Below are positions 1 to 64,000 of a stretch of 64,000 nucleotides of DNA, in pieces (position 1 is the stretch's first letter; every line of letters starts with the position of its first letter). The stretch spans positions 1 through 64,000 of the forward strand of contig JAHJIJ010000011.1 of assembly GCA_018823325.1 (NCBI GenBank), in the 5' to 3' direction. The translations under genes were made by a program, and so were the position numbers. The DNA comes from Alphaproteobacteria bacterium (lineage in GTDB: Bacteria > Pseudomonadota > Alphaproteobacteria > Sphingomonadales > Sphingomonadaceae). The notes under the pieces are model-generated. The model saw nothing but the letters and a program-made list of their open reading frames with translations, was not told where the DNA came from and did no database searches.

Positions 1-24
1 GTGCCGGACACTCACGTCCGGCAC
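1..24. other. Perfect stem-loop at the window edge
   Basis: Two perfect 9-base arms (GTGCCGGAC and GTCCGGCAC) surround a 6-base loop. No T-tract follows on the + strand. It may be the terminator stem of a gene to the left of the window or an operator upstream of the MarR gene. The sequence does not decide between these. Confidence 0.4.
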
Positions 25-116
25 GGCTCCCCGGACGGGTTCTGATGGATGAGCGCGGCGCCCGCTTGACGCGGCCTGCGGAAATGCGGGAGTTTCCCCG
101 AAGAGCTTAGGGGAAG

Positions 117-701
117 ATGATGGTCAGCAAGACGCCGCCCGACAAAGGGGCATCCGCAGGACAAGATGACGCGCCGACGCGTGGCCAGCCCCGTTTTGGC
201 GGTTTTCCGATCGAGGATGCGACCCGCCATCTCTCCAACTTTTATGCCGGTGCACAGCCCGACGCGCGGAGCGTCGCCTATTTTCGTACGACCCGCGCGC
301 TGGTTGTCGCTGCGCGGCGCTGGCGCAAGCTTGCCAATGACAAGGTACGCAGCGTTGGGCAGAGCATGGCGCGCTGGGAGACCATGTATCTCCTTGCCTG
401 TGCCCGCGACGATCTCTCACAGCGCGAATTGGCCCGGCTGATTGGTGTCGAGGGGCCCACCATGGTCCAGATGCTCAATGCGCTGGAGCGTGACGGACTG
501 ATCGTGCGTTCGCAGAGCCAGGTCGATCGCCGCGTCGTGCACAACCGCATCACTGAAAAGGGTCGTGAGGCGACCCGTGATATCATGGCAATCACCAATG
601 AACTGCGCGCCGACATTCTGCAGGATATTCCGCCCGAGAAGCTGGCCATTGCGCTTGAGGTGCTGGAGCAGATTCACGCCCGGCTGGACGATTACTGCTG
701 A
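117..701 (+). CDS. MarR family transcriptional regulator
   Basis: This 194-residue protein carries a winged helix-turn-helix of MarR type at about residues 85-170. The recognition part is RELARLIGVEGPTMVQMLNAL, followed by the wing with the DRRVVHNR stretch and the typical ITEKG segment. MarR proteins bind DNA as dimers and usually repress a nearby gene until a small ligand binds. The N-terminal 50 residues are polar and probably disordered, longer than in compact MarR proteins. The start is the first of two adjacent ATG codons behind AGGGGAAG. The next gene is convergent, so no target operon is visible, and the ligand is unknown. Confidence 0.8.
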   Translation: MMVSKTPPDKGASAGQDDAPTRGQPRFGGFPIEDATRHLSNFYAGAQPDARSVAYFRTTRALVVAARRWRKLANDKVRSVGQSMARWETMYLLACARDDLSQRELARLIGVEGPTMVQMLNALERDGLIVRSQSQVDRRVVHNRITEKGREATRDIMAITNELRADILQDIPPEKLAIALEVLEQIHARLDDYC

Positions 702-728
702 ACGGCGGCCTTGAAAGACAGGCACTGA

Positions 729-1871
729 TCAGGGCTGACCGGTCGCCTCTTGCGCATTGAGGGAAAAGAGCACCGGCCATTCCCACGCACCGCGGCAGAC
801 CGGCATTGAGCGCGCCTCGGTGAGACGGAAGCGTGCGCCATCCCAGCGATAGGTTTCTGCCGTGCCGCAATCGCCTAGACCCCGACCCTTCGCGAAGCTC
901 GAGAGCTCGCCCCGTGTCGGATTCCAACGCGCGTTCATGATGAGCGGTGGCGCACTCGCATCGCCGGTAAAACCGGGCAGATGATCGAAGGGCGCAAAAC
1001 CAATTTGGCGGTTGCCGGGCGCGCCGGTCGCCACGAGCGGCACGGCGCTCAGATTATAGGCACCTGCGTCGCAGGGCAGCAACAACAGGGCATGGGTCGC
1101 ATCCAGCGCATGAATCTCGGGCGCTTGGCTGCTTTCCAGCCCGCTCTCGCATTGGGCGAGGCGCCGGGTGGCGGCCTGTTCCTGATCCGTGAGGACCGGC
1201 GGGGTTCCGTCGGCAAGCATCGGGATCGTTTCGGGCAGGGCGGGCTCAGGCGGCAGTGGGCGCGCCATATCCGCCGGGCCATCTCCGATCGCGGCGAGCG
1301 CAGCCTGGCTGCCGATGCGCCCCTGCTGCTCATCCATGTAGCGCAGCGCCGCAGGAAGCCCCTGCAGCGAGGGCGTGCCGATGACCTGCCGCTTGCGATT
1401 ACGCAGCTCGAATACATAGCTGGAGCCCATGGCCCGCACGAGATCCAGAGCGGTCTCGCCTCCGAACGCGATCGTATCGCCATTCACTTTCTGTCGTGCG
1501 CGCCGCTTGCCATCGATCACCAACTCCACGCGATCGCGCAGCTGATCGGCGAGCAGCACGCGCAGGCTTGCCGCGCCGGCCGGGCCACCGCCCCGCTGGA
1601 TGAGGAGCAGCATCCGGTTCGGCGTTTCCATCCCTTCTGGGTTCAGCGATACTGCACTGCAAGACAGGCGGTTGTCGCAGGCCACGGCCCAGTTATCGAA
1701 AACGCGCAGACGCCCGAGTACCGGCTCTGCCACAATCGGAGCGCGTGCCAGGGGAGACGGGGCGCTTGGCACGGCGCCTTGTTGCGCACCGGACGCCGAT
1801 GCGCACAGGCCCGTCAGGGTCAGCATCGCCGTGCGCAAGAGCCGTGAAATCCTTGTCATCCTGCCTGTCAT
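729..1871 (-). CDS. DUF1176 family exported protein
   Basis: The protein has about 380 residues. It starts with a basic, then hydrophobic signal peptide ending near residue 30 (SASGAQQ), so it is probably periplasmic. The body matches the DUF1176 family by its FDNWAVACDN start and several spaced cysteines (CDN, CSA, QCES, PCDAG, GDCGT, VCRG) that could form disulfides. The open frame runs much further upstream, but the part above 1871 is antisense to the hbd gene. I chose the ATG just before the signal peptide; a second in-frame ATG at 1859 is possible. It is divergent from hbd across a short gap. No function is known for the family. Confidence 0.75.
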   Translation of the reverse strand: MTGRMTRISRLLRTAMLTLTGLCASASGAQQGAVPSAPSPLARAPIVAEPVLGRLRVFDNWAVACDNRLSCSAVSLNPEGMETPNRMLLLIQRGGGPAGAASLRVLLADQLRDRVELVIDGKRRARQKVNGDTIAFGGETALDLVRAMGSSYVFELRNRKRQVIGTPSLQGLPAALRYMDEQQGRIGSQAALAAIGDGPADMARPLPPEPALPETIPMLADGTPPVLTDQEQAATRRLAQCESGLESSQAPEIHALDATHALLLLPCDAGAYNLSAVPLVATGAPGNRQIGFAPFDHLPGFTGDASAPPLIMNARWNPTRGELSSFAKGRGLGDCGTAETYRWDGARFRLTEARSMPVCRGAWEWPVLFSLNAQEATGQP

Positions 1872-1947
1872 AATGCAGTTGAGGCCAATGGTGTAGAGCG
1901 AAGCTGCACGTGCTGCGATCAGCCGAGTGGATCGAAAGGGAACAGAT

Positions 1948-2817
1948 ATGCGCAAAATCGGTGTGATTGGCGCGGGCCAGATGGGCGCGGGCATCGCCCA
2001 AGTGAGCGCGCAGGCCGGCATGGATGTGCTGCTGCGCGACATTGACCTCGCACGTGCGGAAAAGGGCAAGGCCGGCGTCGAGAAGCGGCTTGTCCGCGCG
2101 GTGGAGAATGGCAAGTTGGAGCAGGCTGATGCGCAGGCTGCGCTCGCCCGTATCACGCCGGTGGTCGAGCTGAATGATTTCGCGCAATGCGATCTGGTGA
2201 TCGAGGCGGCGACCGAGCGCGAGGAAATCAAGCGCGCGATCTTTGACGATGTCGGCAAGCTGCTCGGTCCGGATGCGATCCTTGCGACCAATACCTCGTC
2301 CATTCCCATCACCCGCCTCGCGCAAGCGGCGCCCGATCCCGCCCGCTTCATTGGCGTGCATTTCTTCAATCCGGTGCCGGTGATGGCGCTGGTCGAGGTT
2401 ATTCGCGGCCTTGCCACGTCGCTGGAGACGGTGAGCGCAGTCGAGGGCTATGCGCAGGCGCTCGGCAAGGAGGTCGTCCACGCCTTCGATGCGCCCGGCT
2501 TCATCGTCAACCGCATCCTCCTGCCGCTGCTGAACGAGGCGATCTTCGCGCTTGGCGAAGGCGTGGCCAGCGTGAAGGACATCGATACGGCGATCAAGCT
2601 GGGCCTCAATCACCCGATGGGGCCGCTGACGCTGGCTGATTTCGTCGGGCTCGATACCTGTCTTGAGATCTGCAAGGTGCTGCAGGATACGACTGGCGAC
2701 CCCAAGTTCCGCCCCGCGCCGTTGCTCGTCAAATATGTCGAGGCCGGTTGGCTTGGCCGCAAGACCGGCAAGGGCTTTTACGATTATTCCGGCGATGAAC
2801 CGGTGCCGACGCGCTGA
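1948..2817 (+). CDS. 3-hydroxybutyryl-CoA dehydrogenase
   Basis: This 289-residue enzyme interconverts acetoacetyl-CoA and 3-hydroxybutyryl-CoA with NAD(P), in fatty acid, aromatic or polyhydroxybutyrate metabolism. The N-terminal Rossmann fold has GAGQMG at residues 7-12. The catalytic segment [11 protein letters not shown] with its histidine follows near residue 138, and the C-terminal dimerisation domain contains [16 protein letters not shown]. Length is normal for the PaaH/Hbd family. An upstream GTG at 1927 is in frame, but the ATG at 1948 sits behind a good AAAGGGA ribosome site and directly precedes the Rossmann strand. It stands alone; a stem-loop follows the stop. Confidence 0.93.
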
Positions 2818-2846
2818 GACGCCGGCACCCAGACAGCAAGAGGCCC

Positions 2847-2862
2847 CGCGTCCGCAGACGCG
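2847..2862. terminator. Stem-loop between convergent genes
   Basis: CGCGTC and GACGCG pair around a CGCA loop, 30 bases after the hbd stop and 32 bases before the stop of the convergent PEP-CTERM gene. There is no clear T-run. It may act as a weak bidirectional terminator. Confidence 0.4.
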
Positions 2863-2894
2863 AGGCCCCCGCTCCCACATTCTAACGGCTGCGC

Positions 2895-3578
2895 TCAGCT
2901 GAAGCTGACGGCCGTGTTGGTGCGGCGTGCGCGCATCGCGCGGCCGATGGTGGCGAAACCGATGATCATCATCGCCCAGGTGGCCGGCTCCGGAACGGGC
3001 GGCTTCACCGTGTAGAACAGCAGATCCTGCTTCTTGCTGTTCGTTGCGACCCAGAATTCCAGATCGCCGTCAATCGCACCCTTGTTGGCGAGATAGCTGT
3101 TGGCGGTGTTGATCAGCGTGGTCTTGTTGTGGCTGGCCCATTCCAGATCGAAGTGGCCTGAACCGAGGTTCTCCGAGTTCCAGCTCTTTTCGTAGCGCGT
3201 TTCCCACAGCGCAAGCTGGAGAGCGGCGGATTGATACTTGTCGCCGCCGGCATAGTTGCTGACGAGCGAGGCGACATCGTTATACAGCGAGCCGCCGAGG
3301 TAGCTCGAGAGCGACACGACGTCGAACGTGCCGGTATGTGAGGTCTGCGTGATCTCCAGGCAGTAAGCGAGGAAGTTCACAGCTTCACCGTCCCATGTGC
3401 CGGAGATGTTCTGCGGCGAGAGCGAGCCATTATAGTCGCTGTAACCGAGGCCGAGCTGGCCGGTCGGGCCGCTGAACGCCGTCGAGACGCTGTCGATATA
3501 GAAGGTGCTGGCATTCGCGCTGGTGGCGAAGGCGAGGGCTGCGGCGCTCGCAGCGAATGTCATAAGGGTCTTTTTCAC
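2895..3578 (-). CDS. PEPxxWA-type PEP-CTERM anchored exported protein
   Basis: The protein has 227 residues. A signal peptide runs over about residues 1-23 (KKTLMTFAASAAALAFATSANA). The C-terminus is a full PEP-CTERM tail: VPEPATWAMM, a short hydrophobic segment and the basic cluster RAMRARR. In known systems exosortase recognises this tail and processes the protein at the membrane for surface or polysaccharide-linked export. The WAMM form is typical of sphingomonads. No exosortase gene is in the window. I chose a GTG start at 3578 because AAGGAAAAG lies in front and the signal peptide begins there; the longer frame lacks any such site. The central region is Ser/Asn/Gly-rich and of unknown role. 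Confidence 0.85.
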   Translation of the reverse strand: MKKTLMTFAASAAALAFATSANASTFYIDSVSTAFSGPTGQLGLGYSDYNGSLSPQNISGTWDGEAVNFLAYCLEITQTSHTGTFDVVSLSSYLGGSLYNDVASLVSNYAGGDKYQSAALQLALWETRYEKSWNSENLGSGHFDLEWASHNKTTLINTANSYLANKGAIDGDLEFWVATNSKKQDLLFYTVKPPVPEPATWAMMIIGFATIGRAMRARRTNTAVSFS

Positions 3579-3892
3579 GATGGCTTTTCCTTCCCACAAG
3601 TTCTGAAAGCCGGTGTGAAGGAATACACTCTGATACAAAATGGTATTAACCACTATTCATCCAGAATTAACCATCTATTTCCTTAGTAATATGCCGATCA
3701 GTTTTGGTTAATATTAATATAATTGGTTAATGTATCGGATTGGGGCACTGCGTGGTTCAAGTGTTTCTGGCCCGATCGACTTTTTCGGCGCGCATTGTCG
3801 CAGTCCGAATCATATTGACCCGAATCGATGGTTTGCCCTTGTTGTCTGGAAGGCTGGTCTCGCGCAGACTCTCCGGCGTGTGTTCCCCCTGG
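3579..3892. other. AT-rich intergenic region upstream of the PEP-CTERM gene
   Basis: No gene is supported here; open frames on the + strand are antisense to the metalloprotease-like gene. Bases 3600-3740 are strikingly AT-rich compared with the rest of the window and hold four copies of an 8-base box described separately. Confidence 0.6.
3645..3731 (-). promoter_or_regulatory. Four ATTAACCA/TGGTTAAT boxes, candidate operator array
   Basis: ATTAACCA occurs at 3645-3652 and 3666-3673. Its reverse complement TGGTTAAT occurs at 3705-3712 and 3724-3731. Within each pair the spacing is 21 and 19 bases, about two helical turns, and the pairs face each other. They lie 65-150 bases upstream of the PEP-CTERM start. 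TTAAC is also the core of alphaproteobacterial CtrA half-sites, but the CtrA spacing TTAA-N7-TTAA is not met. Confidence 0.45.
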
Positions 3893-5479
3893 TCAAAGCG
3901 CACCACGCGTCTCGACTCCTTCCCCCGCCTTTGCGCCTTCATCAGCGGCGAGCGCTGCATCAAGGTCGTTCAGCAGTGCGTCGATATCCAGGTCTTCGTT
4001 CGGGTCGCGGGATTGGAGGCGATCACGCAGGCCCTGCGCCCAGGTGGCGCTGCCGCGTCCGTGCGGATCGAACGCCAGCGGGCCGAGATTGATGATGGCC
4101 TCGTCATAGCGCCCGTCATGGAGCTGTTGCATGACAAGCGTTGTCCGCAGGTTCTGGTCGAACGGAGCGAGCGTGACGGCCCGCTCCAGCCCGGCGATGG
4201 CGTTCTTGGTCGGTTCAAGACCCTGCTCCACGAAGCTGCGATAGAAATACTGGAACGGCAGCGGATGATTATTCTCCAGCTTGTTCAGCGCCAGAAAGGG
4301 CTTCCGCGCCTCCGAATAAGCAGCGCTCGTATCCTGCGCCGTCTCGGCCTTGCGGAACAGGGCCTGCCCCTTGGCCAGATAAGCGCTCACCTGATGCTCA
4401 TCGATGGCAATGGCAGCATCAGCGGCGGCGATCGCTGCATCGTCGTTGCCGGCCTCGGCTTCGGCCTGGGCAAGCGTCGCCAGCACGGTGGCGTCCTGAG
4501 GATAGCGCGGCGCGAGCGCGCGCAACTCGCCCAGTAGCACCTCAAGCTGTTCGGGCGACGGGCGGTTCTTGAGACGGATGCGCAGCGGCATAGCGGCGGC
4601 TTCGCCCTCGCTGAGCGGGCGGATCGCCACCGAGCTGGGCATGAGGCGGTCGGCGGGCAGCTCGAAGGCCGACATGCGACGCTTGCGGAGATAGCCATCG
4701 AGATCGCGCTGGAGGGCATTGAGATCGCCAAAGGCCGTCTCGCCCGCTTCTGCCAGGCTCTTGCCGCTGCGTAGCAGGCGAAGATAGGTGCCGAATTGTC
4801 CCGCGCGCTCCTCGCTGAATGTCAGATAGTGATAGAGTAGCCAGCTCCTGCCATAGAATGAATTCGGCGTGGTGCCGGGCTTGCCGCGATAGCGCTCCGG
4901 ATCGATGAGCTCGGCTGCCGTGACATCAGCTCCATAGAGGAGCTCTCCGGCGCGGTGCCTGGCGGGCATGCCAAGCGCGACATTGCCGTTCTTGCGGAAC
5001 TGGGCTGAGGCGAAGAACTCGGCTGCCCCTTCGGAGAACCAGCGCGGCATTGCATAGCTGCTCGTGGAAATGAGGAAGTGATGCGCATATTCGTGCAGCA
5101 GCGCGATCATCGGCATGTCCAGCGTCGAGTAGCTGGTTTTGACCGTGGGGACGATCGCGAAGGCATCGCCCGCGCGGGGCACGTAAAAGGCATAGACATC
5201 GCTGCTGGATCGACCCATCAGCTTGCGCACGTCCCTGTCGCTGCGCACCACATAGACGGTGACGCGATTCGACGGGCTCGGCGTCTCCAGTTTGACCGAC
5301 AGCAGATAGGCCATGGCATGATGAAAGCGCTCAAGCTGCTCGGAAAACTCCCGCAGCTCTTCCGGCTTCTGATCGGCATAGATCACGAAATGCTGGCTGG
5401 AGGCTTCCATCCAGGCCGCGCGGGCCGGCGTGGTCATCGTCAGCAGCAAGGCAATCAATGTCAGCAGTGTGGCGCGCAT
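3893..5479 (-). CDS. Exported metalloprotease-like protein with TPR region
   Basis: The protein has about 528 residues. A signal peptide (MRATLLTLIALLLTMTTPARA) ends near residue 21. The first half carries LLHEYAHHF, a HExxH zinc-binding motif, followed by the downstream glutamate segment FSEGAAEFF, which is the gluzincin arrangement. The second half is an Ala/Glu-rich helical region with tetratricopeptide-like repeats (about residues 330-490) and an acidic tail. It is similar in plan to DUF1570-type proteins. I chose ATG 5479 because GGGGAGA precedes it and the signal peptide begins there. Substrate is unknown. It is divergent from the transglutaminase gene. Confidence 0.7.
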   Translation of the reverse strand: MRATLLTLIALLLTMTTPARAAWMEASSQHFVIYADQKPEELREFSEQLERFHHAMAYLLSVKLETPSPSNRVTVYVVRSDRDVRKLMGRSSSDVYAFYVPRAGDAFAIVPTVKTSYSTLDMPMIALLHEYAHHFLISTSSYAMPRWFSEGAAEFFASAQFRKNGNVALGMPARHRAGELLYGADVTAAELIDPERYRGKPGTTPNSFYGRSWLLYHYLTFSEERAGQFGTYLRLLRSGKSLAEAGETAFGDLNALQRDLDGYLRKRRMSAFELPADRLMPSSVAIRPLSEGEAAAMPLRIRLKNRPSPEQLEVLLGELRALAPRYPQDATVLATLAQAEAEAGNDDAAIAAADAAIAIDEHQVSAYLAKGQALFRKAETAQDTSAAYSEARKPFLALNKLENNHPLPFQYFYRSFVEQGLEPTKNAIAGLERAVTLAPFDQNLRTTLVMQQLHDGRYDEAIINLGPLAFDPHGRGSATWAQGLRDRLQSRDPNEDLDIDALLNDLDAALAADEGAKAGEGVETRGAL

Positions 5480-5616
5480 CGGCAAGTCTCCCCGAGGCCG
5501 GACGCTAGGCAGCGAGTCACGTGCCGACAAGCTGGAAACGGCGCGCAGCCTGCCCCATTGCGGGCCTTTTTTCTCCGGCTGGCGACACCAAAGCAGCCTC
5601 TGCACGTTGCGCGGTC

Positions 5617-6399
5617 ATGAAACTCCGTATCCACGCCGCGATCGACTACGCGCTGCCCCAGCCGACCGATCTCATCCTTCATATCGAAGCCGCCCATCTG
5701 CCCGAACAGTCGGTTTCCAACGCACGGCTCGACCTGAGCCGGCTCGATCATTTCGCGCGGGTGGCAGCGCATGATCAGATTGGCGAGCGCATCCTCATCC
5801 GCGCGCAGGACCAGTTGACGGCGGACTACAACGCCACGGTGGATATTCGCCGGGTGCTGGCCGATGTGAGCGGACTGGAGGCGCTGCCGCCGCACATGTT
5901 GCCAGGGGAGACGGTGCAATATCTGCTCGATTCCCATTATTGCCCCGGCAGCCAGTTCATCAGCTTCGTCGCCGAGACCTTCGGCGATTTGCAGGGCGGG
6001 CCGCGCGTGGCGGCGATCCGCGACTATGTGAGCGAGCATTTCCATTATGTGCCCGGCGTGAGCACGCCGGAGACGACGGCGCTGCAGACCTTCGTTCGGC
6101 GGCAGGGCGTATGCCGCGACTTCGCCCACATGGTGATCGCGCTGGCCCGTGCCTCCTGCATCCCGGCCCGCTTCGCCAGCGTGTTTGCACCGAATGTGAC
6201 GCCGCAGGACTTCCACGCCGTCGCCGAGGTGTTCCTCGACGGGAGCTGGCATCTGGTCGATGCGACCGGCATGGCGACCGAAGGCGAGATGGCCAAGATC
6301 GGCATCGGGCGGGATGCGGCGGACGTGGCGTTCCTCACCTCCTTCGGCCCGGTGATCATGAACAGCCAGACGGTGGAAGTGACGGTGATCGAGGACTGA
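5617..6399 (+). CDS. Transglutaminase-like cysteine protease family protein
   Basis: This 260-residue protein has the bacterial transglutaminase core. The catalytic cysteine is in RQGVCRDFAH (about residue 166), the histidine in DFHAVAEV and the aspartate in HLVDATG, in the order of the papain-like triad. The N-terminal 150 residues form the beta-sandwich typical of these proteins. There is no signal peptide, so it is probably cytoplasmic. Most such bacterial proteins are thought to be peptidases rather than cross-linkers. The start at ATG 5617 gives the expected N-terminus MKLRIHAAIDY; the longer frame is antisense to the neighbouring gene. Confidence 0.85.
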   Translation: MKLRIHAAIDYALPQPTDLILHIEAAHLPEQSVSNARLDLSRLDHFARVAAHDQIGERILIRAQDQLTADYNATVDIRRVLADVSGLEALPPHMLPGETVQYLLDSHYCPGSQFISFVAETFGDLQGGPRVAAIRDYVSEHFHYVPGVSTPETTALQTFVRRQGVCRDFAHMVIALARASCIPARFASVFAPNVTPQDFHAVAEVFLDGSWHLVDATGMATEGEMAKIGIGRDAADVAFLTSFGPVIMNSQTVEVTVIED

Positions 6400-6412
6400 G
6401 ACGCGGCCCCCC

Positions 6413-6946
6413 TCAGGGCGCTGCCGGTCCCTCGAAGGGGCGGGCCTCTGTCCACGCGCAGCCGCTGCGCATCTCATCGGCGAGCTGGAGCGTGACGACG
6501 AAGGGATAATTGCGGTCGGACATGCCGTCCGAACAGTCGCCGGGTGTCAGCGTCATGGTGAAGGCACCGTCGTTCAGCGTGCCGCTCCAGGAGAGGCCGC
6601 CGCGTCCATCGAACCGATCCACGGTGATGGTCGTGCCCTCGGGCGTCTCCGGCGTTTCATAGACCAGCGTGCTCCCCGAGACATGGCCGCCCCAGAACGG
6701 CTCGGTGCCCGTGAAGCGCACCGTCTCGTCCGGCGCGATCTCCGACCAGGGGCGGTTATCATCGGGATTGCCGGGCAGATCGGGCTGATCGCCCTGCGAC
6801 TGGCAGGCCGCCAGAGCCAGCGCCGCGGCCAGCGTGAGCGCGCGGAAGGTTACGAAGGTTACGGGGTAAATAAATTTCTTCTCCGCTGCGCCCGGCGCGA
6901 AACAGCCGTTTTGCTGACGGGAGGAAGAACAAGGATCCGAGGACAT
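6413..6946 (-). CDS. Putative lipoprotein with GTEPFW motif (COG3650-like)
   Basis: A lipobox LAAC puts the lipidated cysteine at residue 48, after the hydrophobic stretch ALTLAAALALAA. The mature part has the FTGTEPFWGG motif and a later CSDGMSDRNYPF segment, as in COG3650-type conserved envelope proteins of unknown function. The 35 residues before the hydrophobic core are unusually long for a lipoprotein signal. They include KKFIYPVTFVTFR, which is encoded by a 38-base repeat found again at 42387. I kept ATG 6946, the only ATG before the signal, with AAGG upstream. The natural N-terminus may have been altered by the repeat. Confidence 0.65.
   Translation of the reverse strand: MSSDPCSSSRQQNGCFAPGAAEKKFIYPVTFVTFRALTLAAALALAACQSQGDQPDLPGNPDDNRPWSEIAPDETVRFTGTEPFWGGHVSGSTLVYETPETPEGTTITVDRFDGRGGLSWSGTLNDGAFTMTLTPGDCSDGMSDRNYPFVVTLQLADEMRSGCAWTEARPFEGPAAP
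6843..6880 (-). repeat. 38-base GTAACCTTC repeat, copy 1
   Basis: The minus strand reads AAGAAATTTATTTACC and then two tandem GTAACCTTC units. It matches the copy at 42387-42424 at 36 of 38 positions. Here it is translated as part of the lipoprotein leader. Confidence 0.75.
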
Positions 6947-7079
6947 GCCGCCTTCATGCCATGGCTGGTCCGCGTAGGACAGGGGGAATGCGTGAAAACC
7001 CGCGTTAACCCGGCTAGCCTATGTTTCCACCGGAGTCGCGGGGGCGGCTTGCCGGATTGCAATTGCAGGATGATGGCCC

Positions 7080-7859
7080 ATGCCACAGGAAATCCTCGCG
7101 CTCATCGACAAGCCATGGCTGCTCTTCATGGTGCTGCTGGCGGGTGCAGTCTTTGGGATGACGGTCGAGCGCGCGCTTGAGAAAGCAAGCCGCGCCAAAC
7201 GCCGCGCCTGGTGGGAGAAGCGCAACGCCGCTAAGCGTGGGCGCCCGCAAGGCGGGGCTTCCAACCCCATCACGGACATTTCGCGCGCGGTCCCGCGCGC
7301 CATTCCGGATGCCGCCGATCAGCTGCGTATCGTGATGAATGCGGCATTCCATCCGCGCGCGCTGCTTAACAAGCCGGAGCGGCGGCTGCTCGCGCATATC
7401 GACAAGGTGCTGGCCGAGGATGCGCCCGGCTGGCGCGCCATGGGGCAGGTGTCGCTCGGCGAGATTCTGGCGAGCAAGGACAAGGACGCCTTTCTCGCGA
7501 TCAATGCCAAGCGGGTGGACCTGCTGATCGTCGACCGGGAGTGCCGGCCGCTTCACGCGATTGAGTTTCAGGGTACTGGCCATCATCAGGGCGCTGCGGC
7601 AGCACGTGACGCGGTGAAGAAGGAAGCGCTGCGCCGAGCCGGCATCGGCTATGTGGAAGTGATGAGCGGCGACACGCCTGCCGAGCTGCGCGATAAGCTG
7701 CGCAGGCTCTATGCGCGCACCAGCCAGAGGCAAGCCGATCCACCGCCCGAGAACGCGCCAAAAGCCGACCCGGTGTCGACGAAGCCCGACAGCGAGGATG
7801 GTCCGCGCCCCGTGTTTGGGAAGAAGGCTCCCCAGAACGCACCGCGTCCATCAGAGTGA
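7080..7859 (+). CDS. DUF2726 domain protein with N-terminal membrane anchor
   Basis: The 259-residue protein begins with a membrane segment at about residues 12-27 and a very basic stretch (KASRAKRRAWWEKRNAAKR). The DUF2726 domain follows at about 95-220, seen in LLNKPERRLL, QVSLGEIL, KRVDLLIVDRECRPLHAIEFQG and the final GIGYVEV strand. The fold resembles restriction-endonuclease-like domains: D in VDLLIVD and E in IEFQG fit a D-ExQ core. The C-terminal 40 residues are Pro/Lys-rich and probably unstructured. The start at 7080 has AGGA nine bases upstream. Role unknown; DNA binding is an inference. Confidence 0.75.
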   Translation: MPQEILALIDKPWLLFMVLLAGAVFGMTVERALEKASRAKRRAWWEKRNAAKRGRPQGGASNPITDISRAVPRAIPDAADQLRIVMNAAFHPRALLNKPERRLLAHIDKVLAEDAPGWRAMGQVSLGEILASKDKDAFLAINAKRVDLLIVDRECRPLHAIEFQGTGHHQGAAAARDAVKKEALRRAGIGYVEVMSGDTPAELRDKLRRLYARTSQRQADPPPENAPKADPVSTKPDSEDGPRPVFGKKAPQNAPRPSE

Positions 7860-7960
7860 GCGGATCAATCGATTGGAAGTTGCGAGTGGTTCTCAATAGA
7901 TAGGGCGAGCCGCCGGTTCCGGTGCGCAATTGTCATCAGATGAGCCGTGAGGGATGCCCC

Positions 7961-8203
7961 ATGTCCAGAGACCTGATCAAGACGCTGACCTATCTGGCCC
8001 TGCACCTGACGGTGGGGTTCACGGTGGCTTATGTGATGACCGGATCGCTGGCACTGGCCGGCGGCATTGCGCTCATCGAGCCGAGCATCAATGCCGTGGC
8101 GTTTTTCTTTCATGAGAAGGCGTGGAAGGCGGCAGATGCCCGCAAGGCTGCCGATGGCGGCGGGCCGATCCAGATCGGCGCGCGACTGGCTGGCGCGGTT
8201 TGA
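7961..8203 (+). CDS. DUF2061 small membrane protein
   Basis: An 80-residue protein with two membrane helices (LIKTLTYLALHLTVGFTVAYVM and the glycine/alanine-rich LALAGGIALIEPSINAVAFF) and the conserved FFFHEKAW segment after the second helix. This is the DUF2061 pattern of unknown function. The start at ATG 7961 has GAGGGA upstream; an in-frame ATG at 7940 is less well placed. It lies alone between a DUF2726 gene and a small basic protein gene. Confidence 0.8.
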   Translation: MSRDLIKTLTYLALHLTVGFTVAYVMTGSLALAGGIALIEPSINAVAFFFHEKAWKAADARKAADGGGPIQIGARLAGAV

Positions 8204-8308
8204 GGGGCCACGCGCGCGGCCCGGATACGAATAGTCGGGCGCGGCGCGTGGGAAAGGCGTAGAGTGTGCGCAACGGGCTGTTGCGCCCGTCACCCGAGAG
8301 GATCCATC

Positions 8309-8443
8309 ATGGCCAAGAGCCAGAAGAAATCGAACAAGGAAGTCCGCAAACCCAAGGCGGAAAAGCCGCCCAAGCAGAATGCCTCTCAGCCGACGCAGAA
8401 GGCCGGCGTGGTGCGGGGGCTGGAGAATATGAAGAACAGCTGA
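8309..8443 (+). CDS. Small basic protein, 44 residues
   Basis: ATG 8309 with GAGAGGATC upstream opens a 44-codon frame ending in TGA at 8441-8443. The product is rich in Lys, Ser, Gln and Pro (starts MAKSQKKSNKEVRKPKAEK) with no hydrophobic segment, so it should be soluble and disordered. Short proteins with this opening are conserved in alphaproteobacteria, as far as I recall, but have no assigned function. Its stop lies 14 bases before the DoxX-like gene, so the two may be co-transcribed. Confidence 0.7.
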   Translation: MAKSQKKSNKEVRKPKAEKPPKQNASQPTQKAGVVRGLENMKNS

Positions 8444-8457
8444 GACGGCAGCCGGTG

Positions 8458-8874
8458 ATGCAGGAGACGCCGAGGCGGCGCGTGGCGCGATACGCTCTCG
8501 CCGCCGCCTTTCTGATCGCGGGCGGGGCGCATCTGCGCGCACCGGCGGGCTTCATCGCCATCACGCCGCATTGGGTGCCCTGGCCGGAGCAGGTGATTGC
8601 GCTGACCGGCCTTGCCGAAATCGCGGGCGCGGCGGGGCTGATGATCGCGCCGCTGCGCCGGGCGGCGGGGATTGGCCTTGCGCTCTATGCGCTGTGCGTC
8701 TGGCCCGCGAACCTCAATCATGCGCTGAATGACATCGCCCTTGGCGGCGTGCATCTGGGCTGGTGGTATCATGCGCCACGGCTGATGCTGCAGCCGGTGA
8801 TCATCTGGTGGGCGCTGTGGGCAAGCGGGGTGACCGACTGGCCCTGGCGCACAGGCCGCTCGCGCAGGCCCTAG
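8458..8874 (+). CDS. DoxX-like four-helix membrane protein
   Basis: This 138-residue protein has four membrane helices and the DoxX-like features ALTGLAEIAGAAGL and an N-terminal ARYALAAAFLIAGGAHL. DoxX-type proteins are small quinone-pathway or redox-linked membrane proteins of mostly unknown role. A GTG one codon upstream is an alternative start. Its TAG stop shares the palindromic bases CTAG with the stop codon of the convergent gene. Confidence 0.8.
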   Translation: MQETPRRRVARYALAAAFLIAGGAHLRAPAGFIAITPHWVPWPEQVIALTGLAEIAGAAGLMIAPLRRAAGIGLALYALCVWPANLNHALNDIALGGVHLGWWYHAPRLMLQPVIIWWALWASGVTDWPWRTGRSRRP

Positions 8875-9047
8875 CTGGCGCTGCCCTTCTTCGCGCCCGC
8901 CTGCTTGGCCTTGTGCGCGGCAATGTCCGCATCGATCTGCGCGATCCGCTCGCGTTCGGGCGTGTCGCGCGGCAGGCCCTTGAGGCGGCAGGTCGCCCAC
9001 AGAGCCTTGCGCTCGGATTCCAGCGCCTTGAGATACAGATCGGCCAT
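8871..9047 (-). CDS. Hypothetical 58-residue protein
   Basis: The product (MADLYLKALESERKALWATCRLKGLPRDT...) is mostly helical and charged, with a short Lys/Ala-rich tail. The longer frame above 9047 has no support. ATG 9047 has AGGAGCC just upstream, a good ribosome site. It overlaps the convergent DoxX-like gene by four bases, the two TAG stops being read from the same CTAG. Function not recognised. Confidence 0.65.
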   Translation of the reverse strand: MADLYLKALESERKALWATCRLKGLPRDTPERERIAQIDADIAAHKAKQAGAKKGSAS

Positions 9048-9148
9048 GCCGGCTCCTATGGGATGAATGCGGAAAGTGACGCCCTTAGCGGAGGACGGCG
9101 GATGAGGACAGGGCGGCGGTGAAGACTGAGAGGCAGGGCGCGGCGCGA

Positions 9149-9538
9149 TCAGGCCAGCGTGACGAAAATCTCCGCCTCGATCACCCATTGTCCGGCGACC
9201 TCGCGCCATTTGGCGGTGTAGACCCCCGAGGCCGCCAGTGCGCCGGTATCCCGCGCAATGCCGCGCCATTCGCCCTGCTCCAGCGCGATGGGTTCAATCG
9301 GTGAGACGGTGATGGCGGCGGAGATGCGCTCATAGATGAGGCGGCCGGGGGAAGCGAACTCGCGCTGCCACACCTTCACCTGAGCGGCCCGCCCGGCGAT
9401 GACGGCGCTGTCCGTGCCAGTGACCATCACGCAATCGCGCGCGAGTATGGGGCCGATGGCCTGCGCGTCGGCATCCGCGATGGCGCGATTGAAGGCGGCG
9501 CGGCGAGTGCGGATGGGGAGGTCTGCGGGCGTGGTCAT
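9149..9538 (-). CDS. SnoaL-like / NTF2-fold protein (DUF4440 type)
   Basis: The 129-residue protein fits the cone-shaped NTF2-like fold: an N-terminal helix pair with FNRAIADADAQAIGPILARDCVMV, then the strand-rich half ending VIEAEIFVTLA. The motif GTDSAVIAGRAAQVKVWQREF corresponds to the pocket-forming part of SnoaL/DUF4440 proteins, which may bind or isomerise small ligands. Its ATG shares one base with the stop of the Fic gene (TGATG), so translation of the two is probably coupled. A link to Fic-mediated modification is only an inference. Confidence 0.75.
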   Translation of the reverse strand: MTTPADLPIRTRRAAFNRAIADADAQAIGPILARDCVMVTGTDSAVIAGRAAQVKVWQREFASPGRLIYERISAAITVSPIEPIALEQGEWRGIARDTGALAASGVYTAKWREVAGQWVIEAEIFVTLA

Positions 9539-10635
9539 CAGATTGACCGTTCCCCATCAGAGAACAATGCGACCAACGGCGCGTTGATATAGTAATTGTT
9601 GCGTCCCGATTGATGCTTGATCAACATTCCAGTCTCTGCAAGCTGATCGAGATAGCGCGCCGCGGTCTGTCGGGTGACGTTCAGATCATGTTGGACATAT
9701 TCGATCCGCGTGTAGGGATGACGGAAAAGATTGTTCAGTAGATCCTGCGAATAGATACGCCCGTGGTCCGCCCTTAAGCGATTTTTGTAGTCGGCCATGA
9801 GGCGGCGAATGCCCTCGATGAGATCAAGTGTCTCTCGGGCAGTATCGCCGACAGCACGCAACATGTAGATTAGCCATTCTTCCCATTCGCCGGTTTCTCG
9901 GACGGCTTGGAGCAGGCGGTAATAGTCCGCCTTTCGGGCGGTAATCGCTCGGCTAAGGTATAGAATGGGAATGTCGAGCAGGCCCTGGCGGGTCAGATAG
10001 AGGACGTTGATGATACGCCCGATGCGACCATTTCCGTCCGGAAAGGGGTGAATGCTCTCGAACTGATGATGGATGATGGCCATCTTCACCAGCGGATCGA
10101 GATCGCTTTGGTCATCATCGTTGATGAAGCGCTCGAGCTCGGTCATCTGGCGGACGACATCTGCGCCATCTTGTGGCGGAACATAGACGATGTCACCGCT
10201 TGCCTCATTGAGCAGGGCCGTGCCGGGCGTGTTACGGAAGCCCCCGGTCGTACGCTTGAGCACCTGGAACATGGCGATAAGGGCGTTGTTGCTGAGGAGG
10301 CCATGCTGCTCCCTCAGCCTGTCGAATCCACACCGCAACGCATCCCGATAGAGGGCGACTTCCTTGGCGGCCGGAGACCCGGGATGATCCGGGAACAGGC
10401 TCGCCTGAAACATCTCGTCCTGTGTCGTGACAATGTTCTCGATTTCGGAACTGGCCTTGGCCTCCTGAAGCGAAAGCGTGTCGATCAATATGCCCTGATT
10501 GGGAATGGCGGCTGCCCGGCCCTTGAGCTCGGCAAGATAACGATGCGCCCGCGCCGCCTCACGAAGCACGGCGCGAGTCTCTACGGCGCCGACGGGCGGC
10601 AGAGCTGGAATGACATAGGTAGGTTTCAGCGCCAT
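9538..10635 (-). CDS. Fic family AMP-transferase with C-terminal winged helix
   Basis: A 365-residue class II Fic protein. Fic enzymes transfer AMP or related groups to protein hydroxyls. The catalytic motif HPFPDGNGRIGR is complete at about residues 196-207. The N-terminal inhibitory helix carries the S-x-x-x-E-N motif (SSEIEN, about residue 63), expected to keep the enzyme autoinhibited. The segment between is the DUF4172/Fic-N region. The C-terminal 70 residues contain a winged-helix fold (VQHDLNVTRQTAARYLDQLAETGML), which in relatives can bind DNA. The start has CAGGGCG upstream. Two palindromes lie in the promoter, and an NTF2-like gene is coupled downstream. Confidence 0.88.
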   Translation of the reverse strand: MALKPTYVIPALPPVGAVETRAVLREAARAHRYLAELKGRAAAIPNQGILIDTLSLQEAKASSEIENIVTTQDEMFQASLFPDHPGSPAAKEVALYRDALRCGFDRLREQHGLLSNNALIAMFQVLKRTTGGFRNTPGTALLNEASGDIVYVPPQDGADVVRQMTELERFINDDDQSDLDPLVKMAIIHHQFESIHPFPDGNGRIGRIINVLYLTRQGLLDIPILYLSRAITARKADYYRLLQAVRETGEWEEWLIYMLRAVGDTARETLDLIEGIRRLMADYKNRLRADHGRIYSQDLLNNLFRHPYTRIEYVQHDLNVTRQTAARYLDQLAETGMLIKHQSGRNNYYINAPLVALFSDGERSI

Positions 10636-10640
10636 ATCGC

Positions 10641-10682
10641 CCTGACATGTTCGAGAGGTTTGGATAAATCGAACATATCAGG
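10641..10682 (-). promoter_or_regulatory. Inverted repeat upstream of the Fic gene
   Basis: CCTGACATGTTCGA (10641-10654) faces TCGAACATATCAGG (10669-10682). The 14-base arms match at 13 positions with a 14-base spacer. It lies 5 bases before the Fic start codon on the minus strand and is well placed to be an operator, possibly for the winged helix of Fic itself. A 5'-UTR hairpin affecting translation is an alternative. Confidence 0.55.
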
Positions 10683-10688
10683 GAAATA

Positions 10689-10715
10689 CGTTAAAGAAAG
10701 TCGATTTCTTTAACG
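10689..10715. promoter_or_regulatory. Perfect 11-base inverted repeat between thiC and fic
   Basis: CGTTAAAGAAA and TTTCTTTAACG form perfect arms around the loop GTCGA. It starts 8 bases beyond the thiC stop and overlaps the likely Fic promoter (TTGACT just upstream on the minus strand). AT-rich arms make it a poor terminator, so an operator is more likely. Confidence 0.5.
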
Positions 10716-10722
10716 CATTTAG

Positions 10723-13068
<2,346 letters not shown>

Positions 13069-13127
13069 TCAGGGCCGGCGCGTGCCTGTGGCGTGGGGAG
13101 ATGAAGAGGGCCCTTGTGACCACGCTC

Positions 13128-13217
13128 CGCTCCCTCCGCCGGTACGAGCCGGGTCAGGTTCAACGGGTCGGATGGCGCTACCCATCCCTCTCAGCCAGTC
13201 AGCAGGCTCCCCGGGGA
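13128..13217 (-). promoter_or_regulatory. TPP (THI-box) riboswitch
   Basis: Read on the minus strand, the leader has GGGGAGCC, then GGCTGAGAGGG, the central ACCCGTTGAACCTGA and the closing TACCGGCGGAGGGAG. These are the conserved blocks of the thiamine diphosphate aptamer in the right order. It begins just after the stop of the nuclease-like gene and lies about 75 bases upstream of the membrane protein start, controlling that gene and thiC. Confidence 0.95.
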
Positions 13218-13227
13218 AGGCGGCAGT

Positions 13228-13767
13228 CTAACCTGCTTTGTCGATGGGGCCAAGCCGTAAACCGGGCTCGCCAAAAAGCAGCCGGGTCAGCGTCTGCGCG
13301 TCCGGAGCTGCTTCGAAGCTGGAAAGGGGCAGCAAGCGCAATCCCGGGCGCTCGGCTTTGCTGCCGGATGAGTCTGCCTTAGTGTGCTTGGCGACCTTTC
13401 CGTCCAAGGTTGGCATTTTTTCGCCGGGCACGCCTCCGTAGAAGCCGTATCTGGTGATCTCCAGCGTTCTGAGATCGTGACGCATGAGAACGACGCAGCC
13501 CGATGCCTTTTCTTCCAGTCGCTTTTGAATTGGAAAGCGACGGGCTCGTCCCGCCAGGTGCAGTGCCTTAAGCTGAATGTGCCTGACGACGCCTCGCGCT
13601 TCGATAATCACGTCATGCCCGGCATTATCGACCTCGCTATGCGAGACCGCGAGGTCGAACTCGCCTTCCTGCCAAAGCTGGCCCGCTACCGCTGCGAGAA
13701 AGCGGTGTTCGAGAATGCTCTCACGCGTTGATGAGTGCGTGAAAAGTGCTTGGGCCCAGCGTTCCAT
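13228..13767 (-). CDS. Hypothetical protein with possible PD-(D/E)XK nuclease fold
   Basis: The 179-residue protein is not from a family I can name. The middle reads as alternating strands with HDVIIEARG followed by HIQLKA. An Asp, then Glu or Gln with K two residues on (D...QLK), is the usual core of restriction-endonuclease-like folds, and an N-terminal helix with LEHRF supplies a possible further acidic residue. The C-terminal third is Lys/Ser-rich and less ordered. No methyltransferase or other defence gene is adjacent. It ends just before the TPP riboswitch. A nuclease role is an inference of low certainty. Confidence 0.5.
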   Translation of the reverse strand: MERWAQALFTHSSTRESILEHRFLAAVAGQLWQEGEFDLAVSHSEVDNAGHDVIIEARGVVRHIQLKALHLAGRARRFPIQKRLEEKASGCVVLMRHDLRTLEITRYGFYGGVPGEKMPTLDGKVAKHTKADSSGSKAERPGLRLLPLSSFEAAPDAQTLTRLLFGEPGLRLGPIDKAG

Positions 13768-13800
13768 GGCGCAACGGAGTATCGACGCGCCTGCCTCTCG

Positions 13801-14688
13801 TCAAAACGTATAGGCCAGACCCGCGCCGAGCATCCATTGATCGCGTGAGCCGGCGATGCGGACGACCGGACTGTCGGCGATGTTGCCGAGCAGGCGGGTG
13901 TAGGCCACGCCGCCGACCAGCGAGAGGCCGCCGGAGAGATCGCCGGTGAGGGAGAGATTGCCGGCGGCGGCGAGCGTCCAGTCCTTCCAGCCGCTGCCGG
14001 CGGTGTAGACGGGCAGGGTGCTGGCGGTGCTCTGCTCGGGCGAGACGGAGAAATAGGTGCCGGCATAATCGCCATCGACATGATTGGCCGAGACGGCGAG
14101 GAGGGCGACGCTCTTCTCGCTGAGCGGGGTCATGTAGCTGATCGAGGGCGTGATGATTGTGCCGCCATGCGCGCCGGCGACATCCTTGCGGGCGGTCACC
14201 GTCGCGGAGAGCCGATCATAATTGCTGGTGATGAGCCCCCAGCGGCCAATGCCGGCATAGCCGCCCAGCTCGACCGAGGTGCCGACCTTGCCGAGCGCGC
14301 GGATGCGCTCATCGTCGATATTGTCAACGCTGGTGCGGTTGATGCCGACCGTGGCGACCGGCCCAAGCTGGAAATCCCAGCGCGAGCCGCCATCATTGAT
14401 GAGATCGACGCTGAGGCGATTGCCGACATAGAGGAAGCTCAATCCTCCCACCTTGCCCACCGCGCCGGGCACGGGAATGAGAGTAGAGCCGCTCGCGCCC
14501 TCATATTCCGGGATTAATGCGGCGCCGATGCCGACCGTGAGGCGGTCTCCTGCGCGGGCGCGGGCCGCCTGGCGCTGCTCGGCGGCTTCGACGGCTGCCG
14601 CGGTCTGGGCGGAGGCTGGCGTGGCGATGGCGGGAAATGCTGCGAGGAGGGCGAGGACGCCGTGAGGCAGGAACTGGATGGGGCGCAA
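13801..14688 (-). CDS. MipA/OmpV family outer membrane protein
   Basis: The 295-residue protein has a signal peptide ending at about residue 28 (TPASAQ) and repeated amphipathic strands of a beta-barrel. MipA/OmpV signatures are GAALIPEYEGA near the mature start, FSVSPEQS in the middle and the final AGLAYTF with terminal Phe. In other bacteria these proteins serve as scaffold or porin-like outer membrane proteins. There is no ATG ahead of the signal; I take TTG 14688, which has GGAG eight bases upstream. A paralogue lies at 60647-61471. Confidence 0.85.
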   Translation of the reverse strand: MRPIQFLPHGVLALLAAFPAIATPASAQTAAAVEAAEQRQAARARAGDRLTVGIGAALIPEYEGASGSTLIPVPGAVGKVGGLSFLYVGNRLSVDLINDGGSRWDFQLGPVATVGINRTSVDNIDDERIRALGKVGTSVELGGYAGIGRWGLITSNYDRLSATVTARKDVAGAHGGTIITPSISYMTPLSEKSVALLAVSANHVDGDYAGTYFSVSPEQSTASTLPVYTAGSGWKDWTLAAAGNLSLTGDLSGGLSLVGGVAYTRLLGNIADSPVVRIAGSRDQWMLGAGLAYTF

Positions 14689-15229
14689 AATGAAAACTCC
14701 GGCAGGGGGCAGATGCCATCAACGCAGCACCGGTCACATGGCTCCCGCCCCTCCACCGGATGATCGCCCCGGGCTGCGGCGGCAGGGTGGCGAGATTGCG
14801 GGCAGAGCGCAAGGCGGGGGCAGGTGGAAAGGGTGGATTGCGGGTCAAGCGGTGATTGCAACCGGCCGGGGCGGGGGGTGCGATGACGGCCTGCTTCCAT
14901 GTGCAGGGGCCAAGGCACGGAATGACCGAAAAATTGTGGGGAGCGGTTGTTCTCCTACTTACTCCGTTCGGGCTGAGCTCGTCCAAGCCCCGTCCTTCTC
15001 CTTTGAAACGTGGCAGAAGAAGAACAGCCCTTCGACAAGCTCAGGGCGAACGGGTGGTGGGGCAATAGCAGTTTCTCGTCGTGACCGAACAGGCCGCATT
15101 TGCACAGTATCACTGTGTCCTGCCGTGCACGCCTCCAGTGTTAACCATCTTTCGCGGACGACTGCTGATCAGGTCGTTCGGTTCGGTGGCTTGCCGAGAA
15201 CTGGCGTGGGCACAGCGCTCTCTCCACGC
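14689..15229. other. Intergenic region without supported genes
   Basis: About 540 bases separate MipA from the HD-GYP gene; both lie on the minus strand. The left 230 bases are very GC-rich and I recognise no known riboswitch or promoter in them. The right part holds one copy of the TTCGACAAGCTCAGG repeat. Open frames here are repeat-derived or antisense. Confidence 0.6.
14920..15073 (+). repeat. TTCGACAAGCTCAGG palindromic repeat, copy 1
   Basis: The arms CCGTTCGGGCTGAGC... (from 14964) and ...GCTCAGGGCGAACGG (to 15053) are inverted. Similarity to the copies at 17695 and 55277 extends beyond the arms: GCGGTTGTTCTC before them and GGCAATxGCAG after them, so the repeating unit is about 130-150 bases. 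Confidence 0.75.
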
Positions 15230-16600
15230 TCAAAGCGAGGCGCGCAGGGCCTCGAAGCATTCGGCGTCCACCGCCTTGCCGACTTCCCGCGCCATGATGG
15301 CGAGCGCTTCGTCGGGCGGCATGGCGGCGCGATAGGGACGGTCGGCGGTGAGGGCGTCGTAGAAATCGCACACGGTGATGATGCGGGTTTCGCGGGAGAT
15401 CAGCCGGTCATCGAGGCGCAAGGGGTAGCCGGTGCCATCGAGCCGCTCATGATGCGAGCCGGCGATCAGGGCCATGTCGCGCAGGGCGGTGACGCGGCTG
15501 AGGATCTGCGTTGTGTGCATGGCGTGGTTCTGCATGACGTGCCACTCGTCCGCCTCCAGCTTGCCGGGTTTTTCGAGGATCGCGCTGCTCACGCCGAGCT
15601 TGCCAACGTCGTGGAGGATGGCGGCGCGGCGCAGCACCCGGCGCGGCTGGCCGGCGACGCCGAGCCGCTCGGCCACCTGGTCCACATAATCGCCGACACG
15701 CTGGCTGTGCCCGCTGGTATAGGGGCTTTTGGCGTCGATCACTTCGCCAAAGGCAGCGGCAATGTCATCGAGATAATCTTCGTCCACGAGAATCGCGTCA
15801 CCGTCCGGCTCGATGGCGCTGACGCGGCCGGCGATATCGCTGGCAGCGAGTTCATTCCAGAGCGCGCCATTTTCTGCCACGGCCATGAACGCGCGACACA
15901 GCGTGGGATCGAGCCAGTTTCCGCTGCGTGAGGCGATTTCGGCCAGCGCGGCAGCGTCTCCGGCAGCGGTGAAGAAGGTGTCGGCGATCTGTGCGAGCAG
16001 GGCAATGCGCGCGCCCAGCGGGATCGCCTCGCCGGCGAGACCGGCCGGCTTGCCGCCGCCATCCCAATGCTCATCGAGGCTGTGGATGGCCGATGCGACA
16101 TTCTCCGAGAAGCGCAGGCGCCGCGCAATGTCCGCGCCGCGCGTGCAGCGCGTCTGGATGAGCGAGCGGGCGATTTCCTCGCCATTGCGCAGGATGTTGC
16201 CGATGGCCTTGGCGCGTGCCACCAGACCATGGCCTTCGCCGGTCTTGCGAAAGACGAAGCCGAGCACGGACGGAAGATCGGCACCGACGAGCTTGTAGTC
16301 ATGCTTGAAGCTGCGATCGTCGGTCAGATACAGGTCGGCGATGCGGGCGGCGTTGCTGGAGCAGCCGAGATCCTTGAGCATCACGGCGTAGTAGATGTCG
16401 CGCCGTGCTGGCCCCTCGATGCCAAGCTGATCGGCCAGCCGCATGGCGATCCAGCAGCAGCGCAGGCTGTGGCCTTCCGGCTGCCCTTCGGTGAGATCGA
16501 GCGCATAGCTGAACGCCGCCAGAATCTCCGAGAGGGAGGTGGTCTGGCGCGTGCCGGTGGCGCCCGGCGGCGGCGCGATGAGGCCATGATTCTGGAACAT
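15230..16600 (-). CDS. Tandem HD-GYP domain protein, probable c-di-GMP phosphodiesterase
   Basis: The 456-residue protein has two HD-GYP-like halves. The C-terminal one (about 285-456) is complete: HDVGKLG, the HHERLDGTGYP motif and CDFYDALTADRPYR. This points to hydrolysis of cyclic di-GMP. The N-terminal half (about 25-210) keeps the outline but is degenerate: KDLGC stands where HDIGK is expected, and DEHWDGGGKPAGL replaces HHExxDGxGYP, so it probably lost catalysis and may regulate or dimerise. There are no membrane or receiver domains. It is monocistronic as far as visible. A GGDEF protein at 55973-56593 could supply the opposing activity. Confidence 0.85.
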   Translation of the reverse strand: MFQNHGLIAPPPGATGTRQTTSLSEILAAFSYALDLTEGQPEGHSLRCCWIAMRLADQLGIEGPARRDIYYAVMLKDLGCSSNAARIADLYLTDDRSFKHDYKLVGADLPSVLGFVFRKTGEGHGLVARAKAIGNILRNGEEIARSLIQTRCTRGADIARRLRFSENVASAIHSLDEHWDGGGKPAGLAGEAIPLGARIALLAQIADTFFTAAGDAAALAEIASRSGNWLDPTLCRAFMAVAENGALWNELAASDIAGRVSAIEPDGDAILVDEDYLDDIAAAFGEVIDAKSPYTSGHSQRVGDYVDQVAERLGVAGQPRRVLRRAAILHDVGKLGVSSAILEKPGKLEADEWHVMQNHAMHTTQILSRVTALRDMALIAGSHHERLDGTGYPLRLDDRLISRETRIITVCDFYDALTADRPYRAAMPPDEALAIMAREVGKAVDAECFEALRASL

Positions 16601-16678
16601 GGCTCAAGGACTTAGCGCGCCTCCGCTGAAGAGAGGCTTGCGGCAGGTGGTTAACCGGGGGTGCAGTGATCCAGTGGC

Positions 16679-17086
16679 TCAGGCCAGCCGCATCAATCCC
16701 GCCACGGTGAGCGCCAGCCCGAAGACCAGCGTGACGACCACCCACGCCCGCTGCATATGCGCGAGATTGCGCAGCCAGAAATGAAAGTAGAGATCCGAGA
16801 AGGCAAGGACGACAAGCGCCTCGATCATCATGATGCCACCGATGGCCTTCATGATGCAGGTGAGGATGTCCGCCGGAATCCACGGGTTGGCAAGGTAGAC
16901 GGCGGCGCCGAGGATCAGCTCCACCAGCCCGCAGAGCAATTGCAGGGCGGGTGATTGCTCGATCTCCCTGACCATCGTCTGCCACTGGCCGGGTTTACGC
17001 AGCGCACCGATGGCGGCGGCCAGCGAGAAGGCGCCGAGCAGCATCGCCGCCCAGGCCGTTGCGTCAATCATGTCGAACTCTGCCAC
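16679..17086 (-). CDS. Small four-helix membrane protein, paralogue of the thiC-linked one
   Basis: The 135-residue protein has four membrane helices and shares spaced residues with the protein at 12648-13052 (W-x2-M-x2-E-x-E-x-SP-x-L, D-x-L, R-x-W and GLAL-x2-AGL). I chose the GTG start at 17086 because AAGGAGAGG lies seven bases ahead and the first helix follows directly. An ATG five codons further in is possible. Unlike its paralogue it has no riboswitch. Function not known. Confidence 0.7.
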   Translation of the reverse strand: MAEFDMIDATAWAAMLLGAFSLAAAIGALRKPGQWQTMVREIEQSPALQLLCGLVELILGAAVYLANPWIPADILTCIMKAIGGIMMIEALVVLAFSDLYFHFWLRNLAHMQRAWVVVTLVFGLALTVAGLMRLA

Positions 17087-17310
17087 ATACCTCTCCTTAT
17101 GGGCCGGCCCCCGGGCAGCATGGGGCAGGCGGATTGCGCCGGGGCGTGATGCGCTCCTCGACGAGCGGGACTTTAGCGCGAGGGAGTGGGCGGTCCAGAT
17201 GGAAAATTGAGGAGAGTGGAGGGGGGTGGGCAAAGGCGCAGATGAACGACGGTCCCTTTGTCTCGGGCCTTTTGGATCGTCGGATGGTTGAAATATCGTG
17301 GAAAGCGGAC

Positions 17311-17643
17311 TCAACTCGTCTCCGCCACTCTGACACAGCGGTGAACATACGACTTCATCCTTTCGGCAAGAGGGTGAGGAGACCGGACAAAGATCACGCG
17401 CGTTGACCCTTCATCAACGACTTCCGCCCTGATGCCATTGTAAGTTTCGAAAGACTTCGCTGCGCCCTCCTCGCCTGCCGGAAAGAAGCGCGGAAACACG
17501 CCGTCGAAATCCTGACTGATGCATTTGGCAAGCAACTCCGCTGATGCTCCGGACTCGACCCGCAGTCGCAAAGTGTCGTCGGTGTCCGCACCACATGCGG
17601 CGAGGGAGAAGCAGCCTAGGATCAGAAACGTCAGCGAACGCAT
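17311..17643 (-). CDS. Hypothetical lipoprotein
   Basis: The 110-residue product opens with a short signal and lipobox LAAC, putting the lipidated cysteine at residue 17. The mature part has two further cysteines (KCISQDF and HRCVRV), which could form a disulfide in the periplasm. No family was recognised. The start ATG 17643 is the first codon of the signal peptide. It lies some 220 bases upstream of the membrane protein gene on the same strand, and a repeat lies upstream. Confidence 0.65.
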   Translation of the reverse strand: MRSLTFLILGCFSLAACGADTDDTLRLRVESGASAELLAKCISQDFDGVFPRFFPAGEEGAAKSFETYNGIRAEVVDEGSTRVIFVRSPHPLAERMKSYVHRCVRVAETS

Positions 17644-19176
<1,533 letters not shown>

Positions 19177-19184
19177 GCGCGCCG

Positions 19185-20327
19185 ATGCGGCTCGCCGATT
19201 TCGACATCGCGCTGTTCCTGCGGGATTACTGGCAGCGCAAGCCGCTGCTGATCCGCAATCCCTGGGATCAGTGGGTCAATCCGCTGGAGCCGGACGATTT
19301 GGCGGGCCTCGCCTGCGAGGAAGAGGTGGAATCGCGGCTCATCACGCAGGCCGGCACCGACTGGGCGGTGGAGCACGGGCCGCTGGACGAGGCGCGCTTT
19401 GGCGAGCTGGGCGATGCGCCATGGACGCTGCTTGTGCAGGCAGTCGATCACTATGTCGAAGAGGTGGCCGCGCTGATGGGGCCGTTCCGCTTCATTCCCA
19501 ATTGGCGGATGGATGATGTGATGGTGAGCTACGCCACGGACGGCGGCGGGGTTGGGCCGCATTTCGACCAGTATGACGTGTTCCTGATCCAGGGCGCGGG
19601 CAAAAGGCGCTGGCAGATCGGCGGCCTGTGTGACGAGGCCACGCCGCTGCGCCCGCATGACGACCTGCGCCTGCTTGCGGACTTTGTGCCGACGCAGGAA
19701 TGGGTGCTGGAGCCGGGCGATATCCTCTATCTGCCGCCCGGGATCGCGCATGATGGCGTGGCGGTGGGGCCGGACTGCATGACCTATTCCATCGGCTTTC
19801 GGGCGCCCTCGCAGCGCGACCTGATCGAGGACTGGAGCGCGCATGTCGCCGAGGGGCTTCGCGAGGACGATCGCTATGCCGATCCGGGCTTGCCGTCCCA
19901 GACCAATCCGGGCGAGATCACGCCCGAGGCACTGGCGCGGCTGCATGATCTGGCGACGCAGGCGCTGGCGGACCGTGCAAGCTTTGCACGCTGGTTCGGA
20001 CAGGCGAGCAGCACGCCCAAATATCCGCAGGCGGACTGGCGGCCTGAGGCGCCGGTTTCGGTTGAGGAGGTGCAGGACGCGCTGAACGCCGGCCTGCCGG
20101 TGCGGCGCAATCCGGCGAGCCGGTTCGTGTTCGTGCGCGAGGGGGAGGAGGCGCTGTCGCTCTTCGTGGATGGCGAGGCCTTTGCCTGCACAGGGGAGGC
20201 GGCGGGCTTTGCCGAGCGGCTCTGCGCGGCGGACGACGTGCCGATAGAGACCGTGGATGCGGCAGTGCTTGCGCTGATCGCGGCGCTGGCCAGTCAGGGC
20301 AGCGTCACCCTCGGGGCGGAGGACTGA
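19185..20327 (+). CDS. JmjC/cupin ribosomal oxygenase (YcfD/RoxA-like)
   Basis: The 380-residue protein aligns well with E. coli YcfD (RoxA), the 2-oxoglutarate and Fe(II) oxygenase that hydroxylates arginine in ribosomal protein L16. Iron ligands are visible as H126 and D128 in [11 protein letters not shown] and H189 in PPGIAHDGV. Other shared blocks are [10 protein letters not shown]-like [23 protein letters not shown] and SIGFRAPS. The C-terminal winged-helix region (about 290-375) is also present. ATG 19185 follows the tgt stop by eight bases; a TTG overlapping that stop is an alternative. Confidence 0.88.
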
Positions 20328-20334
20328 GCGGGCG

Positions 20335-20883
20335 ATGGCGCGGCTCATTCTCTTCAACAAGCCCCACGGCGTGCTGCCGCAATTCACCGATGCGCGCTCG
20401 CCTTCGCCGCGCCCGACGCTCTCGGCCTATATCGATGTGCCCGGCGTCTATCCGGCGGGGCGGCTGGACCGGGACAGCGAGGGGCTGCTGCTGCTCACCG
20501 ACGATGGGCGTCTTCAGGCGCGAATCGCCGATCCCCGCTACAAGACGCCCAAGACCTATCTGGTGCAGGTGGAAGGCGAGGCGGAAGAGGCGGCGCTCGA
20601 GCGCTTGCGCCGCGGCGTGACACTCAACGACGGCCTGACCCGGCCCACGCAGGCCGAGCGGATCGCGGCGCCGGATCTGTGGGAGCGCGATCCCCCGATC
20701 CGCGTGCGCAAGAGCGTGCCCGATTGCTGGCTGCGCCTCACCATCAGCGAAGGCCGCAACCGGCAGGTGCGCCGCATGACGGCGGCGGTTGGTCTCCCAA
20801 CGCTGCGGCTGGTGCGCTGGCAGGTTGGCGCGTGGACGCTGGAGGGACTGGCGCCGGGGGAATGGCGTGAGGTGGGTGTTTAG
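20335..20883 (+). CDS. RluE/RsuA-family pseudouridine synthase
   Basis: The 182-residue enzyme has the RluE-type layout without an S4 domain. The catalytic aspartate is in [14 protein letters not shown] (about residue 45). The other family blocks are KTYLVQVEG and the [25 protein letters not shown] segment. In E. coli RluE makes pseudouridine 2457 in 23S rRNA; the exact target here cannot be read from the sequence. It starts seven bases after the oxygenase stop, which supports an operon with tgt. Confidence 0.9.
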
Positions 20884-20889
20884 GCTGCC

Positions 20890-20938
20890 CAATCCTAAAC
20901 GCGGGATTGAAATGCGCGTGTGATAGGATTAAATCCTA
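20890..20938 (+). promoter_or_regulatory. Palindromic operator upstream of the parDE-like genes
   Basis: TAGGATT-A-AATCCTA at 20924-20938 is a perfect palindrome. A second inverted pair, CAATCC (20890-20895) and GGATTG (20904-20909), repeats the AATCC core. Both lie 25-75 bases before the antitoxin start, where the ribbon-helix-helix antitoxin would be expected to bind and repress its own operon. Confidence 0.6.
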
Positions 20939-20963
20939 CTGGTTCGCCACGCAGGAGGTTATC

Positions 20964-21233
20964 ATGCGATCAACGCAGCAACTGAGCGTGACATTGCCCA
21001 TCGATATGGCGGCGCAGGTCAAGGCGCGGGTCGCGTCGGGTGAATATGCCAGCGAAAGTGAAGTCATCCGGGATGGGTTGCGGGCTCTTCAGGCGCGAGA
21101 GCAGGCTGTGGAGGCCTGGCTGCGTGAAACCGTCGCGCGGACCTATGATGCGATGCAGGCTGACCCGAGCCGTGCGCGGTCTCCCGCAGATGTGAAGGCC
21201 GCGCTGGCCGCAGAACGCGCCGCCACGTCCTGA
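20964..21233 (+). CDS. ParD-like ribbon-helix-helix antitoxin
   Basis: The 89-residue protein begins with the ribbon-helix-helix strand QLSVTLPIDMAAQVKARV, followed by SGEYASESEVIRDGLRAL, the classical ParD/CC2985 pattern. The C-terminal half is charged and would wrap the toxin. ATG 20964 has a strong AGGAGG site; an upstream in-frame ATG at 20907 lies before the operator and is rejected. The toxin gene follows after four bases. As is common for such pairs, it likely represses the operon through the palindrome upstream. Confidence 0.88.
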   Translation: MRSTQQLSVTLPIDMAAQVKARVASGEYASESEVIRDGLRALQAREQAVEAWLRETVARTYDAMQADPSRARSPADVKAALAAERAATS

Positions 21234-21237
21234 TCGA

Positions 21238-21546
21238 ATGCAAAGCGTGGTCAGTTTTGCGCCGGAAGCCGAAGCGCAACTGATCTCCTTGTTCCGCTAT
21301 ATCGCTCGCGAAGCGTCCGCCGATATCGCCGATCGCTATGTAGGAGCCATTGTCGAGCATTGTGAGAAGCTCGCCGAATTTCCCCACCGCGGGTCACCGC
21401 GCGACGACGTTCGCCTCGGTCTGCGCACGATCGCTTTCCGGCGGCGGGTGACGATTGCTTATTCTGCCATCGACGCGAGCGTCACCATTCTCGGTATCTT
21501 CTATGGCGGACAGGATTTCGCGGCCCTGCTTGGTGATGAGACTTGA
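21238..21546 (+). CDS. ParE/RelE superfamily toxin
   Basis: The 102-residue protein shows the ParE outline: an N-terminal strand VVSFAPEAEAQL, two helices with LISLFRYIAREASADIADRYVGAIVEHCEKLAEFPHRG, then RTIAFRRRVTIAYSAI and VTILGIFYGGQDF. ParE toxins poison DNA gyrase, and RelE relatives cut mRNA on the ribosome; the sequence alone favours ParE. No catalytic residue is obviously lost, so the pair may be active. The start is four bases after the antitoxin stop. Confidence 0.87.
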   Translation: MQSVVSFAPEAEAQLISLFRYIAREASADIADRYVGAIVEHCEKLAEFPHRGSPRDDVRLGLRTIAFRRRVTIAYSAIDASVTILGIFYGGQDFAALLGDET

Positions 21547-21569
21547 GGTGGGCTCGCGTCCCGCCCACC
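21547..21569 (+). terminator. Stem-loop after the toxin gene
   Basis: GGTGGGC and GCCCACC pair around a 9-base loop directly after the toxin stop. No run of T follows, so it is at best a weak terminator. Confidence 0.35.
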
Positions 21570-21610
21570 CCACTCTTCCCGCCCATGCCTCCTGCCGCTA
21601 AGAGGCGGCG

Positions 21611-24328
21611 ATGGAGAGCCTGACCCCCAGCCCGATCGCCGATGCCCTTGAGCGTGCCCGCGCGCATTCGCCGTTTCTGGCGCGGCAGATTGATGTTTAT
21701 CCCGAGCTGGTCGCTCTGTTGCGCGATGGCGAAGCGGAGGCGGCGTGGGAGGCCGGGCGGGGGCTGGCAGCGGATGCGCCGGTGGATCGCCGGTTGCGGG
21801 TGCGCCGCAGCGCGCTGGCGCTGGTGGCGGCGATTGCTGACCTCGCCGGGCTCTGGGATCTTGATTCCGTCACGCGGCGGCTGTCCGACTTTGCCGACGA
21901 GGCCATCGATGTGGCGCTGGGTGCGGCTTTTGCCGAGCGCTACCCCGATGACGAACCGCGCGGCATCGCGGTCATTGCGCTTGGCAAGCATGGCAGCCGC
22001 GAGCTCAACTACAGCTCGGACATCGACCCCATCCTGATCTTCGATCCCGAAACGATCCCGACGCGCGGCAAGGAAGAGCCGCAGGAGGCGGCGCTGCGGC
22101 TGGCGCGGCGGATGGTGGCGCTGCTCACCGAGCGGACGGGCGATGGCTATGTCTTCCGGGTCGATCTGCGGCTGCGCCCCTCACCCGAGGTCTCGCCGAT
22201 TATCCTGCCGGTCGAGGCGGCGATCAGCTATTATGAGAGCGCGGCGGTGGGCTGGGAGCAGGCGGCGTTCGTGCGGGCGCGCGCGGCGGTTGGCGACATC
22301 GCGCTGGGCGAGGAGTTCCTGAGCACGATCCGGCCCTTCGTGTGGCGGCGCAGCCTCGACTTCGGCGCGATCCGGGCGATCAGCGATGTCTCGCGCCGCA
22401 TCCGCGCCCATTATGCCAGCGGACAGCGCTTCGGGCCGGGCTTCGATCTCAAGCGCGGGCGTGGCGGCATTCGCGAGGTGGAGTTCTTCGCGCAGGCGCA
22501 TCAGCTCATTCAGGGCGGGCGGAATCCGGAACTGCGGGCACCGGCGACGCGCGCGGCGCTGCACGTGCTGGGCGAGGCCGGGCTGATCAAACCGGACGAG
22601 CGGGCGCGGCTTGATGCCGCCTATGTTATGCTGCGCACCATCGAGCATCGCCTGCAAATGGTCGATGACCGCCAGACCCACATGCTGCCCGAAGCGCCGG
22701 GCGCGCTGGACAATGTCGCGCGGCTGGCGGGCTATGCGGACGGCGCGGCGCTGCTGGCAGCGCTGCAGCCGCATGTCGAGGCGACGGGCCTTACCTTCGA
22801 CGGGCTGGTCGGCGAGGATGAAGAGGGCGATGATCGCCTGCCGGACGAGCCGCGTGCGCTGGCACAACGACTGGAAGACATCGGTATCGAGGAGACCGAG
22901 CCCTTCGTCGCGCGCATTGCACGATGGCGCGATGGGAGCCTGCGCCCGCTGCGCAGCGCGCCCGCGCGCGAGGCGCTGGAGGAACTGCTGCCGGGCTTGA
23001 TGCGCCAGATCGCGCGCGCGCCCGCACCGCTGCAGGCGCTCAACAAGCTCGATCAGGTGATCGAAGGGCTGCCGACTGCGGTCAATCTGCTGCGATTGCT
23101 GGTGGCGCGCCCGGCGCTGGCCGAGACGCTGGTGATGATCCTCTCCCATGCGCCCACGCTCGCTGATGCGCTGGGGCGGCGCGCGGCCCTGTTCGACGGT
23201 CTCATCGATCAGAGTGCGCTGGACCTGCCGCCCGACGTGCCGACGCTGGTCGAAACGATGCGCGCGCAGGACATGAGCGAGGACTTCCAGCAGCGGCTCG
23301 ACCATGTCCGCCATGTGGTGGGCGAGCGGCGCTTTGCGCTGGGCGTGCAGATCATCAGCCGCGAGGTCGATCCGCTTGAGGTCGGGCGCGGCTATGCGCG
23401 GGTGGCGGAAGCGGCGGTCGAGGTGTTGGCCGCGGCGGCGGTGGCGGAGTTCGAGCAAACGCATGGGCGCGTGCCGGGGAGCGAGCTGACCATTCTCGCG
23501 CTCGGGCGCTTCGGCGGCGGGTTGCTCACCCATGCCTCGGACCTCGATCTGGTGTTCCTGTTCAGTGGCGATTTCAATGCTGAGTCGGACGGGCGCCGTC
23601 CACTGGGCGCGACGCTCTATTACAACCGGCTCTCGCAGCGCGTGATCAATGCGCTTTCGGTGCCGACGGCGGCGGGCGCGCTCTATGAGGTCGATACGCG
23701 ACTGCGCCCTTCGGGCAACCAGGGCCCGCTGGCGGTCAGCTTCGAGAGCTTTGCGCGCTATCAGGCGGAGGCGGCGTGGACGTGGGAGCATCTGGCGCTC
23801 ACCCGGGCGCGGCCGGTGTTCGGATCGGCGCAAGCACGCGCGGCGCTGGAGGGGATCATCCGCGAGACGCTGATGATCGAGCGCGATCCTGCCGAGCTGC
23901 TCAGCGCGGCGGTGAAGATGCGGCGGGACATCGCGACCCACAAGCCGCCCGCCGGGCCGCTCGACGTGAAGCTGATGCCGGGCGGTCTCGTGGATCTGGA
24001 ATTCCTCATCCATGTGACGCAGCTCACGCATCGCACCGGCTTTTCGCCCAGCCTCAACATCGCGCTGGAGAGACTGGTGGACGCCGGGCTGCTCGACGGC
24101 GCGTTGCGCGAAGCGGCAGACCTGCTGACGCGCTATCTGGTCGTCGCGCGGCTGGTCACGCCGCAGTCGAGCGAGCCGGTGGAGGAAAGCCGCTGGCTGG
24201 TCGCCCGGGCCTGCGGCGCGCGCGACTGGGGCGAGCTGCTTGCCCGAATCGATGCCGCGCGGCAGATCATCGCCACGAGCTGGAACGCGCTGGCCGGCCA
24301 GGCGGCGCCATTGGAAGGAACGACATGA
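21611..24328 (+). CDS. glnE: Bifunctional glutamine synthetase adenylyltransferase/deadenylylase
   Basis: This 905-residue enzyme adds and removes AMP on glutamine synthetase in response to PII and glutamine. It has two nucleotidyltransferase domains. The N-terminal one has LGKHGSRELNYSSDIDPILIFD (about 122-145), the C-terminal one LGRFGGGLLTHASDLDLVFLF (about 630-650); both metal-binding D-x-D pairs are intact. The central regulatory helix region lies between. Length is near 900-950 as usual. Its stop overlaps the bcp start by four bases. No glnA or glnB is in the window. Confidence 0.95.
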   Translation: MESLTPSPIADALERARAHSPFLARQIDVYPELVALLRDGEAEAAWEAGRGLAADAPVDRRLRVRRSALALVAAIADLAGLWDLDSVTRRLSDFADEAIDVALGAAFAERYPDDEPRGIAVIALGKHGSRELNYSSDIDPILIFDPETIPTRGKEEPQEAALRLARRMVALLTERTGDGYVFRVDLRLRPSPEVSPIILPVEAAISYYESAAVGWEQAAFVRARAAVGDIALGEEFLSTIRPFVWRRSLDFGAIRAISDVSRRIRAHYASGQRFGPGFDLKRGRGGIREVEFFAQAHQLIQGGRNPELRAPATRAALHVLGEAGLIKPDERARLDAAYVMLRTIEHRLQMVDDRQTHMLPEAPGALDNVARLAGYADGAALLAALQPHVEATGLTFDGLVGEDEEGDDRLPDEPRALAQRLEDIGIEETEPFVARIARWRDGSLRPLRSAPAREALEELLPGLMRQIARAPAPLQALNKLDQVIEGLPTAVNLLRLLVARPALAETLVMILSHAPTLADALGRRAALFDGLIDQSALDLPPDVPTLVETMRAQDMSEDFQQRLDHVRHVVGERRFALGVQIISREVDPLEVGRGYARVAEAAVEVLAAAAVAEFEQTHGRVPGSELTILALGRFGGGLLTHASDLDLVFLFSGDFNAESDGRRPLGATLYYNRLSQRVINALSVPTAAGALYEVDTRLRPSGNQGPLAVSFESFARYQAEAAWTWEHLALTRARPVFGSAQARAALEGIIRETLMIERDPAELLSAAVKMRRDIATHKPPAGPLDVKLMPGGLVDLEFLIHVTQLTHRTGFSPSLNIALERLVDAGLLDGALREAADLLTRYLVVARLVTPQSSEPVEESRWLVARACGARDWGELLARIDAARQIIATSWNALAGQAAPLEGTT

Positions 24329-24792
24329 TGCTGAGCGAAGGCGATACCCTGCCGGACGTGACCCTCACCGGTGCGGATGACGCGCCGATCCGGCTCGCGG
24401 ATTTTCGCGGCAAGCCGCTGGTCGTCTATTTCTACCCCAAGGCCGACACGCCGGGCTGCACGACCGAGGCGATCGACTTTACCGGGTTGATCGACGAGTT
24501 CGGCGCGCTGGACGTGCCGGTGATCGCGGTCTCGAAGGATACGCCGGCCAAGCTCAAGCGTTTTGCGGACAAGCACAGCCTTGCCGTGACGCTCGCTTCA
24601 GATGGCGATGGCAGTGTGTGCGAGGCCTTTGGCACCTGGGTCGAGAAGAGCCTCTATGGCCGCAAATATATGGGCATCGAGCGGGCGACCTTCCTGGCGG
24701 ATGTGGAGGGCAAGATCGTGCGGGTCTGGCCCAAGGTGAAGGTGAAGGGCCATGCGGCCGAGGTGCTGGAGGCGGTGAAGGCGCTGGGGTGA
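24325..24792 (+). CDS. bcp: Thioredoxin-dependent peroxiredoxin (BCP type)
   Basis: The 155-residue protein reduces hydroperoxides. The peroxidatic cysteine is Cys45 in PKADTPGCTTEA. The position five residues later, where E. coli Bcp has its resolving cysteine, is Ile, so this is a one-Cys-like or otherwise resolved form. Another Cys occurs in GSVCEAFGTW. Conserved SLYGRKYMGIERATFL follows. ATG 24325 overlaps the glnE stop (ATGA), with AAGGAA upstream; ATG 24328 is also possible. Translation is probably coupled to glnE. Confidence 0.93.
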   Translation: MMLSEGDTLPDVTLTGADDAPIRLADFRGKPLVVYFYPKADTPGCTTEAIDFTGLIDEFGALDVPVIAVSKDTPAKLKRFADKHSLAVTLASDGDGSVCEAFGTWVEKSLYGRKYMGIERATFLADVEGKIVRVWPKVKVKGHAAEVLEAVKALG

Positions 24793-24864
24793 GGGGCTAA
24801 ACTTCGTGGTGAAGGTTTGGCGGCACTAGACGCCAAGGCTTAAGCGGCAAGCGATCTTCTCCCT

Positions 24865-25249
24865 CGTCACCCCGGGCTTGACCCGGGGTCCCGCTTCTTT
24901 TCACACAAGCGCGTCGAACCTGTCATGCCAGTCGGGATTGTCGCGCTCGAACAGCGCGAACTTCCATTCGCGCCGCCAGCGCTTGAGCCGTTTTTCATGG
25001 GCGATGCATTGGGTGATGTCGTTGCCCGGCTCAGCCCAGACCAGTCGAGTCAGTCCATAGCGGGCGCAGAAGTCCGATCCTGTTCCGCTGCGATGTTGAA
25101 GGACGCGCGCTGCAAGATGAGCAGTCACGCCGACATATAATGTGCCGCGATACCGATCTGCCATGATGTAGACCCAGCCGCCCTGCTTTTTCTCGCTCCA
25201 TTGCCCTATGCTCTGAGGAGCGGGACCCCGGGTCAAGCCCGGGGTGACG
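24865..25249. mobile_element. Candidate element: inverted palindromic arms around a GIY-YIG gene
   Basis: The left arm (24865-24897) and right arm (25220-25249) are inverted copies. Each arm is itself a hairpin, CCCCGGG-cttga-CCCGGGG. The 385-base unit contains nothing but the GIY-YIG gene. Its stop lies three bases from the left arm, and the reading frame can only open in or next to the right arm. Five other arm pairs in the window have the same ends but short unrelated centres of roughly 20-80 bases. The layout resembles a nuclease-bearing parent with short relatives; movement is inferred, not seen. Confidence 0.5.
24901..25236 (-). CDS. GIY-YIG family nuclease, with a doubtful 5' end
   Basis: The roughly 95-residue GIY-YIG core is intact. 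WVYIM and LYVGVT give the two halves of the signature, the conserved Arg is in LAARVLQHR, the Glu helix is AHEKRLKRWRREW, and the Asn is in RDNPDWHDRF. Such small proteins cut or nick DNA or branched structures. No in-frame ATG precedes WVYI. The frame given opens with TTG inside the repeat arm. An ATG at 25201 would give MEREKQGGWVYIM if the run of five T at 25187-25191 were four, so a one-base frameshift is likely. Flanking repeats suggest a selfish or repeat-maintaining role. Confidence 0.7.
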   Translation of the reverse strand: MTRGPAPQSIGQWSEKKQGGWVYIMADRYRGTLYVGVTAHLAARVLQHRSGTGSDFCARYGLTRLVWAEPGNDITQCIAHEKRLKRWRREWKFALFERDNPDWHDRFDALV

Positions 25250-25287
25250 GTGGTTATAGGTCCGCCTGCCCAAATCCATCCCCGCTC

Positions 25288-25296
25288 TTATCCACA
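25288..25296 (+). promoter_or_regulatory. Perfect DnaA box upstream of dnaB
   Basis: TTATCCACA is the consensus high-affinity DnaA box. It is followed nine bases later by a partial CTCCACAG. The site lies about 68 bases before the dnaB start and could link helicase expression to DnaA level. No cluster of boxes or AT-rich unwinding region indicates an origin. Confidence 0.45.
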
Positions 25297-25363
25297 GTCC
25301 TCCACAGCTGACGCGCGCACTGCTCTTGCGCGCCAAGGCGGAAGAGAGGAGAATGCGTCCCCC

Positions 25364-26866
25364 ATGTCAGAAAACACGATCCGTCTTGCCCCGGTGCCCG
25401 ATGTGCCCGGTTCCGAAGCCCGCATGCCGCGCAATGTGGAGGCCGAAGCCGCGCTGATCGGCGCATTGATGATCGACAACCGGATCGTCGAAGACGTGCA
25501 GATGGAGCTGCGCGCCGAGCATTTCTTCGAGCCGCTGCATGGCCGCATCTACGATGCGATCCTCAAGCTGGTGGACCGGAACATGGTCGCCAATCCGGTG
25601 ACCTTGAAGCCGCTGCTGGAAAGCGACCCGGCGCTCAAGGAACTCGGTGGCCCGGCCTATCTGGCGCAGCTCACCGGGAGCGGCGCGGCGGTGATCGGTG
25701 CGCGCGATTTTGCCCGGCAGGTCTACGATCTGGCGCTGCTGCGCGAACTGGTTGGCGTCGGGCGCGATCTGGTCGACAAGGCGCTCGACACGTCCGAGGC
25801 GATTGATCCCAAGGGGCAGATCGAGCAGGCGGAGCTGGCGCTTTATGCCGTGGCCGAGCAGGGCGGCGACACCGGCAGCATGAAGACCTTTGCGCAGGCG
25901 ACGCGGCTTGCGGTGGGCATGGCCGAGAAGGCGCTGAACTCGGGCGGTCATGTCTCGGGCATCACCACGGGCCTCGATGGGCTCAACACCCGCACCGGCG
26001 GCCTGCACCCGTCCGACCTGATCATCGTCGCCGGGCGGCCGGGCATGGGCAAGAGCTCGCTGGCGACCAACATCGCCTATAATGCCGCGAGCCGCTGGAT
26101 GCGGGACATGGCGGACGGCATCGCGCCGGAGAAATCGATCGGTTCGCCAGTCGCCATCTTCAACCTGGAAATGTCGGCGGACCAGCTCGCCACGCGTATT
26201 CTCGCCGAGCAATCCGGCATCAGCGGCGAGAAGCTGCGCATGGGGCGGATCAACCACAGCGAGTTCCAGAACCTCGTGCGCGCCTCGCGCGAGCTGCAGG
26301 ATCTGCCGCTGTTCATCGACGATACCGCCGGCCTGACCATCGCCGCGATGCGCACCCGTGCGCGCCGCCTCAAGCGCCGACACAATATCGGGCTGATCGT
26401 GGTCGACTATCTTCAGCTGCTGCAGGGCTCCGGCCGGTCGACCGACAACCGCGTCAACGAGATTTCCGAGATCAGCCGTGGCTTGAAGACGCTCGCCAAG
26501 GAGCTGATGGTGCCGGTGATCGCGCTTTCCCAGCTCAGCCGCGCGGTGGAAAGCCGCGAGGACAAGCGTCCGCAACTCTCGGATCTGCGCGAATCCGGCT
26601 CGATCGAGCAGGACGCGGACATGGTGTGGTTCCTCTATCGTGAGGACTATTACGAGATGAGCAAGGAGCCCAAGATCGAGGACGAGGGCGCTTATGCAGC
26701 CTGGCGGGAGAAAATGGACCGGATCACCGGCCATTCCGAGCTGATCGTCGCCAAGCAGCGCCATGGCGCCACGGGCAAGGTGCGGCTCTACTTCGATTCC
26801 AAGATCACGCGGTTTACCGATCTGGCGGATGACAGCTATGCCGGGGCCGATGATGGCTATGAGTGA
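25364..26866 (+). CDS. dnaB: Replicative DNA helicase DnaB
   Basis: The 500-residue helicase unwinds DNA ahead of the replisome as a hexamer. The N-terminal collar domain is about residues 20-125 (RNVEAEAALIGALM). The RecA-like domain has the Walker A motif AGRPGMGKSS near residue 226, the Walker B region IGLIVVDYLQLL, and the arginine-finger region SDLRESGSIEQDADMVWFLYRE. ATG 25364 gives the usual N-terminus; AGGAG lies 12-17 bases upstream, a little far. The longer open frame runs into the repeat and is rejected. No intein is present. Confidence 0.96.
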   Translation: MSENTIRLAPVPDVPGSEARMPRNVEAEAALIGALMIDNRIVEDVQMELRAEHFFEPLHGRIYDAILKLVDRNMVANPVTLKPLLESDPALKELGGPAYLAQLTGSGAAVIGARDFARQVYDLALLRELVGVGRDLVDKALDTSEAIDPKGQIEQAELALYAVAEQGGDTGSMKTFAQATRLAVGMAEKALNSGGHVSGITTGLDGLNTRTGGLHPSDLIIVAGRPGMGKSSLATNIAYNAASRWMRDMADGIAPEKSIGSPVAIFNLEMSADQLATRILAEQSGISGEKLRMGRINHSEFQNLVRASRELQDLPLFIDDTAGLTIAAMRTRARRLKRRHNIGLIVVDYLQLLQGSGRSTDNRVNEISEISRGLKTLAKELMVPVIALSQLSRAVESREDKRPQLSDLRESGSIEQDADMVWFLYREDYYEMSKEPKIEDEGAYAAWREKMDRITGHSELIVAKQRHGATGKVRLYFDSKITRFTDLADDSYAGADDGYE

Positions 26867-26903
26867 GGGATTGAAGCAGGGCGTCTGAGCTCTTTCCGCC
26901 CCC

Positions 26904-26976
26904 GTCCGTGTCGAGCGAAGTCGAGACACGCGAGGACTGTGCGGACCGTGTCTCGACTGCGCTCGACACGAACGGA
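26904..26976. repeat. GTGTCGAGCGAAGTCGAGACACG palindromic repeat, copy 1
   Basis: GTCCGTGTCGAGCGAAGTCGAGACACG is followed after about 15 bases by CGTGTCTCGACTGCGCTCGACACGAACGG. The two parts are inverted, and each is itself a hairpin. It lies 38 bases after the dnaB stop. A related copy is at 31479-31548. Confidence 0.7.
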
Positions 26977-27000
26977 GCAGGGGGTTTTAGAAGCTAATCT

Positions 27001-27080
27001 CGTGTTCCTGCGAAAGGCAGGAACCCAGGCGCAGCCGACCCAACTTACCCGCCTTGGGCTCCTGCCTTCGCAGGAGCAGG
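27001..27080. repeat. GTTCCTGCGAAAGGCAGGAAC / CTCCTGCCTTCGCAGGAG repeat
   Basis: Two hairpins (TTCCTGCgaaaGGCAGGAA and CTCCTGCcttcGCAGGAG) lie 50 bases apart in the dnaB to FAD-oxidoreductase gap. This is another common double-hairpin repeat type. A single related hairpin is at 49580-49597. Confidence 0.65.
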
Positions 27081-27105
27081 GTTCATTAAGGCTCGGGCTG
27101 CTGCG

Positions 27106-28290
27106 CTAGATTGCCTGCCCCGCCGCATGGGCACTGGCCCAGGCCCATTGGAAATTATAGCCGCCGAGCCAGCCGGTGACGTCCACTGCTTCGCCGATGA
27201 CATAAAGCCCGGGCACGGCCTTGGCTTCCATCGTCTGCGAGGAGAGGCCGGCGGTGTCCACGCCGCCTGCCGTTACCTCGGCCTTGGCGTAGCCTTCGCT
27301 GCCATTGGGCAGAAACGTCCAGTCGGCAAGGCGCGCCTGTGCGGCGGCGAGGGCGCGGTCGGGCAGGTTGCCGAGCTCGGTTTCGAGATTAAGCTCGCCC
27401 GCCAGCCGGTCCGCCAGCCGCTCGGCCAGTGCAGCGCGGAGCAAGCGGCGCAGGGTCGTGCGCGGGCTTTCGCGTTTGGCGGCGAGCAGCCAGTCGCGCA
27501 GATGATCGGGCAGGAAATCGATGCCGATGCTCTCACCGTGGCGCCAGTAGGAGGAGATTTGCAGGATCGCCGGGCCGGAGAGGCCGCGATGGGTGAAGAG
27601 GGCCGCTTCGCGAAAGCGCGTCTTGCCGAAGCTGGCGACGACGTCCGCAGAGACGCCGGAAAGCTCGCGGAACAGGGCGTCTTCGGCGCTCAGGGTGAGC
27701 GGCACAAGCGCGGGGCGCGGCTGCACGATCTTGAGGCCGAACTGGCGGGCGAGATCATAGGCAAAGCCGGTCGCGCCCATCTTGGGGATGGAAGGCCCGC
27801 CGGTGGCGATGACCAGCACCGGGGCGGTGGCGATACCGCGTGCCGTGGTGACGCGATATTGCCCATCGGCATGAGCGACCTCGCGGATCGGGCAGGCGCA
27901 GGCGATATCGACCGCGCCCTTGGCGCATTCTTCCACGAGCATGGCGACGATCTGGCGGGCGCTGCCGTCGCAGAAGAGCTGACCCAGCGTCTTCTCGTGC
28001 CAGGTGATGCCGTAGCGCTCGACCAGCGCGAGGAAGTCCTGCGCCGTGTAGCGGCTGAGAGCGGACTTGGCGAAATGGCGATTGCCGGAGAGATAGCGAT
28101 CCGGCGCGGTGTGGATGTTGGTGAAATTGCAGCGCCCGCCGCCGGAGATGAGGATTTTCTTGCCCGGCTCGTCCGCATGATCGAGCAGCAGCACTTTCCG
28201 TCCCCGCTGCCCCGCAACCGCCGCGCACATCAGCCCCGCCGCGCCGGCGCCGAGGATGATGGCGTCATAGGAGGTGGTGGGAGGGAGCAT
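27106..28290 (-). CDS. NAD(P)/FAD-dependent oxidoreductase, HI0933/YhiN family
   Basis: The 394-residue flavoprotein has the N-terminal FAD-binding dinucleotide fold GAGAAGLMCA (about residues 14-23), the family motif ISGGGRCNFTN (about 49-59), and the C-terminal AKAEVTAGGVD and GYNFQWAWASAHAAG blocks that close the FAD site. The substrate of this family is uncertain; members have been linked to various reductions. It is cytoplasmic and monocistronic here. It ends shortly before a repeat and is convergent with dnaB. Confidence 0.9.
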   Translation of the reverse strand: MLPPTTSYDAIILGAGAAGLMCAAVAGQRGRKVLLLDHADEPGKKILISGGGRCNFTNIHTAPDRYLSGNRHFAKSALSRYTAQDFLALVERYGITWHEKTLGQLFCDGSARQIVAMLVEECAKGAVDIACACPIREVAHADGQYRVTTARGIATAPVLVIATGGPSIPKMGATGFAYDLARQFGLKIVQPRPALVPLTLSAEDALFRELSGVSADVVASFGKTRFREAALFTHRGLSGPAILQISSYWRHGESIGIDFLPDHLRDWLLAAKRESPRTTLRRLLRAALAERLADRLAGELNLETELGNLPDRALAAAQARLADWTFLPNGSEGYAKAEVTAGGVDTAGLSSQTMEAKAVPGLYVIGEAVDVTGWLGGYNFQWAWASAHAAGQAI

Positions 28291-28631
28291 GGGACTTTCG
28301 GCTTGGAGCGGCAGTGCGGGTGAACGTTATAGCGGCCTAGCTGTCGCGAGCGTCCGTTGGAAGGGATAGGTGGTCCGCGTCTCAGATGGTTCACAAGCCA
28401 GATTCGGCCTGCTTCTCATGCCCACCGTCACCCCGGGCTTGACCCGGGGTCCCGCTTCTCTTTGCAGCGAAGGCCCAGGGCGATCGATTGTGGCCGCTTC
28501 TGCGAGGCTCTGTTGGGGCAGGCCGTGCGGAAGGGAAAGCTGGACCCCGGGTCAAGCCCGGGGTGACGAAAGGAGGAGCAGCGCCGCTTCCGCCGGAGAG
28601 CGACCTCAGGTGCCGCCGGACCTCCCGCCCC
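28291..28631. other. Intergenic region holding a CGTCACCCCGGG repeat pair
   Basis: About 340 bases lie between the cysH stop and the start of the FAD oxidoreductase gene. Apart from the repeat pair at 28426-28568 I see no gene; open frames are translations of the repeat. Confidence 0.6.
28426..28568. repeat. CGTCACCCCGGG double-hairpin repeat, copy B
   Basis: The left arm CGTCACCCCGGGCTTGACCC... is at 28426-28458. The inverted right arm ends GGTGACG at 28539-28568. An 80-base centre is unrelated to other copies. Confidence 0.85.
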
Positions 28632-29411
28632 TCAAAACGCCGGCTGGTTCGCCGGATCTTCGGGGTCCGCCAGCGGCGTGGAGGTGGTGTGAATCCCGCA
28701 CTCCACCTTGTCCCAGCCGCGCCAGCGGCCCGCGCGCGGGTCTTCGCCCGGCATGACCTTGCTGGTGCAGGGCTCGCAGCCGATCGAGAGATAGCCCTGC
28801 GCTTCGAGCGGATGCCGGGGCAGGTCGTGCGCGGCAAAATAGGCTTCCAGCGCCGCCTTGTCCCAGTCGCCCAGCGGATTGATCTTGAGGCGACCGTCCT
28901 CGATCTCGAAGCGCGGCAGGTTCTGGCGCGTTACGGACTGGAAGGCCTTGCGCCCGCTGATCCACGCATCGAGGCCCTGCTTGGCGCGCGCCAGCGGCTC
29001 GACCTTGCGGATCTCGCAGCAGCCATCGGGATCGTAGGACCAGCGCAGGCCTTTGTCGTCCTTCGCCGCCAGCACGTCCGCCTTTGGCTCGACCACGCGG
29101 CTGTCCGTAAAGCCGAGGGTGCGGATCAGCGTATCGCGATACTCCAGCGTCTCGGGAAACATCTTGAGCGTATCGACGAAGATCACCGGCACGCTCTTAT
29201 CCGCCTGCGCGATGAGGTGGAGCAGCACCGCGCTTTCCGTGCCGAAGGAGGAGACGACGGCGACCGTGCCGATCGCATCCTCGGCGAACAGCGTCTTGAG
29301 CATCGTGCCTGCATCCACGCCCGCGAAGCGCGCGTTGAGCGCGTCCGCATCGGCCTGCGTCCAGCGCGGGGCGGCGTCGATCCGGTCGATCTGGCGGGCG
29401 GCTTCAGCCAT
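28632..29411 (-). CDS. cysH: Adenylylsulfate (APS) reductase CysH
   Basis: The 259-residue enzyme reduces activated sulfate to sulfite. The paired cysteines of CCEIRKVEPL and the later CEPCT supply four ligands for a 4Fe-4S cluster, which marks the APS-reducing rather than PAPS-reducing type. The C-terminal catalytic motif ECGIH is present. The PP-loop-like SSFGTES lies near residue 60. ATG 29411 overlaps the stop of the DUF934 gene by eight bases, so translation is coupled; an upstream in-frame ATG at 29423 is possible. It closes the sulfur assimilation operon. Confidence 0.93.
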   Translation of the reverse strand: MAEAARQIDRIDAAPRWTQADADALNARFAGVDAGTMLKTLFAEDAIGTVAVVSSFGTESAVLLHLIAQADKSVPVIFVDTLKMFPETLEYRDTLIRTLGFTDSRVVEPKADVLAAKDDKGLRWSYDPDGCCEIRKVEPLARAKQGLDAWISGRKAFQSVTRQNLPRFEIEDGRLKINPLGDWDKAALEAYFAAHDLPRHPLEAQGYLSIGCEPCTSKVMPGEDPRAGRWRGWDKVECGIHTTSTPLADPEDPANQPAF

Positions 29412-29844
29412 GATCCGCACCATGGCGCTGCGCCCAGATCGGCGCGCGCGGATCGACCGTCTTCTGATAGACGCCGGGGAAGCGCGTGAAGGCCGCCTCG
29501 ACCAAAGCCGGATCGAGCGGCTTGTCCGGCCGGAAGCTGTCAAACCCGCAGCGGACCATGTGGCTGATCTGATCGACCGCGACATCGCCCACCGCGCGCA
29601 ACTCGCCAGCATAGCCGGCCTCACGCAGGATGCGCGCTGCCGAATAGCCGCGTCCGTCGCCGAACACGGGGAAGTTCACTTCCACCAGCGCGACGCGGTC
29701 CAGATGCGGCAGCAGTTCGCGCGCGTCCTCGCCGGGCTCGATGCGCACGGCGGTCGAATTGCTCTGGCCGGAGAAGGCCTCGAGCGTCACGGCGGGCAGC
29801 TCAGCGGCCTCGCCGCCATCACGCAGGGACAGGAACTCAAGCAT
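29404..29844 (-). CDS. DUF934 family protein of sulfite reduction operon
   Basis: The 146-residue protein belongs to DUF934, typically found between sulfite reductase and CysH genes. Recognisable parts are VALVEVNFPVFGDGRGYSAARILRE, a GELRAVGDVAVDQISHMVRCGFDSF block and the C-terminal RFPGVYQ segment. It has been proposed to assist siroheme sulfite reductase, but the role is not established as far as I know. ATG 29844 overlaps the cysI stop by eight bases (ATGCTTGA), and its own stop overlaps cysH. Confidence 0.88.
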   Translation of the reverse strand: MLEFLSLRDGGEAAELPAVTLEAFSGQSNSTAVRIEPGEDARELLPHLDRVALVEVNFPVFGDGRGYSAARILREAGYAGELRAVGDVAVDQISHMVRCGFDSFRPDKPLDPALVEAAFTRFPGVYQKTVDPRAPIWAQRHGADHG

Positions 29845-31468
29845 AAAGAGCCTCCTTGAACGGGGCCATGCCGATCCGGCGGAAGGTGTCGACGAAGCGC
29901 TCACCCTCGGTGCGGTTGGCAAGATAGACATTGGTGGCCTTTTCGACCGCATCGACAATGCCGTTCTCGTCGAAACCGGGGCCAGTGATCTGGCCAAGGC
30001 TGACATCCTCCGCGCCCGATCCGCCGAGCAGGAGCTGGTAATTCTCCACGCCCTTCCGGTCGACGCCCAGAATGCCGATATTGCCGGCATGATGATGGCC
30101 GCAGGCATTGATGCAGCCGCTGATCTTCAGCTTCAGCTCACCCAGCTCCTTCTGCCGACCGAGATCGGAGAAGCGCTCGGCAATCTTCTGCGCGACCGGA
30201 ATCGAGCGCGCATTGGCAAGGCTGCAATAATCGAGGCCGGGGCAGGCAATGATGTCGCTGATGAGATCGAGATTGGCGGTGCCGAGATCGGCTTCCTCCA
30301 GCGCCTTCCAGAGCGCGTAGAGATCCGCCTTCTTCACATGCGCGAGCACGATGTTCTGGGCATGCGTCACGCGCAGCTCATCGAAGCTATACTTTTCGGC
30401 CAGATCGGCCATCAGATCCATCTGCGCGGACGAGGCATCGCCCGGAATGCCGCCAATCGGCTTCAGGCTGATGTTCACGATGGCGTAGCCCGGCACCTTG
30501 TGCGGCTTCACCTGCGTGCTGACCCAGGCCGCGAAATCGCGGTCGGAGAGGTCGATCTCGTCGGACAGGCCAGTCTCGTAAGGCGGCGGCGCGAAGTGGG
30601 CGGCAATGCGCTCCAGCTCGGCCAGCGGCGGATCGAGCCCGAGCGTCTTCATGTGCGCGAACTCTTCCTCGACCTGGCGGGTATATTCCTCCCGGCCCAT
30701 TTCGTGGACGAGGATCTTGATCCGCGCCTTGTACTTGTTGTCGCGCCGGCCGTGGCGATTGTAGACGCGCAGGCAGGCTTCCAGATAGGAGACCACCTCG
30801 GCGAACGGCACGAACGCGCGGATTTCCGGCGCCACCATCGGCGTGCGGCCCATGCCGCCGCCCACGAACACGCGGGCGCCAATCTCGCCATCCTTCTTCA
30901 CCAGCTCGATGCCGATGTCATGCAGGCGCATGGCCGCACGATCTTCCTGTGAGGCAATCACCGCGATCTTGAACTTGCGCGGCAGATAAGTGAACTCCGG
31001 GTGGAAGCTCGACCACTGGCGCAGCAGCTCGGCCAGCGGGCGCGGATCGGCGATCTCGTCAGCGGAGACGCCAGCGAACTGATCGGACGAGATATTGCGG
31101 ATGCAATTGCCGCTGGTCTGGATCGCATGCATCTCGACGCTGGCGAGATCGGCCAGAATGTCCGGCGCGTCCGCCAGCTTGATCCAGTTGTACTGAATGT
31201 TCTGGCGCGTGGTGAAGTGGCCGTAATCGCGGTCATATTGGCGCGCGATGTGGGCCAGCATGTGCATCTGCTTGCTGGAGAGCGTGCCATAAGGCACCGC
31301 GACGCGCAGCATATAGGCGTGCAGTTGGAGATACAGGCCGTTCATCAGGCGGAGCGGGCGGAACTGCGCCTCGCTCAGCTGCCCGTCGAGGCGGCGCTGC
31401 GTCTGGTCGCGGAATTCGGCAACGCGGGCATCCACCATTGCCTGATCGTAAGTGTCGTACTGATACAT
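29837..31468 (-). CDS. cysI: Siroheme nitrite/sulfite reductase, probable CysI
   Basis: The 543-residue hemoprotein reduces sulfite to sulfide (or nitrite to ammonia) by six electrons. The four cysteines that hold the 4Fe-4S/siroheme centre are in ACPGLDYCSLA and SGCINACGHHHAGNIG. Two ferredoxin-like halves are seen, the first with RVAVPYGTLSS and FTTRQNIQYNWI. Context with cysH, DUF934 and the siroheme gene supports sulfite as substrate. GGAGAG lies upstream of the start. A palindromic repeat separates it from DUF2849. Confidence 0.92.
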   Translation of the reverse strand: MYQYDTYDQAMVDARVAEFRDQTQRRLDGQLSEAQFRPLRLMNGLYLQLHAYMLRVAVPYGTLSSKQMHMLAHIARQYDRDYGHFTTRQNIQYNWIKLADAPDILADLASVEMHAIQTSGNCIRNISSDQFAGVSADEIADPRPLAELLRQWSSFHPEFTYLPRKFKIAVIASQEDRAAMRLHDIGIELVKKDGEIGARVFVGGGMGRTPMVAPEIRAFVPFAEVVSYLEACLRVYNRHGRRDNKYKARIKILVHEMGREEYTRQVEEEFAHMKTLGLDPPLAELERIAAHFAPPPYETGLSDEIDLSDRDFAAWVSTQVKPHKVPGYAIVNISLKPIGGIPGDASSAQMDLMADLAEKYSFDELRVTHAQNIVLAHVKKADLYALWKALEEADLGTANLDLISDIIACPGLDYCSLANARSIPVAQKIAERFSDLGRQKELGELKLKISGCINACGHHHAGNIGILGVDRKGVENYQLLLGGSGAEDVSLGQITGPGFDENGIVDAVEKATNVYLANRTEGERFVDTFRRIGMAPFKEALYA

Positions 31469-31478
31469 AATCTTACTC

Positions 31479-31548
31479 TCCGTTCGCTTCGAGCGAAGTC
31501 GAGAAGCGTTGGGCGCGGCGTGTCTCGACGAAGCTCGACACGAACGGC
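31479..31548. repeat. GTCGAGCGAAGTCGAGA palindromic repeat, copy 2
   Basis: CCGTTCGCTTCGAGCGAAGTCGAGAAGCG and CGTGTCTCGACGAAGCTCGACACGAACGG form two inverted hairpins in the 100-base gap between the DUF2849 gene and cysI, inside the sulfur operon. It is related to the copy at 26904. Confidence 0.7.
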
Positions 31549-31567
31549 AGGGTTGTTGTCATCGCCA

Positions 31568-31867
31568 TCAGATCACCCAGTTGCCGGCATTGGGGTCGGC
31601 GGGTTTGAGGCTGAGGTCGAGGCGCACGGTCGGGCCGAGCGCGCGGATGCGTTCCTTGATGTGGGCGGGGCGGACATTGCCTTCATTGTCCTTCTCGCCC
31701 TCGATCACATAGGCTTCGTTCACGCGGCGCGCGGCGGACTCGGCCTGCGCGATCTCCGCGCCCTTGTCGCCCACGTCGACGGCATCGTTCACATGGATGG
31801 ACCAGCCTTCGCCCGTCCACCAGATGACGTCGCCCGTCGCGAGATCATTGCCGGTAAGGATATTCAT
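31568..31867 (-). CDS. DUF2849 family protein
   Basis: The 99-residue protein fits DUF2849, which is regularly found with siroheme and sulfite reductase genes in alphaproteobacteria. Its N-terminal half has MNILTGNDLATGDVIWWTGEGW, and the central EAYVIEGEKDN is charged. It has no signal peptide or membrane helix. Its function is not known; a role in the reductase pathway is inferred from location. The start overlaps the SUMT stop by four bases (ATGA). Confidence 0.85.
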   Translation of the reverse strand: MNILTGNDLATGDVIWWTGEGWSIHVNDAVDVGDKGAEIAQAESAARRVNEAYVIEGEKDNEGNVRPAHIKERIRALGPTVRLDLSLKPADPNAGNWVI

Positions 31868-32670
31868 TCGTTATTGGCTCCCGCACCTGTAATCTGTTGT
31901 GCCTGAAACTGACCGAGCGGCAGGCAATCGATGGCGTCGGCGCATTGCACCACGTCGCCGACCACGATGAGCGCCGGGCTCTTCACGCCCTCGCGCGCGA
32001 CGAGATCGCCCAGATCGGCGAGCAGGCTGCGCAGCACGCGCTGGTCGGGCCGGGTTGCCTTCTCGATCACGGCGACAGGCGTATGCGGCGAGAGGCCGTC
32101 CGCCATCAGCTTCTCGGCAATATCCTGGCTCGTCGCGAGGCCCATGTAGATGACCAGCGTGCGACCGGGACCGGCCAGGCCGACCCAGTTCTGCTCGGAG
32201 AGGCCCTTGCACTGGCCGGCGACGAAGCTGACGATGCTGGCATGGTCGCGGTGGGTGAGCGGGAGACCGGCACTGGCGCCACCGCCGATCGCCGCGCTGA
32301 TGCCGGGCACCACCTCGCAAGGCACGCCGGCCTCGCGGCAGGCTTCCAGCTCTTCGCCGCCACGCCCGAAAATGAACGGGTCGCCGCCCTTGAGGCGCAC
32401 GACATCGCGGCCCGAGAGCGCCTCGCCGACGAGCAGCGAATTGATCGCTTCCTGCTTCATCGAGTGGCGCGAGCGCTGCTTGGCGACAGAAATCAGTTCG
32501 GCATCGGGCGCAGCCAGCGCCAGAATAGCCGAATCGACCAGCCCGTCATGCACGATCAGGCGCGCGCGGCCGATAAGACGCACGGCGCGCATCGTCAGCA
32601 GGTCGGGATCACCCGGACCCGCGCCAACGAGATAGACCGTGCCGGCCTTGAAGGACTCAGAATGCGCCAT
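31864..32670 (-). CDS. cobA: Uroporphyrinogen-III C-methyltransferase
   Basis: The 268-residue SAM-dependent enzyme adds two methyl groups to uroporphyrinogen III, making precorrin-2 for siroheme (and cobalamin). Family motifs are VGAGPGDPDLLT (about 16-27), VRLKGGDPFIFGRGGEE (about 92-108), PGISAAIGG and the VIYMGL segment. The CysG dehydrogenase/chelatase domain is absent, so this is the SUMT-only form. It heads the operon that needs siroheme for cysI, which fits a siroheme role. Confidence 0.93.
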   Translation of the reverse strand: MAHSESFKAGTVYLVGAGPGDPDLLTMRAVRLIGRARLIVHDGLVDSAILALAAPDAELISVAKQRSRHSMKQEAINSLLVGEALSGRDVVRLKGGDPFIFGRGGEELEACREAGVPCEVVPGISAAIGGGASAGLPLTHRDHASIVSFVAGQCKGLSEQNWVGLAGPGRTLVIYMGLATSQDIAEKLMADGLSPHTPVAVIEKATRPDQRVLRSLLADLGDLVAREGVKSPALIVVGDVVQCADAIDCLPLGQFQAQQITGAGANNE

Positions 32671-32977
32671 GGGGGTTAGATGCGATCAGGGGCGCAAGCT
32701 CGCAACCGACGCTTGCTTTAGGAGGCCGAAGGGAAACTATTGCAGGGGAGTTGGGCGGCTTTGCGGTTGGTTTCAGGCGGACGTCCGCGCTCGCCCAAAA
32801 CGGGCCGAGATAACGATGTCGAGCCACGCAATTTCCGTCGCCCCGGACTCGATCCGGGGCCCCGCTTCAGCCCCCGTGCCGGTGGTCGCCTTGGCCGGAA
32901 GGCAAGGCCAACAAGAACAAGCTGGATCCCGGATCAAGTCCGGGATGACGGTTGTTTTGTTGTGCGAGCGTGGAAGC
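32671..32977. other. Intergenic region holding a repeat pair
   Basis: About 300 bases upstream of the sulfur operon, which should contain its promoter. It also holds copy C of the CGTCACCCCGGG repeat family. No coding frame is supported. Confidence 0.6.
32836..32950. repeat. CGTCACCCCGGG double-hairpin repeat, copy C
   Basis: The left arm CGTCGCCCCGGACTCGATCC is at 32836-32868, and the inverted right arm at 32921-32950 ends CGGGATGACG. It is diverged from the other copies at several paired positions. The centre is about 52 bases. Confidence 0.8.
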
Positions 32978-34441
32978 TCAGCGGTCCGCAACGATTTGCC
33001 GCAGGCCGATGCCGATGGCAGCGCGGGGCTGGGGCAGTTCCGAGGAGGCGACGGGGTATGCGCAGTTGTCCGCCATATAATGGCCGCCGGGGCGGTGATT
33101 GCCGGAGAGGCCGGTGCCGCCGATCGGCGCATTTGGCGCGAGCGTGAAGGACGGGCGGTTCCAGTTGATGATGCCGGCGCGGCTGTTGGCCCAGAAGCGG
33201 TCATATTGTTCCGGATTGCCGCCGATCAGCGTGGCGCAAAGGCCGTGGCGAGTGCTGTTGGCCTCGATGATCGCCTCGTCGAAGCTCTCGGCGCACACCA
33301 CCTGGAGGATCGGGCCGAACAACTCGACATCGCTGCGCGGCGCCATGCCCGTCACATCTATGATGCCCGGCGTAACGAAGGGCAGGCCCTCAATGGGGCG
33401 CTGTATGTGGCGGATCGGCTTGCCGCCATGGCTCATCAGATAGAGGAAGCTCTCGGTGAGTCCGTCGGCTGTCTCCATGTCGATGACCGGCCCCATGAAC
33501 GGCACCGGATCGGCCGACGGCGGCCCAACGATCAATCGGTCCGTCAGCGTCTTGATCTCGCCAAGCAGGCGCTCGGCCAGCGTGTCACGGATGATCAGGC
33601 GGCGGGCGGAAAGGCAATGCTGTCCGCTCATGTCGAAGGCGGACTGGATGATCAGCGTTGCCGCGCTCACCACATCCGGCGTGTCCCAGGCGATGATGGG
33701 ATTGTTGCCGCTCATCTCCAGCGCAATCAGCTTGCCGGGCTGATCGGCGCAGGCGCGGCTGATCGCGCGGCCGGTGCGGGTAGAGCCGGTGAACAGCACG
33801 CCGTTGACACGCAGGTCGCTCGCCAGCGCTTCGCCCGTGGCAGGGCCGCCAATGACGCATTGCAACTGTGCGTGCGGAACCCCGGCCTCATGCATGAACC
33901 GCACGAGCATCTCGCCTGTGGCGGGCGTCTTTTCCGAGGGCTTGAACAGCACCCCATTGCCGGCGAGCAGCGCAGGCACGATGTGATCGACCGGAATGCG
34001 CGCGGGCAGGCAGTGCGGCGTGATGACGGCCAGGACACCGTGCGGCTTGTGGCGCAGCGCGGTGCGCGCGCCGAGCGCACCTTCGCTCTGCCGCTGGCCG
34101 GTACGCTCGGAATAAGCCTGCACGGACTTTTCCACGCGCTCGAACAGGCTGACGATTTCCTGGCGCGTGTGCCAGAGCGGACGACCGGTTTCCGCTGAGA
34201 CAAGGCTGGCAAGCTCTTCCTCGCCGGCGCGTACTGCATTGGCGAATCGGCGCATCGTTTCGATGCGGAAGGAGGAGGACATGCCGGCCCATGAGGCCCA
34301 GCTTTGCTCCACCAGCAAAATCTGCGCTTCCAGGTCGCTCTGCGGCGCCTCCCAGACGATGCTGCCGGTGGCCGGATCGACCGACTGGACAACCTCGGAC
34401 GCATCGATCGTGTCGGCGGGCTTGAGCGGCGCGTGATACAT
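32978..34441 (-). CDS. AstD-like succinylglutamate-semialdehyde dehydrogenase
   Basis: The 487-residue protein is an aldehyde dehydrogenase closest in pattern to AstD, the last oxidation step of the arginine succinyltransferase pathway. The catalytic cysteine is in DMSGQHCLSARR (about residue 284), the general base in ALEMSGNNP, and the NAD-site glycine in FTGSTRTG. The C-terminal NRPSFTLAPNAPIGGTGLSGNHRP block is also AstD-like. No astA, astB, astC or astE gene is nearby, so the substrate is uncertain and another aldehyde is possible. Confidence 0.8.
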   Translation of the reverse strand: MYHAPLKPADTIDASEVVQSVDPATGSIVWEAPQSDLEAQILLVEQSWASWAGMSSSFRIETMRRFANAVRAGEEELASLVSAETGRPLWHTRQEIVSLFERVEKSVQAYSERTGQRQSEGALGARTALRHKPHGVLAVITPHCLPARIPVDHIVPALLAGNGVLFKPSEKTPATGEMLVRFMHEAGVPHAQLQCVIGGPATGEALASDLRVNGVLFTGSTRTGRAISRACADQPGKLIALEMSGNNPIIAWDTPDVVSAATLIIQSAFDMSGQHCLSARRLIIRDTLAERLLGEIKTLTDRLIVGPPSADPVPFMGPVIDMETADGLTESFLYLMSHGGKPIRHIQRPIEGLPFVTPGIIDVTGMAPRSDVELFGPILQVVCAESFDEAIIEANSTRHGLCATLIGGNPEQYDRFWANSRAGIINWNRPSFTLAPNAPIGGTGLSGNHRPGGHYMADNCAYPVASSELPQPRAAIGIGLRQIVADR

Positions 34442-34489
34442 GTCCCGCCCTATGCAGCCGAATAGGTTTCCAGCGGCTTTACGAAACGC

Positions 34490-35917
34490 TTATTCGCCGC
34501 GTGAGGCGCGCGGCTGGCCGGGCACAGACCCATGCGCCTGCCCCATGGCGCGGATCGCTTCGACCTTGCTGTGCAGTGCGCTCCAGTCGTCGCGCTCGGC
34601 AATGGGTGCCCAGATGGCTTCGACCTCATCGATGTGCATCGAGCAGGGCGAGTCGCTCTGCCAATAGGGGTGATCGAGCGCACCGGGCTGCTGCGAGAGC
34701 GCTCCAAGAGCGCTCCGGGCCTTCTCCCAGACAGCGCCGGGATAGCGCGCTTCGTCATGATCGCCGCGGCGCCAGTCAAAGAAGAAGCGGTCGATCAGCA
34801 CATCGCTGCCGCGCAGGGCCTCGACCGCGGCGATAACGAAGGTGCGAGCGGTGTCCCCATCGGGCGCGGTCAGGCCGAGCCGCCACAGGAAGCGCTCGAT
34901 CAGCCGCGCTTCGTACATTGCCGGATAGCGCCGCAGTATGTCGACCAGCGCCTCGGCTTCCGCGTGACTCACCAGCGATTGGGCAAGCTGCGCCACGTCC
35001 CAATGGATCGCCTCGGCCTGCCGGGCGAAGGCATAAAGGCCGGTCTGGTCGAAATAGGCGGCAGTGAAGCCCGGCTCCCAGCGTGGCGTGAAGCGCCATG
35101 GACCATAATCGAAGCTCTCGCCCGTGATCGCGATGTTGTCACTGTTCAGCACGCCATGCACGAAGCCGGCGACCATGTAGCTCGCCGCCAGATCGGCAGT
35201 GCGCTCGACCACGGCGTTCAGCAGCGTGAGCGCAGGCACCTCGCCGGGCTCGAGCGTGAGCAGATGGCGCAGGCAGTAATCGATGAGGCGGGCGATTTCC
35301 TCGGTCTGGTCATGATAAGCGAGGCGCTGGAAGCTGCCGATGCGGATATGGCCGTGACTCAGCCGCACCATCACCGCCGAGCGGGTGGGCGAGGGCTCGT
35401 CGCCCCGCACCAGATCCTCGCCGGTTTCGATGATCGAAAATGTGCGCGAGGTGGTCACGCCAAGCGCTTCGAGCATCTCGGTCGCCAGGATCTCTCGCAC
35501 GCCACCCTTGAGCGTGAGGCGCCCATCGGCGGTGCGGCTCCAGGGCGTCAGACCCGATCCCTTGGTGCCGAGGTCCAGCAGCCGGCCGCCGGATGACGCC
35601 GCCTCGCGCATTTGTGCGAACAGGAAGCCGCGCCCGTCCCCCAGATCGGGATTGTAAGCGCGGAACTGGTGGCCGTGATAGCGCAGGGCCAGCGGCGCAG
35701 GCTGTGCGTCGGGCAGCGGATTGAACCTGCCGAAATGGGCGATCCACTGCGCATCATCGAGCGAATCGAGTCCTACGGTGCGGGCTGCCCGGTCATTGCG
35801 GAAGCGCAGGATGGTCTGCGGAAACTCCGCCGCCTGCACCGGGTCCGCAATAAAATCGGCAATTGAATCAATTGCGCGTTCGGGGTGAAATATGTCTGTC
35901 TTAAGGGCTTCGTCCAT
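34490..35917 (-). CDS. selO: Protein adenylyltransferase SelO
   Basis: The 475-residue pseudokinase-type enzyme transfers AMP to proteins and is linked to redox responses in other species. Visible motifs are the opening LRYHGHQFRAYNPDLGDGRG, the ATP-binding GTKGSGLTPWSR, TTSRTFSIIETGE, and the metal-binding FVHGVLNSDNIAITGESFDYGPW. It is slightly shorter than E. coli YdiU, and the C-terminal Cys/Sec found in some SelO proteins is absent. It is divergent from the hydrolase gene. The start ATG 35917 is the first in frame; the ribosome site is weak. Confidence 0.93.
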   Translation of the reverse strand: MDEALKTDIFHPERAIDSIADFIADPVQAAEFPQTILRFRNDRAARTVGLDSLDDAQWIAHFGRFNPLPDAQPAPLALRYHGHQFRAYNPDLGDGRGFLFAQMREAASSGGRLLDLGTKGSGLTPWSRTADGRLTLKGGVREILATEMLEALGVTTSRTFSIIETGEDLVRGDEPSPTRSAVMVRLSHGHIRIGSFQRLAYHDQTEEIARLIDYCLRHLLTLEPGEVPALTLLNAVVERTADLAASYMVAGFVHGVLNSDNIAITGESFDYGPWRFTPRWEPGFTAAYFDQTGLYAFARQAEAIHWDVAQLAQSLVSHAEAEALVDILRRYPAMYEARLIERFLWRLGLTAPDGDTARTFVIAAVEALRGSDVLIDRFFFDWRRGDHDEARYPGAVWEKARSALGALSQQPGALDHPYWQSDSPCSMHIDEVEAIWAPIAERDDWSALHSKVEAIRAMGQAHGSVPGQPRASRGE

Positions 35918-35954
35918 GCTCTGATATGGGGGGCGCCCCGGGAAAGGATCAAGC

Positions 35955-36821
35955 TTGTCGGGTTACGAAGATAAATATTGGTGGTCGCAGGACAATTTAC
36001 GGCTGCATTACAGGGACTATGCAGGCCGCGATGATCGGCCGCCGATCCTGTGCCTGCCGGGCCTCACGCGCAACGCCCGCGACTTCGAGCCGGTGGCGGA
36101 GCGGCTGGCGGGCGAATGGCGCGTTATCGTCGTCGAACTGCGCGGGCGCGGCGAGAGCGCCTATGCCAAGGACCCGATGAGCTATGTGCCGCTGGTCTAT
36201 CTTCAGGATCTGCTCAAGCTGATCGATGAACTGGCGCTGCCCAGGTTGGTGGGCGTCGGCACATCGTTGGGCGGCATCATGCTGATGCTGATTGCGGCGA
36301 CCAAACGCGGCAGTCTCGCAGGTGCGCTGATCAACGATATCGGTCCGGATATCGCAGCCGAGGGCCTTGCCCGCATTCAGCAGAATGTCGGGAGCGGCAG
36401 CGGACACCCGACCTGGGTCCATGCGGCGCGGGCGGTGGCGGACATTCAGGGCGTCATCTACCCGGATTACAAGCTGCCGGATTGGCTGCGCCTCGCCAAG
36501 CGTCTCTATCGCCTGACCAGTCAGGGGCGCATCGTGCTTGATTATGACCAGCGCATTGCGGAGCCGTTTCGGGCGCCCGGCGGCGCGGCGGGCGTCGATC
36601 TCTGGCCGGCATTCGAGGCGCTGGGCGACATTCCGCTGGCGCTGGTGCGCGGTGAATTGAGCGATTTGCTGACGATCGAGACGACGCAGGCCATGCAGGC
36701 GCGCCTGCCACAGCTGGACGTGACGACGGTGCCGCGCGTCGGCCATGCGCCGACGCTGGAAGAGCCCGAGGCGGTGGCCGCGCTCGACCGGCTGCTCGAT
36801 CAGATCCTGGCGAGACCATGA
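35955..36821 (+). CDS. Alpha/beta hydrolase
   Basis: The 288-residue protein has the hydrolase fold with oxyanion loop LCLPGLTRNARDFEP, the nucleophile elbow GVGTSLGG (GxSxG, about residue 103) and the final histidine in VPRVGHAPTLEEP. There is no ATG near the N-terminus; TTG 35955 follows AAGGATC at good spacing and gives a normal start. The stop overlaps the glycosyltransferase start by four bases. The substrate is unknown; coupling to a glycosyltransferase hints at surface or lipid-linked glycan work, which is only contextual. Confidence 0.85.
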   Translation: MSGYEDKYWWSQDNLRLHYRDYAGRDDRPPILCLPGLTRNARDFEPVAERLAGEWRVIVVELRGRGESAYAKDPMSYVPLVYLQDLLKLIDELALPRLVGVGTSLGGIMLMLIAATKRGSLAGALINDIGPDIAAEGLARIQQNVGSGSGHPTWVHAARAVADIQGVIYPDYKLPDWLRLAKRLYRLTSQGRIVLDYDQRIAEPFRAPGGAAGVDLWPAFEALGDIPLALVRGELSDLLTIETTQAMQARLPQLDVTTVPRVGHAPTLEEPEAVAALDRLLDQILARP

Positions 36822-37981
36822 GGCGGCGAGCGGCCCGGCGGAAAAAGCCCGGCGAGCCATTGCGCGTGCTCCAGCTTCATCGCACCTTCGATCTGGGCGG
36901 CAAGGAAGTGCGCCTTGCCCGGTTGATGAACCACTGGGGTGCCCGGATGAGCCATGACATCCTGTTGGCCGAACCGGAGGCGACCGGCGCGCGAGCGCTG
37001 CTCGATTCGGCGCTCGCCGTTCGCTTCCTCGATGCCCCCGCGCTCGGGGCACCGGCGACCTTCGCCAAGTTCAACGCGCTGGCCAAGCTGATGCGAGGCT
37101 ATGATCTGATTCTGAGCTTCAACTGGGGTGCCATTGACGGTGTGATGGCGCATCGGCTCTTCCGCTGTCTGCGTTGCTTGCCGCCACTCATCCACCATGA
37201 GGAAGGCTTCGATGCGGACGAGGCGTTCGTTCGTCAGGCCGCGCGCAACCGCTATCGGCAGATTGCCCTGCAGGGCGCCGATGCACTCGTCGTTCCCTCG
37301 ACCCAGCTCGCGCATATCGCTCAGGCCGAATGGCGGCAGAGGGCGGAGAAGGTCCATCAGATTCCCAATGGACTTGATGTCGCGGCTTATGCCGGCACTC
37401 GCCCGCCGAGCAACATTCCAGGACTGGAGCCGGACGGCCGGGTGATCGTCGGCACCGTGGCCAATCTGCGGCCTGTCAAGAATTTGCCTCGACTGGTGCG
37501 CGCCGCTGCGCCGTTGCGCGACAGGCTGAGACTCGTGATCGTGGGTGACGGCGAGGAGCGCTCGGCTATTCTTGCGGAAGCCGAGCGACAGGGGATGAGC
37601 GACATCCTGATGCCAGGTGGACTGCCGCGTCCGCAGGATTATGTCGGCGCGTTCGATATCTTTGCGCTCTCATCGGACAGCGAGCAGTTCCCGACCGCGC
37701 TCATGGAAGCGATGGCCGCCGGGCTGCCAGTCGTGGCGACCGATGTGGGCGACACGCTCAGCATGGTCTCGCCGGACAACCGCCGCTTTATCGTGGCACC
37801 CGATGCGGTGGATGATTTTCGCGCGGCTCTTGCAGAACTCGTCGGCGATGCCGATCTTCGTCGGAGCATCGGCGAAGCAAATCGCCGCCGGGCGCTGCGC
37901 TGCTTCGATGAAGCGGTGATGATCCAGCTTTACGCGCGCCTCTATGGAGAGGCTGTGGGTAACGAACTGGCATTATTTTGA
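36818..37981 (+). CDS. GT4-family glycosyltransferase
   Basis: The 387-residue protein has the GT-B fold. The C-terminal half shows the donor-site pattern: IVGTVANLRPVKN, VIVGDGEERS, and the E-x7-E type motif in SEQFPTALMEAMAAGLPVVATDVGD. The N-terminal half has LQLHRTFDLGGKEVRLARLMNHW. GT4 enzymes use nucleotide sugars with retention of configuration. Acceptor and sugar are unknown. It overlaps the upstream hydrolase gene (ATGA) and is probably co-translated. The basic N-terminus (RRRAARRKK) may favour membrane contact. Confidence 0.87.
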   Translation: MRRRAARRKKPGEPLRVLQLHRTFDLGGKEVRLARLMNHWGARMSHDILLAEPEATGARALLDSALAVRFLDAPALGAPATFAKFNALAKLMRGYDLILSFNWGAIDGVMAHRLFRCLRCLPPLIHHEEGFDADEAFVRQAARNRYRQIALQGADALVVPSTQLAHIAQAEWRQRAEKVHQIPNGLDVAAYAGTRPPSNIPGLEPDGRVIVGTVANLRPVKNLPRLVRAAAPLRDRLRLVIVGDGEERSAILAEAERQGMSDILMPGGLPRPQDYVGAFDIFALSSDSEQFPTALMEAMAAGLPVVATDVGDTLSMVSPDNRRFIVAPDAVDDFRAALAELVGDADLRRSIGEANRRRALRCFDEAVMIQLYARLYGEAVGNELALF

Positions 37982-38079
37982 GTTTTGTGGCATTTTAGCA
38001 CTTGGTTTGCCGAAAATGCTGGTAAAGGCGCTCTTCGCCGGCTTGCGAAGCTGTGCGTTGGGGCACTGAGGAGTTACAT

Positions 38080-39483
38080 TTGTTCAAGGGCTTGAAGCCG
38101 ATCGTCTATGGCGGTCGTGAAGTGTGGCCAATCATTGAAGGCGGCAAGGGCGTTGCAGTCTCCAATCATATGAGCTCCGGTGCATGGGCCGCCGCTGGCG
38201 GCATCGGCACCGTGTCAGCGGTGAATGCAGACAGCTACGACGCGGATGGCAATGTCATTCCGCAGGTCTATCATGGCCGCACGCGTCAGCAGCGTCATGA
38301 GGAGCTGATCGCCTACGCCATCGAAGGTGGCGTCGAGCAGGTGAAGCGGGCCTTCGAGATCGCCGGCGGCAAGGGTGCGATCAACATCAACGTGCTCTGG
38401 GAAATGGGCGGCGCGCAGCGCGTGCTGCAGGGTATCCTGGAGCGCACGAAGGGCATGGTCGCGGGCGTCACCTGCGGCGCCGGCATGCCCTACAAGCTGA
38501 GCGAAATTGCTGCGCAGCATCAGGTGAGTTACCTGCCCATCGTCAGCTCCGGTCGCGCATTCCGCGCGCTGTGGAAGCGCGCCTATCACAAGGCGGCGGA
38601 GTGGCTCGCGGCGGTGGTCTATGAGGATCCCTGGCTGGCTGGTGGCCACAATGGCCTTTCCAACGCCGAGGACCCCACCAAGCCGGAAGATCCCTATCCG
38701 CGTGTGAAGGCACTGCGCGACACGATGCGCGAAGGCGGCATCAGCGACGATGTGCCCATCGTGATGGCTGGCGGCGTGTGGTATCTGCGCGACTGGAGCG
38801 ACTGGATCGACAATCCCGAGCTCGGCGCCATCGCATTCCAGTTCGGCACGCGCCCGCTGCTCACGCGGGAAAGCCCGATTCCGCAGCCCTGGAAGGAACA
38901 GCTCCTGAAGCTGGAGGAAGGCGACATCCTCCTCCATCGCTTTTCGCCCACGGGCTTCTACTCGTCCGCCATTCGCAACCCGTTCCTGCGCGAGCTGGAA
39001 GCGCGCTCGGAACGGCAGATCGCTTTCTCGCTGGAGGAAGCGGGCGACCATGATCACCAGCTTGATGTCGGCATCAAGGGCCGGAGCTACTGGGTGACGC
39101 GCAACGATCTGCTGCGCGCGCGCGAGTGGGTGCTGCAGGGCTATGAGACGGCGCTGAAAACACCGGACAATACGCTGGTCTTCGTCACCGATGAGGATCG
39201 CGCGATCATCCGCAAGGATCAGGCCGATTGCATGGGCTGCCTCTCGCATTGCGGCTTCTCGTCGTGGAAGGACCATGACGATTTCACAACCGGGCGCTTG
39301 GCCGATCCACGCAGCTTCTGCATCCAGAAGACCCTGCAGGACGCCGTGCATGGCGGCGATATTGACAAGAACCTGCTCTTTGCAGGTCATGGCGCCTATC
39401 GCTTCAAGCAGGACCCCTTCTACTCCAACGGATTCGTGCCGACCGTAAAGCAACTGGTCGACCGTATCCTGACCGGGGACTGA
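38080..39483 (+). CDS. Nitronate monooxygenase-like flavin oxidoreductase
   Basis: The 467-residue protein resembles the long form of 2-nitropropane dioxygenase/nitronate monooxygenase-type TIM-barrel flavoproteins. Glycine-rich FMN-contact loops are seen in GVTCGAGMPYKLSE, SSGRAFRALWKR and PIVMAGGVWYLRDW. The C-terminal region carries cysteines (DCMGCLSHCGF and SFCIQK) that might bind a cluster or zinc. I use TTG 38080 because GAGGAG sits about nine bases ahead; the GTG frame further up lacks a site. It overlaps the DUF2093 gene by one base. The substrate is unknown. Confidence 0.82.
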   Translation: MFKGLKPIVYGGREVWPIIEGGKGVAVSNHMSSGAWAAAGGIGTVSAVNADSYDADGNVIPQVYHGRTRQQRHEELIAYAIEGGVEQVKRAFEIAGGKGAININVLWEMGGAQRVLQGILERTKGMVAGVTCGAGMPYKLSEIAAQHQVSYLPIVSSGRAFRALWKRAYHKAAEWLAAVVYEDPWLAGGHNGLSNAEDPTKPEDPYPRVKALRDTMREGGISDDVPIVMAGGVWYLRDWSDWIDNPELGAIAFQFGTRPLLTRESPIPQPWKEQLLKLEEGDILLHRFSPTGFYSSAIRNPFLRELEARSERQIAFSLEEAGDHDHQLDVGIKGRSYWVTRNDLLRAREWVLQGYETALKTPDNTLVFVTDEDRAIIRKDQADCMGCLSHCGFSSWKDHDDFTTGRLADPRSFCIQKTLQDAVHGGDIDKNLLFAGHGAYRFKQDPFYSNGFVPTVKQLVDRILTGD

Positions 39484-39689
39484 TGAGCATGATGCGCACG
39501 CCGGACATGCCGGGCCTGGCTATCCTCAAATATCGCGCGGCGGACTATCAGGTGGTCCGCCCGGGCCGCTTCGTCATCTGCGCCGTGAGTGGGGTGGAAA
39601 TCCCGCTGGGCGAACTCGCCTACTGGAGCGAGGCGCGGCAGGAGGCCTATCGCAGCGCGATTGAGTCGACGAAGGCATTGGCGGGGTAG
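39483..39689 (+). CDS. DUF2093 family small protein
   Basis: The 68-residue protein matches DUF2093: the core AILKYRAADYQVVRPGRFVICAVSG and IPLGELAYWSEARQEAY are its conserved parts. It is small, soluble and of unknown function. Its ATG shares one base with the stop of the flavin oxidoreductase (TGATG), so the two are co-translated and may work together. Confidence 0.88.
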   Translation: MSMMRTPDMPGLAILKYRAADYQVVRPGRFVICAVSGVEIPLGELAYWSEARQEAYRSAIESTKALAG

Positions 39690-39706
39690 AGGCTTTATCT
39701 TCCACT

Positions 39707-39804
39707 CGTCACGCCGGACTTGATCCGGCGTCCCGCTGCCCTTTGGCGGTGGGATCGAGCGGTGGGAGAAGACAGCGGAATCCCGGATCAAGTCCGGGAT
39801 GACG
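39707..39804. repeat. CGTCACCCCGGG double-hairpin repeat, copy D
   Basis: The left arm CGTCACGCCGGACTTGATCC starts at 39707. The inverted right arm at 39775-39804 ends CGGGATGACG. In the left arm CGCCGG pairs with CCGGCG, a compensated change relative to the CCCC form, consistent with selection for the hairpin. Confidence 0.8.
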
Positions 39805-39829
39805 TAAGGGTGAGGAACCTATGCCGCCC

Positions 39830-40828
39830 TCAAACCCACCCCTCAAGAATCTGGTCCGGCGGCCGGTCGCCGCCGACCCACATGCGGATGTTTGCGATCA
39901 CGCGTTCGCCTGAGGCGATGCGGCCTTCGAAGGTGGCCGAGCCCATGTGCGGGGTCATCACGACATTGGGCAGGGCAAGCAGGCGAGGATCGATCTGCGG
40001 CTCGAACTTCCAGACGTCCAGCCCCGCACCGGCGAGCTGCCCGGCTTCCAGCGCCTCGACCAGCGCGTCCTCGTCGACAATTCCGCCGCGGGAGGCGTTG
40101 ATGAGATAGACGTGGGAACGCAGCAGTCCGATGCGCCGCCGGTCGATGAGGTTTTCGCTCTGGGCATTGCGCGGCGTGTGGATGGTCAGGATGTCGATGC
40201 TGCGCAGCATTTCGTCCAGATCGCCATGCCAGGTCGCGTCCAGCTCCTGCTCCACGACTTGCGGCAGGCGATTGCGATTGTGATAGTGGATCGAGAGACC
40301 GAAGGCGCGGGCGCGGCGCGCGACGGCACGGCCAATGCGGCCCATGCCGACTATGCCGAGCGCCTTGCCGCCGATGCGGTGGCCAAGCATGCTGCTCGGG
40401 CTCCAGCCCGCCCATTCGCCGGAGCGCACCAGCTTTTCGCCTTCCGCCAGCCGGCGCGGCACGGATACGATAAGAGCCATGGTCATGTCCGCCGTGTCCT
40501 CGGTGAGGACGCCGGGGGTGTTGGTGACGATGATGTTTTTCGCGCGGGCGGCGGGCAAGGCGATGTGGTTCACGCCGGCGCCGTAATTCGCGATCAGCTG
40601 CAGTCGCGCGCCTGCTGCAGCGATGAGATCGGCGTCGAGATCGTCCGTCACCGTGGGCACCAGCACGTCGCAATCCTGCATCGCTTCGTGCAGTTCGTCG
40701 CGGGTCATCGGGTGATCGTCGGCATTGAAGCGGGCGTCGAACAGCTCGCCCAGCCGGGCTTCCACCGCTTGCGGCAGACGCCGCGTCACGATCACGCGGG
40801 GCGAAGCGGGCCGAGGACGCCTGGACAT
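39830..40828 (-). CDS. D-isomer specific 2-hydroxyacid dehydrogenase
   Basis: The 332-residue NAD(P) enzyme reduces 2-oxo acids; the pattern is closest to glyoxylate/hydroxypyruvate reductases. The nucleotide fold is GIVGMGRIGRAVARRA (about 164-179). The catalytic Arg is in NASRGGIVDEDAL, the Glu in the following FEPQ region and the His in TPHMGSAT. The start at ATG 40828 precedes MSRRPRPASPRVIVTRRL. An in-frame ATG at 40930 would add 34 residues, but it would leave little room before the divergent SH3 gene. Confidence 0.88.
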   Translation of the reverse strand: MSRRPRPASPRVIVTRRLPQAVEARLGELFDARFNADDHPMTRDELHEAMQDCDVLVPTVTDDLDADLIAAAGARLQLIANYGAGVNHIALPAARAKNIIVTNTPGVLTEDTADMTMALIVSVPRRLAEGEKLVRSGEWAGWSPSSMLGHRIGGKALGIVGMGRIGRAVARRARAFGLSIHYHNRNRLPQVVEQELDATWHGDLDEMLRSIDILTIHTPRNAQSENLIDRRRIGLLRSHVYLINASRGGIVDEDALVEALEAGQLAGAGLDVWKFEPQIDPRLLALPNVVMTPHMGSATFEGRIASGERVIANIRMWVGGDRPPDQILEGWV

Positions 40829-40961
40829 GTGGCGGGAATGCTCAGGCGAGAGCGGAAAGGCAAGCGGCAATTCGTGCACGGCTGCTTCCGGTTGATGCCA
40901 TGCGGTGCGCGTGGCAGAAGCGGGGGTCATGGTGTGGGCATTTTCCGGGAGTAGAACCGCG

Positions 40962-41435
40962 ATGATTTCGCGTAGTGCGTTGATGGCTTTTGCTGCGCTG
41001 GCCCTTTGCGTCGGCACGGGGCGGGCTGAGGCACAATCTGATCGTCCCACGCCTTATTGGGCCTCGCTCTCGAAAGGCGATGCACGCATGCGCGTCGGCC
41101 CCAGTACGGATTATCCGGCGAGCTGGATTTACCGTCAGCGCGACCTGCCGGTGAAGGTGGTGGAGGTCTACACCAACTGGCGCAAGATCGAGGATCCGGA
41201 TGGCACGCAGGGCTGGATGCATGTGCGCCTGCTCAAGGACGAGGCCACCGCAATCGTAAGGGACGGAATTGCCGATATGCGCGATCGCCCGTCGGACACT
41301 GCCCGGCTGCTGTTCCGGCTCGAGCCCGGCGTCGTGGGCCGGCTCTCGGGCTGCTCGGACGGCTGGTGCGCCATGGAGGTGAACGGCCGGCGCGGCTATG
41401 TGGAGGCAACGAGCCTGTGGGGCGCACTCGACTGA
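40962..41435 (+). CDS. Exported SH3-domain protein
   Basis: The 157-residue protein has a signal peptide (MISRSALMAFAALALCVGTGRAEA, about 1-24) and two bacterial SH3-like segments. The first, with MRVGPSTDYPASWIYRQRDLPVKVVEVYTNWRKIEDPDGTQGWMH, is the SH3_4/COG3807 type; the second has MRDRPSDTARLLFRLEPGVVGRL. Such domains often bind peptidoglycan or proteins in the periplasm. GGGAG lies 11 bases before the start. It is divergent from the hydroxyacid dehydrogenase. Confidence 0.85.
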   Translation: MISRSALMAFAALALCVGTGRAEAQSDRPTPYWASLSKGDARMRVGPSTDYPASWIYRQRDLPVKVVEVYTNWRKIEDPDGTQGWMHVRLLKDEATAIVRDGIADMRDRPSDTARLLFRLEPGVVGRLSGCSDGWCAMEVNGRRGYVEATSLWGALD

Positions 41436-41536
41436 AAGCGTTTGCGCGGCATGCCGTTGGTTGTCTTTGTATACTTGCTTTGCAGGCAAAGCGCGGCATA
41501 GGTACAGCAAACTAGACACGATAAGGGGTTGCCTGT

Positions 41537-42373
41537 TTGCTTCTGTCGCGAAGCTACCCACCTGCGCCCGATCTCGCACCATATGTGCGGCGGCATTATG
41601 TGTTCGACGCCCGCCTGCCGGCTGATTTCCTGCTGATCGACAAGCTGCTTTCCGAACAGGCGATGGTCCGCATCCTGCTGGAGGGCGATTGGGCTGCCGA
41701 GACGGGACCGGGAGAGTGGTCCAATTTCGGGCCGATCCCGCTCATGGGGCCGAACAGCGTGCCCTGGCGCGTGCGGGTGAAGGGGCCATTTCTGGTCGTT
41801 GGCATTGCCCTGCGCCCGAGCGGCTGGTGCTCGCTGTTCGAGGAGCCGGCGAGCATGATCGCAGATACCGCCGCACCCTTGTCCGACTGCTGGGGCGCAT
41901 TGGCCGTGCAGTTGCATGATGGCGTGGCAGGGGCTGCCGGCGATGATGACGCAATCGTCGCGGTGATCGAGCGGATCGTGCGTGCGCGGCTGGCCGCGCT
42001 GGGCAACAAGGCGTCATCGGACGCCATGGCCGCCTTCGAGCGGATCGCGCGGGAGGACAGCACGATTCCCGTGGCACAGGCGGCCGCGCAGGTGGGGATG
42101 TCGATCCGGCAGTTCGAGCGACATTGCCGGACCTTTTTCGGGCACAGTCCCAAAGTCATCCTGCGCCGCAGTCGCTTCCTCGATATGGCGCAGGCCATCC
42201 GTGGCTTCTCCGAGCCGAGCGCCGAGCATCTGGCGGCGCTGCGCTACTTCGACCAGAGCCACCTCAACCGCGAGTTCAAGCACTTCTTCGAGTTGACGCC
42301 GGGGCAATTCGAGAAGGTGACGACGCCGCTGTTTACGGCGGGTCTGAAGCTGCGCGCGGATGGTCTGGCCTAA
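41537..42373 (+). CDS. AraC family transcriptional regulator
   Basis: The 278-residue protein has a DUF6597-type N-terminal domain opening SYPPAPDLAPYVRRHYVF and a C-terminal AraC DNA-binding domain (about 165-262) with two helix-turn-helices: VAQAAAQVGMSIRQFERHCRTFFGHSPK and ALRYFDQSHLNREFKHFFELTPGQF. The frame opens with TTG 41537; AAGGGG lies about nine bases ahead, and no ATG is available before the domain. A regulated gene is not evident; the SH3 gene lies upstream. Confidence 0.83.
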   Translation: MLLSRSYPPAPDLAPYVRRHYVFDARLPADFLLIDKLLSEQAMVRILLEGDWAAETGPGEWSNFGPIPLMGPNSVPWRVRVKGPFLVVGIALRPSGWCSLFEEPASMIADTAAPLSDCWGALAVQLHDGVAGAAGDDDAIVAVIERIVRARLAALGNKASSDAMAAFERIAREDSTIPVAQAAAQVGMSIRQFERHCRTFFGHSPKVILRRSRFLDMAQAIRGFSEPSAEHLAALRYFDQSHLNREFKHFFELTPGQFEKVTTPLFTAGLKLRADGLA

Positions 42374-42386
42374 GCAATATCAGCGC

Positions 42387-42424
42387 CGGAAGGTTACGAA
42401 GGTTACAGGGTAGATAAATTTCTT
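42387..42424 (-). repeat. 38-base GTAACCTTC repeat, copy 2
   Basis: It differs from the copy at 6843-6880 at 2 of 38 positions. The minus strand reads AAGAAATTTATCTACC and then two GTAACCTTC units. It lies 14 bases after the AraC-type stop codon. Confidence 0.75.
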
Positions 42425-42633
42425 GGCTCGTGGCCTGTTTGCGAAAAGTGATGGTTTTCCGGCGATGAGAAAGACTCCTGATCCGTCGACCGGGGAAACG
42501 CGAAATGACATGGGATTGCCGGTGTAGGACAGCGAAAAGATCAGGCTTGCCGCAGCGCCTGATGGTCGCTCTTTGCGGTTCTCATCCAGCAGCGGACTAT
42601 CCCGATGCGAGAACTTTGCGGACGTTCCTTCGA

Positions 42634-42704
42634 CCTTCTCCCCTTGGGGGAGAAGGATACGCAGCCTTGCCGCCGTCAGGCGGCTAGGCGCAGTTGGATG
42701 AGGG
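42634..42704. repeat. CCTTCTCCCC hairpin repeat
   Basis: CCTTCTCCCC and GGGGAGAAGG form perfect 10-base arms with a 3-base loop (42634-42656). The ATACGCAGCC...CAGTTGGATGAGGGG segment that follows is the usual partner of this hairpin in alphaproteobacterial intergenic repeats. Confidence 0.6.
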
Positions 42705-42790
42705 GTGCGGATCGCTACCCCTCTCCCCACAACAACGTGTCGAGATCCGCCATTCCCGAAACGAGAACATGGCTGCCATTGCCCAACCAT

Positions 42791-42918
42791 CCGTTCGCCC
42801 TGAGCTTGTCGAAGCCTGTCCTGAGCGCCTGCCTTGCAGGCAGTCGAAGGGGGCTGCCCTTCTTCCGCCTATGTTCCAAAGGAGAAGGACAGGGCTTCGA
42901 CAAGCTCAGCCCGAACGG
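42791..42918 (-). repeat. TTCGACAAGCTCAGG palindromic repeat, copy 3 (inverted)
   Basis: Relative to the copies at 14920 and 17695 this one is reversed; GTAGGAGAACAACCGCC follows on its right and AATGGC...GGCAATGGC-like sequence on the minus strand lies beyond its left end. An extra hairpin (CGCCTGCCTTGCAGGCAG) and a third partial arm are inserted near the left arm, so it is a composite. Confidence 0.7.
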
Positions 42919-43020
42919 AGTAGGTAGGAGAACAACCGCCTTACAACATTTCGGTCGTCTGGTTCGGTCCGGCGGTGCTGAAAAGCGGAGGTTCCCCGGC
43001 TCGGACCCTGCCCACGCGGC

Positions 43021-43638
43021 CTATCGAGGAAGTGCAGCCGCCTCGCGGGCCAGCGCTTCGACTGCGGCGGGATCGAGCGGGCCCTTGGGGACGACCCAGC
43101 TTCCGCCGACGCACCCGACGAACGGCTGCGCGAGCCATTCCGGTGCGTTGGCGGCGGTGATGCCACCGGTCGGGCAGAAGCGCACGCCGCCGAAGGGCGC
43201 GGCCAGCGCCTTGAGCGCGGGCAGGCCGCCGCTGGTGGAGGCCGGGAAGAATTTGAAGCGCTCAAGCCCGAGATCGAGCCCGCGCATGATGTCCGCCGCC
43301 GTCGCCACACCGGGGAGCAGGGTTGCGCCGTTGGCGATCGCCGCCTTGCCGAGCGGCTCCGTGAGGCCTGGAGAGACGATGAACTTTGCGCCGGCTTCCA
43401 GCGCCTGATCGAGTTGCCTTGGATTGAGCACCGTGCCTGCGCCGACGACTGCGCCGGGGACTTGCGCCATCTCGCGCATCACGTCGAGCGCGACGGGCGT
43501 GCGCATCGTAACTTCGAGCGCGGGAAGGCCCCCGGCGACGAGCGCCTGCGCCAGCGGCACCGCGTCCGCAACCGACTCTACGATCAGCACCGGAATTACC
43601 GGCGCCAGCGCCATTACCTCATCGACTGTCATGCTCAT
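43021..43638 (-). CDS. eda: KDPG aldolase
   Basis: The 205-residue enzyme splits 2-keto-3-deoxy-6-phosphogluconate into pyruvate and glyceraldehyde 3-phosphate, the last step of the Entner-Doudoroff pathway. The catalytic Glu is in ALEVTMRTPVA, and the Schiff-base Lys is in FKFFPASTSGG (about residue 134). GAGTVLNPRQL and FCPTGGITAAN give the phosphate site. The start overlaps the glk stop by four bases. It ends the zwf-edd-glk-eda operon. Confidence 0.95.
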   Translation of the reverse strand: MSMTVDEVMALAPVIPVLIVESVADAVPLAQALVAGGLPALEVTMRTPVALDVMREMAQVPGAVVGAGTVLNPRQLDQALEAGAKFIVSPGLTEPLGKAAIANGATLLPGVATAADIMRGLDLGLERFKFFPASTSGGLPALKALAAPFGGVRFCPTGGITAANAPEWLAQPFVGCVGGSWVVPKGPLDPAAVEALAREAAALPR

Positions 43639-44602
43639 GCTTTCTTCTCCCGCCATGCTGCGGCGGCGCCATAAAGGCCGATTTCGGGATGGGTCGCCAG
43701 GCGAACCGGTATGGTTCTCATTAGAGCCTCATAGCGACCCTTTGCGGTGAAACGATCGTGGAAGGCGCTCTCCGTGACCAGAAAATCGCGCATCCGCTGC
43801 GTGAGGCCACCGGCCAGCACAACGTGATGGGGACCATGCGCCAGCGCGAGATCGCCAGCCACGGCGCCATAGCTCATGCACAGCCGCTCCAGCGCCGAAC
43901 GGGCAAGCGGATTACTGCCCTCCAGCGCGGCCGCCCAAAGATCGGCATCGTTCATCAGCGTGACCGGCGCGTGGCTGATCGTCGCGAGCGCGCGGTAGAT
44001 GGTGTTGAGACCCGGACCGGACACGATCCGCTCAGTCGAGACGCGGACGAGGTCCTTGCGCAACTGGTCGAGGATACGGCCTTCCAGCGCATCGAGCGGT
44101 GCGAAATCGACATGGCCGCCTTCGGTCGCGACGATATGCGGCTCGCCATCGTCGAAGGCGATCATGGCCACGCCAAGCCCGGTGCCGGGGCCGAGGATCG
44201 TCACCGAGCCATCCTCCGGAAGCGGCTCGTCCGGCCCGAACAGCAACGGCAGCTCTTCCATCGGCAATCGCGCGACAGCATGAGCCACTGCCTCGAAATC
44301 ATTGACCAGCCGAACCGCGCCGACGTCCAGCTCGGCGGCAAGCTGGGCAGGGCGGATCACCCAGCTCGAATTGGTGAGCTTGATGACTTCCCGCCCGATG
44401 GCGGTGGCGAAGGCAATCGAGACGCGCTCGGGCGCCGGGCCGCCTTCATCGGCAAGGAAAGCGCGCCAGCACGCCTGCAGGCTGGGATATTCCGCCACCT
44501 TGTATTTGCGCACGGTGCCCAATGTAGGAGCGCCGCGCCCGTCCAATGTCGCGCGCGCAAAGCGGGCGTTGGTGCCGCCGATGTCGGCCGCAACGAGTTC
44601 CG

Positions 44603-44606
<4 letters not shown>
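43635..44606 (-). CDS. glk: Glucokinase
   Basis: The 323-residue ROK-independent (E. coli-type) glucokinase phosphorylates glucose with ATP. The phosphate-1 motif is [13 protein letters not shown] (about 5-17). The glucose-binding loop is seen in VNDFEAVAH with its aspartate, and the adenosine region in [11 protein letters not shown]. The EGGH motif is present as TEGGHVDFA. Start and stop overlap edd and eda by four bases each, so the pathway enzymes are co-translated. Confidence 0.95.
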
Positions 44607-46424
<1,818 letters not shown>

Positions 46425-46432
<8 letters not shown>

Positions 46433-47909
46433 ACCAGCTTGCTCCATCGCGCTCGATCAGGGCGATTCCGGCCGATGGCCCCCAGGTTCCGGCGGCATAA
46501 TGCACCACCTGCTGACCGCTCTCCTGCCAGCTGCGGGTGATGGAATCGATCCAGCTCCACTGCGCTTCCACTTCATCGCGGCGCACGAACAGCGTGGTGT
46601 CGCCCTCGAGCAGATCGAGCAGCAGCCGCTCATAGGCAATGCGGCGGCGCTCGCCGGCAAAGGCATGAGTGAGGCTGACGTCGAGGCCGACTTCCTGCAG
46701 CTTCACCCCCTCCCGGTCCAGACCCGGACGCTTGGCCATGATGTTGAGGCGGATGTTCTCTTCCGGCTGCAGGCGGATGATCAGCGAATTCGGCTCCAGC
46801 GCCCGGCCAAAGCCCTGTCGGCGGAAGATGCTGTGCGTGACCGGCTTGAACTGGATGAGAATTTCCGACTGGCGATTGGGCATGCATTTGCCGGTGCGCA
46901 AGTAGAAGGGAACGCCGGTCCAGCGCCAATTGTCGATATGGGCCTTGAGGGCGACGAACGTCTCGGTGTCGCTCTCCTTGCCCAGCTCATCGGCATAGCC
47001 GGCGATGATCTTGCCCTTCACGGCGCCGTCCCGATATTGGCCGCGCACGCTGTGGGTGCGGACCGTCTCGGGCGTCATCGGGCGCAGCGAGCGCAGGGCC
47101 TTCACCTTCTCGTCACGCACGGCGGTGGAATCCATCCGGGCGGGCGGCTCCATGGCGATGATCGAGAGGATCTGGAGCATGTGGTTCTGCACCATGTCCT
47201 TCAGCGCGCCGACGCCGTCATAATAAGAGACGCGGCCTTCCAGCCCCACCGTCTCGGCAACGGTGATCTGCACATGATCGATGGCGCCGCCGTTCCACAG
47301 CGGCTCGAACAGCCGGTTTCCGAAGCGAAGCGCCATGAGGTTCTGGACCGTCTCCTTGCCCAGATAATGATCGACGCGGAAAATCTGTTCCTCGTCGAAC
47401 AGATCGCCGATGGCGTCGTTCACCACCTTGGAGGAAGCGAGATCCTTGCCGATGGGCTTTTCCATCGCGATGCGGGTGCTCTCGCTGACCAGCCCGGCGG
47501 CGGCGAGGCCCTGCGCTGTGGGGGCGAAGAGAGAGGGTGGGGTGGAGAGATAGACCGCAATGGGGCCATCGCCGAGCGCTTTGGCCTTCTGCGCCAGCGC
47601 ATCGAAATGCGCCTGCTCGCCCGCTGAAACCGCGCAATAGCTGATCTTCTCAAGGAAGGCGTTCACGCGCGCTTCGTCATGATGCTCATCGGCGAGGTAG
47701 GTGGCGAGCGCTGCGCGGATCGTCTTGCGGAACGCCACATCGTCCATCTCCGAGCGACCCGAGGCGAGGATATTGAACGGCTCGGGCAGCAGCCCATCAC
47801 ACAGCAGATGATAAAGCGAGGGGAACAGCATCCGGTGCGCCAGATCGCCTGTGGCGCCGAACAGGATGAGTGTCGCGGACTTCTCGGACAAAAGCGGGGA
47901 CCCCTTCAT
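46425..47909 (-). CDS. zwf: Glucose-6-phosphate 1-dehydrogenase
   Basis: The 494-residue enzyme oxidises glucose 6-phosphate and feeds the Entner-Doudoroff pathway. The NADP fold is [15 protein letters not shown] (about 14-28). The substrate site [21 protein letters not shown] (about 185-205) carries the catalytic histidine, and EKPIGKDL is conserved. ATG 47909 lies directly before the start of the fold; the frame upstream is not supported. It is the first gene of the operon. A small palindrome at 47960 may regulate it. Confidence 0.96.
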
Positions 47910-48233
47910 GGTCTGGTCGATTGCGCACCTGGCCGCGACATTACAGCCGCGGAACTTTGGTGCAACTGCACAATCAGAGAATGACAACGCTGACAATCGG
48001 CATTGTGCAGGCGCCACGAAGGAAAAAACGGCAGCGCCCATTCGCCCTCGCTATGCAGCTGAGCGCCACCAAGGCATTGTTCAGTGCAGAGAGTTTCCCC
48101 GGAGCGCCGTCCGTTCACGCCGATTGCCACTTGCCAGATCACCGTCGTTTGCGCAGGACAGCGCTGACCGTCAGACGTCGGTGTAACTGCCGGTCATCCG
48201 AGAACCAGATCAACGACCCTTCCGGAGAGAAAC
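47910..48233. other. Divergent promoter region of zwf and the MFS gene
   Basis: 324 bases without a supported gene. It must hold the promoters of the Entner-Doudoroff operon (minus) and of the transporter (plus). One short palindrome is noted separately. Confidence 0.6.
47960..47971. promoter_or_regulatory. GTGCAACTGCAC palindrome upstream of zwf
   Basis: GTGCA and TGCAC are inverted around two central bases, 51 bases before the zwf start. It resembles operators of LacI/GntR-size but matches no regulator I can name. Confidence 0.35.
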
Positions 48234-49559
48234 ATGGCGCAACCGCAGGCAGAGGATCAGCGGACGGACATCGAGGACATTCTCGACCGCCCCTATGGCG
48301 CGTGGCGCTGGTTCGTCTTTGCCTTGTGCGGTGTCGCCATGGCCCTGGAAGGCTTCGACATGTATATGCTCGGCGCCATCGTGCCGGCGCTGGCTGCGGG
48401 GCTCGCGGTGGAGCCGGCGGCGATATCCGCGGTGTTCGTCGCGCAGGGCATCGGGCTGGCCCTGGGCTATACCTTCATTGCCCCGCTGGCGGATCGCGTC
48501 GGCCGAAAACCGGTGATCGTCGCTTGCGTGCTTGGTTTCGGGCTGGTGACGCTGGCCACCGCGTTGGTCTCCACGCTCACGATGGTCTCCATCCTCCGCC
48601 TTGTGGCGTTCGCCTTCTTTGGCGGCATCACGCCCAACATCATCGCGCTGGTCGCGGAAATCTCGCCCCGCCGCATAAGGCCCCGCCAGATCATCCTCGT
48701 GACCGCCTGCTTCGCCTTCGGCGCAGCGATGGGCAGTGCGCTTGCGCCGCTGATCGTCAATCGGCTCGACTGGTGGGGGGCGTTTCTGGTGGGGGGCATG
48801 GCACCGCTGCTTTTCTTGCCGGTGCTTGTCTTTGCGCTCCCCGAATCCCCGCGCTTTCTGGTCACCGCCGGTCGGAGCACCGCGCAGGTGAACCGGGTGC
48901 TGCGGCACATCACGCGCGATGTGAATGCCGCCGCGCATTACTTCCTCGATGAGCCGCCGGCGGGCCGTGCCTCGCTCAAGTCGGTCTTCGCCGAAGGGCG
49001 GCTGGCGATGACGCTACTGTTCATGCTGGCGGGCGGCATGATGATGTTCGTCGGCAATGCCGTGGCCTCATGGGCGCCGACCTTCTGGCACTTGCAGGCT
49101 GGCTTCCCGATGAGCCAGGCGGCGGCGCTGTTCGCGCTCTCGTCCCTTGGTGCCATCGTCTGGCCGCTGGCGATGATCGCGCTGGTCAACTGGATCGGCG
49201 TGAAGCGTACGCTGCTGTTCTGCTATTTTGCGGGCGGCAGCTCCATGCTGGTCTACATGGTCCAGCCGTTCACCCCCGCGCTCGCCGCGTTCATGGCGAT
49301 TGCCTATGGCGCCTTCGTCGTCGGCTCGATCAGCGGGCTCTATGCCTTCATTTCGGCGGCCTATCCCACGCAGATCCGCTCGACAGCACTGGGCTGGACG
49401 GCGGGCGCGGGCCGTTTGCTGGCGATCTTCGGCCCGGCCATCGGCGGCTGGCTGCTGGCGCAGGGTGTTGGGCCGTTCGGCGTCTCGCTGGCTTTTGGCC
49501 TGCCGCTGTTCATTGCCGGCATTGCGGTGGCATTCGTGCGGAGCAAGGCGCAGGGGTAG
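48234..49559 (+). CDS. MFS transporter, AAHS (aromatic acid:H+ symporter) type
   Basis: The 441-residue protein has 12 predicted membrane helices. Helix 1 carries LEGFDMYMLGAIVPAL, like the D-G-F-D motif of aromatic acid symporters (PcaK/BenK). The loop 2-3 motif is ADRVGRKPVI, and the loop 8-9 region also keeps the basic pattern. Substrates of the family are protonated aromatic or other organic acids. GGAGAG lies ahead of ATG 48234. The gene stands alone; divergence from the glucose operon could mean sugar-acid transport instead. Confidence 0.82.
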   Translation: MAQPQAEDQRTDIEDILDRPYGAWRWFVFALCGVAMALEGFDMYMLGAIVPALAAGLAVEPAAISAVFVAQGIGLALGYTFIAPLADRVGRKPVIVACVLGFGLVTLATALVSTLTMVSILRLVAFAFFGGITPNIIALVAEISPRRIRPRQIILVTACFAFGAAMGSALAPLIVNRLDWWGAFLVGGMAPLLFLPVLVFALPESPRFLVTAGRSTAQVNRVLRHITRDVNAAAHYFLDEPPAGRASLKSVFAEGRLAMTLLFMLAGGMMMFVGNAVASWAPTFWHLQAGFPMSQAAALFALSSLGAIVWPLAMIALVNWIGVKRTLLFCYFAGGSSMLVYMVQPFTPALAAFMAIAYGAFVVGSISGLYAFISAAYPTQIRSTALGWTAGAGRLLAIFGPAIGGWLLAQGVGPFGVSLAFGLPLFIAGIAVAFVRSKAQG

Positions 49560-49579
49560 GGCTGTTCGACGACCAAGGG

Positions 49580-49597
49580 CTCCTGCTTCCGCAGGAG
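49580..49597. terminator. CTCCTGC/GCAGGAG hairpin between convergent genes
   Basis: Seven-base arms with a TTCC loop, 20 bases after the MFS stop and before the stop of the HxlR gene. It is a single arm of the repeat type at 27001 and may serve as a bidirectional terminator. Confidence 0.4.
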
Positions 49598-49634
49598 TAT
49601 AAGACTGACTGGCTGGACGAGCGCTGGAGGCTCC

Positions 49635-50018
49635 TCAGCTCTCCTGCTCACGATCGAACCGCTCGCGGTGGGCATCGATCTCTTCCCGGTGCGTCTGCGC
49701 CCAGATGCCGAGCCGCACGGCTTCACCGGCGAGAGACTGGCCGAGCGGCGTCAGGGTGTAATCGACCTTCGGCGGTGTGGTGGGGTGGACAGTGCGGCTG
49801 ACCATGCCATCCCGTTCCAGCGCGCGCAGGGTGCGGGTGAGCATCTGCTGGGAAATGCCGCTGACTTCGCGGCGGATCTGGTTGAAGCGCAACGTGCCGT
49901 CGTGCAGCGAAACCACCACGGGCAGTGTCCAGCGATCACCAAAGCGCGAGAGGGTTTCGGTGATCCGCATGCACTCCTGCGGCGATGTCACAATGAGGCG
50001 CGTAGTGGTCATATCCAT
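49635..50018 (-). CDS. HxlR family transcriptional regulator
   Basis: The 127-residue winged-helix protein has the HxlR pattern: [53 protein letters not shown], and the wing with [12 protein letters not shown]. The conserved cysteine in the N-terminal SPQECMR (residue 16) matches the redox-sensing position of YodB-type regulators, which sense quinones. It is divergent from an azoreductase gene, the arrangement in which YodB-like proteins repress azoreductase. ATG 50012 is an alternative start. Confidence 0.87.
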
Positions 50019-50126
50019 GTGACTAGGTCTCGAAAAAATGCGTTCTTGTCGATTCTAGAGGTCGTCCCTAGCTCGTTGCAAACAGAAACTGATCTTCCCG
50101 TCAGCGATCTCAACGAAAGGGCGACC
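50019..50126. promoter_or_regulatory. Shared divergent region of the HxlR and azoreductase genes
   Basis: The 108 bases contain several CTAG-centred short palindromes (at 50022-50025, 50056-50059 and 50069-50072). The regulator probably binds here to control both genes. I could not single out one operator. Confidence 0.4.
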
Positions 50127-50705
50127 ATGACCATTCTGCATATCGATTCAAGCATTCAGGGTGAAAACTCCATCAGCCGGACGGTATCGGCGGCCATTGT
50201 CGAGCGGCTGAAGGCGCAGCAGCCGATGCTCGACGTGCGCTATCGCGATCTGGCCGCGCAACCGCTGCCGCATCTGACGCTGCCCGGCTTCGGCACCGAG
50301 GAGGCGGCGACCGTGCTGGAGGAATTTCTCGCCGCAGACACTGTGGTGATCGGCGCGCCAATGTATAATTTCACGATCTCCAGCCAGCTCAAGGCGTGGA
50401 TCGACCATATCGCCGTTGCCGGCAAAACCTTCCGCTATGACGAGACAGGCAATGCCATTGGTCTTGCTGGCGACAAGCGCGTGATCGTGGCGCTCTCGCG
50501 TGGTGGCTATTATGGCGAGGGTTCGGCTGCCGCTGCCATCGAACATGCCGAGACCTATCTGCGCGCGGTCCTCGGCTTCATGGGTATTGCGCCCGAGTTC
50601 ATCATTGCCGAAGGCGCAGCCATCGGCCCCGAGCAGCGCGCTGCTGGACTTCAGTCGGCGCTTGACGCCGTTGCGCGCCTTGAAACGGAGACGGTGGCGG
50701 CCTGA
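50127..50705 (+). CDS. azoR: FMN-dependent NADH-azoreductase
   Basis: The 192-residue flavodoxin-like enzyme reduces quinones and azo compounds. Family blocks are [17 protein letters not shown] (the FMN phosphate loop), [20 protein letters not shown], the FRYDETG segment, and [12 protein letters not shown]. In bacteria AzoR mostly protects against quinone stress. ATG 50127 has AAAGGGCG upstream; the frame above it is antisense to the regulator. Likely controlled by the divergent HxlR protein. Confidence 0.93.
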
Positions 50706-50727
50706 GCCGCCCCGTCCCGATCAGACC

Positions 50728-51414
50728 TCAGCGTTCCGAGAGGTAATAGCGGTCCTTTGCCGAGAGATCGTCGGCCAGCTCATAAACGATGGGCTGGCCG
50801 GTCGGTATTTCGAGGCCGGTGATCTCGTCATCCGGAATGTTTGAGAGGTGCTTCACCAGCGCGCGCAGCGAATTGCCGTGGGCGGAGATGAGCACGCGCT
50901 TGCCGGCCTTCAGCTCGGGCGCGATGCGGCCTTCCCAATAAGGCAGCACGCGCGCGATCGTGTCCTTGAGGCTCTCCGTCGCGGGGATGGCGATGCCGGC
51001 ATAGCGCCGATCCTTGCTCAGGTCGAATTCGCTGCCGGCTTCCATCGGCGGCGGCGGAATGTCGAAGCTGCGGCGCCAGATCTTCACCTGATCCTCGCCG
51101 TGCTTGGCGGCGGTCTCGGCCTTGTCGAGTCCGGTGAGGCCGCCATAATGGCGCTCGTTGAGGCGCCAGTCCTTCTCGACCGGCAACCAGAGCCGATCCA
51201 TTTCCTCGAGCGCCAGGTTGAGCGTTTTGATCGCGCGCTTCTGCAGCGAGGTGAAGCACGCGTCGAAATCGAGGCCCTTGTCCCGCATCAGCGCGCCGGC
51301 GGCTTTCGCCTCGGCAGCGCCCTTCTCGGTCACGTCCACATCCCACCAGCCGGTGAAGCGGTTCTCCAGGTTCCAGGCGGACTGGCCATGGCGAATGAGG
51401 ACGAGCGTCGGCAT
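50728..51414 (-). CDS. gpmA: 2,3-bisphosphoglycerate-dependent phosphoglycerate mutase
   Basis: The 228-residue glycolytic enzyme interconverts 3- and 2-phosphoglycerate. The phosphohistidine motif is [10 protein letters not shown] (His9). The second histidine is in [11 protein letters not shown], and [14 protein letters not shown] and the PPP loop are typical. Length is as expected for dPGM. GGGAGA lies upstream. It completes lower glycolysis after the Entner-Doudoroff pathway. Confidence 0.95.
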
Positions 51415-51529
51415 GGGGTCTTGTCTCCCGATCAGTGGCGGTTTTCCGATAGGCGGCCTGATAGCGGGATTTGGTGTGAGTGCAATGCGCGGGCGGCTTT
51501 GCCCAGTGGATGGGGCCGCAAATCAGCGT

Positions 51530-51709
51530 TCAGGCGTTGCGGGGTGTCGCACTTCGGCCACGGGCTTGCAGCGCATCCAGCATGGTCTGATAATGCTGTA
51601 CATAGCTCTGGTAGGCAGCCTTTACGTCCGGGTGCATCGCGGTCTTCGCCTGTGCCTGGAATTGCCGGATCTGGTCCTGAAGAAAGCCCGGATCCCACAG
51701 CGTCTGCAT
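51530..51709 (-). CDS. Hypothetical 59-residue protein
   Basis: The short helical protein reads MQTLWDPGFLQDQIRQFQAQ, then HPDVKAAYQSYVQHYQTMLDAL. It has no signal or membrane segment. I chose ATG 51709 because GGGAG lies eight bases ahead; ATG 51724 lacks a ribosome site. The longer frame is antisense to the neighbouring leader. No family is recognised. It is divergent from the dienelactone hydrolase gene. Confidence 0.55.
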   Translation of the reverse strand: MQTLWDPGFLQDQIRQFQAQAKTAMHPDVKAAYQSYVQHYQTMLDALQARGRSATPRNA

Positions 51710-51911
51710 TGCTTGAACTCCCATGTTGCGGGCAAAAAACTGCCATCTTCCTTGTTGGTTCCGGTAAATGCGACCGGTTGCGTTAAACGGCGAGAAACCA
51801 GTCTCGCGCCCTGCCTTGCCTGATCGGAAAGTCGCCGCACTGGCCTTGTCGGCCCGGCGACAATTCGTCATGGATGGGCCAGCATCACGCCGCAGCAAGG
51901 GAGCAGGAACC

Positions 51912-52628
51912 ATGGCCATCACCCGCAATGTTCACATTCACGAAGGCCCCGGCGGCCCGTTCGAATCCATGTTCGTGGGCGACGCCGATGCCGGCACCCA
52001 GCCGGGCGTTCTGCTTTTCCCGAACTTCATGGGCACCAAGGAATGGGACTTCGCCAAGGCCGAGACGCTCGCTGCGCAGGGCTATAAGGTGCTGGTCGTC
52101 GACTATTATGGCCAGGGCAAGCGCGGCACGAGCATGGAGAGCGCCGGCAAGCTGCTCCACGATTTCATGGCGGATCGGCAGGCCGTGAAGACCCGGCTGC
52201 TCGATGCGCTGGGGGAATTGCGCGCGTTTCCGGGCGTGGATGGCGACCGGATCGGCGCCATCGGCTTTTGCGCGGGCGGCAAGTGCGTGCTTGATCTGGC
52301 GCGGGCCGGTGCGGACATCAAGGCCGGCGTCTCCTTCCACGGCGTCTATGATGCGCCGCCTTTCCCCAACGCCGCGATCACGGCCAAGCTGATGATCTGC
52401 GACGGCTGGAACGACAATCTCTGCCCGCCCGAGGCCAAGCTGGCGCTCTGCAAGGAACTGGCCGTGGCGGATGTGGACTTCCAGTTCATCACCTATAGCC
52501 GCACGGGCCACGCCTTCACCGCCGATGACGTGCCGCTGAACGATGACCGCAGCTTCGGTTTCGTGCCGGAGACGAACCGCCGCAGCTGGCGCGCGGCGAT
52601 GGATTTTCTGGGCGATGAGCTGGGCTGA
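51912..52628 (+). CDS. Dienelactone hydrolase family protein
   Basis: The 238-residue alpha/beta hydrolase has a cysteine nucleophile in GAIGFCAGGKCVLD (about residue 118), as in dienelactone hydrolases. The Asp is in CDGWNDNLCPP and the His in RTGHAFTADD. Other family parts are VLLFPNFMGTKEW and VVDYYGQGKRG. AGGA precedes ATG 51912. The natural substrate is unknown; such enzymes hydrolyse lactones or esters in the cytoplasm. Confidence 0.9.
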   Translation: MAITRNVHIHEGPGGPFESMFVGDADAGTQPGVLLFPNFMGTKEWDFAKAETLAAQGYKVLVVDYYGQGKRGTSMESAGKLLHDFMADRQAVKTRLLDALGELRAFPGVDGDRIGAIGFCAGGKCVLDLARAGADIKAGVSFHGVYDAPPFPNAAITAKLMICDGWNDNLCPPEAKLALCKELAVADVDFQFITYSRTGHAFTADDVPLNDDRSFGFVPETNRRSWRAAMDFLGDELG

Positions 52629-52657
52629 GATAAGCGGGCTTCTTGCTTTTAGTCATC

Positions 52658-52789
52658 CGTCACCCCGGGCTTGACCCGGGGTCCAGCTCTTTTTCCCAAT
52701 AGAAAGTTTGGCTCTGGGCCCAGAGTAGGCGGGGTAGCCCTCGACGGTTCGTGAAAGAAGCTGGACCCCGGGTCAAGCCCGGGGTGACG
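52658..52789. repeat. CGTCACCCCGGG double-hairpin repeat, copy E
   Basis: The left arm CGTCACCCCGGGCTTGACCC... starts at 52658. The inverted right arm GGACCCCGGG...GGTGACG ends at 52789. The centre contains a TCTGGGCCCAGA palindrome. It lies between two convergent genes. Confidence 0.85.
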
Positions 52790-52833
52790 AGGAAGAAAGG
52801 TGCCTTCCGCCGTCCTTCAACTCCCGTCGTCCC

Positions 52834-53991
52834 TCAGATATCCCCGACCATCTCCGCCAGCGTCGCGAGGCAATCGCGGGCGAGTTGCATGGAGCGCTCC
52901 GGACTCCAGCCCTGTTCGGCATCCGGCAGGTCGTCATTGTCCTTGAACGGCATTTCCAGCGTCATCGCCACGGCGCCGTAGCGCTCGGCGATCTGCGCGG
53001 TGGCCATGGAGAGGTTGGCCTTGCCGGGCCGTGCTTCGGGATAGCCCAGGCGCGTCTGGAAATCGGGCGTGCGGATCGCCAGCGTGTCGCGATAGCGGCG
53101 GAAGAGGGCGAGCTGATCGTCCTTGATCGAGGGAATGCCCTCGAAGCCGGCGAGGAAAACCGCAGGAATCGCCTCGTCGCCGTGCACGTCCATGGCGAAG
53201 GCCACGCCGGTTTCATCCATGCGGTTGCGGACGCAGAGAACTTCGGGCGAGCGCTCGAGGCTTGGCTCATGCCATTCGCGATTGAGATTGACGCCTTTGG
53301 TGTTAGTTCGCAGGTGGCCACGGAATGAACCATCTGGGTTCATATTTGGGACGATGTAGAAGCGACAGGCGGCCAGCAAGCCGCGGGCATGGGCGTTGGT
53401 GGTGTCGGTGAGCATGTCGAGCGCCCCTTCCATCCACCATTCCGCCATCGATTCGCCGGGATGCTGGCGCGCGATCAGCCAGACCGGCTTGTCGCCCCTG
53501 CCCAGCTCAAGGCAGTCGATCGGTCGCCCGTCGAGGCTGGTGCCGAGCTGGCGCAGTGTCACGCCATCGCACGCCGCTGCCTGCGCGATCAGATCGTGAT
53601 GCCGTTCCTGCGAATAAGGCGCGAAATAGGCGAACCACGCCGCATCGCTCTCCAGCCTATGCTCGATGGTGAGGGTGCCGCCGTCCACGCCAGGCTCGTA
53701 GCGGGATGGGGCACGGCCCCAGCGCTCGCGATCTTCGGAGACGCAGGCATGATAGTTCGGCCATCCATCCGGATAGGCCGAGCCGGCCAGGCCGGTGATG
53801 CGCAGGGTCAGCCGGGTGCCGGCAGGCGCCGCCGCGCGGAAATGGAACCACTGGAAAAATTCGCTCTCATTATCCTTGCGGATCGAAAGCGTAGCGGTGG
53901 CCCCATCGATGGCTTCGACGACGATATTGCCGCTATCGAAGGCGCTGGTGACGAGGAGGGGCGAGTGCGTGTCTGTCTGCGGTGCGGTCAT
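52834..53991 (-). CDS. M14-family zinc carboxypeptidase (CCP/AGBL-like)
   Basis: The 385-residue protein has the N-terminal beta-sandwich typical of cytosolic carboxypeptidase-like M14 members ([13 protein letters not shown]), then the peptidase domain. Zinc ligands are in [12 protein letters not shown] (H-x-x-E) and AMDVHGDE; the [26 protein letters not shown] block holds substrate-binding Asn/Arg. The catalytic Glu lies in TLEMPFKD. No signal peptide is present, so it is cytoplasmic. Its start overlaps the DUF4136 gene by four bases. Confidence 0.88.
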
Positions 53992-54641
53992 TTCACCGTG
54001 ATAGTCTCACCCGACTGGCCGGGGAAGCCCTGGAAGAGCGCATCGGCAAGGCGGCCGACGACGATGCCCGGCTGAGCGGCGGGCGAGCCTTCCTTGGCCA
54101 GGGTCTCGGCGCGGCCTTCCCAGAATAGGATCTTGTCGTCCGCGCGGCGCAATTGCACGCGCATCCGCGTCACGATGACCGGCTTGGGCTTGCCGGAAAG
54201 ATCGATGCCGATGCCCACGCCAAGGCCGCTGCCATAAGAGCCGGTCGATCCGCCCACGCCGACACTCACGGGCGAGCGGCGGGCAGCAGGCGCGATGGTC
54301 TCACGCCAGAGTTCCACCACGGCCTCATATTGGGCGCCGCCGGCTCCGCTGTCGACCGGTGAGAAGCCAATGCGGGCCAGCGCAGCGCTGACGGCATTTG
54401 CGGTCGTGCGGAACTCAAGGCTGTTCTCGTCTGCGCTGTTGCCGGGGACGATCGCCACGCTGCCCTGGCGCGCGACGTTCTGCTGGTGGAATCGGGTGAC
54501 ATCGACAGGCCCGGTGGTCGTCGCGCAGCCCGCGAGGAGGAGCGAGCCCAGCAGGGCGAATGCCGCCAGTCGGCCGCGGCCCGGTTTGCGGAGAGGGCCG
54601 GCATCGCTATGGAGTGCCGGCGTGTGGAAACTGCCCATCAT
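53988..54641 (-). CDS. DUF4136-type lipoprotein
   Basis: The 217-residue protein has a lipobox LAGC after [11 protein letters not shown], placing the lipidated cysteine near residue 39. The mature protein follows the DUF4136 plan, with [17 protein letters not shown] and a glycine-rich [20 protein letters not shown] segment and [15 protein letters not shown]. The family is outer-membrane or periplasmic and of unknown function. Start ATG 54641 follows AAGGACGTAGGG. It precedes and overlaps the M14 peptidase gene. Confidence 0.8.
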
Positions 54642-54825
54642 GGCCCTACGTCCTTCATACTGCGGCATCCTCGTGTATGTGGCCGAACTCTCGGAAAAGC
54701 CGGCTTGCCGGTCAAGTCTGCACCTTTAAAGCTGCATGATGGCTTAACGTTTGTTCAGGAATGCGGTTGCCCAGAGGCTCTGCCATGGCGGCGAGCGACC
54801 TGCGTGCGAATCTTGCCGCACTGCC

Positions 54826-54854
54826 TTGACTTTCACGGTGTCGGCCCATAGAGG
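54826..54854 (+). promoter_or_regulatory. Sigma70-type promoter of rpmJ
   Basis: TTGACT and TAGAGG are separated by 17 bases and lie 46-74 bases before the rpmJ start. This is one of the clearest -35/-10 pairs in the window. Confidence 0.55.
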
Positions 54855-54899
54855 CGCGGCTTCGAATTTTCCGTCACGCAGAATCATTTGGACCCGATC

Positions 54900-55025
54900 A
54901 TGAAGATCCGCAACTCACTCAAGTCGCTCAAGGACCGTCACCGGGACAACCGCGTGATTCGCCGTCGCGGGCGCACCTACGTCATCAACAAGACGCAGCG
55001 CCGCTTCAAGGCCCGCCAGGGCTGA
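54900..55025 (+). CDS. rpmJ: 50S ribosomal protein L36 (zinc-free type)
   Basis: The 41-residue basic protein ([24 protein letters not shown]...) is ribosomal protein L36 of the long, zinc-free form, as in YkgO. The four zinc ligands of the other form are missing, and the RFKARQG end is typical. In many proteobacteria with this form it is the only L36; whether a zinc form exists elsewhere in this genome is not visible. A promoter lies upstream and a strong terminator downstream, so it is a single-gene unit. Confidence 0.93.
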
Positions 55026-55068
55026 AGCCGCGCGCGGCAGGACCTTCCCGGTCCCGCCGATGCCGATC

Positions 55069-55100
55069 AAACGCCCGGTCAGTCTCTGGCCGGGCGTTTT
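55069..55100 (+). terminator. Rho-independent terminator of rpmJ
   Basis: AAACGCCCGG pairs with CCGGGCGTTT around an 11-base loop and ends in TTTT, 43 bases after the rpmJ stop. Confidence 0.9.
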
Positions 55101-55276
55101 GGCGTGTCTGGGGCGTTTGAGTTTTCCGCAGCTCGTGCGAATGGGTCGTCGATCAGCCTGTCGCCGGATATCCGCTATCAGACCGATGGCTCTTGAGGTC
55201 GGCCCGACCCAGGCGGCGCGGACAGATTGCTGTCTGACAGGTTGTTCGCGATCGGGGTGCACGGAAAGCCGGCGTT

Positions 55277-55442
55277 ACGGCTGAAAAGTTGCGGAAGGCG
55301 GTGGTTCTCCCACCTACTCCGTTCGGGCTGAGCTTGTCGAAGCCCCGTTCTTCTCCTTTGGAAGGTGGACAGAAGAAGGACAGCCCTTCGACAAGCTCAG
55401 GGCGAACGGGGGTGGGGCAATGGCTGCTATGTTCTGGGGTCG
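55277..55442 (+). repeat. TTCGACAAGCTCAGG palindromic repeat, copy 4
   Basis: Inverted arms run from CCGTTCGGGCTGAGC (55319) to CTCAGGGCGAACGG (55409). The left flank GGCGGTGGTTCTCC and right flank GGGGCAATGGCTGC match the other long copies. GGAATGGCCGAT...AAGTTTGTCGTGAGG continues on the right. Confidence 0.75.
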
Positions 55443-55491
55443 GGAATGGCCGATTAGGCAAGTTTGTCGTGAGGATCTGACATCCCCACCT

Positions 55492-55580
55492 CGTCATGCT
55501 GAACTTGTTTCAGCATCCATCGCGCCATCGTGACTGGAGCTTGATCGCGCCATGGACCCTGAAACAAGTTCAGGGTGACG
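55492..55580. repeat. CTGAACTTGTTTCAG / CTGAAACAAGTTCAG double-hairpin repeat
   Basis: CGTCATGCTGAACTTGTTTCAGCATC and ACCCTGAAACAAGTTCAGGGTGACG are inverted around about 38 bases. Its outer ends CGTCA and TGACG are the same as those of the CGTCACCCCGGG family, so it is probably a distant relative with different stems. Confidence 0.7.
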
Positions 55581-55682
55581 GAAATGAAATGTCCGCAATG
55601 TCGTCGCGTCAGGAAAGCCGGCTTTTATACGCAGACCCCGAAAAGCCGCCACCGGGTGTAAAATTGAATTTGCCCGCGCCGC

Positions 55683-55961
55683 CTAGTCTGCCAGCAGGTC
55701 GCGCTGCTCGGGGTGCCGCTGGAAGTAGGCGACGACATAGCTGCACACCGGCCTGATCCGCAGGCCGCGGGCGCGCGCATCGTCCAGAAAGCCGGCCACC
55801 AGATCGCCGGCAATACCCTTGCCGCGCAGTGCCGGCGGCGTGAAGGTGTGGGTGATCGCGAGCGTATCGCCTTCGCGCTCATAGGTGGCAAAGGCAGTTT
55901 CGCCCTCTGCTTGCAGCTCGTAACGACTGCGCTCGGGATTGTCCCGGACGAGATGTGCCAT
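55683..55961 (-). CDS. GNAT-fold protein, YjdJ/NATD1 type
   Basis: The 92-residue protein is the short N-acetyltransferase-like form: ITHTFTPPALRGKGIAGDLVAGFLDDARARGLRIRPVCSYVVAYFQRHPE. The Q/RxxGxG/A acetyl-CoA loop is present as RGKGIA. Such short proteins are widespread and their substrates are unknown. It ends after a repeat-rich region and is followed upstream by the GGDEF gene on the same strand, 11 bases away, so they may form an operon. Confidence 0.87.
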   Translation of the reverse strand: MAHLVRDNPERSRYELQAEGETAFATYEREGDTLAITHTFTPPALRGKGIAGDLVAGFLDDARARGLRIRPVCSYVVAYFQRHPEQRDLLAD

Positions 55962-55972
55962 CGGCCTGCTCC

Positions 55973-56593
55973 TTATTCAGCGGCCTGAACTACGGAGTCG
56001 CCCGGCCTTTTGGCAGCGTACATGGCCATGTCCGCGCGGGCGAGGGCAGAAAATTCGCTGTCGCCCGCGCGCAGGCACGTCCAGCCCACGGAGATTGATA
56101 GCGGAAGCAGCGTGCCCTCGAACCGGCATTCAGATTCAGCAACGAGCAGCTCAATCTGATCCGCCGTTTCCTGCATCGCTGCGTCATCCAGCCCGTCGAG
56201 CAGCAGCGCGAACTCGTCGCCGCCGACACGGGCCGCGACATCGGTCGCACGGACGGCGCTCGCGAGGAGGCGAGCGATATGAATGAGCGCCGCATCGCCT
56301 GCGCTATGGCCGTAGCAATCGTTGATCTGCTTCATGGAATTGACGTCGATGAACACCAGGGCGGTCCGGGCTTCATAACGGTCTAGCCGGTTCAGCCGTT
56401 CATGGAGGCAATTCATGAAATGACGGCGATTATAAAGCGGTGTGAGCGTGTCACGAATGACGAGCCGTTCCAGCTCCTTGTTCGCGGTTTTCAGCAGCGT
56501 CAGCTCTCGCCGGAGCGCGTTCAGCTCCTGCTCGAGTGCCGAAATTTCGGTTACGGGAAGATCGCTCACGACCATCCGCGCAGTGGCTTCCAT
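55973..56593 (-). CDS. GGDEF-domain diguanylate cyclase
   Basis: The 206-residue protein has an N-terminal coiled-coil-like helix (EQELNALRRELTLLKTANKELERL, about 18-42), then a GGDEF domain. RDTLTPLYNRRHF opens the domain, IDVNSMKQINDCYGHSAGD gives the metal site, and the active-site loop is RVGGDEF. No RxxD inhibitory site is seen five residues before GGDEF, so it may lack product inhibition. No sensor domain is present. It would make c-di-GMP, opposite to the HD-GYP protein at 15230-16600. AGGAG lies about 12 bases before ATG 56593. Confidence 0.87.
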   Translation of the reverse strand: MEATARMVVSDLPVTEISALEQELNALRRELTLLKTANKELERLVIRDTLTPLYNRRHFMNCLHERLNRLDRYEARTALVFIDVNSMKQINDCYGHSAGDAALIHIARLLASAVRATDVAARVGGDEFALLLDGLDDAAMQETADQIELLVAESECRFEGTLLPLSISVGWTCLRAGDSEFSALARADMAMYAAKRPGDSVVQAAE

Positions 56594-56825
56594 CAAAGCT
56601 CTATCTCCTGTGCGCGACCGTGACTTTAAACTTGATGGGCCGAGTATAGTTCCCGGCTTCCCGCTTGTGCACTGCAAAATCCGCAGCCCGCCGCAATGGC
56701 GGAGCGTTTTGACCAGTTGTGCGCCATGGCTGTCCTCTCTATGGGCGGAGGCTTAATGAGAAGTTTCCGGCCAGCGTCTATGACGGCGTTAGGCATTTCT
56801 TTGCGGGTGGAACGAGGCGGAGGCC

Positions 56826-57302
56826 ATGGTGAAAGTCGGTGTGATCATGGGCTCGCAGTCCGACTGGGAGACAATGCGTCACGCAGTCGAGACCCTTCAG
56901 GCGCTTGAAATCGAATGCGAAACGCGAATCGTTTCAGCGCACCGGACGCCCGATCGTCTGGTCGATTACGCCAAAAGTGCGGCGGGCCGCGGCCTGCATG
57001 TCATTATCGCGGGGGCGGGCGGCGCGGCCCACTTGCCAGGCATGGTTGCATCCATGACGCGGCTGCCCGTGCTGGGCGTGCCGGTCCAGTCAGCCACGCT
57101 GTCGGGGCTCGATAGCCTCCTGTCCATTGTGCAGATGCCCGGCGGCATTCCGGTCGGCACGCTCGCCATCGGCAAGGCCGGGGCCAAGAATGCCGGTCTG
57201 CTCGCAGCTGCGATATTGGCCAATGGCGATGCGGCGCTGGCGGAACGGCTTGAGACCTGGCGTGCTACGCAGACGGATTCGGTGGCGGACAGCCCAGCGT
57301 GA
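56826..57302 (+). CDS. purE: N5-carboxyaminoimidazole ribonucleotide mutase
   Basis: The 158-residue enzyme rearranges N5-CAIR to CAIR in purine synthesis. The signature [14 protein letters not shown] (about 4-17) and SAHRTPDR (about 38-45) form the active site with the catalytic histidine; [11 protein letters not shown] and the [15 protein letters not shown] loop follow. Length is typical. Its stop overlaps the purK start by four bases (GTGA), so the two-step pathway is co-translated. Confidence 0.96.
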
Positions 57303-58402
57303 CGGCAGACATGAAGATCGTTCCCCCCGGTTCCACGATCGGTATTGTCGGCGGCGGCCAGCTTGGCCGGATGATCGGCATGGCTGCGGTGCAGCTTGGT
57401 TATCGCGTCCACATCTTTGCGCCGGAAGAAAGCGGCCCCGCAGCGGACATCGCCAGCGGGTGGACGCACGCGCCCTATGAGGATGATGTGGCGCTGACGG
57501 GCTTTGCAGAGGCCGTCGACGTCATCACCTACGAGTTCGAGAACGTGCCGAGCAGCGCCGTCGCGCTGCTGGCGAAGCTCGGGCACGTTCGGCCCAATGC
57601 CCGCACGCTCGGCACGGCGCAGGACCGGCTGCTGGAGAAGAGCTTCGTGGCGGGCATCGATGGGCGAACGGCGCCTTATGCGCCGGTCTCCAGTCGTGCC
57701 GAGCTGGAGGACGCCGTGGCCCGCATCGGGACGCCCGCGATTCTCAAGACCACCCGCTTTGGCTATGACGGCAAGGGGCAGGTCCGCCTGATGGACGATG
57801 CCCCCGAGACGCTGGACCACGCCTGGGCCGAGATTGGCTGCAACCCGGCGGTGCTGGAAGGCTTCGTGCAGTTCGAGTACGAGTTTTCGGTCATATTGGT
57901 GCGCGGGCAGGATGGCGCGGTGCGCTTCTGGGATTCTCCGCACAATGTGCATGTCGACGGCATTCTCTCGACATCGACTGTTCCCGCGCCCGAATCGGTG
58001 CAAGCGCTGGTGCCGGAGGCGCGGGCCATTGCCGCGCGCGTTGCGCAGGCGCTCGATTATGTCGGCGTGCTGACGCTGGAATTCTTTGCCGGTGCCGCCG
58101 GGCCCATCTTCAACGAGATGGCGCCGCGCGTCCACAATAGCGGGCACTGGACGATTGAAGGGGCCGTCACGAGCCAGTTCGAGAATCACGTCCGCGCTGT
58201 CTGCGGCCTGCCGCTGGGCTCCACCGCGCTTGTCGTGCCTGCCGTCTCGATGCAGAATCTCATCGGCGATCAGGCCAATGACTGGGAATCGATCCTGGCC
58301 GACGAAAGCGCACATCTTCACCTCTACGGCAAGCACGAGGCGCGCGCCGGCCGCAAGATGGGCCACGTCACGCGGCTGCATCTCGGCGGAGTCGGCGCAT
58401 GA
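57299..58402 (+). CDS. purK: N5-carboxyaminoimidazole ribonucleotide synthase
   Basis: The 367-residue ATP-grasp enzyme makes N5-CAIR from AIR, bicarbonate and ATP. The N-terminal fold has [15 protein letters not shown] (about 16-30). The ATP-grasp core has [14 protein letters not shown], the [12 protein letters not shown] strand, and [20 protein letters not shown] 57299 overlaps the purE stop; ATG 57311 four codons further in is an alternative. Its stop overlaps folA. Confidence 0.95.
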
Positions 58403-58902
58403 CGGCCACAGCGCGCCCGGAGATCGTCCTGCTCCTCGCCCGCGCCGACAATGGTGTGATCGGCAGCGACGGGGACATTCCCTGGAAGATCCCCGGCGAG
58501 CAGAAGCGCTTCAAGGCGATGACCATGGGCACGCCGATGCTGATGGGCCGCAAGACCTTCGACAGCCTGCCGGGTATCCTGCCCGGTCGCCGTCACATCG
58601 TGCTGACGCGCGATGCCAGCTGGCAGGCGGATGGCGCGGAAGCGGTCCACAGCGTCGACGCAGCCATCGCCGCCGCACAGGCTCCGGTGCTTTCGGTCAT
58701 CGGCGGGGCGGAAATCTATCGGCTGTTCGAGGCGCTCGCCGACCGGCTGGAGATCACGCAAGTGCAGCTTACACCGCCGGGCGATGCGCGCATCGATGCT
58801 CCCGATCCGGCGCGGTGGGAAGAGACCATGCGCGAGGATTATCCCGCGCGCGATAATGTCCCCGCCTTCAGCTATCTCACCTATTTGCGGCGCGGAGTCT
58901 GA
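58399..58902 (+). CDS. folA: Dihydrofolate reductase
   Basis: The 167-residue enzyme reduces dihydrofolate with NADPH. Family parts are VLLLARADNGVIGSDGDIPWKIPGEQKRFK (the Asp and Trp of the substrate loop), GRKTFDSLPGILPGRRHIVLTR and SVIGGAEIYRLFE. The start overlaps the purK stop by four bases, making an operon of one-carbon and purine genes. No thyA is present. Confidence 0.94.
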   Translation: MTATARPEIVLLLARADNGVIGSDGDIPWKIPGEQKRFKAMTMGTPMLMGRKTFDSLPGILPGRRHIVLTRDASWQADGAEAVHSVDAAIAAAQAPVLSVIGGAEIYRLFEALADRLEITQVQLTPPGDARIDAPDPARWEETMREDYPARDNVPAFSYLTYLRRGV

Positions 58903-58970
58903 GCGCGATGGGCGCTGCCGTGGGCATCAGGGCTGGCGCCCGCGCCGCAGCGATCCTATAGGCGCCCGCC

Positions 58971-59897
58971 ATGGAACGGATCAGCAGCGACCAGGCAATG
59001 CCGGCGCATTTGCGCGGCGCCATCATCGCCCTCGGCAATTTCGATGGTTTCCATCGTGGTCATCAGGCCGTGGTCGGCCGCGCCGTGGAACTGGCGCGCG
59101 CACAGGGCAGACCTGCCATCGTCGCCACGTTCGATCCGCACCCGATGCGCCTGTTCCGCCCGGATGCGCCCTTTTTCCGACTCACCACACTCGATCAACG
59201 TGAGCGCCTGTTCGGCGAGGCCGGAGCGGACGCGATGCTGGTCTTCCACTTCACGCGCGAACTGGCAGCGCTCAGCGCCGAGGCGTTTGTCGCCATGCTG
59301 GTCGGGCAGCTCGGCGCAGCCGGCGTGGTAACCGGGGAAGATTTCACTTTCGGCCGCGGGCGTTCGGGCAATGTCGCCGCGTTGCGCGAGCTGGGCACGG
59401 CCCATGGCCTTCAGGTCGAGGCTGTGCCGCCGGTGCGCGATGAGCAAGGCGAGGTCATTTCGTCCAGCCGCATTCGCGATGCGCTGGTGGCGGGTGATTG
59501 CGCCATGGCAACCCGGCTGCTCACCCGGCCCTTCGCCATTGCCGGCGCGGTCATCCATGGTGACAAGCGCGGGCGCACCATCGGCTTCCCCACTGCCAAT
59601 ATGGAAATGGGGCATTATCTGCGCCCGGCCTATGGCATCTATGCCGTCCGGGCGCGGCTGCCGGATGGCAGCATCGTGGGCGGCGCGGCCAATCTCGGTG
59701 TTCGCCCGACGTTCGATCCGCCGCGTGAGCTGCTGGAGACCTATCTCTTCGATTATTCCGGCAGCCTCTACGATCAGACACTGGAAATCGCCCTCATCGA
59801 GCGGCTGCGCGGCGAGCGCAAGTTCGAGAGTCTGGATGCGCTCGTCGAACAGATGTCGAGCGACGTCGCGCGGGCGCGCATCATTCTGAACGGGTAG
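58971..59897 (+). CDS. ribF: Bifunctional riboflavin kinase / FAD synthetase
   Basis: The 308-residue enzyme makes FMN and FAD from riboflavin. The N-terminal nucleotidyltransferase has ALGNFDGFHRGHQAV (about 20-34) and TGEDFTFGRGRSGN, with SSSRIRDAL. The C-terminal kinase domain has GDKRGRTIGFPTANM and the YGIYAVRARL segment. Length is normal. In many proteobacteria ribF lies next to ileS; here about 2.8 kb separate them. Confidence 0.95.
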   Translation: MERISSDQAMPAHLRGAIIALGNFDGFHRGHQAVVGRAVELARAQGRPAIVATFDPHPMRLFRPDAPFFRLTTLDQRERLFGEAGADAMLVFHFTRELAALSAEAFVAMLVGQLGAAGVVTGEDFTFGRGRSGNVAALRELGTAHGLQVEAVPPVRDEQGEVISSSRIRDALVAGDCAMATRLLTRPFAIAGAVIHGDKRGRTIGFPTANMEMGHYLRPAYGIYAVRARLPDGSIVGGAANLGVRPTFDPPRELLETYLFDYSGSLYDQTLEIALIERLRGERKFESLDALVEQMSSDVARARIILNG

Positions 59898-59976
59898 CTT
59901 GGGCTGAACGGCTAGATCCGGCTTGTCAGGGCGGTCCGCTCAGGCAAGAGTTGGGCGCCAAGGAGAGGATGCCCCG

Positions 59977-60600
59977 ATGAGCCAGACCGCCCCTGCCGAC
60001 CTGTCGTCCGCCGTGCCAGCGTTTGACCGCCCGCCCATGATCGAGACACCGCGCCTCATCCTGCGCGCCTTCCGGGCCGATGATGTGGAACCCTTTTGCG
60101 CGAACATGGCCGACGATGACTTTGCGGTGTTCATCACCAAGGAAGGGCGTGGCCTGTCCTATGGCGAGAGCTGGCAGCGCTTCTGCAGCCTTGCCGGCCA
60201 TTGGGTGGCGCGCGGCTACGGCAATTTCGCGGTGGAGGAGAAGGCGAGCGGAACCTTCATCGGCCATGTCGGGCCGATGAACCCGCCCGGCTGGCCGGAC
60301 TTCGAGATCGGCTGGGCGATCTACCCGGCCTGGCAGGGCAAGGGCTATGCCTCGGAGGCTGCGGCGGCCGCCTTTCGCTGGGCACATGATGCGCTTGGCC
60401 AGAGGGAGACGCTGCACATGATCGCGGACGAGAACGCACCGAGCCAGAAAGTCGCCCGGGCGCTTGGCGCGGAGCCGGGCGAGATCTGGATGCCCTTCTG
60501 GCCCGATGCCAAGCCGGTGCGCAAATGGCGCACGACATGGGAGACGTTTGTCCGGTCGCCAGCTTATGCGCGGCTGGTGGGGGAGGGCGCTTCGACCTGA
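59977..60600 (+). CDS. GNAT N-acetyltransferase, RimJ/RimL type
   Basis: The 207-residue protein has the RimJ/RimL pattern: ETPRLILRAFRADDVEPFCANMADDDFAVF, GHVGPMNPPGWPDFEIGWAIYPAWQGKGYASEAAAAAFRWA (acetyl-CoA loop QGKGYA) and the C-terminal ENAPSQKVARALG. Substrate may be a protein N-terminus or a small amine. AGGAGAGG lies eight bases before ATG 59977. It is not found in the usual ribF-ileS gap. Confidence 0.87.
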   Translation: MSQTAPADLSSAVPAFDRPPMIETPRLILRAFRADDVEPFCANMADDDFAVFITKEGRGLSYGESWQRFCSLAGHWVARGYGNFAVEEKASGTFIGHVGPMNPPGWPDFEIGWAIYPAWQGKGYASEAAAAAFRWAHDALGQRETLHMIADENAPSQKVARALGAEPGEIWMPFWPDAKPVRKWRTTWETFVRSPAYARLVGEGAST

Positions 60601-60646
60601 CTATAAAACGGTGAGTGGGAAATGCGTCAGAAACTGTCGCTACGCC

Positions 60647-61471
60647 TCAGCGGCCCCACCAGAAGGTGTAGCTCATCGCCAGTCCGCCGGAAAACTGATC
60701 CCGCGAACCATAAGCGCGCACGATCGGAGAGTCGGCGGCATCGCCCACCAGCCGATCATAGCGGGCATAGCCGTGGACGCTCCAGCGCCGGTCGAGCTGG
60801 CGGATGAAGCCTGCTGCCGCGCCGACGGATTGCACGCCCCCGTCCGCTTCAAACGTGGGCAGGCCAGAGGCGAGCGATTGCGCGGGCGAGACGCCGAACC
60901 ATGTCCGCTGATGCTTGCCGCTGCCGAGCGTGACGCGCGGGCCGGCCGAGACGAGCCAGCGGTCGCCGTCCCGCATGATCCAGTCGGCACTCAGCGATCC
61001 GACCAGCGCCTCATGGCCGGTCACGCCCTGACGTATATCCGCGCGCAGGCGGAAGGATTCGGCCGGGACAAACTGAATGAACCCGCCAAGCTCCAGCGAT
61101 CGGTTTACCTGGGCGAAGCCGGGGCCAATGTCGCCGACTTCTCTTTTGCCTTCCAGCGCAAAGGACGGCCCGACCTCAAAACCCGCAACGGAGATGACGG
61201 GGATGCCAAAGCTTTCGTCCGGCGCCTCGAACTCGAACGGCTTGTCTCCCCGCGCAATATCGCCTTCGAAGAATGGCCCGAGCGAGAGGCTGTCGGCGCC
61301 GGGGATGCTCGGTGTCAGCTCCGGCCCGATGGCGATGCGGACCCGGCGCGGCTCGCGCTCGCCCTGCTGCGCCTGCGCGGCGGAAGGCGCCCAGAGCATG
61401 GCAAGGCCGAGTGCGACGCTCAGGGCGCGAGTACGGACAGGCCGGGTAGATATCTGGGGCAGGGTGGGCAT
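60647..61471 (-). CDS. MipA/OmpV family outer membrane protein, second copy
   Basis: The 274-residue protein has a signal peptide ending near residue 35 (SAAQAQQ) and barrel strands, including VRIAIGPELTPSIPGAD at the mature start, FGVSPAQS in the middle and RAYGSRDQFSGGLAMSYTF near the end. The C-terminal motif agrees with the paralogue at 13801-14688 (AGSRDQ...GLAYTF), but this one has five extra residues after the Phe. GGAGG lies four bases ahead of ATG 61471. Confidence 0.83.
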   Translation of the reverse strand: MPTLPQISTRPVRTRALSVALGLAMLWAPSAAQAQQGEREPRRVRIAIGPELTPSIPGADSLSLGPFFEGDIARGDKPFEFEAPDESFGIPVISVAGFEVGPSFALEGKREVGDIGPGFAQVNRSLELGGFIQFVPAESFRLRADIRQGVTGHEALVGSLSADWIMRDGDRWLVSAGPRVTLGSGKHQRTWFGVSPAQSLASGLPTFEADGGVQSVGAAAGFIRQLDRRWSVHGYARYDRLVGDAADSPIVRAYGSRDQFSGGLAMSYTFWWGR

Positions 61472-61595
61472 CGGGCCTCCGGATCGTTGGTCATCGCTTC
61501 ACGGCGGTGAGCGAGCGGAAAGAGCGCCTGAATATCGCGGCGCCCGGACTTTTAAAACAAAGAGGGCGCGAATTGCACCTAAGGTCAGTATCGGC

Positions 61596-61632
61596 AAAAG
61601 GGCGGGCTCAGGCTGCTGAACCCACCCCTTTT
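61596..61632 (-). terminator. Terminator of the LEA-like lipoprotein gene
   Basis: On the minus strand AAAAGGGG-TGGG-TTCAG pairs imperfectly with CTGAGCCC-GCCCTTTT, about 65 bases after the lipoprotein stop, with a short T-run at the end. Confidence 0.6.
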
Positions 61633-61694
61633 CTCGCATATCTGGCAGGAGGATCGCGCCTCGCGCGTTGAGGCACGCATTCCTGTGTGGTCAT

Positions 61695-62027
61695 TTAGTC
61701 CTGAAGGTCGCGGCCAGCCTCTTCCATGGCGGCACCTGTGCGATCCGCTGCGGCGTCGGCACCTTCCTCGATGTCATCGCCCACACGGTCTGCGGCAGCA
61801 CCGGCTTCGCGAGCGCCCTCTTCGATATCGTCCCCGAGGCGGTCGGCTGCGGCGCCAGCTTCCTGAGTGGCTTCCCGGGTTTCCTGCGCGGCCTCGTCGC
61901 CGGCGCGCTCAAAATCATCGCCGATGGCGTCGGCGGCTTCGCCGGTTTCCTGCTGCGCGTTGTCGCTGCAGGCAGCAATCGGCAGGGTGATCAGCGCCAG
62001 GCTGGCGATGGTGGCTGAAAATTTCAT
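61695..62027 (-). CDS. Small lipoprotein with repetitive acidic helices
   Basis: The 110-residue protein has a lipobox in PIAAC, placing the lipidated cysteine at residue 20. The rest is repetitive: an approximately 16-residue unit AGAAADRxGDDIEEGA occurs two to three times, rich in Ala, Asp and Glu and poor in aromatic residues. It should form charged amphipathic helices similar to LEA or YtxH-like stress proteins, anchored in the envelope. No enzyme motif is seen. GAGGGACAAG precedes ATG 62027. A terminator follows. Confidence 0.72.
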   Translation of the reverse strand: MKFSATIASLALITLPIAACSDNAQQETGEAADAIGDDFERAGDEAAQETREATQEAGAAADRLGDDIEEGAREAGAAADRVGDDIEEGADAAADRTGAAMEEAGRDLQD

Positions 62028-62138
62028 CTCTTGTCCCTCATTCATTGTGTTCAACTGCCCGCGTTTCCGGGCTTGGCGATGTCCATATCAATGAGCGGGC
62101 CGGGAGTGCGTTCCCCGCCCGCTCGGGAGGCCCATTGG

Positions 62139-62327
62139 CTAGCCGACCTGAACACCACCCAGTGATCCCAATATGCCAAAGGCCTGCAGCAGCCAGAGCA
62201 CCACGGCGATGATCACCACGATGTTGAGGATGCTTTTGATCTTGCTGTCCATGGGAATGTAAGTGTTGACGAGCCACAGCAGCACGCCGACGACGATAAG
62301 TATGATAATGACGTTGAGCAGCGACAT
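62139..62327 (-). CDS. Small two-helix membrane protein, Thivi_2564 type
   Basis: The 62-residue protein has two membrane helices, IIILIVVGVLLWLVNTYI and LNIVVIIAVVLWLLQAFG, joined by the conserved loop PMDSKIKSI. This matches the small Thivi_2564-type family of unknown function. GGGAGGG lies ahead of the start. It lies 111 bases upstream of the lipoprotein gene on the same strand and the two may be expressed together, but a promoter for the lipoprotein cannot be excluded. Confidence 0.78.
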   Translation of the reverse strand: MSLLNVIIILIVVGVLLWLVNTYIPMDSKIKSILNIVVIIAVVLWLLQAFGILGSLGGVQVG

Positions 62328-62738
62328 GGCACCCTCCCTGTCTCGTTAACCGGGCCGGACGACAGCCAACTCCCATGCCGCGTCCCGCTCGGCGCATCAT
62401 AGATGCTGCTGATCGCAACGCCCGGAGTCGCGGGTGGTTCCATTTGTGGTGCGTGGGTCGTGAGCGGGTCATCACCCTTTTCCCCGTTCGACCTGAGCTT
62501 GTCGAAGGGCCGTCCTTCTTCTTCTTCGAAGATGGAGGAAGCAGGACAGCCCTTCGACAGGCTCAGGGCGAACAGTCAAGAAACGGGCGCCCCTTTACCC
62601 CCACACCTCCCGTCGCTTGCGCCAGCGCGCGCCCTCGCGTAGGGGCGGGCGCTGATTTCCTGTTCGTTCGCACAGGGTAGCCGGGGCCGAAATGTGCGCC
62701 CCGACCGGTGCGGACGCCATAGCGATTGCCGGAAGCCC
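62328..62738. other. Intergenic region upstream of ileS
   Basis: The 410 bases hold a TTCGACAAGCTCAGG repeat and the ileS leader. No gene is supported. Confidence 0.6.
62484..62575 (+). repeat. TTCGACAAGCTCAGG palindromic repeat, copy 5
   Basis: Arms CCGTTCGACCTGAGCTTGTCG and CTTCGACAGGCTCAGGGCGAAC are inverted. The flanking blocks shared by the longer copies are not conserved here, so this is a shorter or older copy. Confidence 0.7.
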
Positions 62739-64000
62739 ATGACCGACCAGCCAGACTACAAGAGCACCGTCTTCCTGCCGCAGACCGACTTTCCGATGAA
62801 GGCCGGTCTTGCCCAGAAGGAGCCGGGCATTCTCGATCGCTGGAAGGCCATGGACCTTTACGGCAAGCTGCGCGCCGAGCGGAAGGGCCGCGAGCGCTTC
62901 ATCCTGCATGATGGCCCGCCTTATGCGAATGGCGACATTCACATGGGCCATGCGATGAACAAGGTCCTCAAGGACATCATCGTGCGCGCGCAGACCCTGC
63001 TCGGCAAGGATGCGCCCTATGTGCCCGGCTGGGATTGCCACGGTCTACCCATCGAGTGGAAGATCGAGGAAGAGTATCGCAAGAAGAAGCTCAACAAGGA
63101 CGAGGTTCCCCCGCAGGAATTCCGCGCCCAGTGCCGTGCTTATGCGGACAAGTGGGTCGGCGTGCAGAAGGAGCAGTTCAAGCGCCTCGGCATCATGGGC
63201 GATTGGGAAGATCCCTATCTCACCATGAAGTTCGAGGCCGAAGCGGCGATTGTCGGAGAGCTTTTGAAGTTCGCGGAGAGCGGCCAGCTCTATCGCGGCG
63301 CCAAGCCGGTGATGTGGTCCCCGGTGGAAAAGACCGCGCTGGCCGAAGCCGAGGTGGAGTATGAGGACGTCGTCTCGACGCAGATCGATCTGGCGTTCGA
63401 GATTGTGGAAGCGCCGAATGCGCCCGAACTGGTCGGCGCCTATGCGGTGATCTGGACGACGACCCCGTGGACGATCCCTGTGAACCAGGCGATCGCTTAT
63501 GGGGAGGATATTGAGTATGGGCTCTATGAAGTCGGCCTTGGCGCAAGTGGCGAGGGGAATGCTGATCTTGAATCCGCACAAGATCGCCACCCTCTCGGCC
63601 GCTTCTTCGGTCGGAAGCTGCTTATCGCCACGGAGCTGGAAAAAGCTCTTCGCGACCGGGTCGATAATTCGCTGTCTGCCATGCCTGACGGCGCACGGCC
63701 ACGCATTGCGCTCTTTCCAAAAGCGACGTTCAAAGGCTCCCAACTCGCCGGCGCCATCGCGCGCCACCCGATGTCCAATCTCCTCCGTCACCCCGGCGAA
63801 AGCCGGGGTCCCGCTTCTTCTTCCGAAGGCGGCGAAGGCAGCGGGACCCCGGATCAAGTCCGGGGTGACGTGGGTGGTAAAGGCGCTCTGTCCAATTTCT
63901 TCGACCGTCCCCGCCCGTTCATCGCCGCCGATCATGTCACCACCGATGCCGGCACGGGCCTCGTCCACATGGCGCCGGACCATGGCGAGGAGGACTTCAT
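62739..64000 (+). CDS. ileS: Isoleucyl-tRNA synthetase, 5' part, with repeat-derived insertion
   Basis: The frame is open to the window end (420 codons visible). It charges tRNA-Ile. The class I motif is HMGH at residues 68-71 in PPYANGDIHMGHA. YVPGWDCHGLPIEWK and IWTTTPWTIPVNQAI follow, then the editing domain with DAGTGLVHMAPDHGEEDF. Between SQLAGAIARHPM and FFDRPRPFIAADHV lie about 39 extra residues (346-384) encoded by a CGTCACCCCGGC repeat, in frame, including RHPGESRGPA and GTPDQVRGD. The gene thus appears functional with an insertion. The KMSKS motif and C-terminus lie outside the window. Confidence 0.95.
   Translation, partial: MTDQPDYKSTVFLPQTDFPMKAGLAQKEPGILDRWKAMDLYGKLRAERKGRERFILHDGPPYANGDIHMGHAMNKVLKDIIVRAQTLLGKDAPYVPGWDCHGLPIEWKIEEEYRKKKLNKDEVPPQEFRAQCRAYADKWVGVQKEQFKRLGIMGDWEDPYLTMKFEAEAAIVGELLKFAESGQLYRGAKPVMWSPVEKTALAEAEVEYEDVVSTQIDLAFEIVEAPNAPELVGAYAVIWTTTPWTIPVNQAIAYGEDIEYGLYEVGLGASGEGNADLESAQDRHPLGRFFGRKLLIATELEKALRDRVDNSLSAMPDGARPRIALFPKATFKGSQLAGAIARHPMSNLLRHPGESRGPASSSEGGEGSGTPDQVRGDVGGKGALSNFFDRPRPFIAADHVTTDAGTGLVHMAPDHGEEDF
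63786..63870. repeat. CGTCACCCCGGC double-hairpin repeat, copy F, inside ileS
   Basis: The left arm CGTCACCCCGGCGAAAGCCG continues to GGGTCCCGCTTC. The inverted right arm ends at 63870 with GGTGACG. The left hairpin has a GAAA loop instead of cttga. It lies wholly within the ileS reading frame without a stop codon. Confidence 0.9.

Follow-up and report, generated by a model that had tools for sequence, protein, structure and literature searches.

How does a palindromic repeat come to be translated inside an essential gene, and why at one particular place in the protein? This question is raised by ileS, encoding isoleucyl-tRNA synthetase, at the end of the 64,000-nt stretch of Sphingomonadaceae DNA analysed here (the window). 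With its ATG at 62739, the 5′ part of the gene (62739–64000, plus strand) fills the last portion of the window, which covers the first 420 codons; the gene runs on beyond the window end to a stop in the neighbouring stretch L039. A first-pass annotation had described a double-hairpin repeat at 63786–63870 that is translated without a stop. Indeed, codon 350 opens at base 63786, and no stop interrupts the frame either within the repeat or from there to the gene's end.

A translated REP dimer in the CP1 domain of IleS

The 85-nt element (63786–63870, plus strand; translated as RHPGESRGPASSSEGGEGSGTPDQVRGD(V)) is made of two CGTC-tagged REPs in inverted orientation, their hairpins facing each other and their tags at the outer ends (CGTC at 63786–63789, GACG at 63867–63870). 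The left REP (63786–63809, plus strand) has an 8-bp stem and a 4-nt GAAA loop; the right REP (63846–63870, carrying its CGTC tag on the minus strand) has an 8-bp stem and a 5-nt TCAAG loop, and the stem cells of both are all paired. The spacer between them (63810–63845, plus strand) has a centre that varies among carriers and ends that are common to them. Folded as single-strand RNA, the element reaches −64 kcal/mol compared with a mean of −35 (sd 3.6; z = −8.04), and none of 200 dinucleotide shuffles was as low. The CGTC at the left end is invariant in 13 ileS dimers, though the extraction pattern demanded it.

CGTC-tagged REPs have been described as dispersed repeats with a CGTC (or TGTC/CCTC) tag by a stem of 8 to 9 bp, a loop of 4 to 5 nt, and a frequent arrangement as inverted dimers; the same account places copies inside genes, including tRNA synthetase genes of Xanthomonas oryzae and of two sphingomonads, E. 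litoralis and S. alaskensis (Di Nocera et al. 2013, PMC3733652). The window element matches this description in its tag, stem, loop sizes, inverted dimer, and location within a tRNA synthetase gene and is a real intragenic REP dimer of this superfamily. The published REPs have an unpaired 3-nt tail that fits CCA; after the left stem, the window reads CCC and the related genomes G069 and G070 read CCA. An assembly artefact is ruled out by the presence of the dimer in independent genomes, several of them assembled in one or a few contigs.

Within the protein, the insert is located between HPM and FF-RPRP. Alignment of an empty relative to the solved IleRS 8c9e puts the site in a short turn after HPIYK and before the strand GDHVTTDAGTG, which we take to be parts of the CP1 editing domain. 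An AlphaFold prediction of the CP1 stretch, run without relatives, gave a mean pLDDT of about 31 to 31.5.

The flanking direct repeat and the empty joint

Two 14-mers border the element as annotated (63772–63785 and 63889–63902, both on the plus strand); they are identical at 12 of 14 positions, start 117 bases apart, and had been read as a duplication accompanying the insertion. A recent transposition of a mobile palindrome into the window's ileS, with a 14-bp target-site duplication, gains from the fact that none of 1317 other stretches of 50 nt in the window locus matches the left 14-mer at more than 11 positions, which places 12 beyond chance. Similarly, the best match after the element in G069 is 10, again beyond chance (null maximum 9 in 1157 stretches). 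Yet most carriers are without the repeat: in 11 of the 13 GAAA-type carriers, the best match to the left 14-mer falls within the null (9 in G070, 7 in G087, and 4 to 9 in nine more). In the annotated register, identity within the window's clade is 12 in the window, 10 in G069, 9 in G070, and 6 in G087. In addition, the window genome alone has T as the third base of the left copy, where its clade's other carriers read ATGGCC, so that part of the 12/14 identity arose later.

The duplication also clashes with the length of the empty site. From HP to PRP, the 164 loops that could be measured comprise 10 residues in 117 cases, 11 in one, and 13 in one, and are long in 45. It had been proposed that removal of the insert restores a normal joint; taking 39 codons off the window's 46 instead leaves 7 residues, a length seen in none of the 164. 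A cut between the conserved Leu and SNFF gives MSNL+SNFFDR, that is, 10 residues, which is the empty length, with a net gain of 36 codons. Eleven loops that failed automatic extraction and are not among the 164 (G092, G029, G053, G081, G078, G137, G146, G121, G098, G123, and G131) contain no recognisable repeat as read in the genus and family loci. Because the match is within the null in 11 of 13 carriers, the 7-residue joint is never seen, and the Leu/SNFF cut gives 10, we do not regard this direct repeat as the scar of an insertion, and a 14-bp target duplication was rejected as a general cause. A clade-specific duplication is a possible source of the stronger-than-chance repeat in the two genomes.

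Related REPs and the search for a transposase

Related REPs are dispersed in the window's own genome, as a mobile element would predict: the dimer as a BLAST query returned 39 rows, some of which are two strands of one place, and a pattern scan of the window found further REPs at 24865, 25225, 28426, 28544, 32926, 39780, 52658, and 52765. The other own-genome copies examined carry CTTGA-type loops as judged by eye, and the alignment ranges and identities of the BLAST rows suggest that the GAAA-type left half has no close second copy among them. The exact GAAA-type left REP pattern, which misses variants including the window's own form, occurs once, in ileS, in six carriers (G069, G070, G087, G071, G019, and G343), 4 to 16 times in G042, G025, G076, G009, and G088, and twice in G074. 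REPs and dimers are also present in the fetched loci, and one dimer of G013 (L322), not among the listed ileS carriers, begins with the window's left half.

PF01797 (Y1 transposase), to which the transposase search was limited, has no match in the window's own genome (a draft, 98.5% complete). Of 94 genus genomes, 23 have a match, and just 3 of these are among the 13 that carry an intact dimer. This agrees with the published view of CGTC REPs, described as mostly alphaproteobacterial, as having no dedicated transposase (PMC3733652). The dimer resembles REPINs in that two inverted REPs form one unit, and differs from these RAYT-associated elements (PMC3116915) in the lack of a PF01797 match in its own genome.

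The dimer is also found in three other species of the clade. Taken with the carrier counts, the empty-joint length, and the PF01797 distribution, this leaves a recent transposition very improbable. The earlier suggestion that a mobile palindrome had landed in an essential gene thus survives in part: a dispersed palindromic repeat does lie in frame in CP1, much as in Rickettsia, but a recent jump within this genome does not fit a left half with no close second copy among the BLAST rows and, in six other carriers, with its only exact copy in ileS.

One IleS loop is occupied by different palindromes

Of the 94 genus genomes, all but one yielded ileS (the exception, G026, is 60% complete and lacked an N-terminal ileS match), and we read the loop after HP[M/I] in each of these 93. 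Nineteen have palindromic repeats at this loop position. Intact CGTC dimers are present in 13 (G000, G069, G070, G087, G042, G025, G076, G009, G088, G074, G071, G019, and G083), a half-remnant in G003, a dimer inside a frame-broken ileS in G005, and an unrelated palindrome, PAL2, in four (G014, G073, G037, and G059). The loop of the other 74 contains no recognisable repeat and mostly reads HPMHxLGGFFA[KRE]PRP, G053 and G081 being among the exceptions. Relatives without the insert, for which the first-pass annotation had suggested looking, are therefore the majority of the genus; nor do the relatives all carry a dissimilar, non-repeat sequence of the same length, which by the terms of that annotation would have refuted it. 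The broken frames around the G005 dimer (L146) may be an assembly error or real; contamination of that genome is 7%.

PAL2 is itself a repeat. With the G014 copy as query, BLAST returned 21 rows in G014, 12 in G073, 18 in G037, 27 in G059, 57 in G241, 10 in G451, and 6 in G116, and its multi-copy state in the first six of these marks the PAL2 inserts as repeats rather than ordinary loops. The REP of G186 as query gave 75 rows in G084, 51 in G162, 38 in G432, and 26 in G390. As a side observation, three genomes match the repeat query nowhere but in ileS, where the repeat is possibly a relic or an imported allele: in G186 (one contig; L165) and G192 (L176), the sole match to the G186 REP is the ileS copy, found on both strands, and in G245 (L184) the two PAL2 rows are both the ileS copy.

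Other genera of the family use the same loop. A profile built from 13 carrier loops was run against 397 family genomes with an E cut-off of 1e-20; since it favours CGTC-type inserts, its 32 matching genomes (3 from this genus, the other 29 spread over 20 further genera) do not give a frequency. Of the 29, we read 27 loops by eye. They include REP dimers that differ in sequence (RHSREGGNP...DPRLRGDD and related forms), PAL2 in G241, G245, and G451, and further repeat-like peptides in G260 and G323, in G200, and in G297 and G135. When one genome per genus was taken, 5 of the 76 fetched carried a loop repeat (G162, G161, G159, G135, and G116); G130, which also matched, lies outside the fetched set. 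RNA folding of the 45 long loops gave z < −3 in 33 and z < −2 in 43, as against z < −3 in 4 of 180 control ileS stretches; for G456 and G463, whose loops failed automatic extraction and so are not in this fold test, the reading is by eye alone.

Upstream of HPM, REP-like peptides (RHSREGGNP/RHSRESGNP) also appear in a second loop, in 3 of 153 sequences: L113 (G084), L131 (G027), and L115 (G083). Two further matches to this pattern (G022 and G046) look like chance. From WTTTPWTIP to HPM, genus and family loci alike are hypervariable, both in sequence and in length; distant species such as G042 and G086 have similar versions of this stretch, as if loop modules had been exchanged.

The reading that we favour, at a probability of roughly 0.68, is that of an old 85-nt REP dimer residing in a permissive CP1 loop that is a recurrent landing site, its halves being renewed, or else constrained as DNA or RNA. 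The CGTC-tagged dimer adds some 36 translated residues to the editing-domain loop. Across the family, the site holds, at nearly the same codon, REP dimers of several types and at least one unrelated multi-copy palindrome. Most likely, the loop tolerates long hydrophilic inserts, such that insertions there survive selection and others are lost. The resident palindrome would be old and passed on or lost between species, with its hairpin halves either renewed by conversion or re-insertion, which may then be the cause of their low divergence, or under constraint as DNA or RNA and not as peptide. A bolder version, which we hold only tentatively and well short of even odds, makes one codon position of CP1 a docking site for palindromic DNA, either site-specific or privileged by selection, on which unrelated palindromes converge across the family, always in frame, and where hairpins are kept as nucleic acid, perhaps being useful in the ileS message or a preferred target.

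Descent and conservation of the hairpin halves

On an ileS tree built without the loop, the carriers are scattered: the three states empty, REP, and PAL2 need 15 changes. The sisters G083 (REP) and G059 (PAL2), joined with support 100/96, have the same flanks (PIANLL...SPLAEFFLRPRP) around different repeats. Against the favoured reading, carriers are more clustered on the tree than in shuffles; that is, eight finer carrier groups need 9 changes compared with a shuffle mean of 14.5, and 0 of 200 shuffles were as low.

Also against it, the ileS dimers resemble one another most. For all 13 GAAA-type ileS dimers the nearest sequence is another ileS dimer, with best scores of 69 to 79 (of 85–88), whereas the best score against 40 chosen genus dimers located elsewhere is 64. 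Likewise, the 12 best full-length matches in frame 0, the one frame considered, among 94 genomes are all in ileS. These similarities favour one old insertion, kept through inheritance or exchange, over a series of new insertions of the GAAA type, and they point to that type as a putative ileS-resident allele beside separate arrivals of other palindromes.

The hairpin halves are nearly frozen at third codon positions. Between groups of the 12 A–C carriers, the halves differ at these positions by 0.057 (left REP) and 0.021 (right REP), compared with 0.449 in the codons just before the dimer, 0.437 in those just after it, 0.279 in the N-terminal flank, and 0.411 in the C-terminal flank, low REP values that are partly ascertainment, since only recognisable dimers are in the set and both G003 (a half) and G083 (another left half) attest to decay and change. 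The spacer middle is highly variable. In the left REP, most changes are paired and alter the amino acid; these outnumber synonymous ones, with a difference of 0.072 at positions 1 and 2 compared with 0.052 at position 3. Stem cells are paired in 208 of 208 cases, the right stem being invariant in all 13 ileS dimers and two pairs having changed on both sides (4 cells). Between the window and its sister G087, both bases of two left-stem pairs differ while the rest of the stem is the same, as would be expected if one half had been swapped for another REP version. We read the frozen third positions as the probable mark of constraint or renewal at the DNA/RNA level, not of peptide selection, with ascertainment contributing.

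Much of this could also be had from one ancient GAAA-type insertion that was inherited, exchanged, and many times lost, its hairpins being under purifying selection as RNA or DNA, for instance in the ileS mRNA or in translation through CP1. Such a history would account for the mutual similarity of the ileS dimers, the intact pairing with its two double changes, and the third positions, and in the six genomes with an exact left REP only in ileS, a donor for renewal is not seen. It leaves the unrelated palindromes at the same codon unexplained, however; the covariation amounts to two pairs that could be swapped REP versions, and the exact pattern behind the missing donor overlooks variants such as the window's copy. 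We consider it on balance unlikely.

Alternatively, the added peptide may itself be useful, for example in CP1 motion or proofreading, palindromes being merely an available source of long hydrophilic loops. Although four of the six reading frames of the dimer are open, the same frame is nearly always used: of the 29 loops whose tag is readable by eye, 28 have CGT as a codon, the exception being G083, and this frame 0 yields a hydrophilic peptide. Most relatives do without the peptide, however (74/93 in the genus, 71/76 genera), the left REP changes amino acids more readily than synonymous sites, and the peptides of the different repeats have no obvious common feature, all of which makes a useful peptide improbable.

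Relation to known intragenic palindromes

An intragenic REP dimer of the CGTC superfamily, and the occurrence of such REPs in tRNA synthetase genes, are already known; what is new is that different palindromes recurrently occupy one IleS loop, and that the hairpin halves are frozen. In the published description of intragenic CGTC REPs, recB carries one at roughly the same position in two species of Xanthomonas, the sites being different otherwise (PMC3733652); here, one IleS loop is occupied in many genera, also by unrelated palindromes. A 144-bp palindromic element, RPE-7, is tabulated in the isoleucyl-tRNA synthetase of Rickettsia, where the orthologues all have the insert at the same locus and hot spots are not excluded in the account given (PMC3767692). 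The Rickettsia elements likewise are palindromes in frame in essential genes, and differ in being a different repeat; the likeness is one of published description. Among the titles and opening lines of abstracts in a collection with few subscription papers, we recognised no report of a hot spot for repeats in ileS.

Palindromes within genes tend to be regarded as accidents scattered here and there, in contrast with one loop that is repeatedly occupied. The IleS loop offers a natural series on a single protein scaffold, from empty to REP, other REP, unrelated palindrome, and decayed half, which makes it possible to test a preferred insertion target against tolerance and against upkeep as RNA or DNA structure. 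It could also help to find how CGTC REPs, for which no transposase is known, move.

Other elements in the window

The window contains no tRNA, and its only Rfam match at the gathering threshold is a TPP riboswitch at 13113–13223 on the minus strand. A second, different palindrome lies at 62486–62573, in the gap just upstream of ileS; its 39-nt arms are 87% complementary and of the type GTTCG..TGTCGAAGGGC / GCCCTTCGACA..GGGCGAAC.
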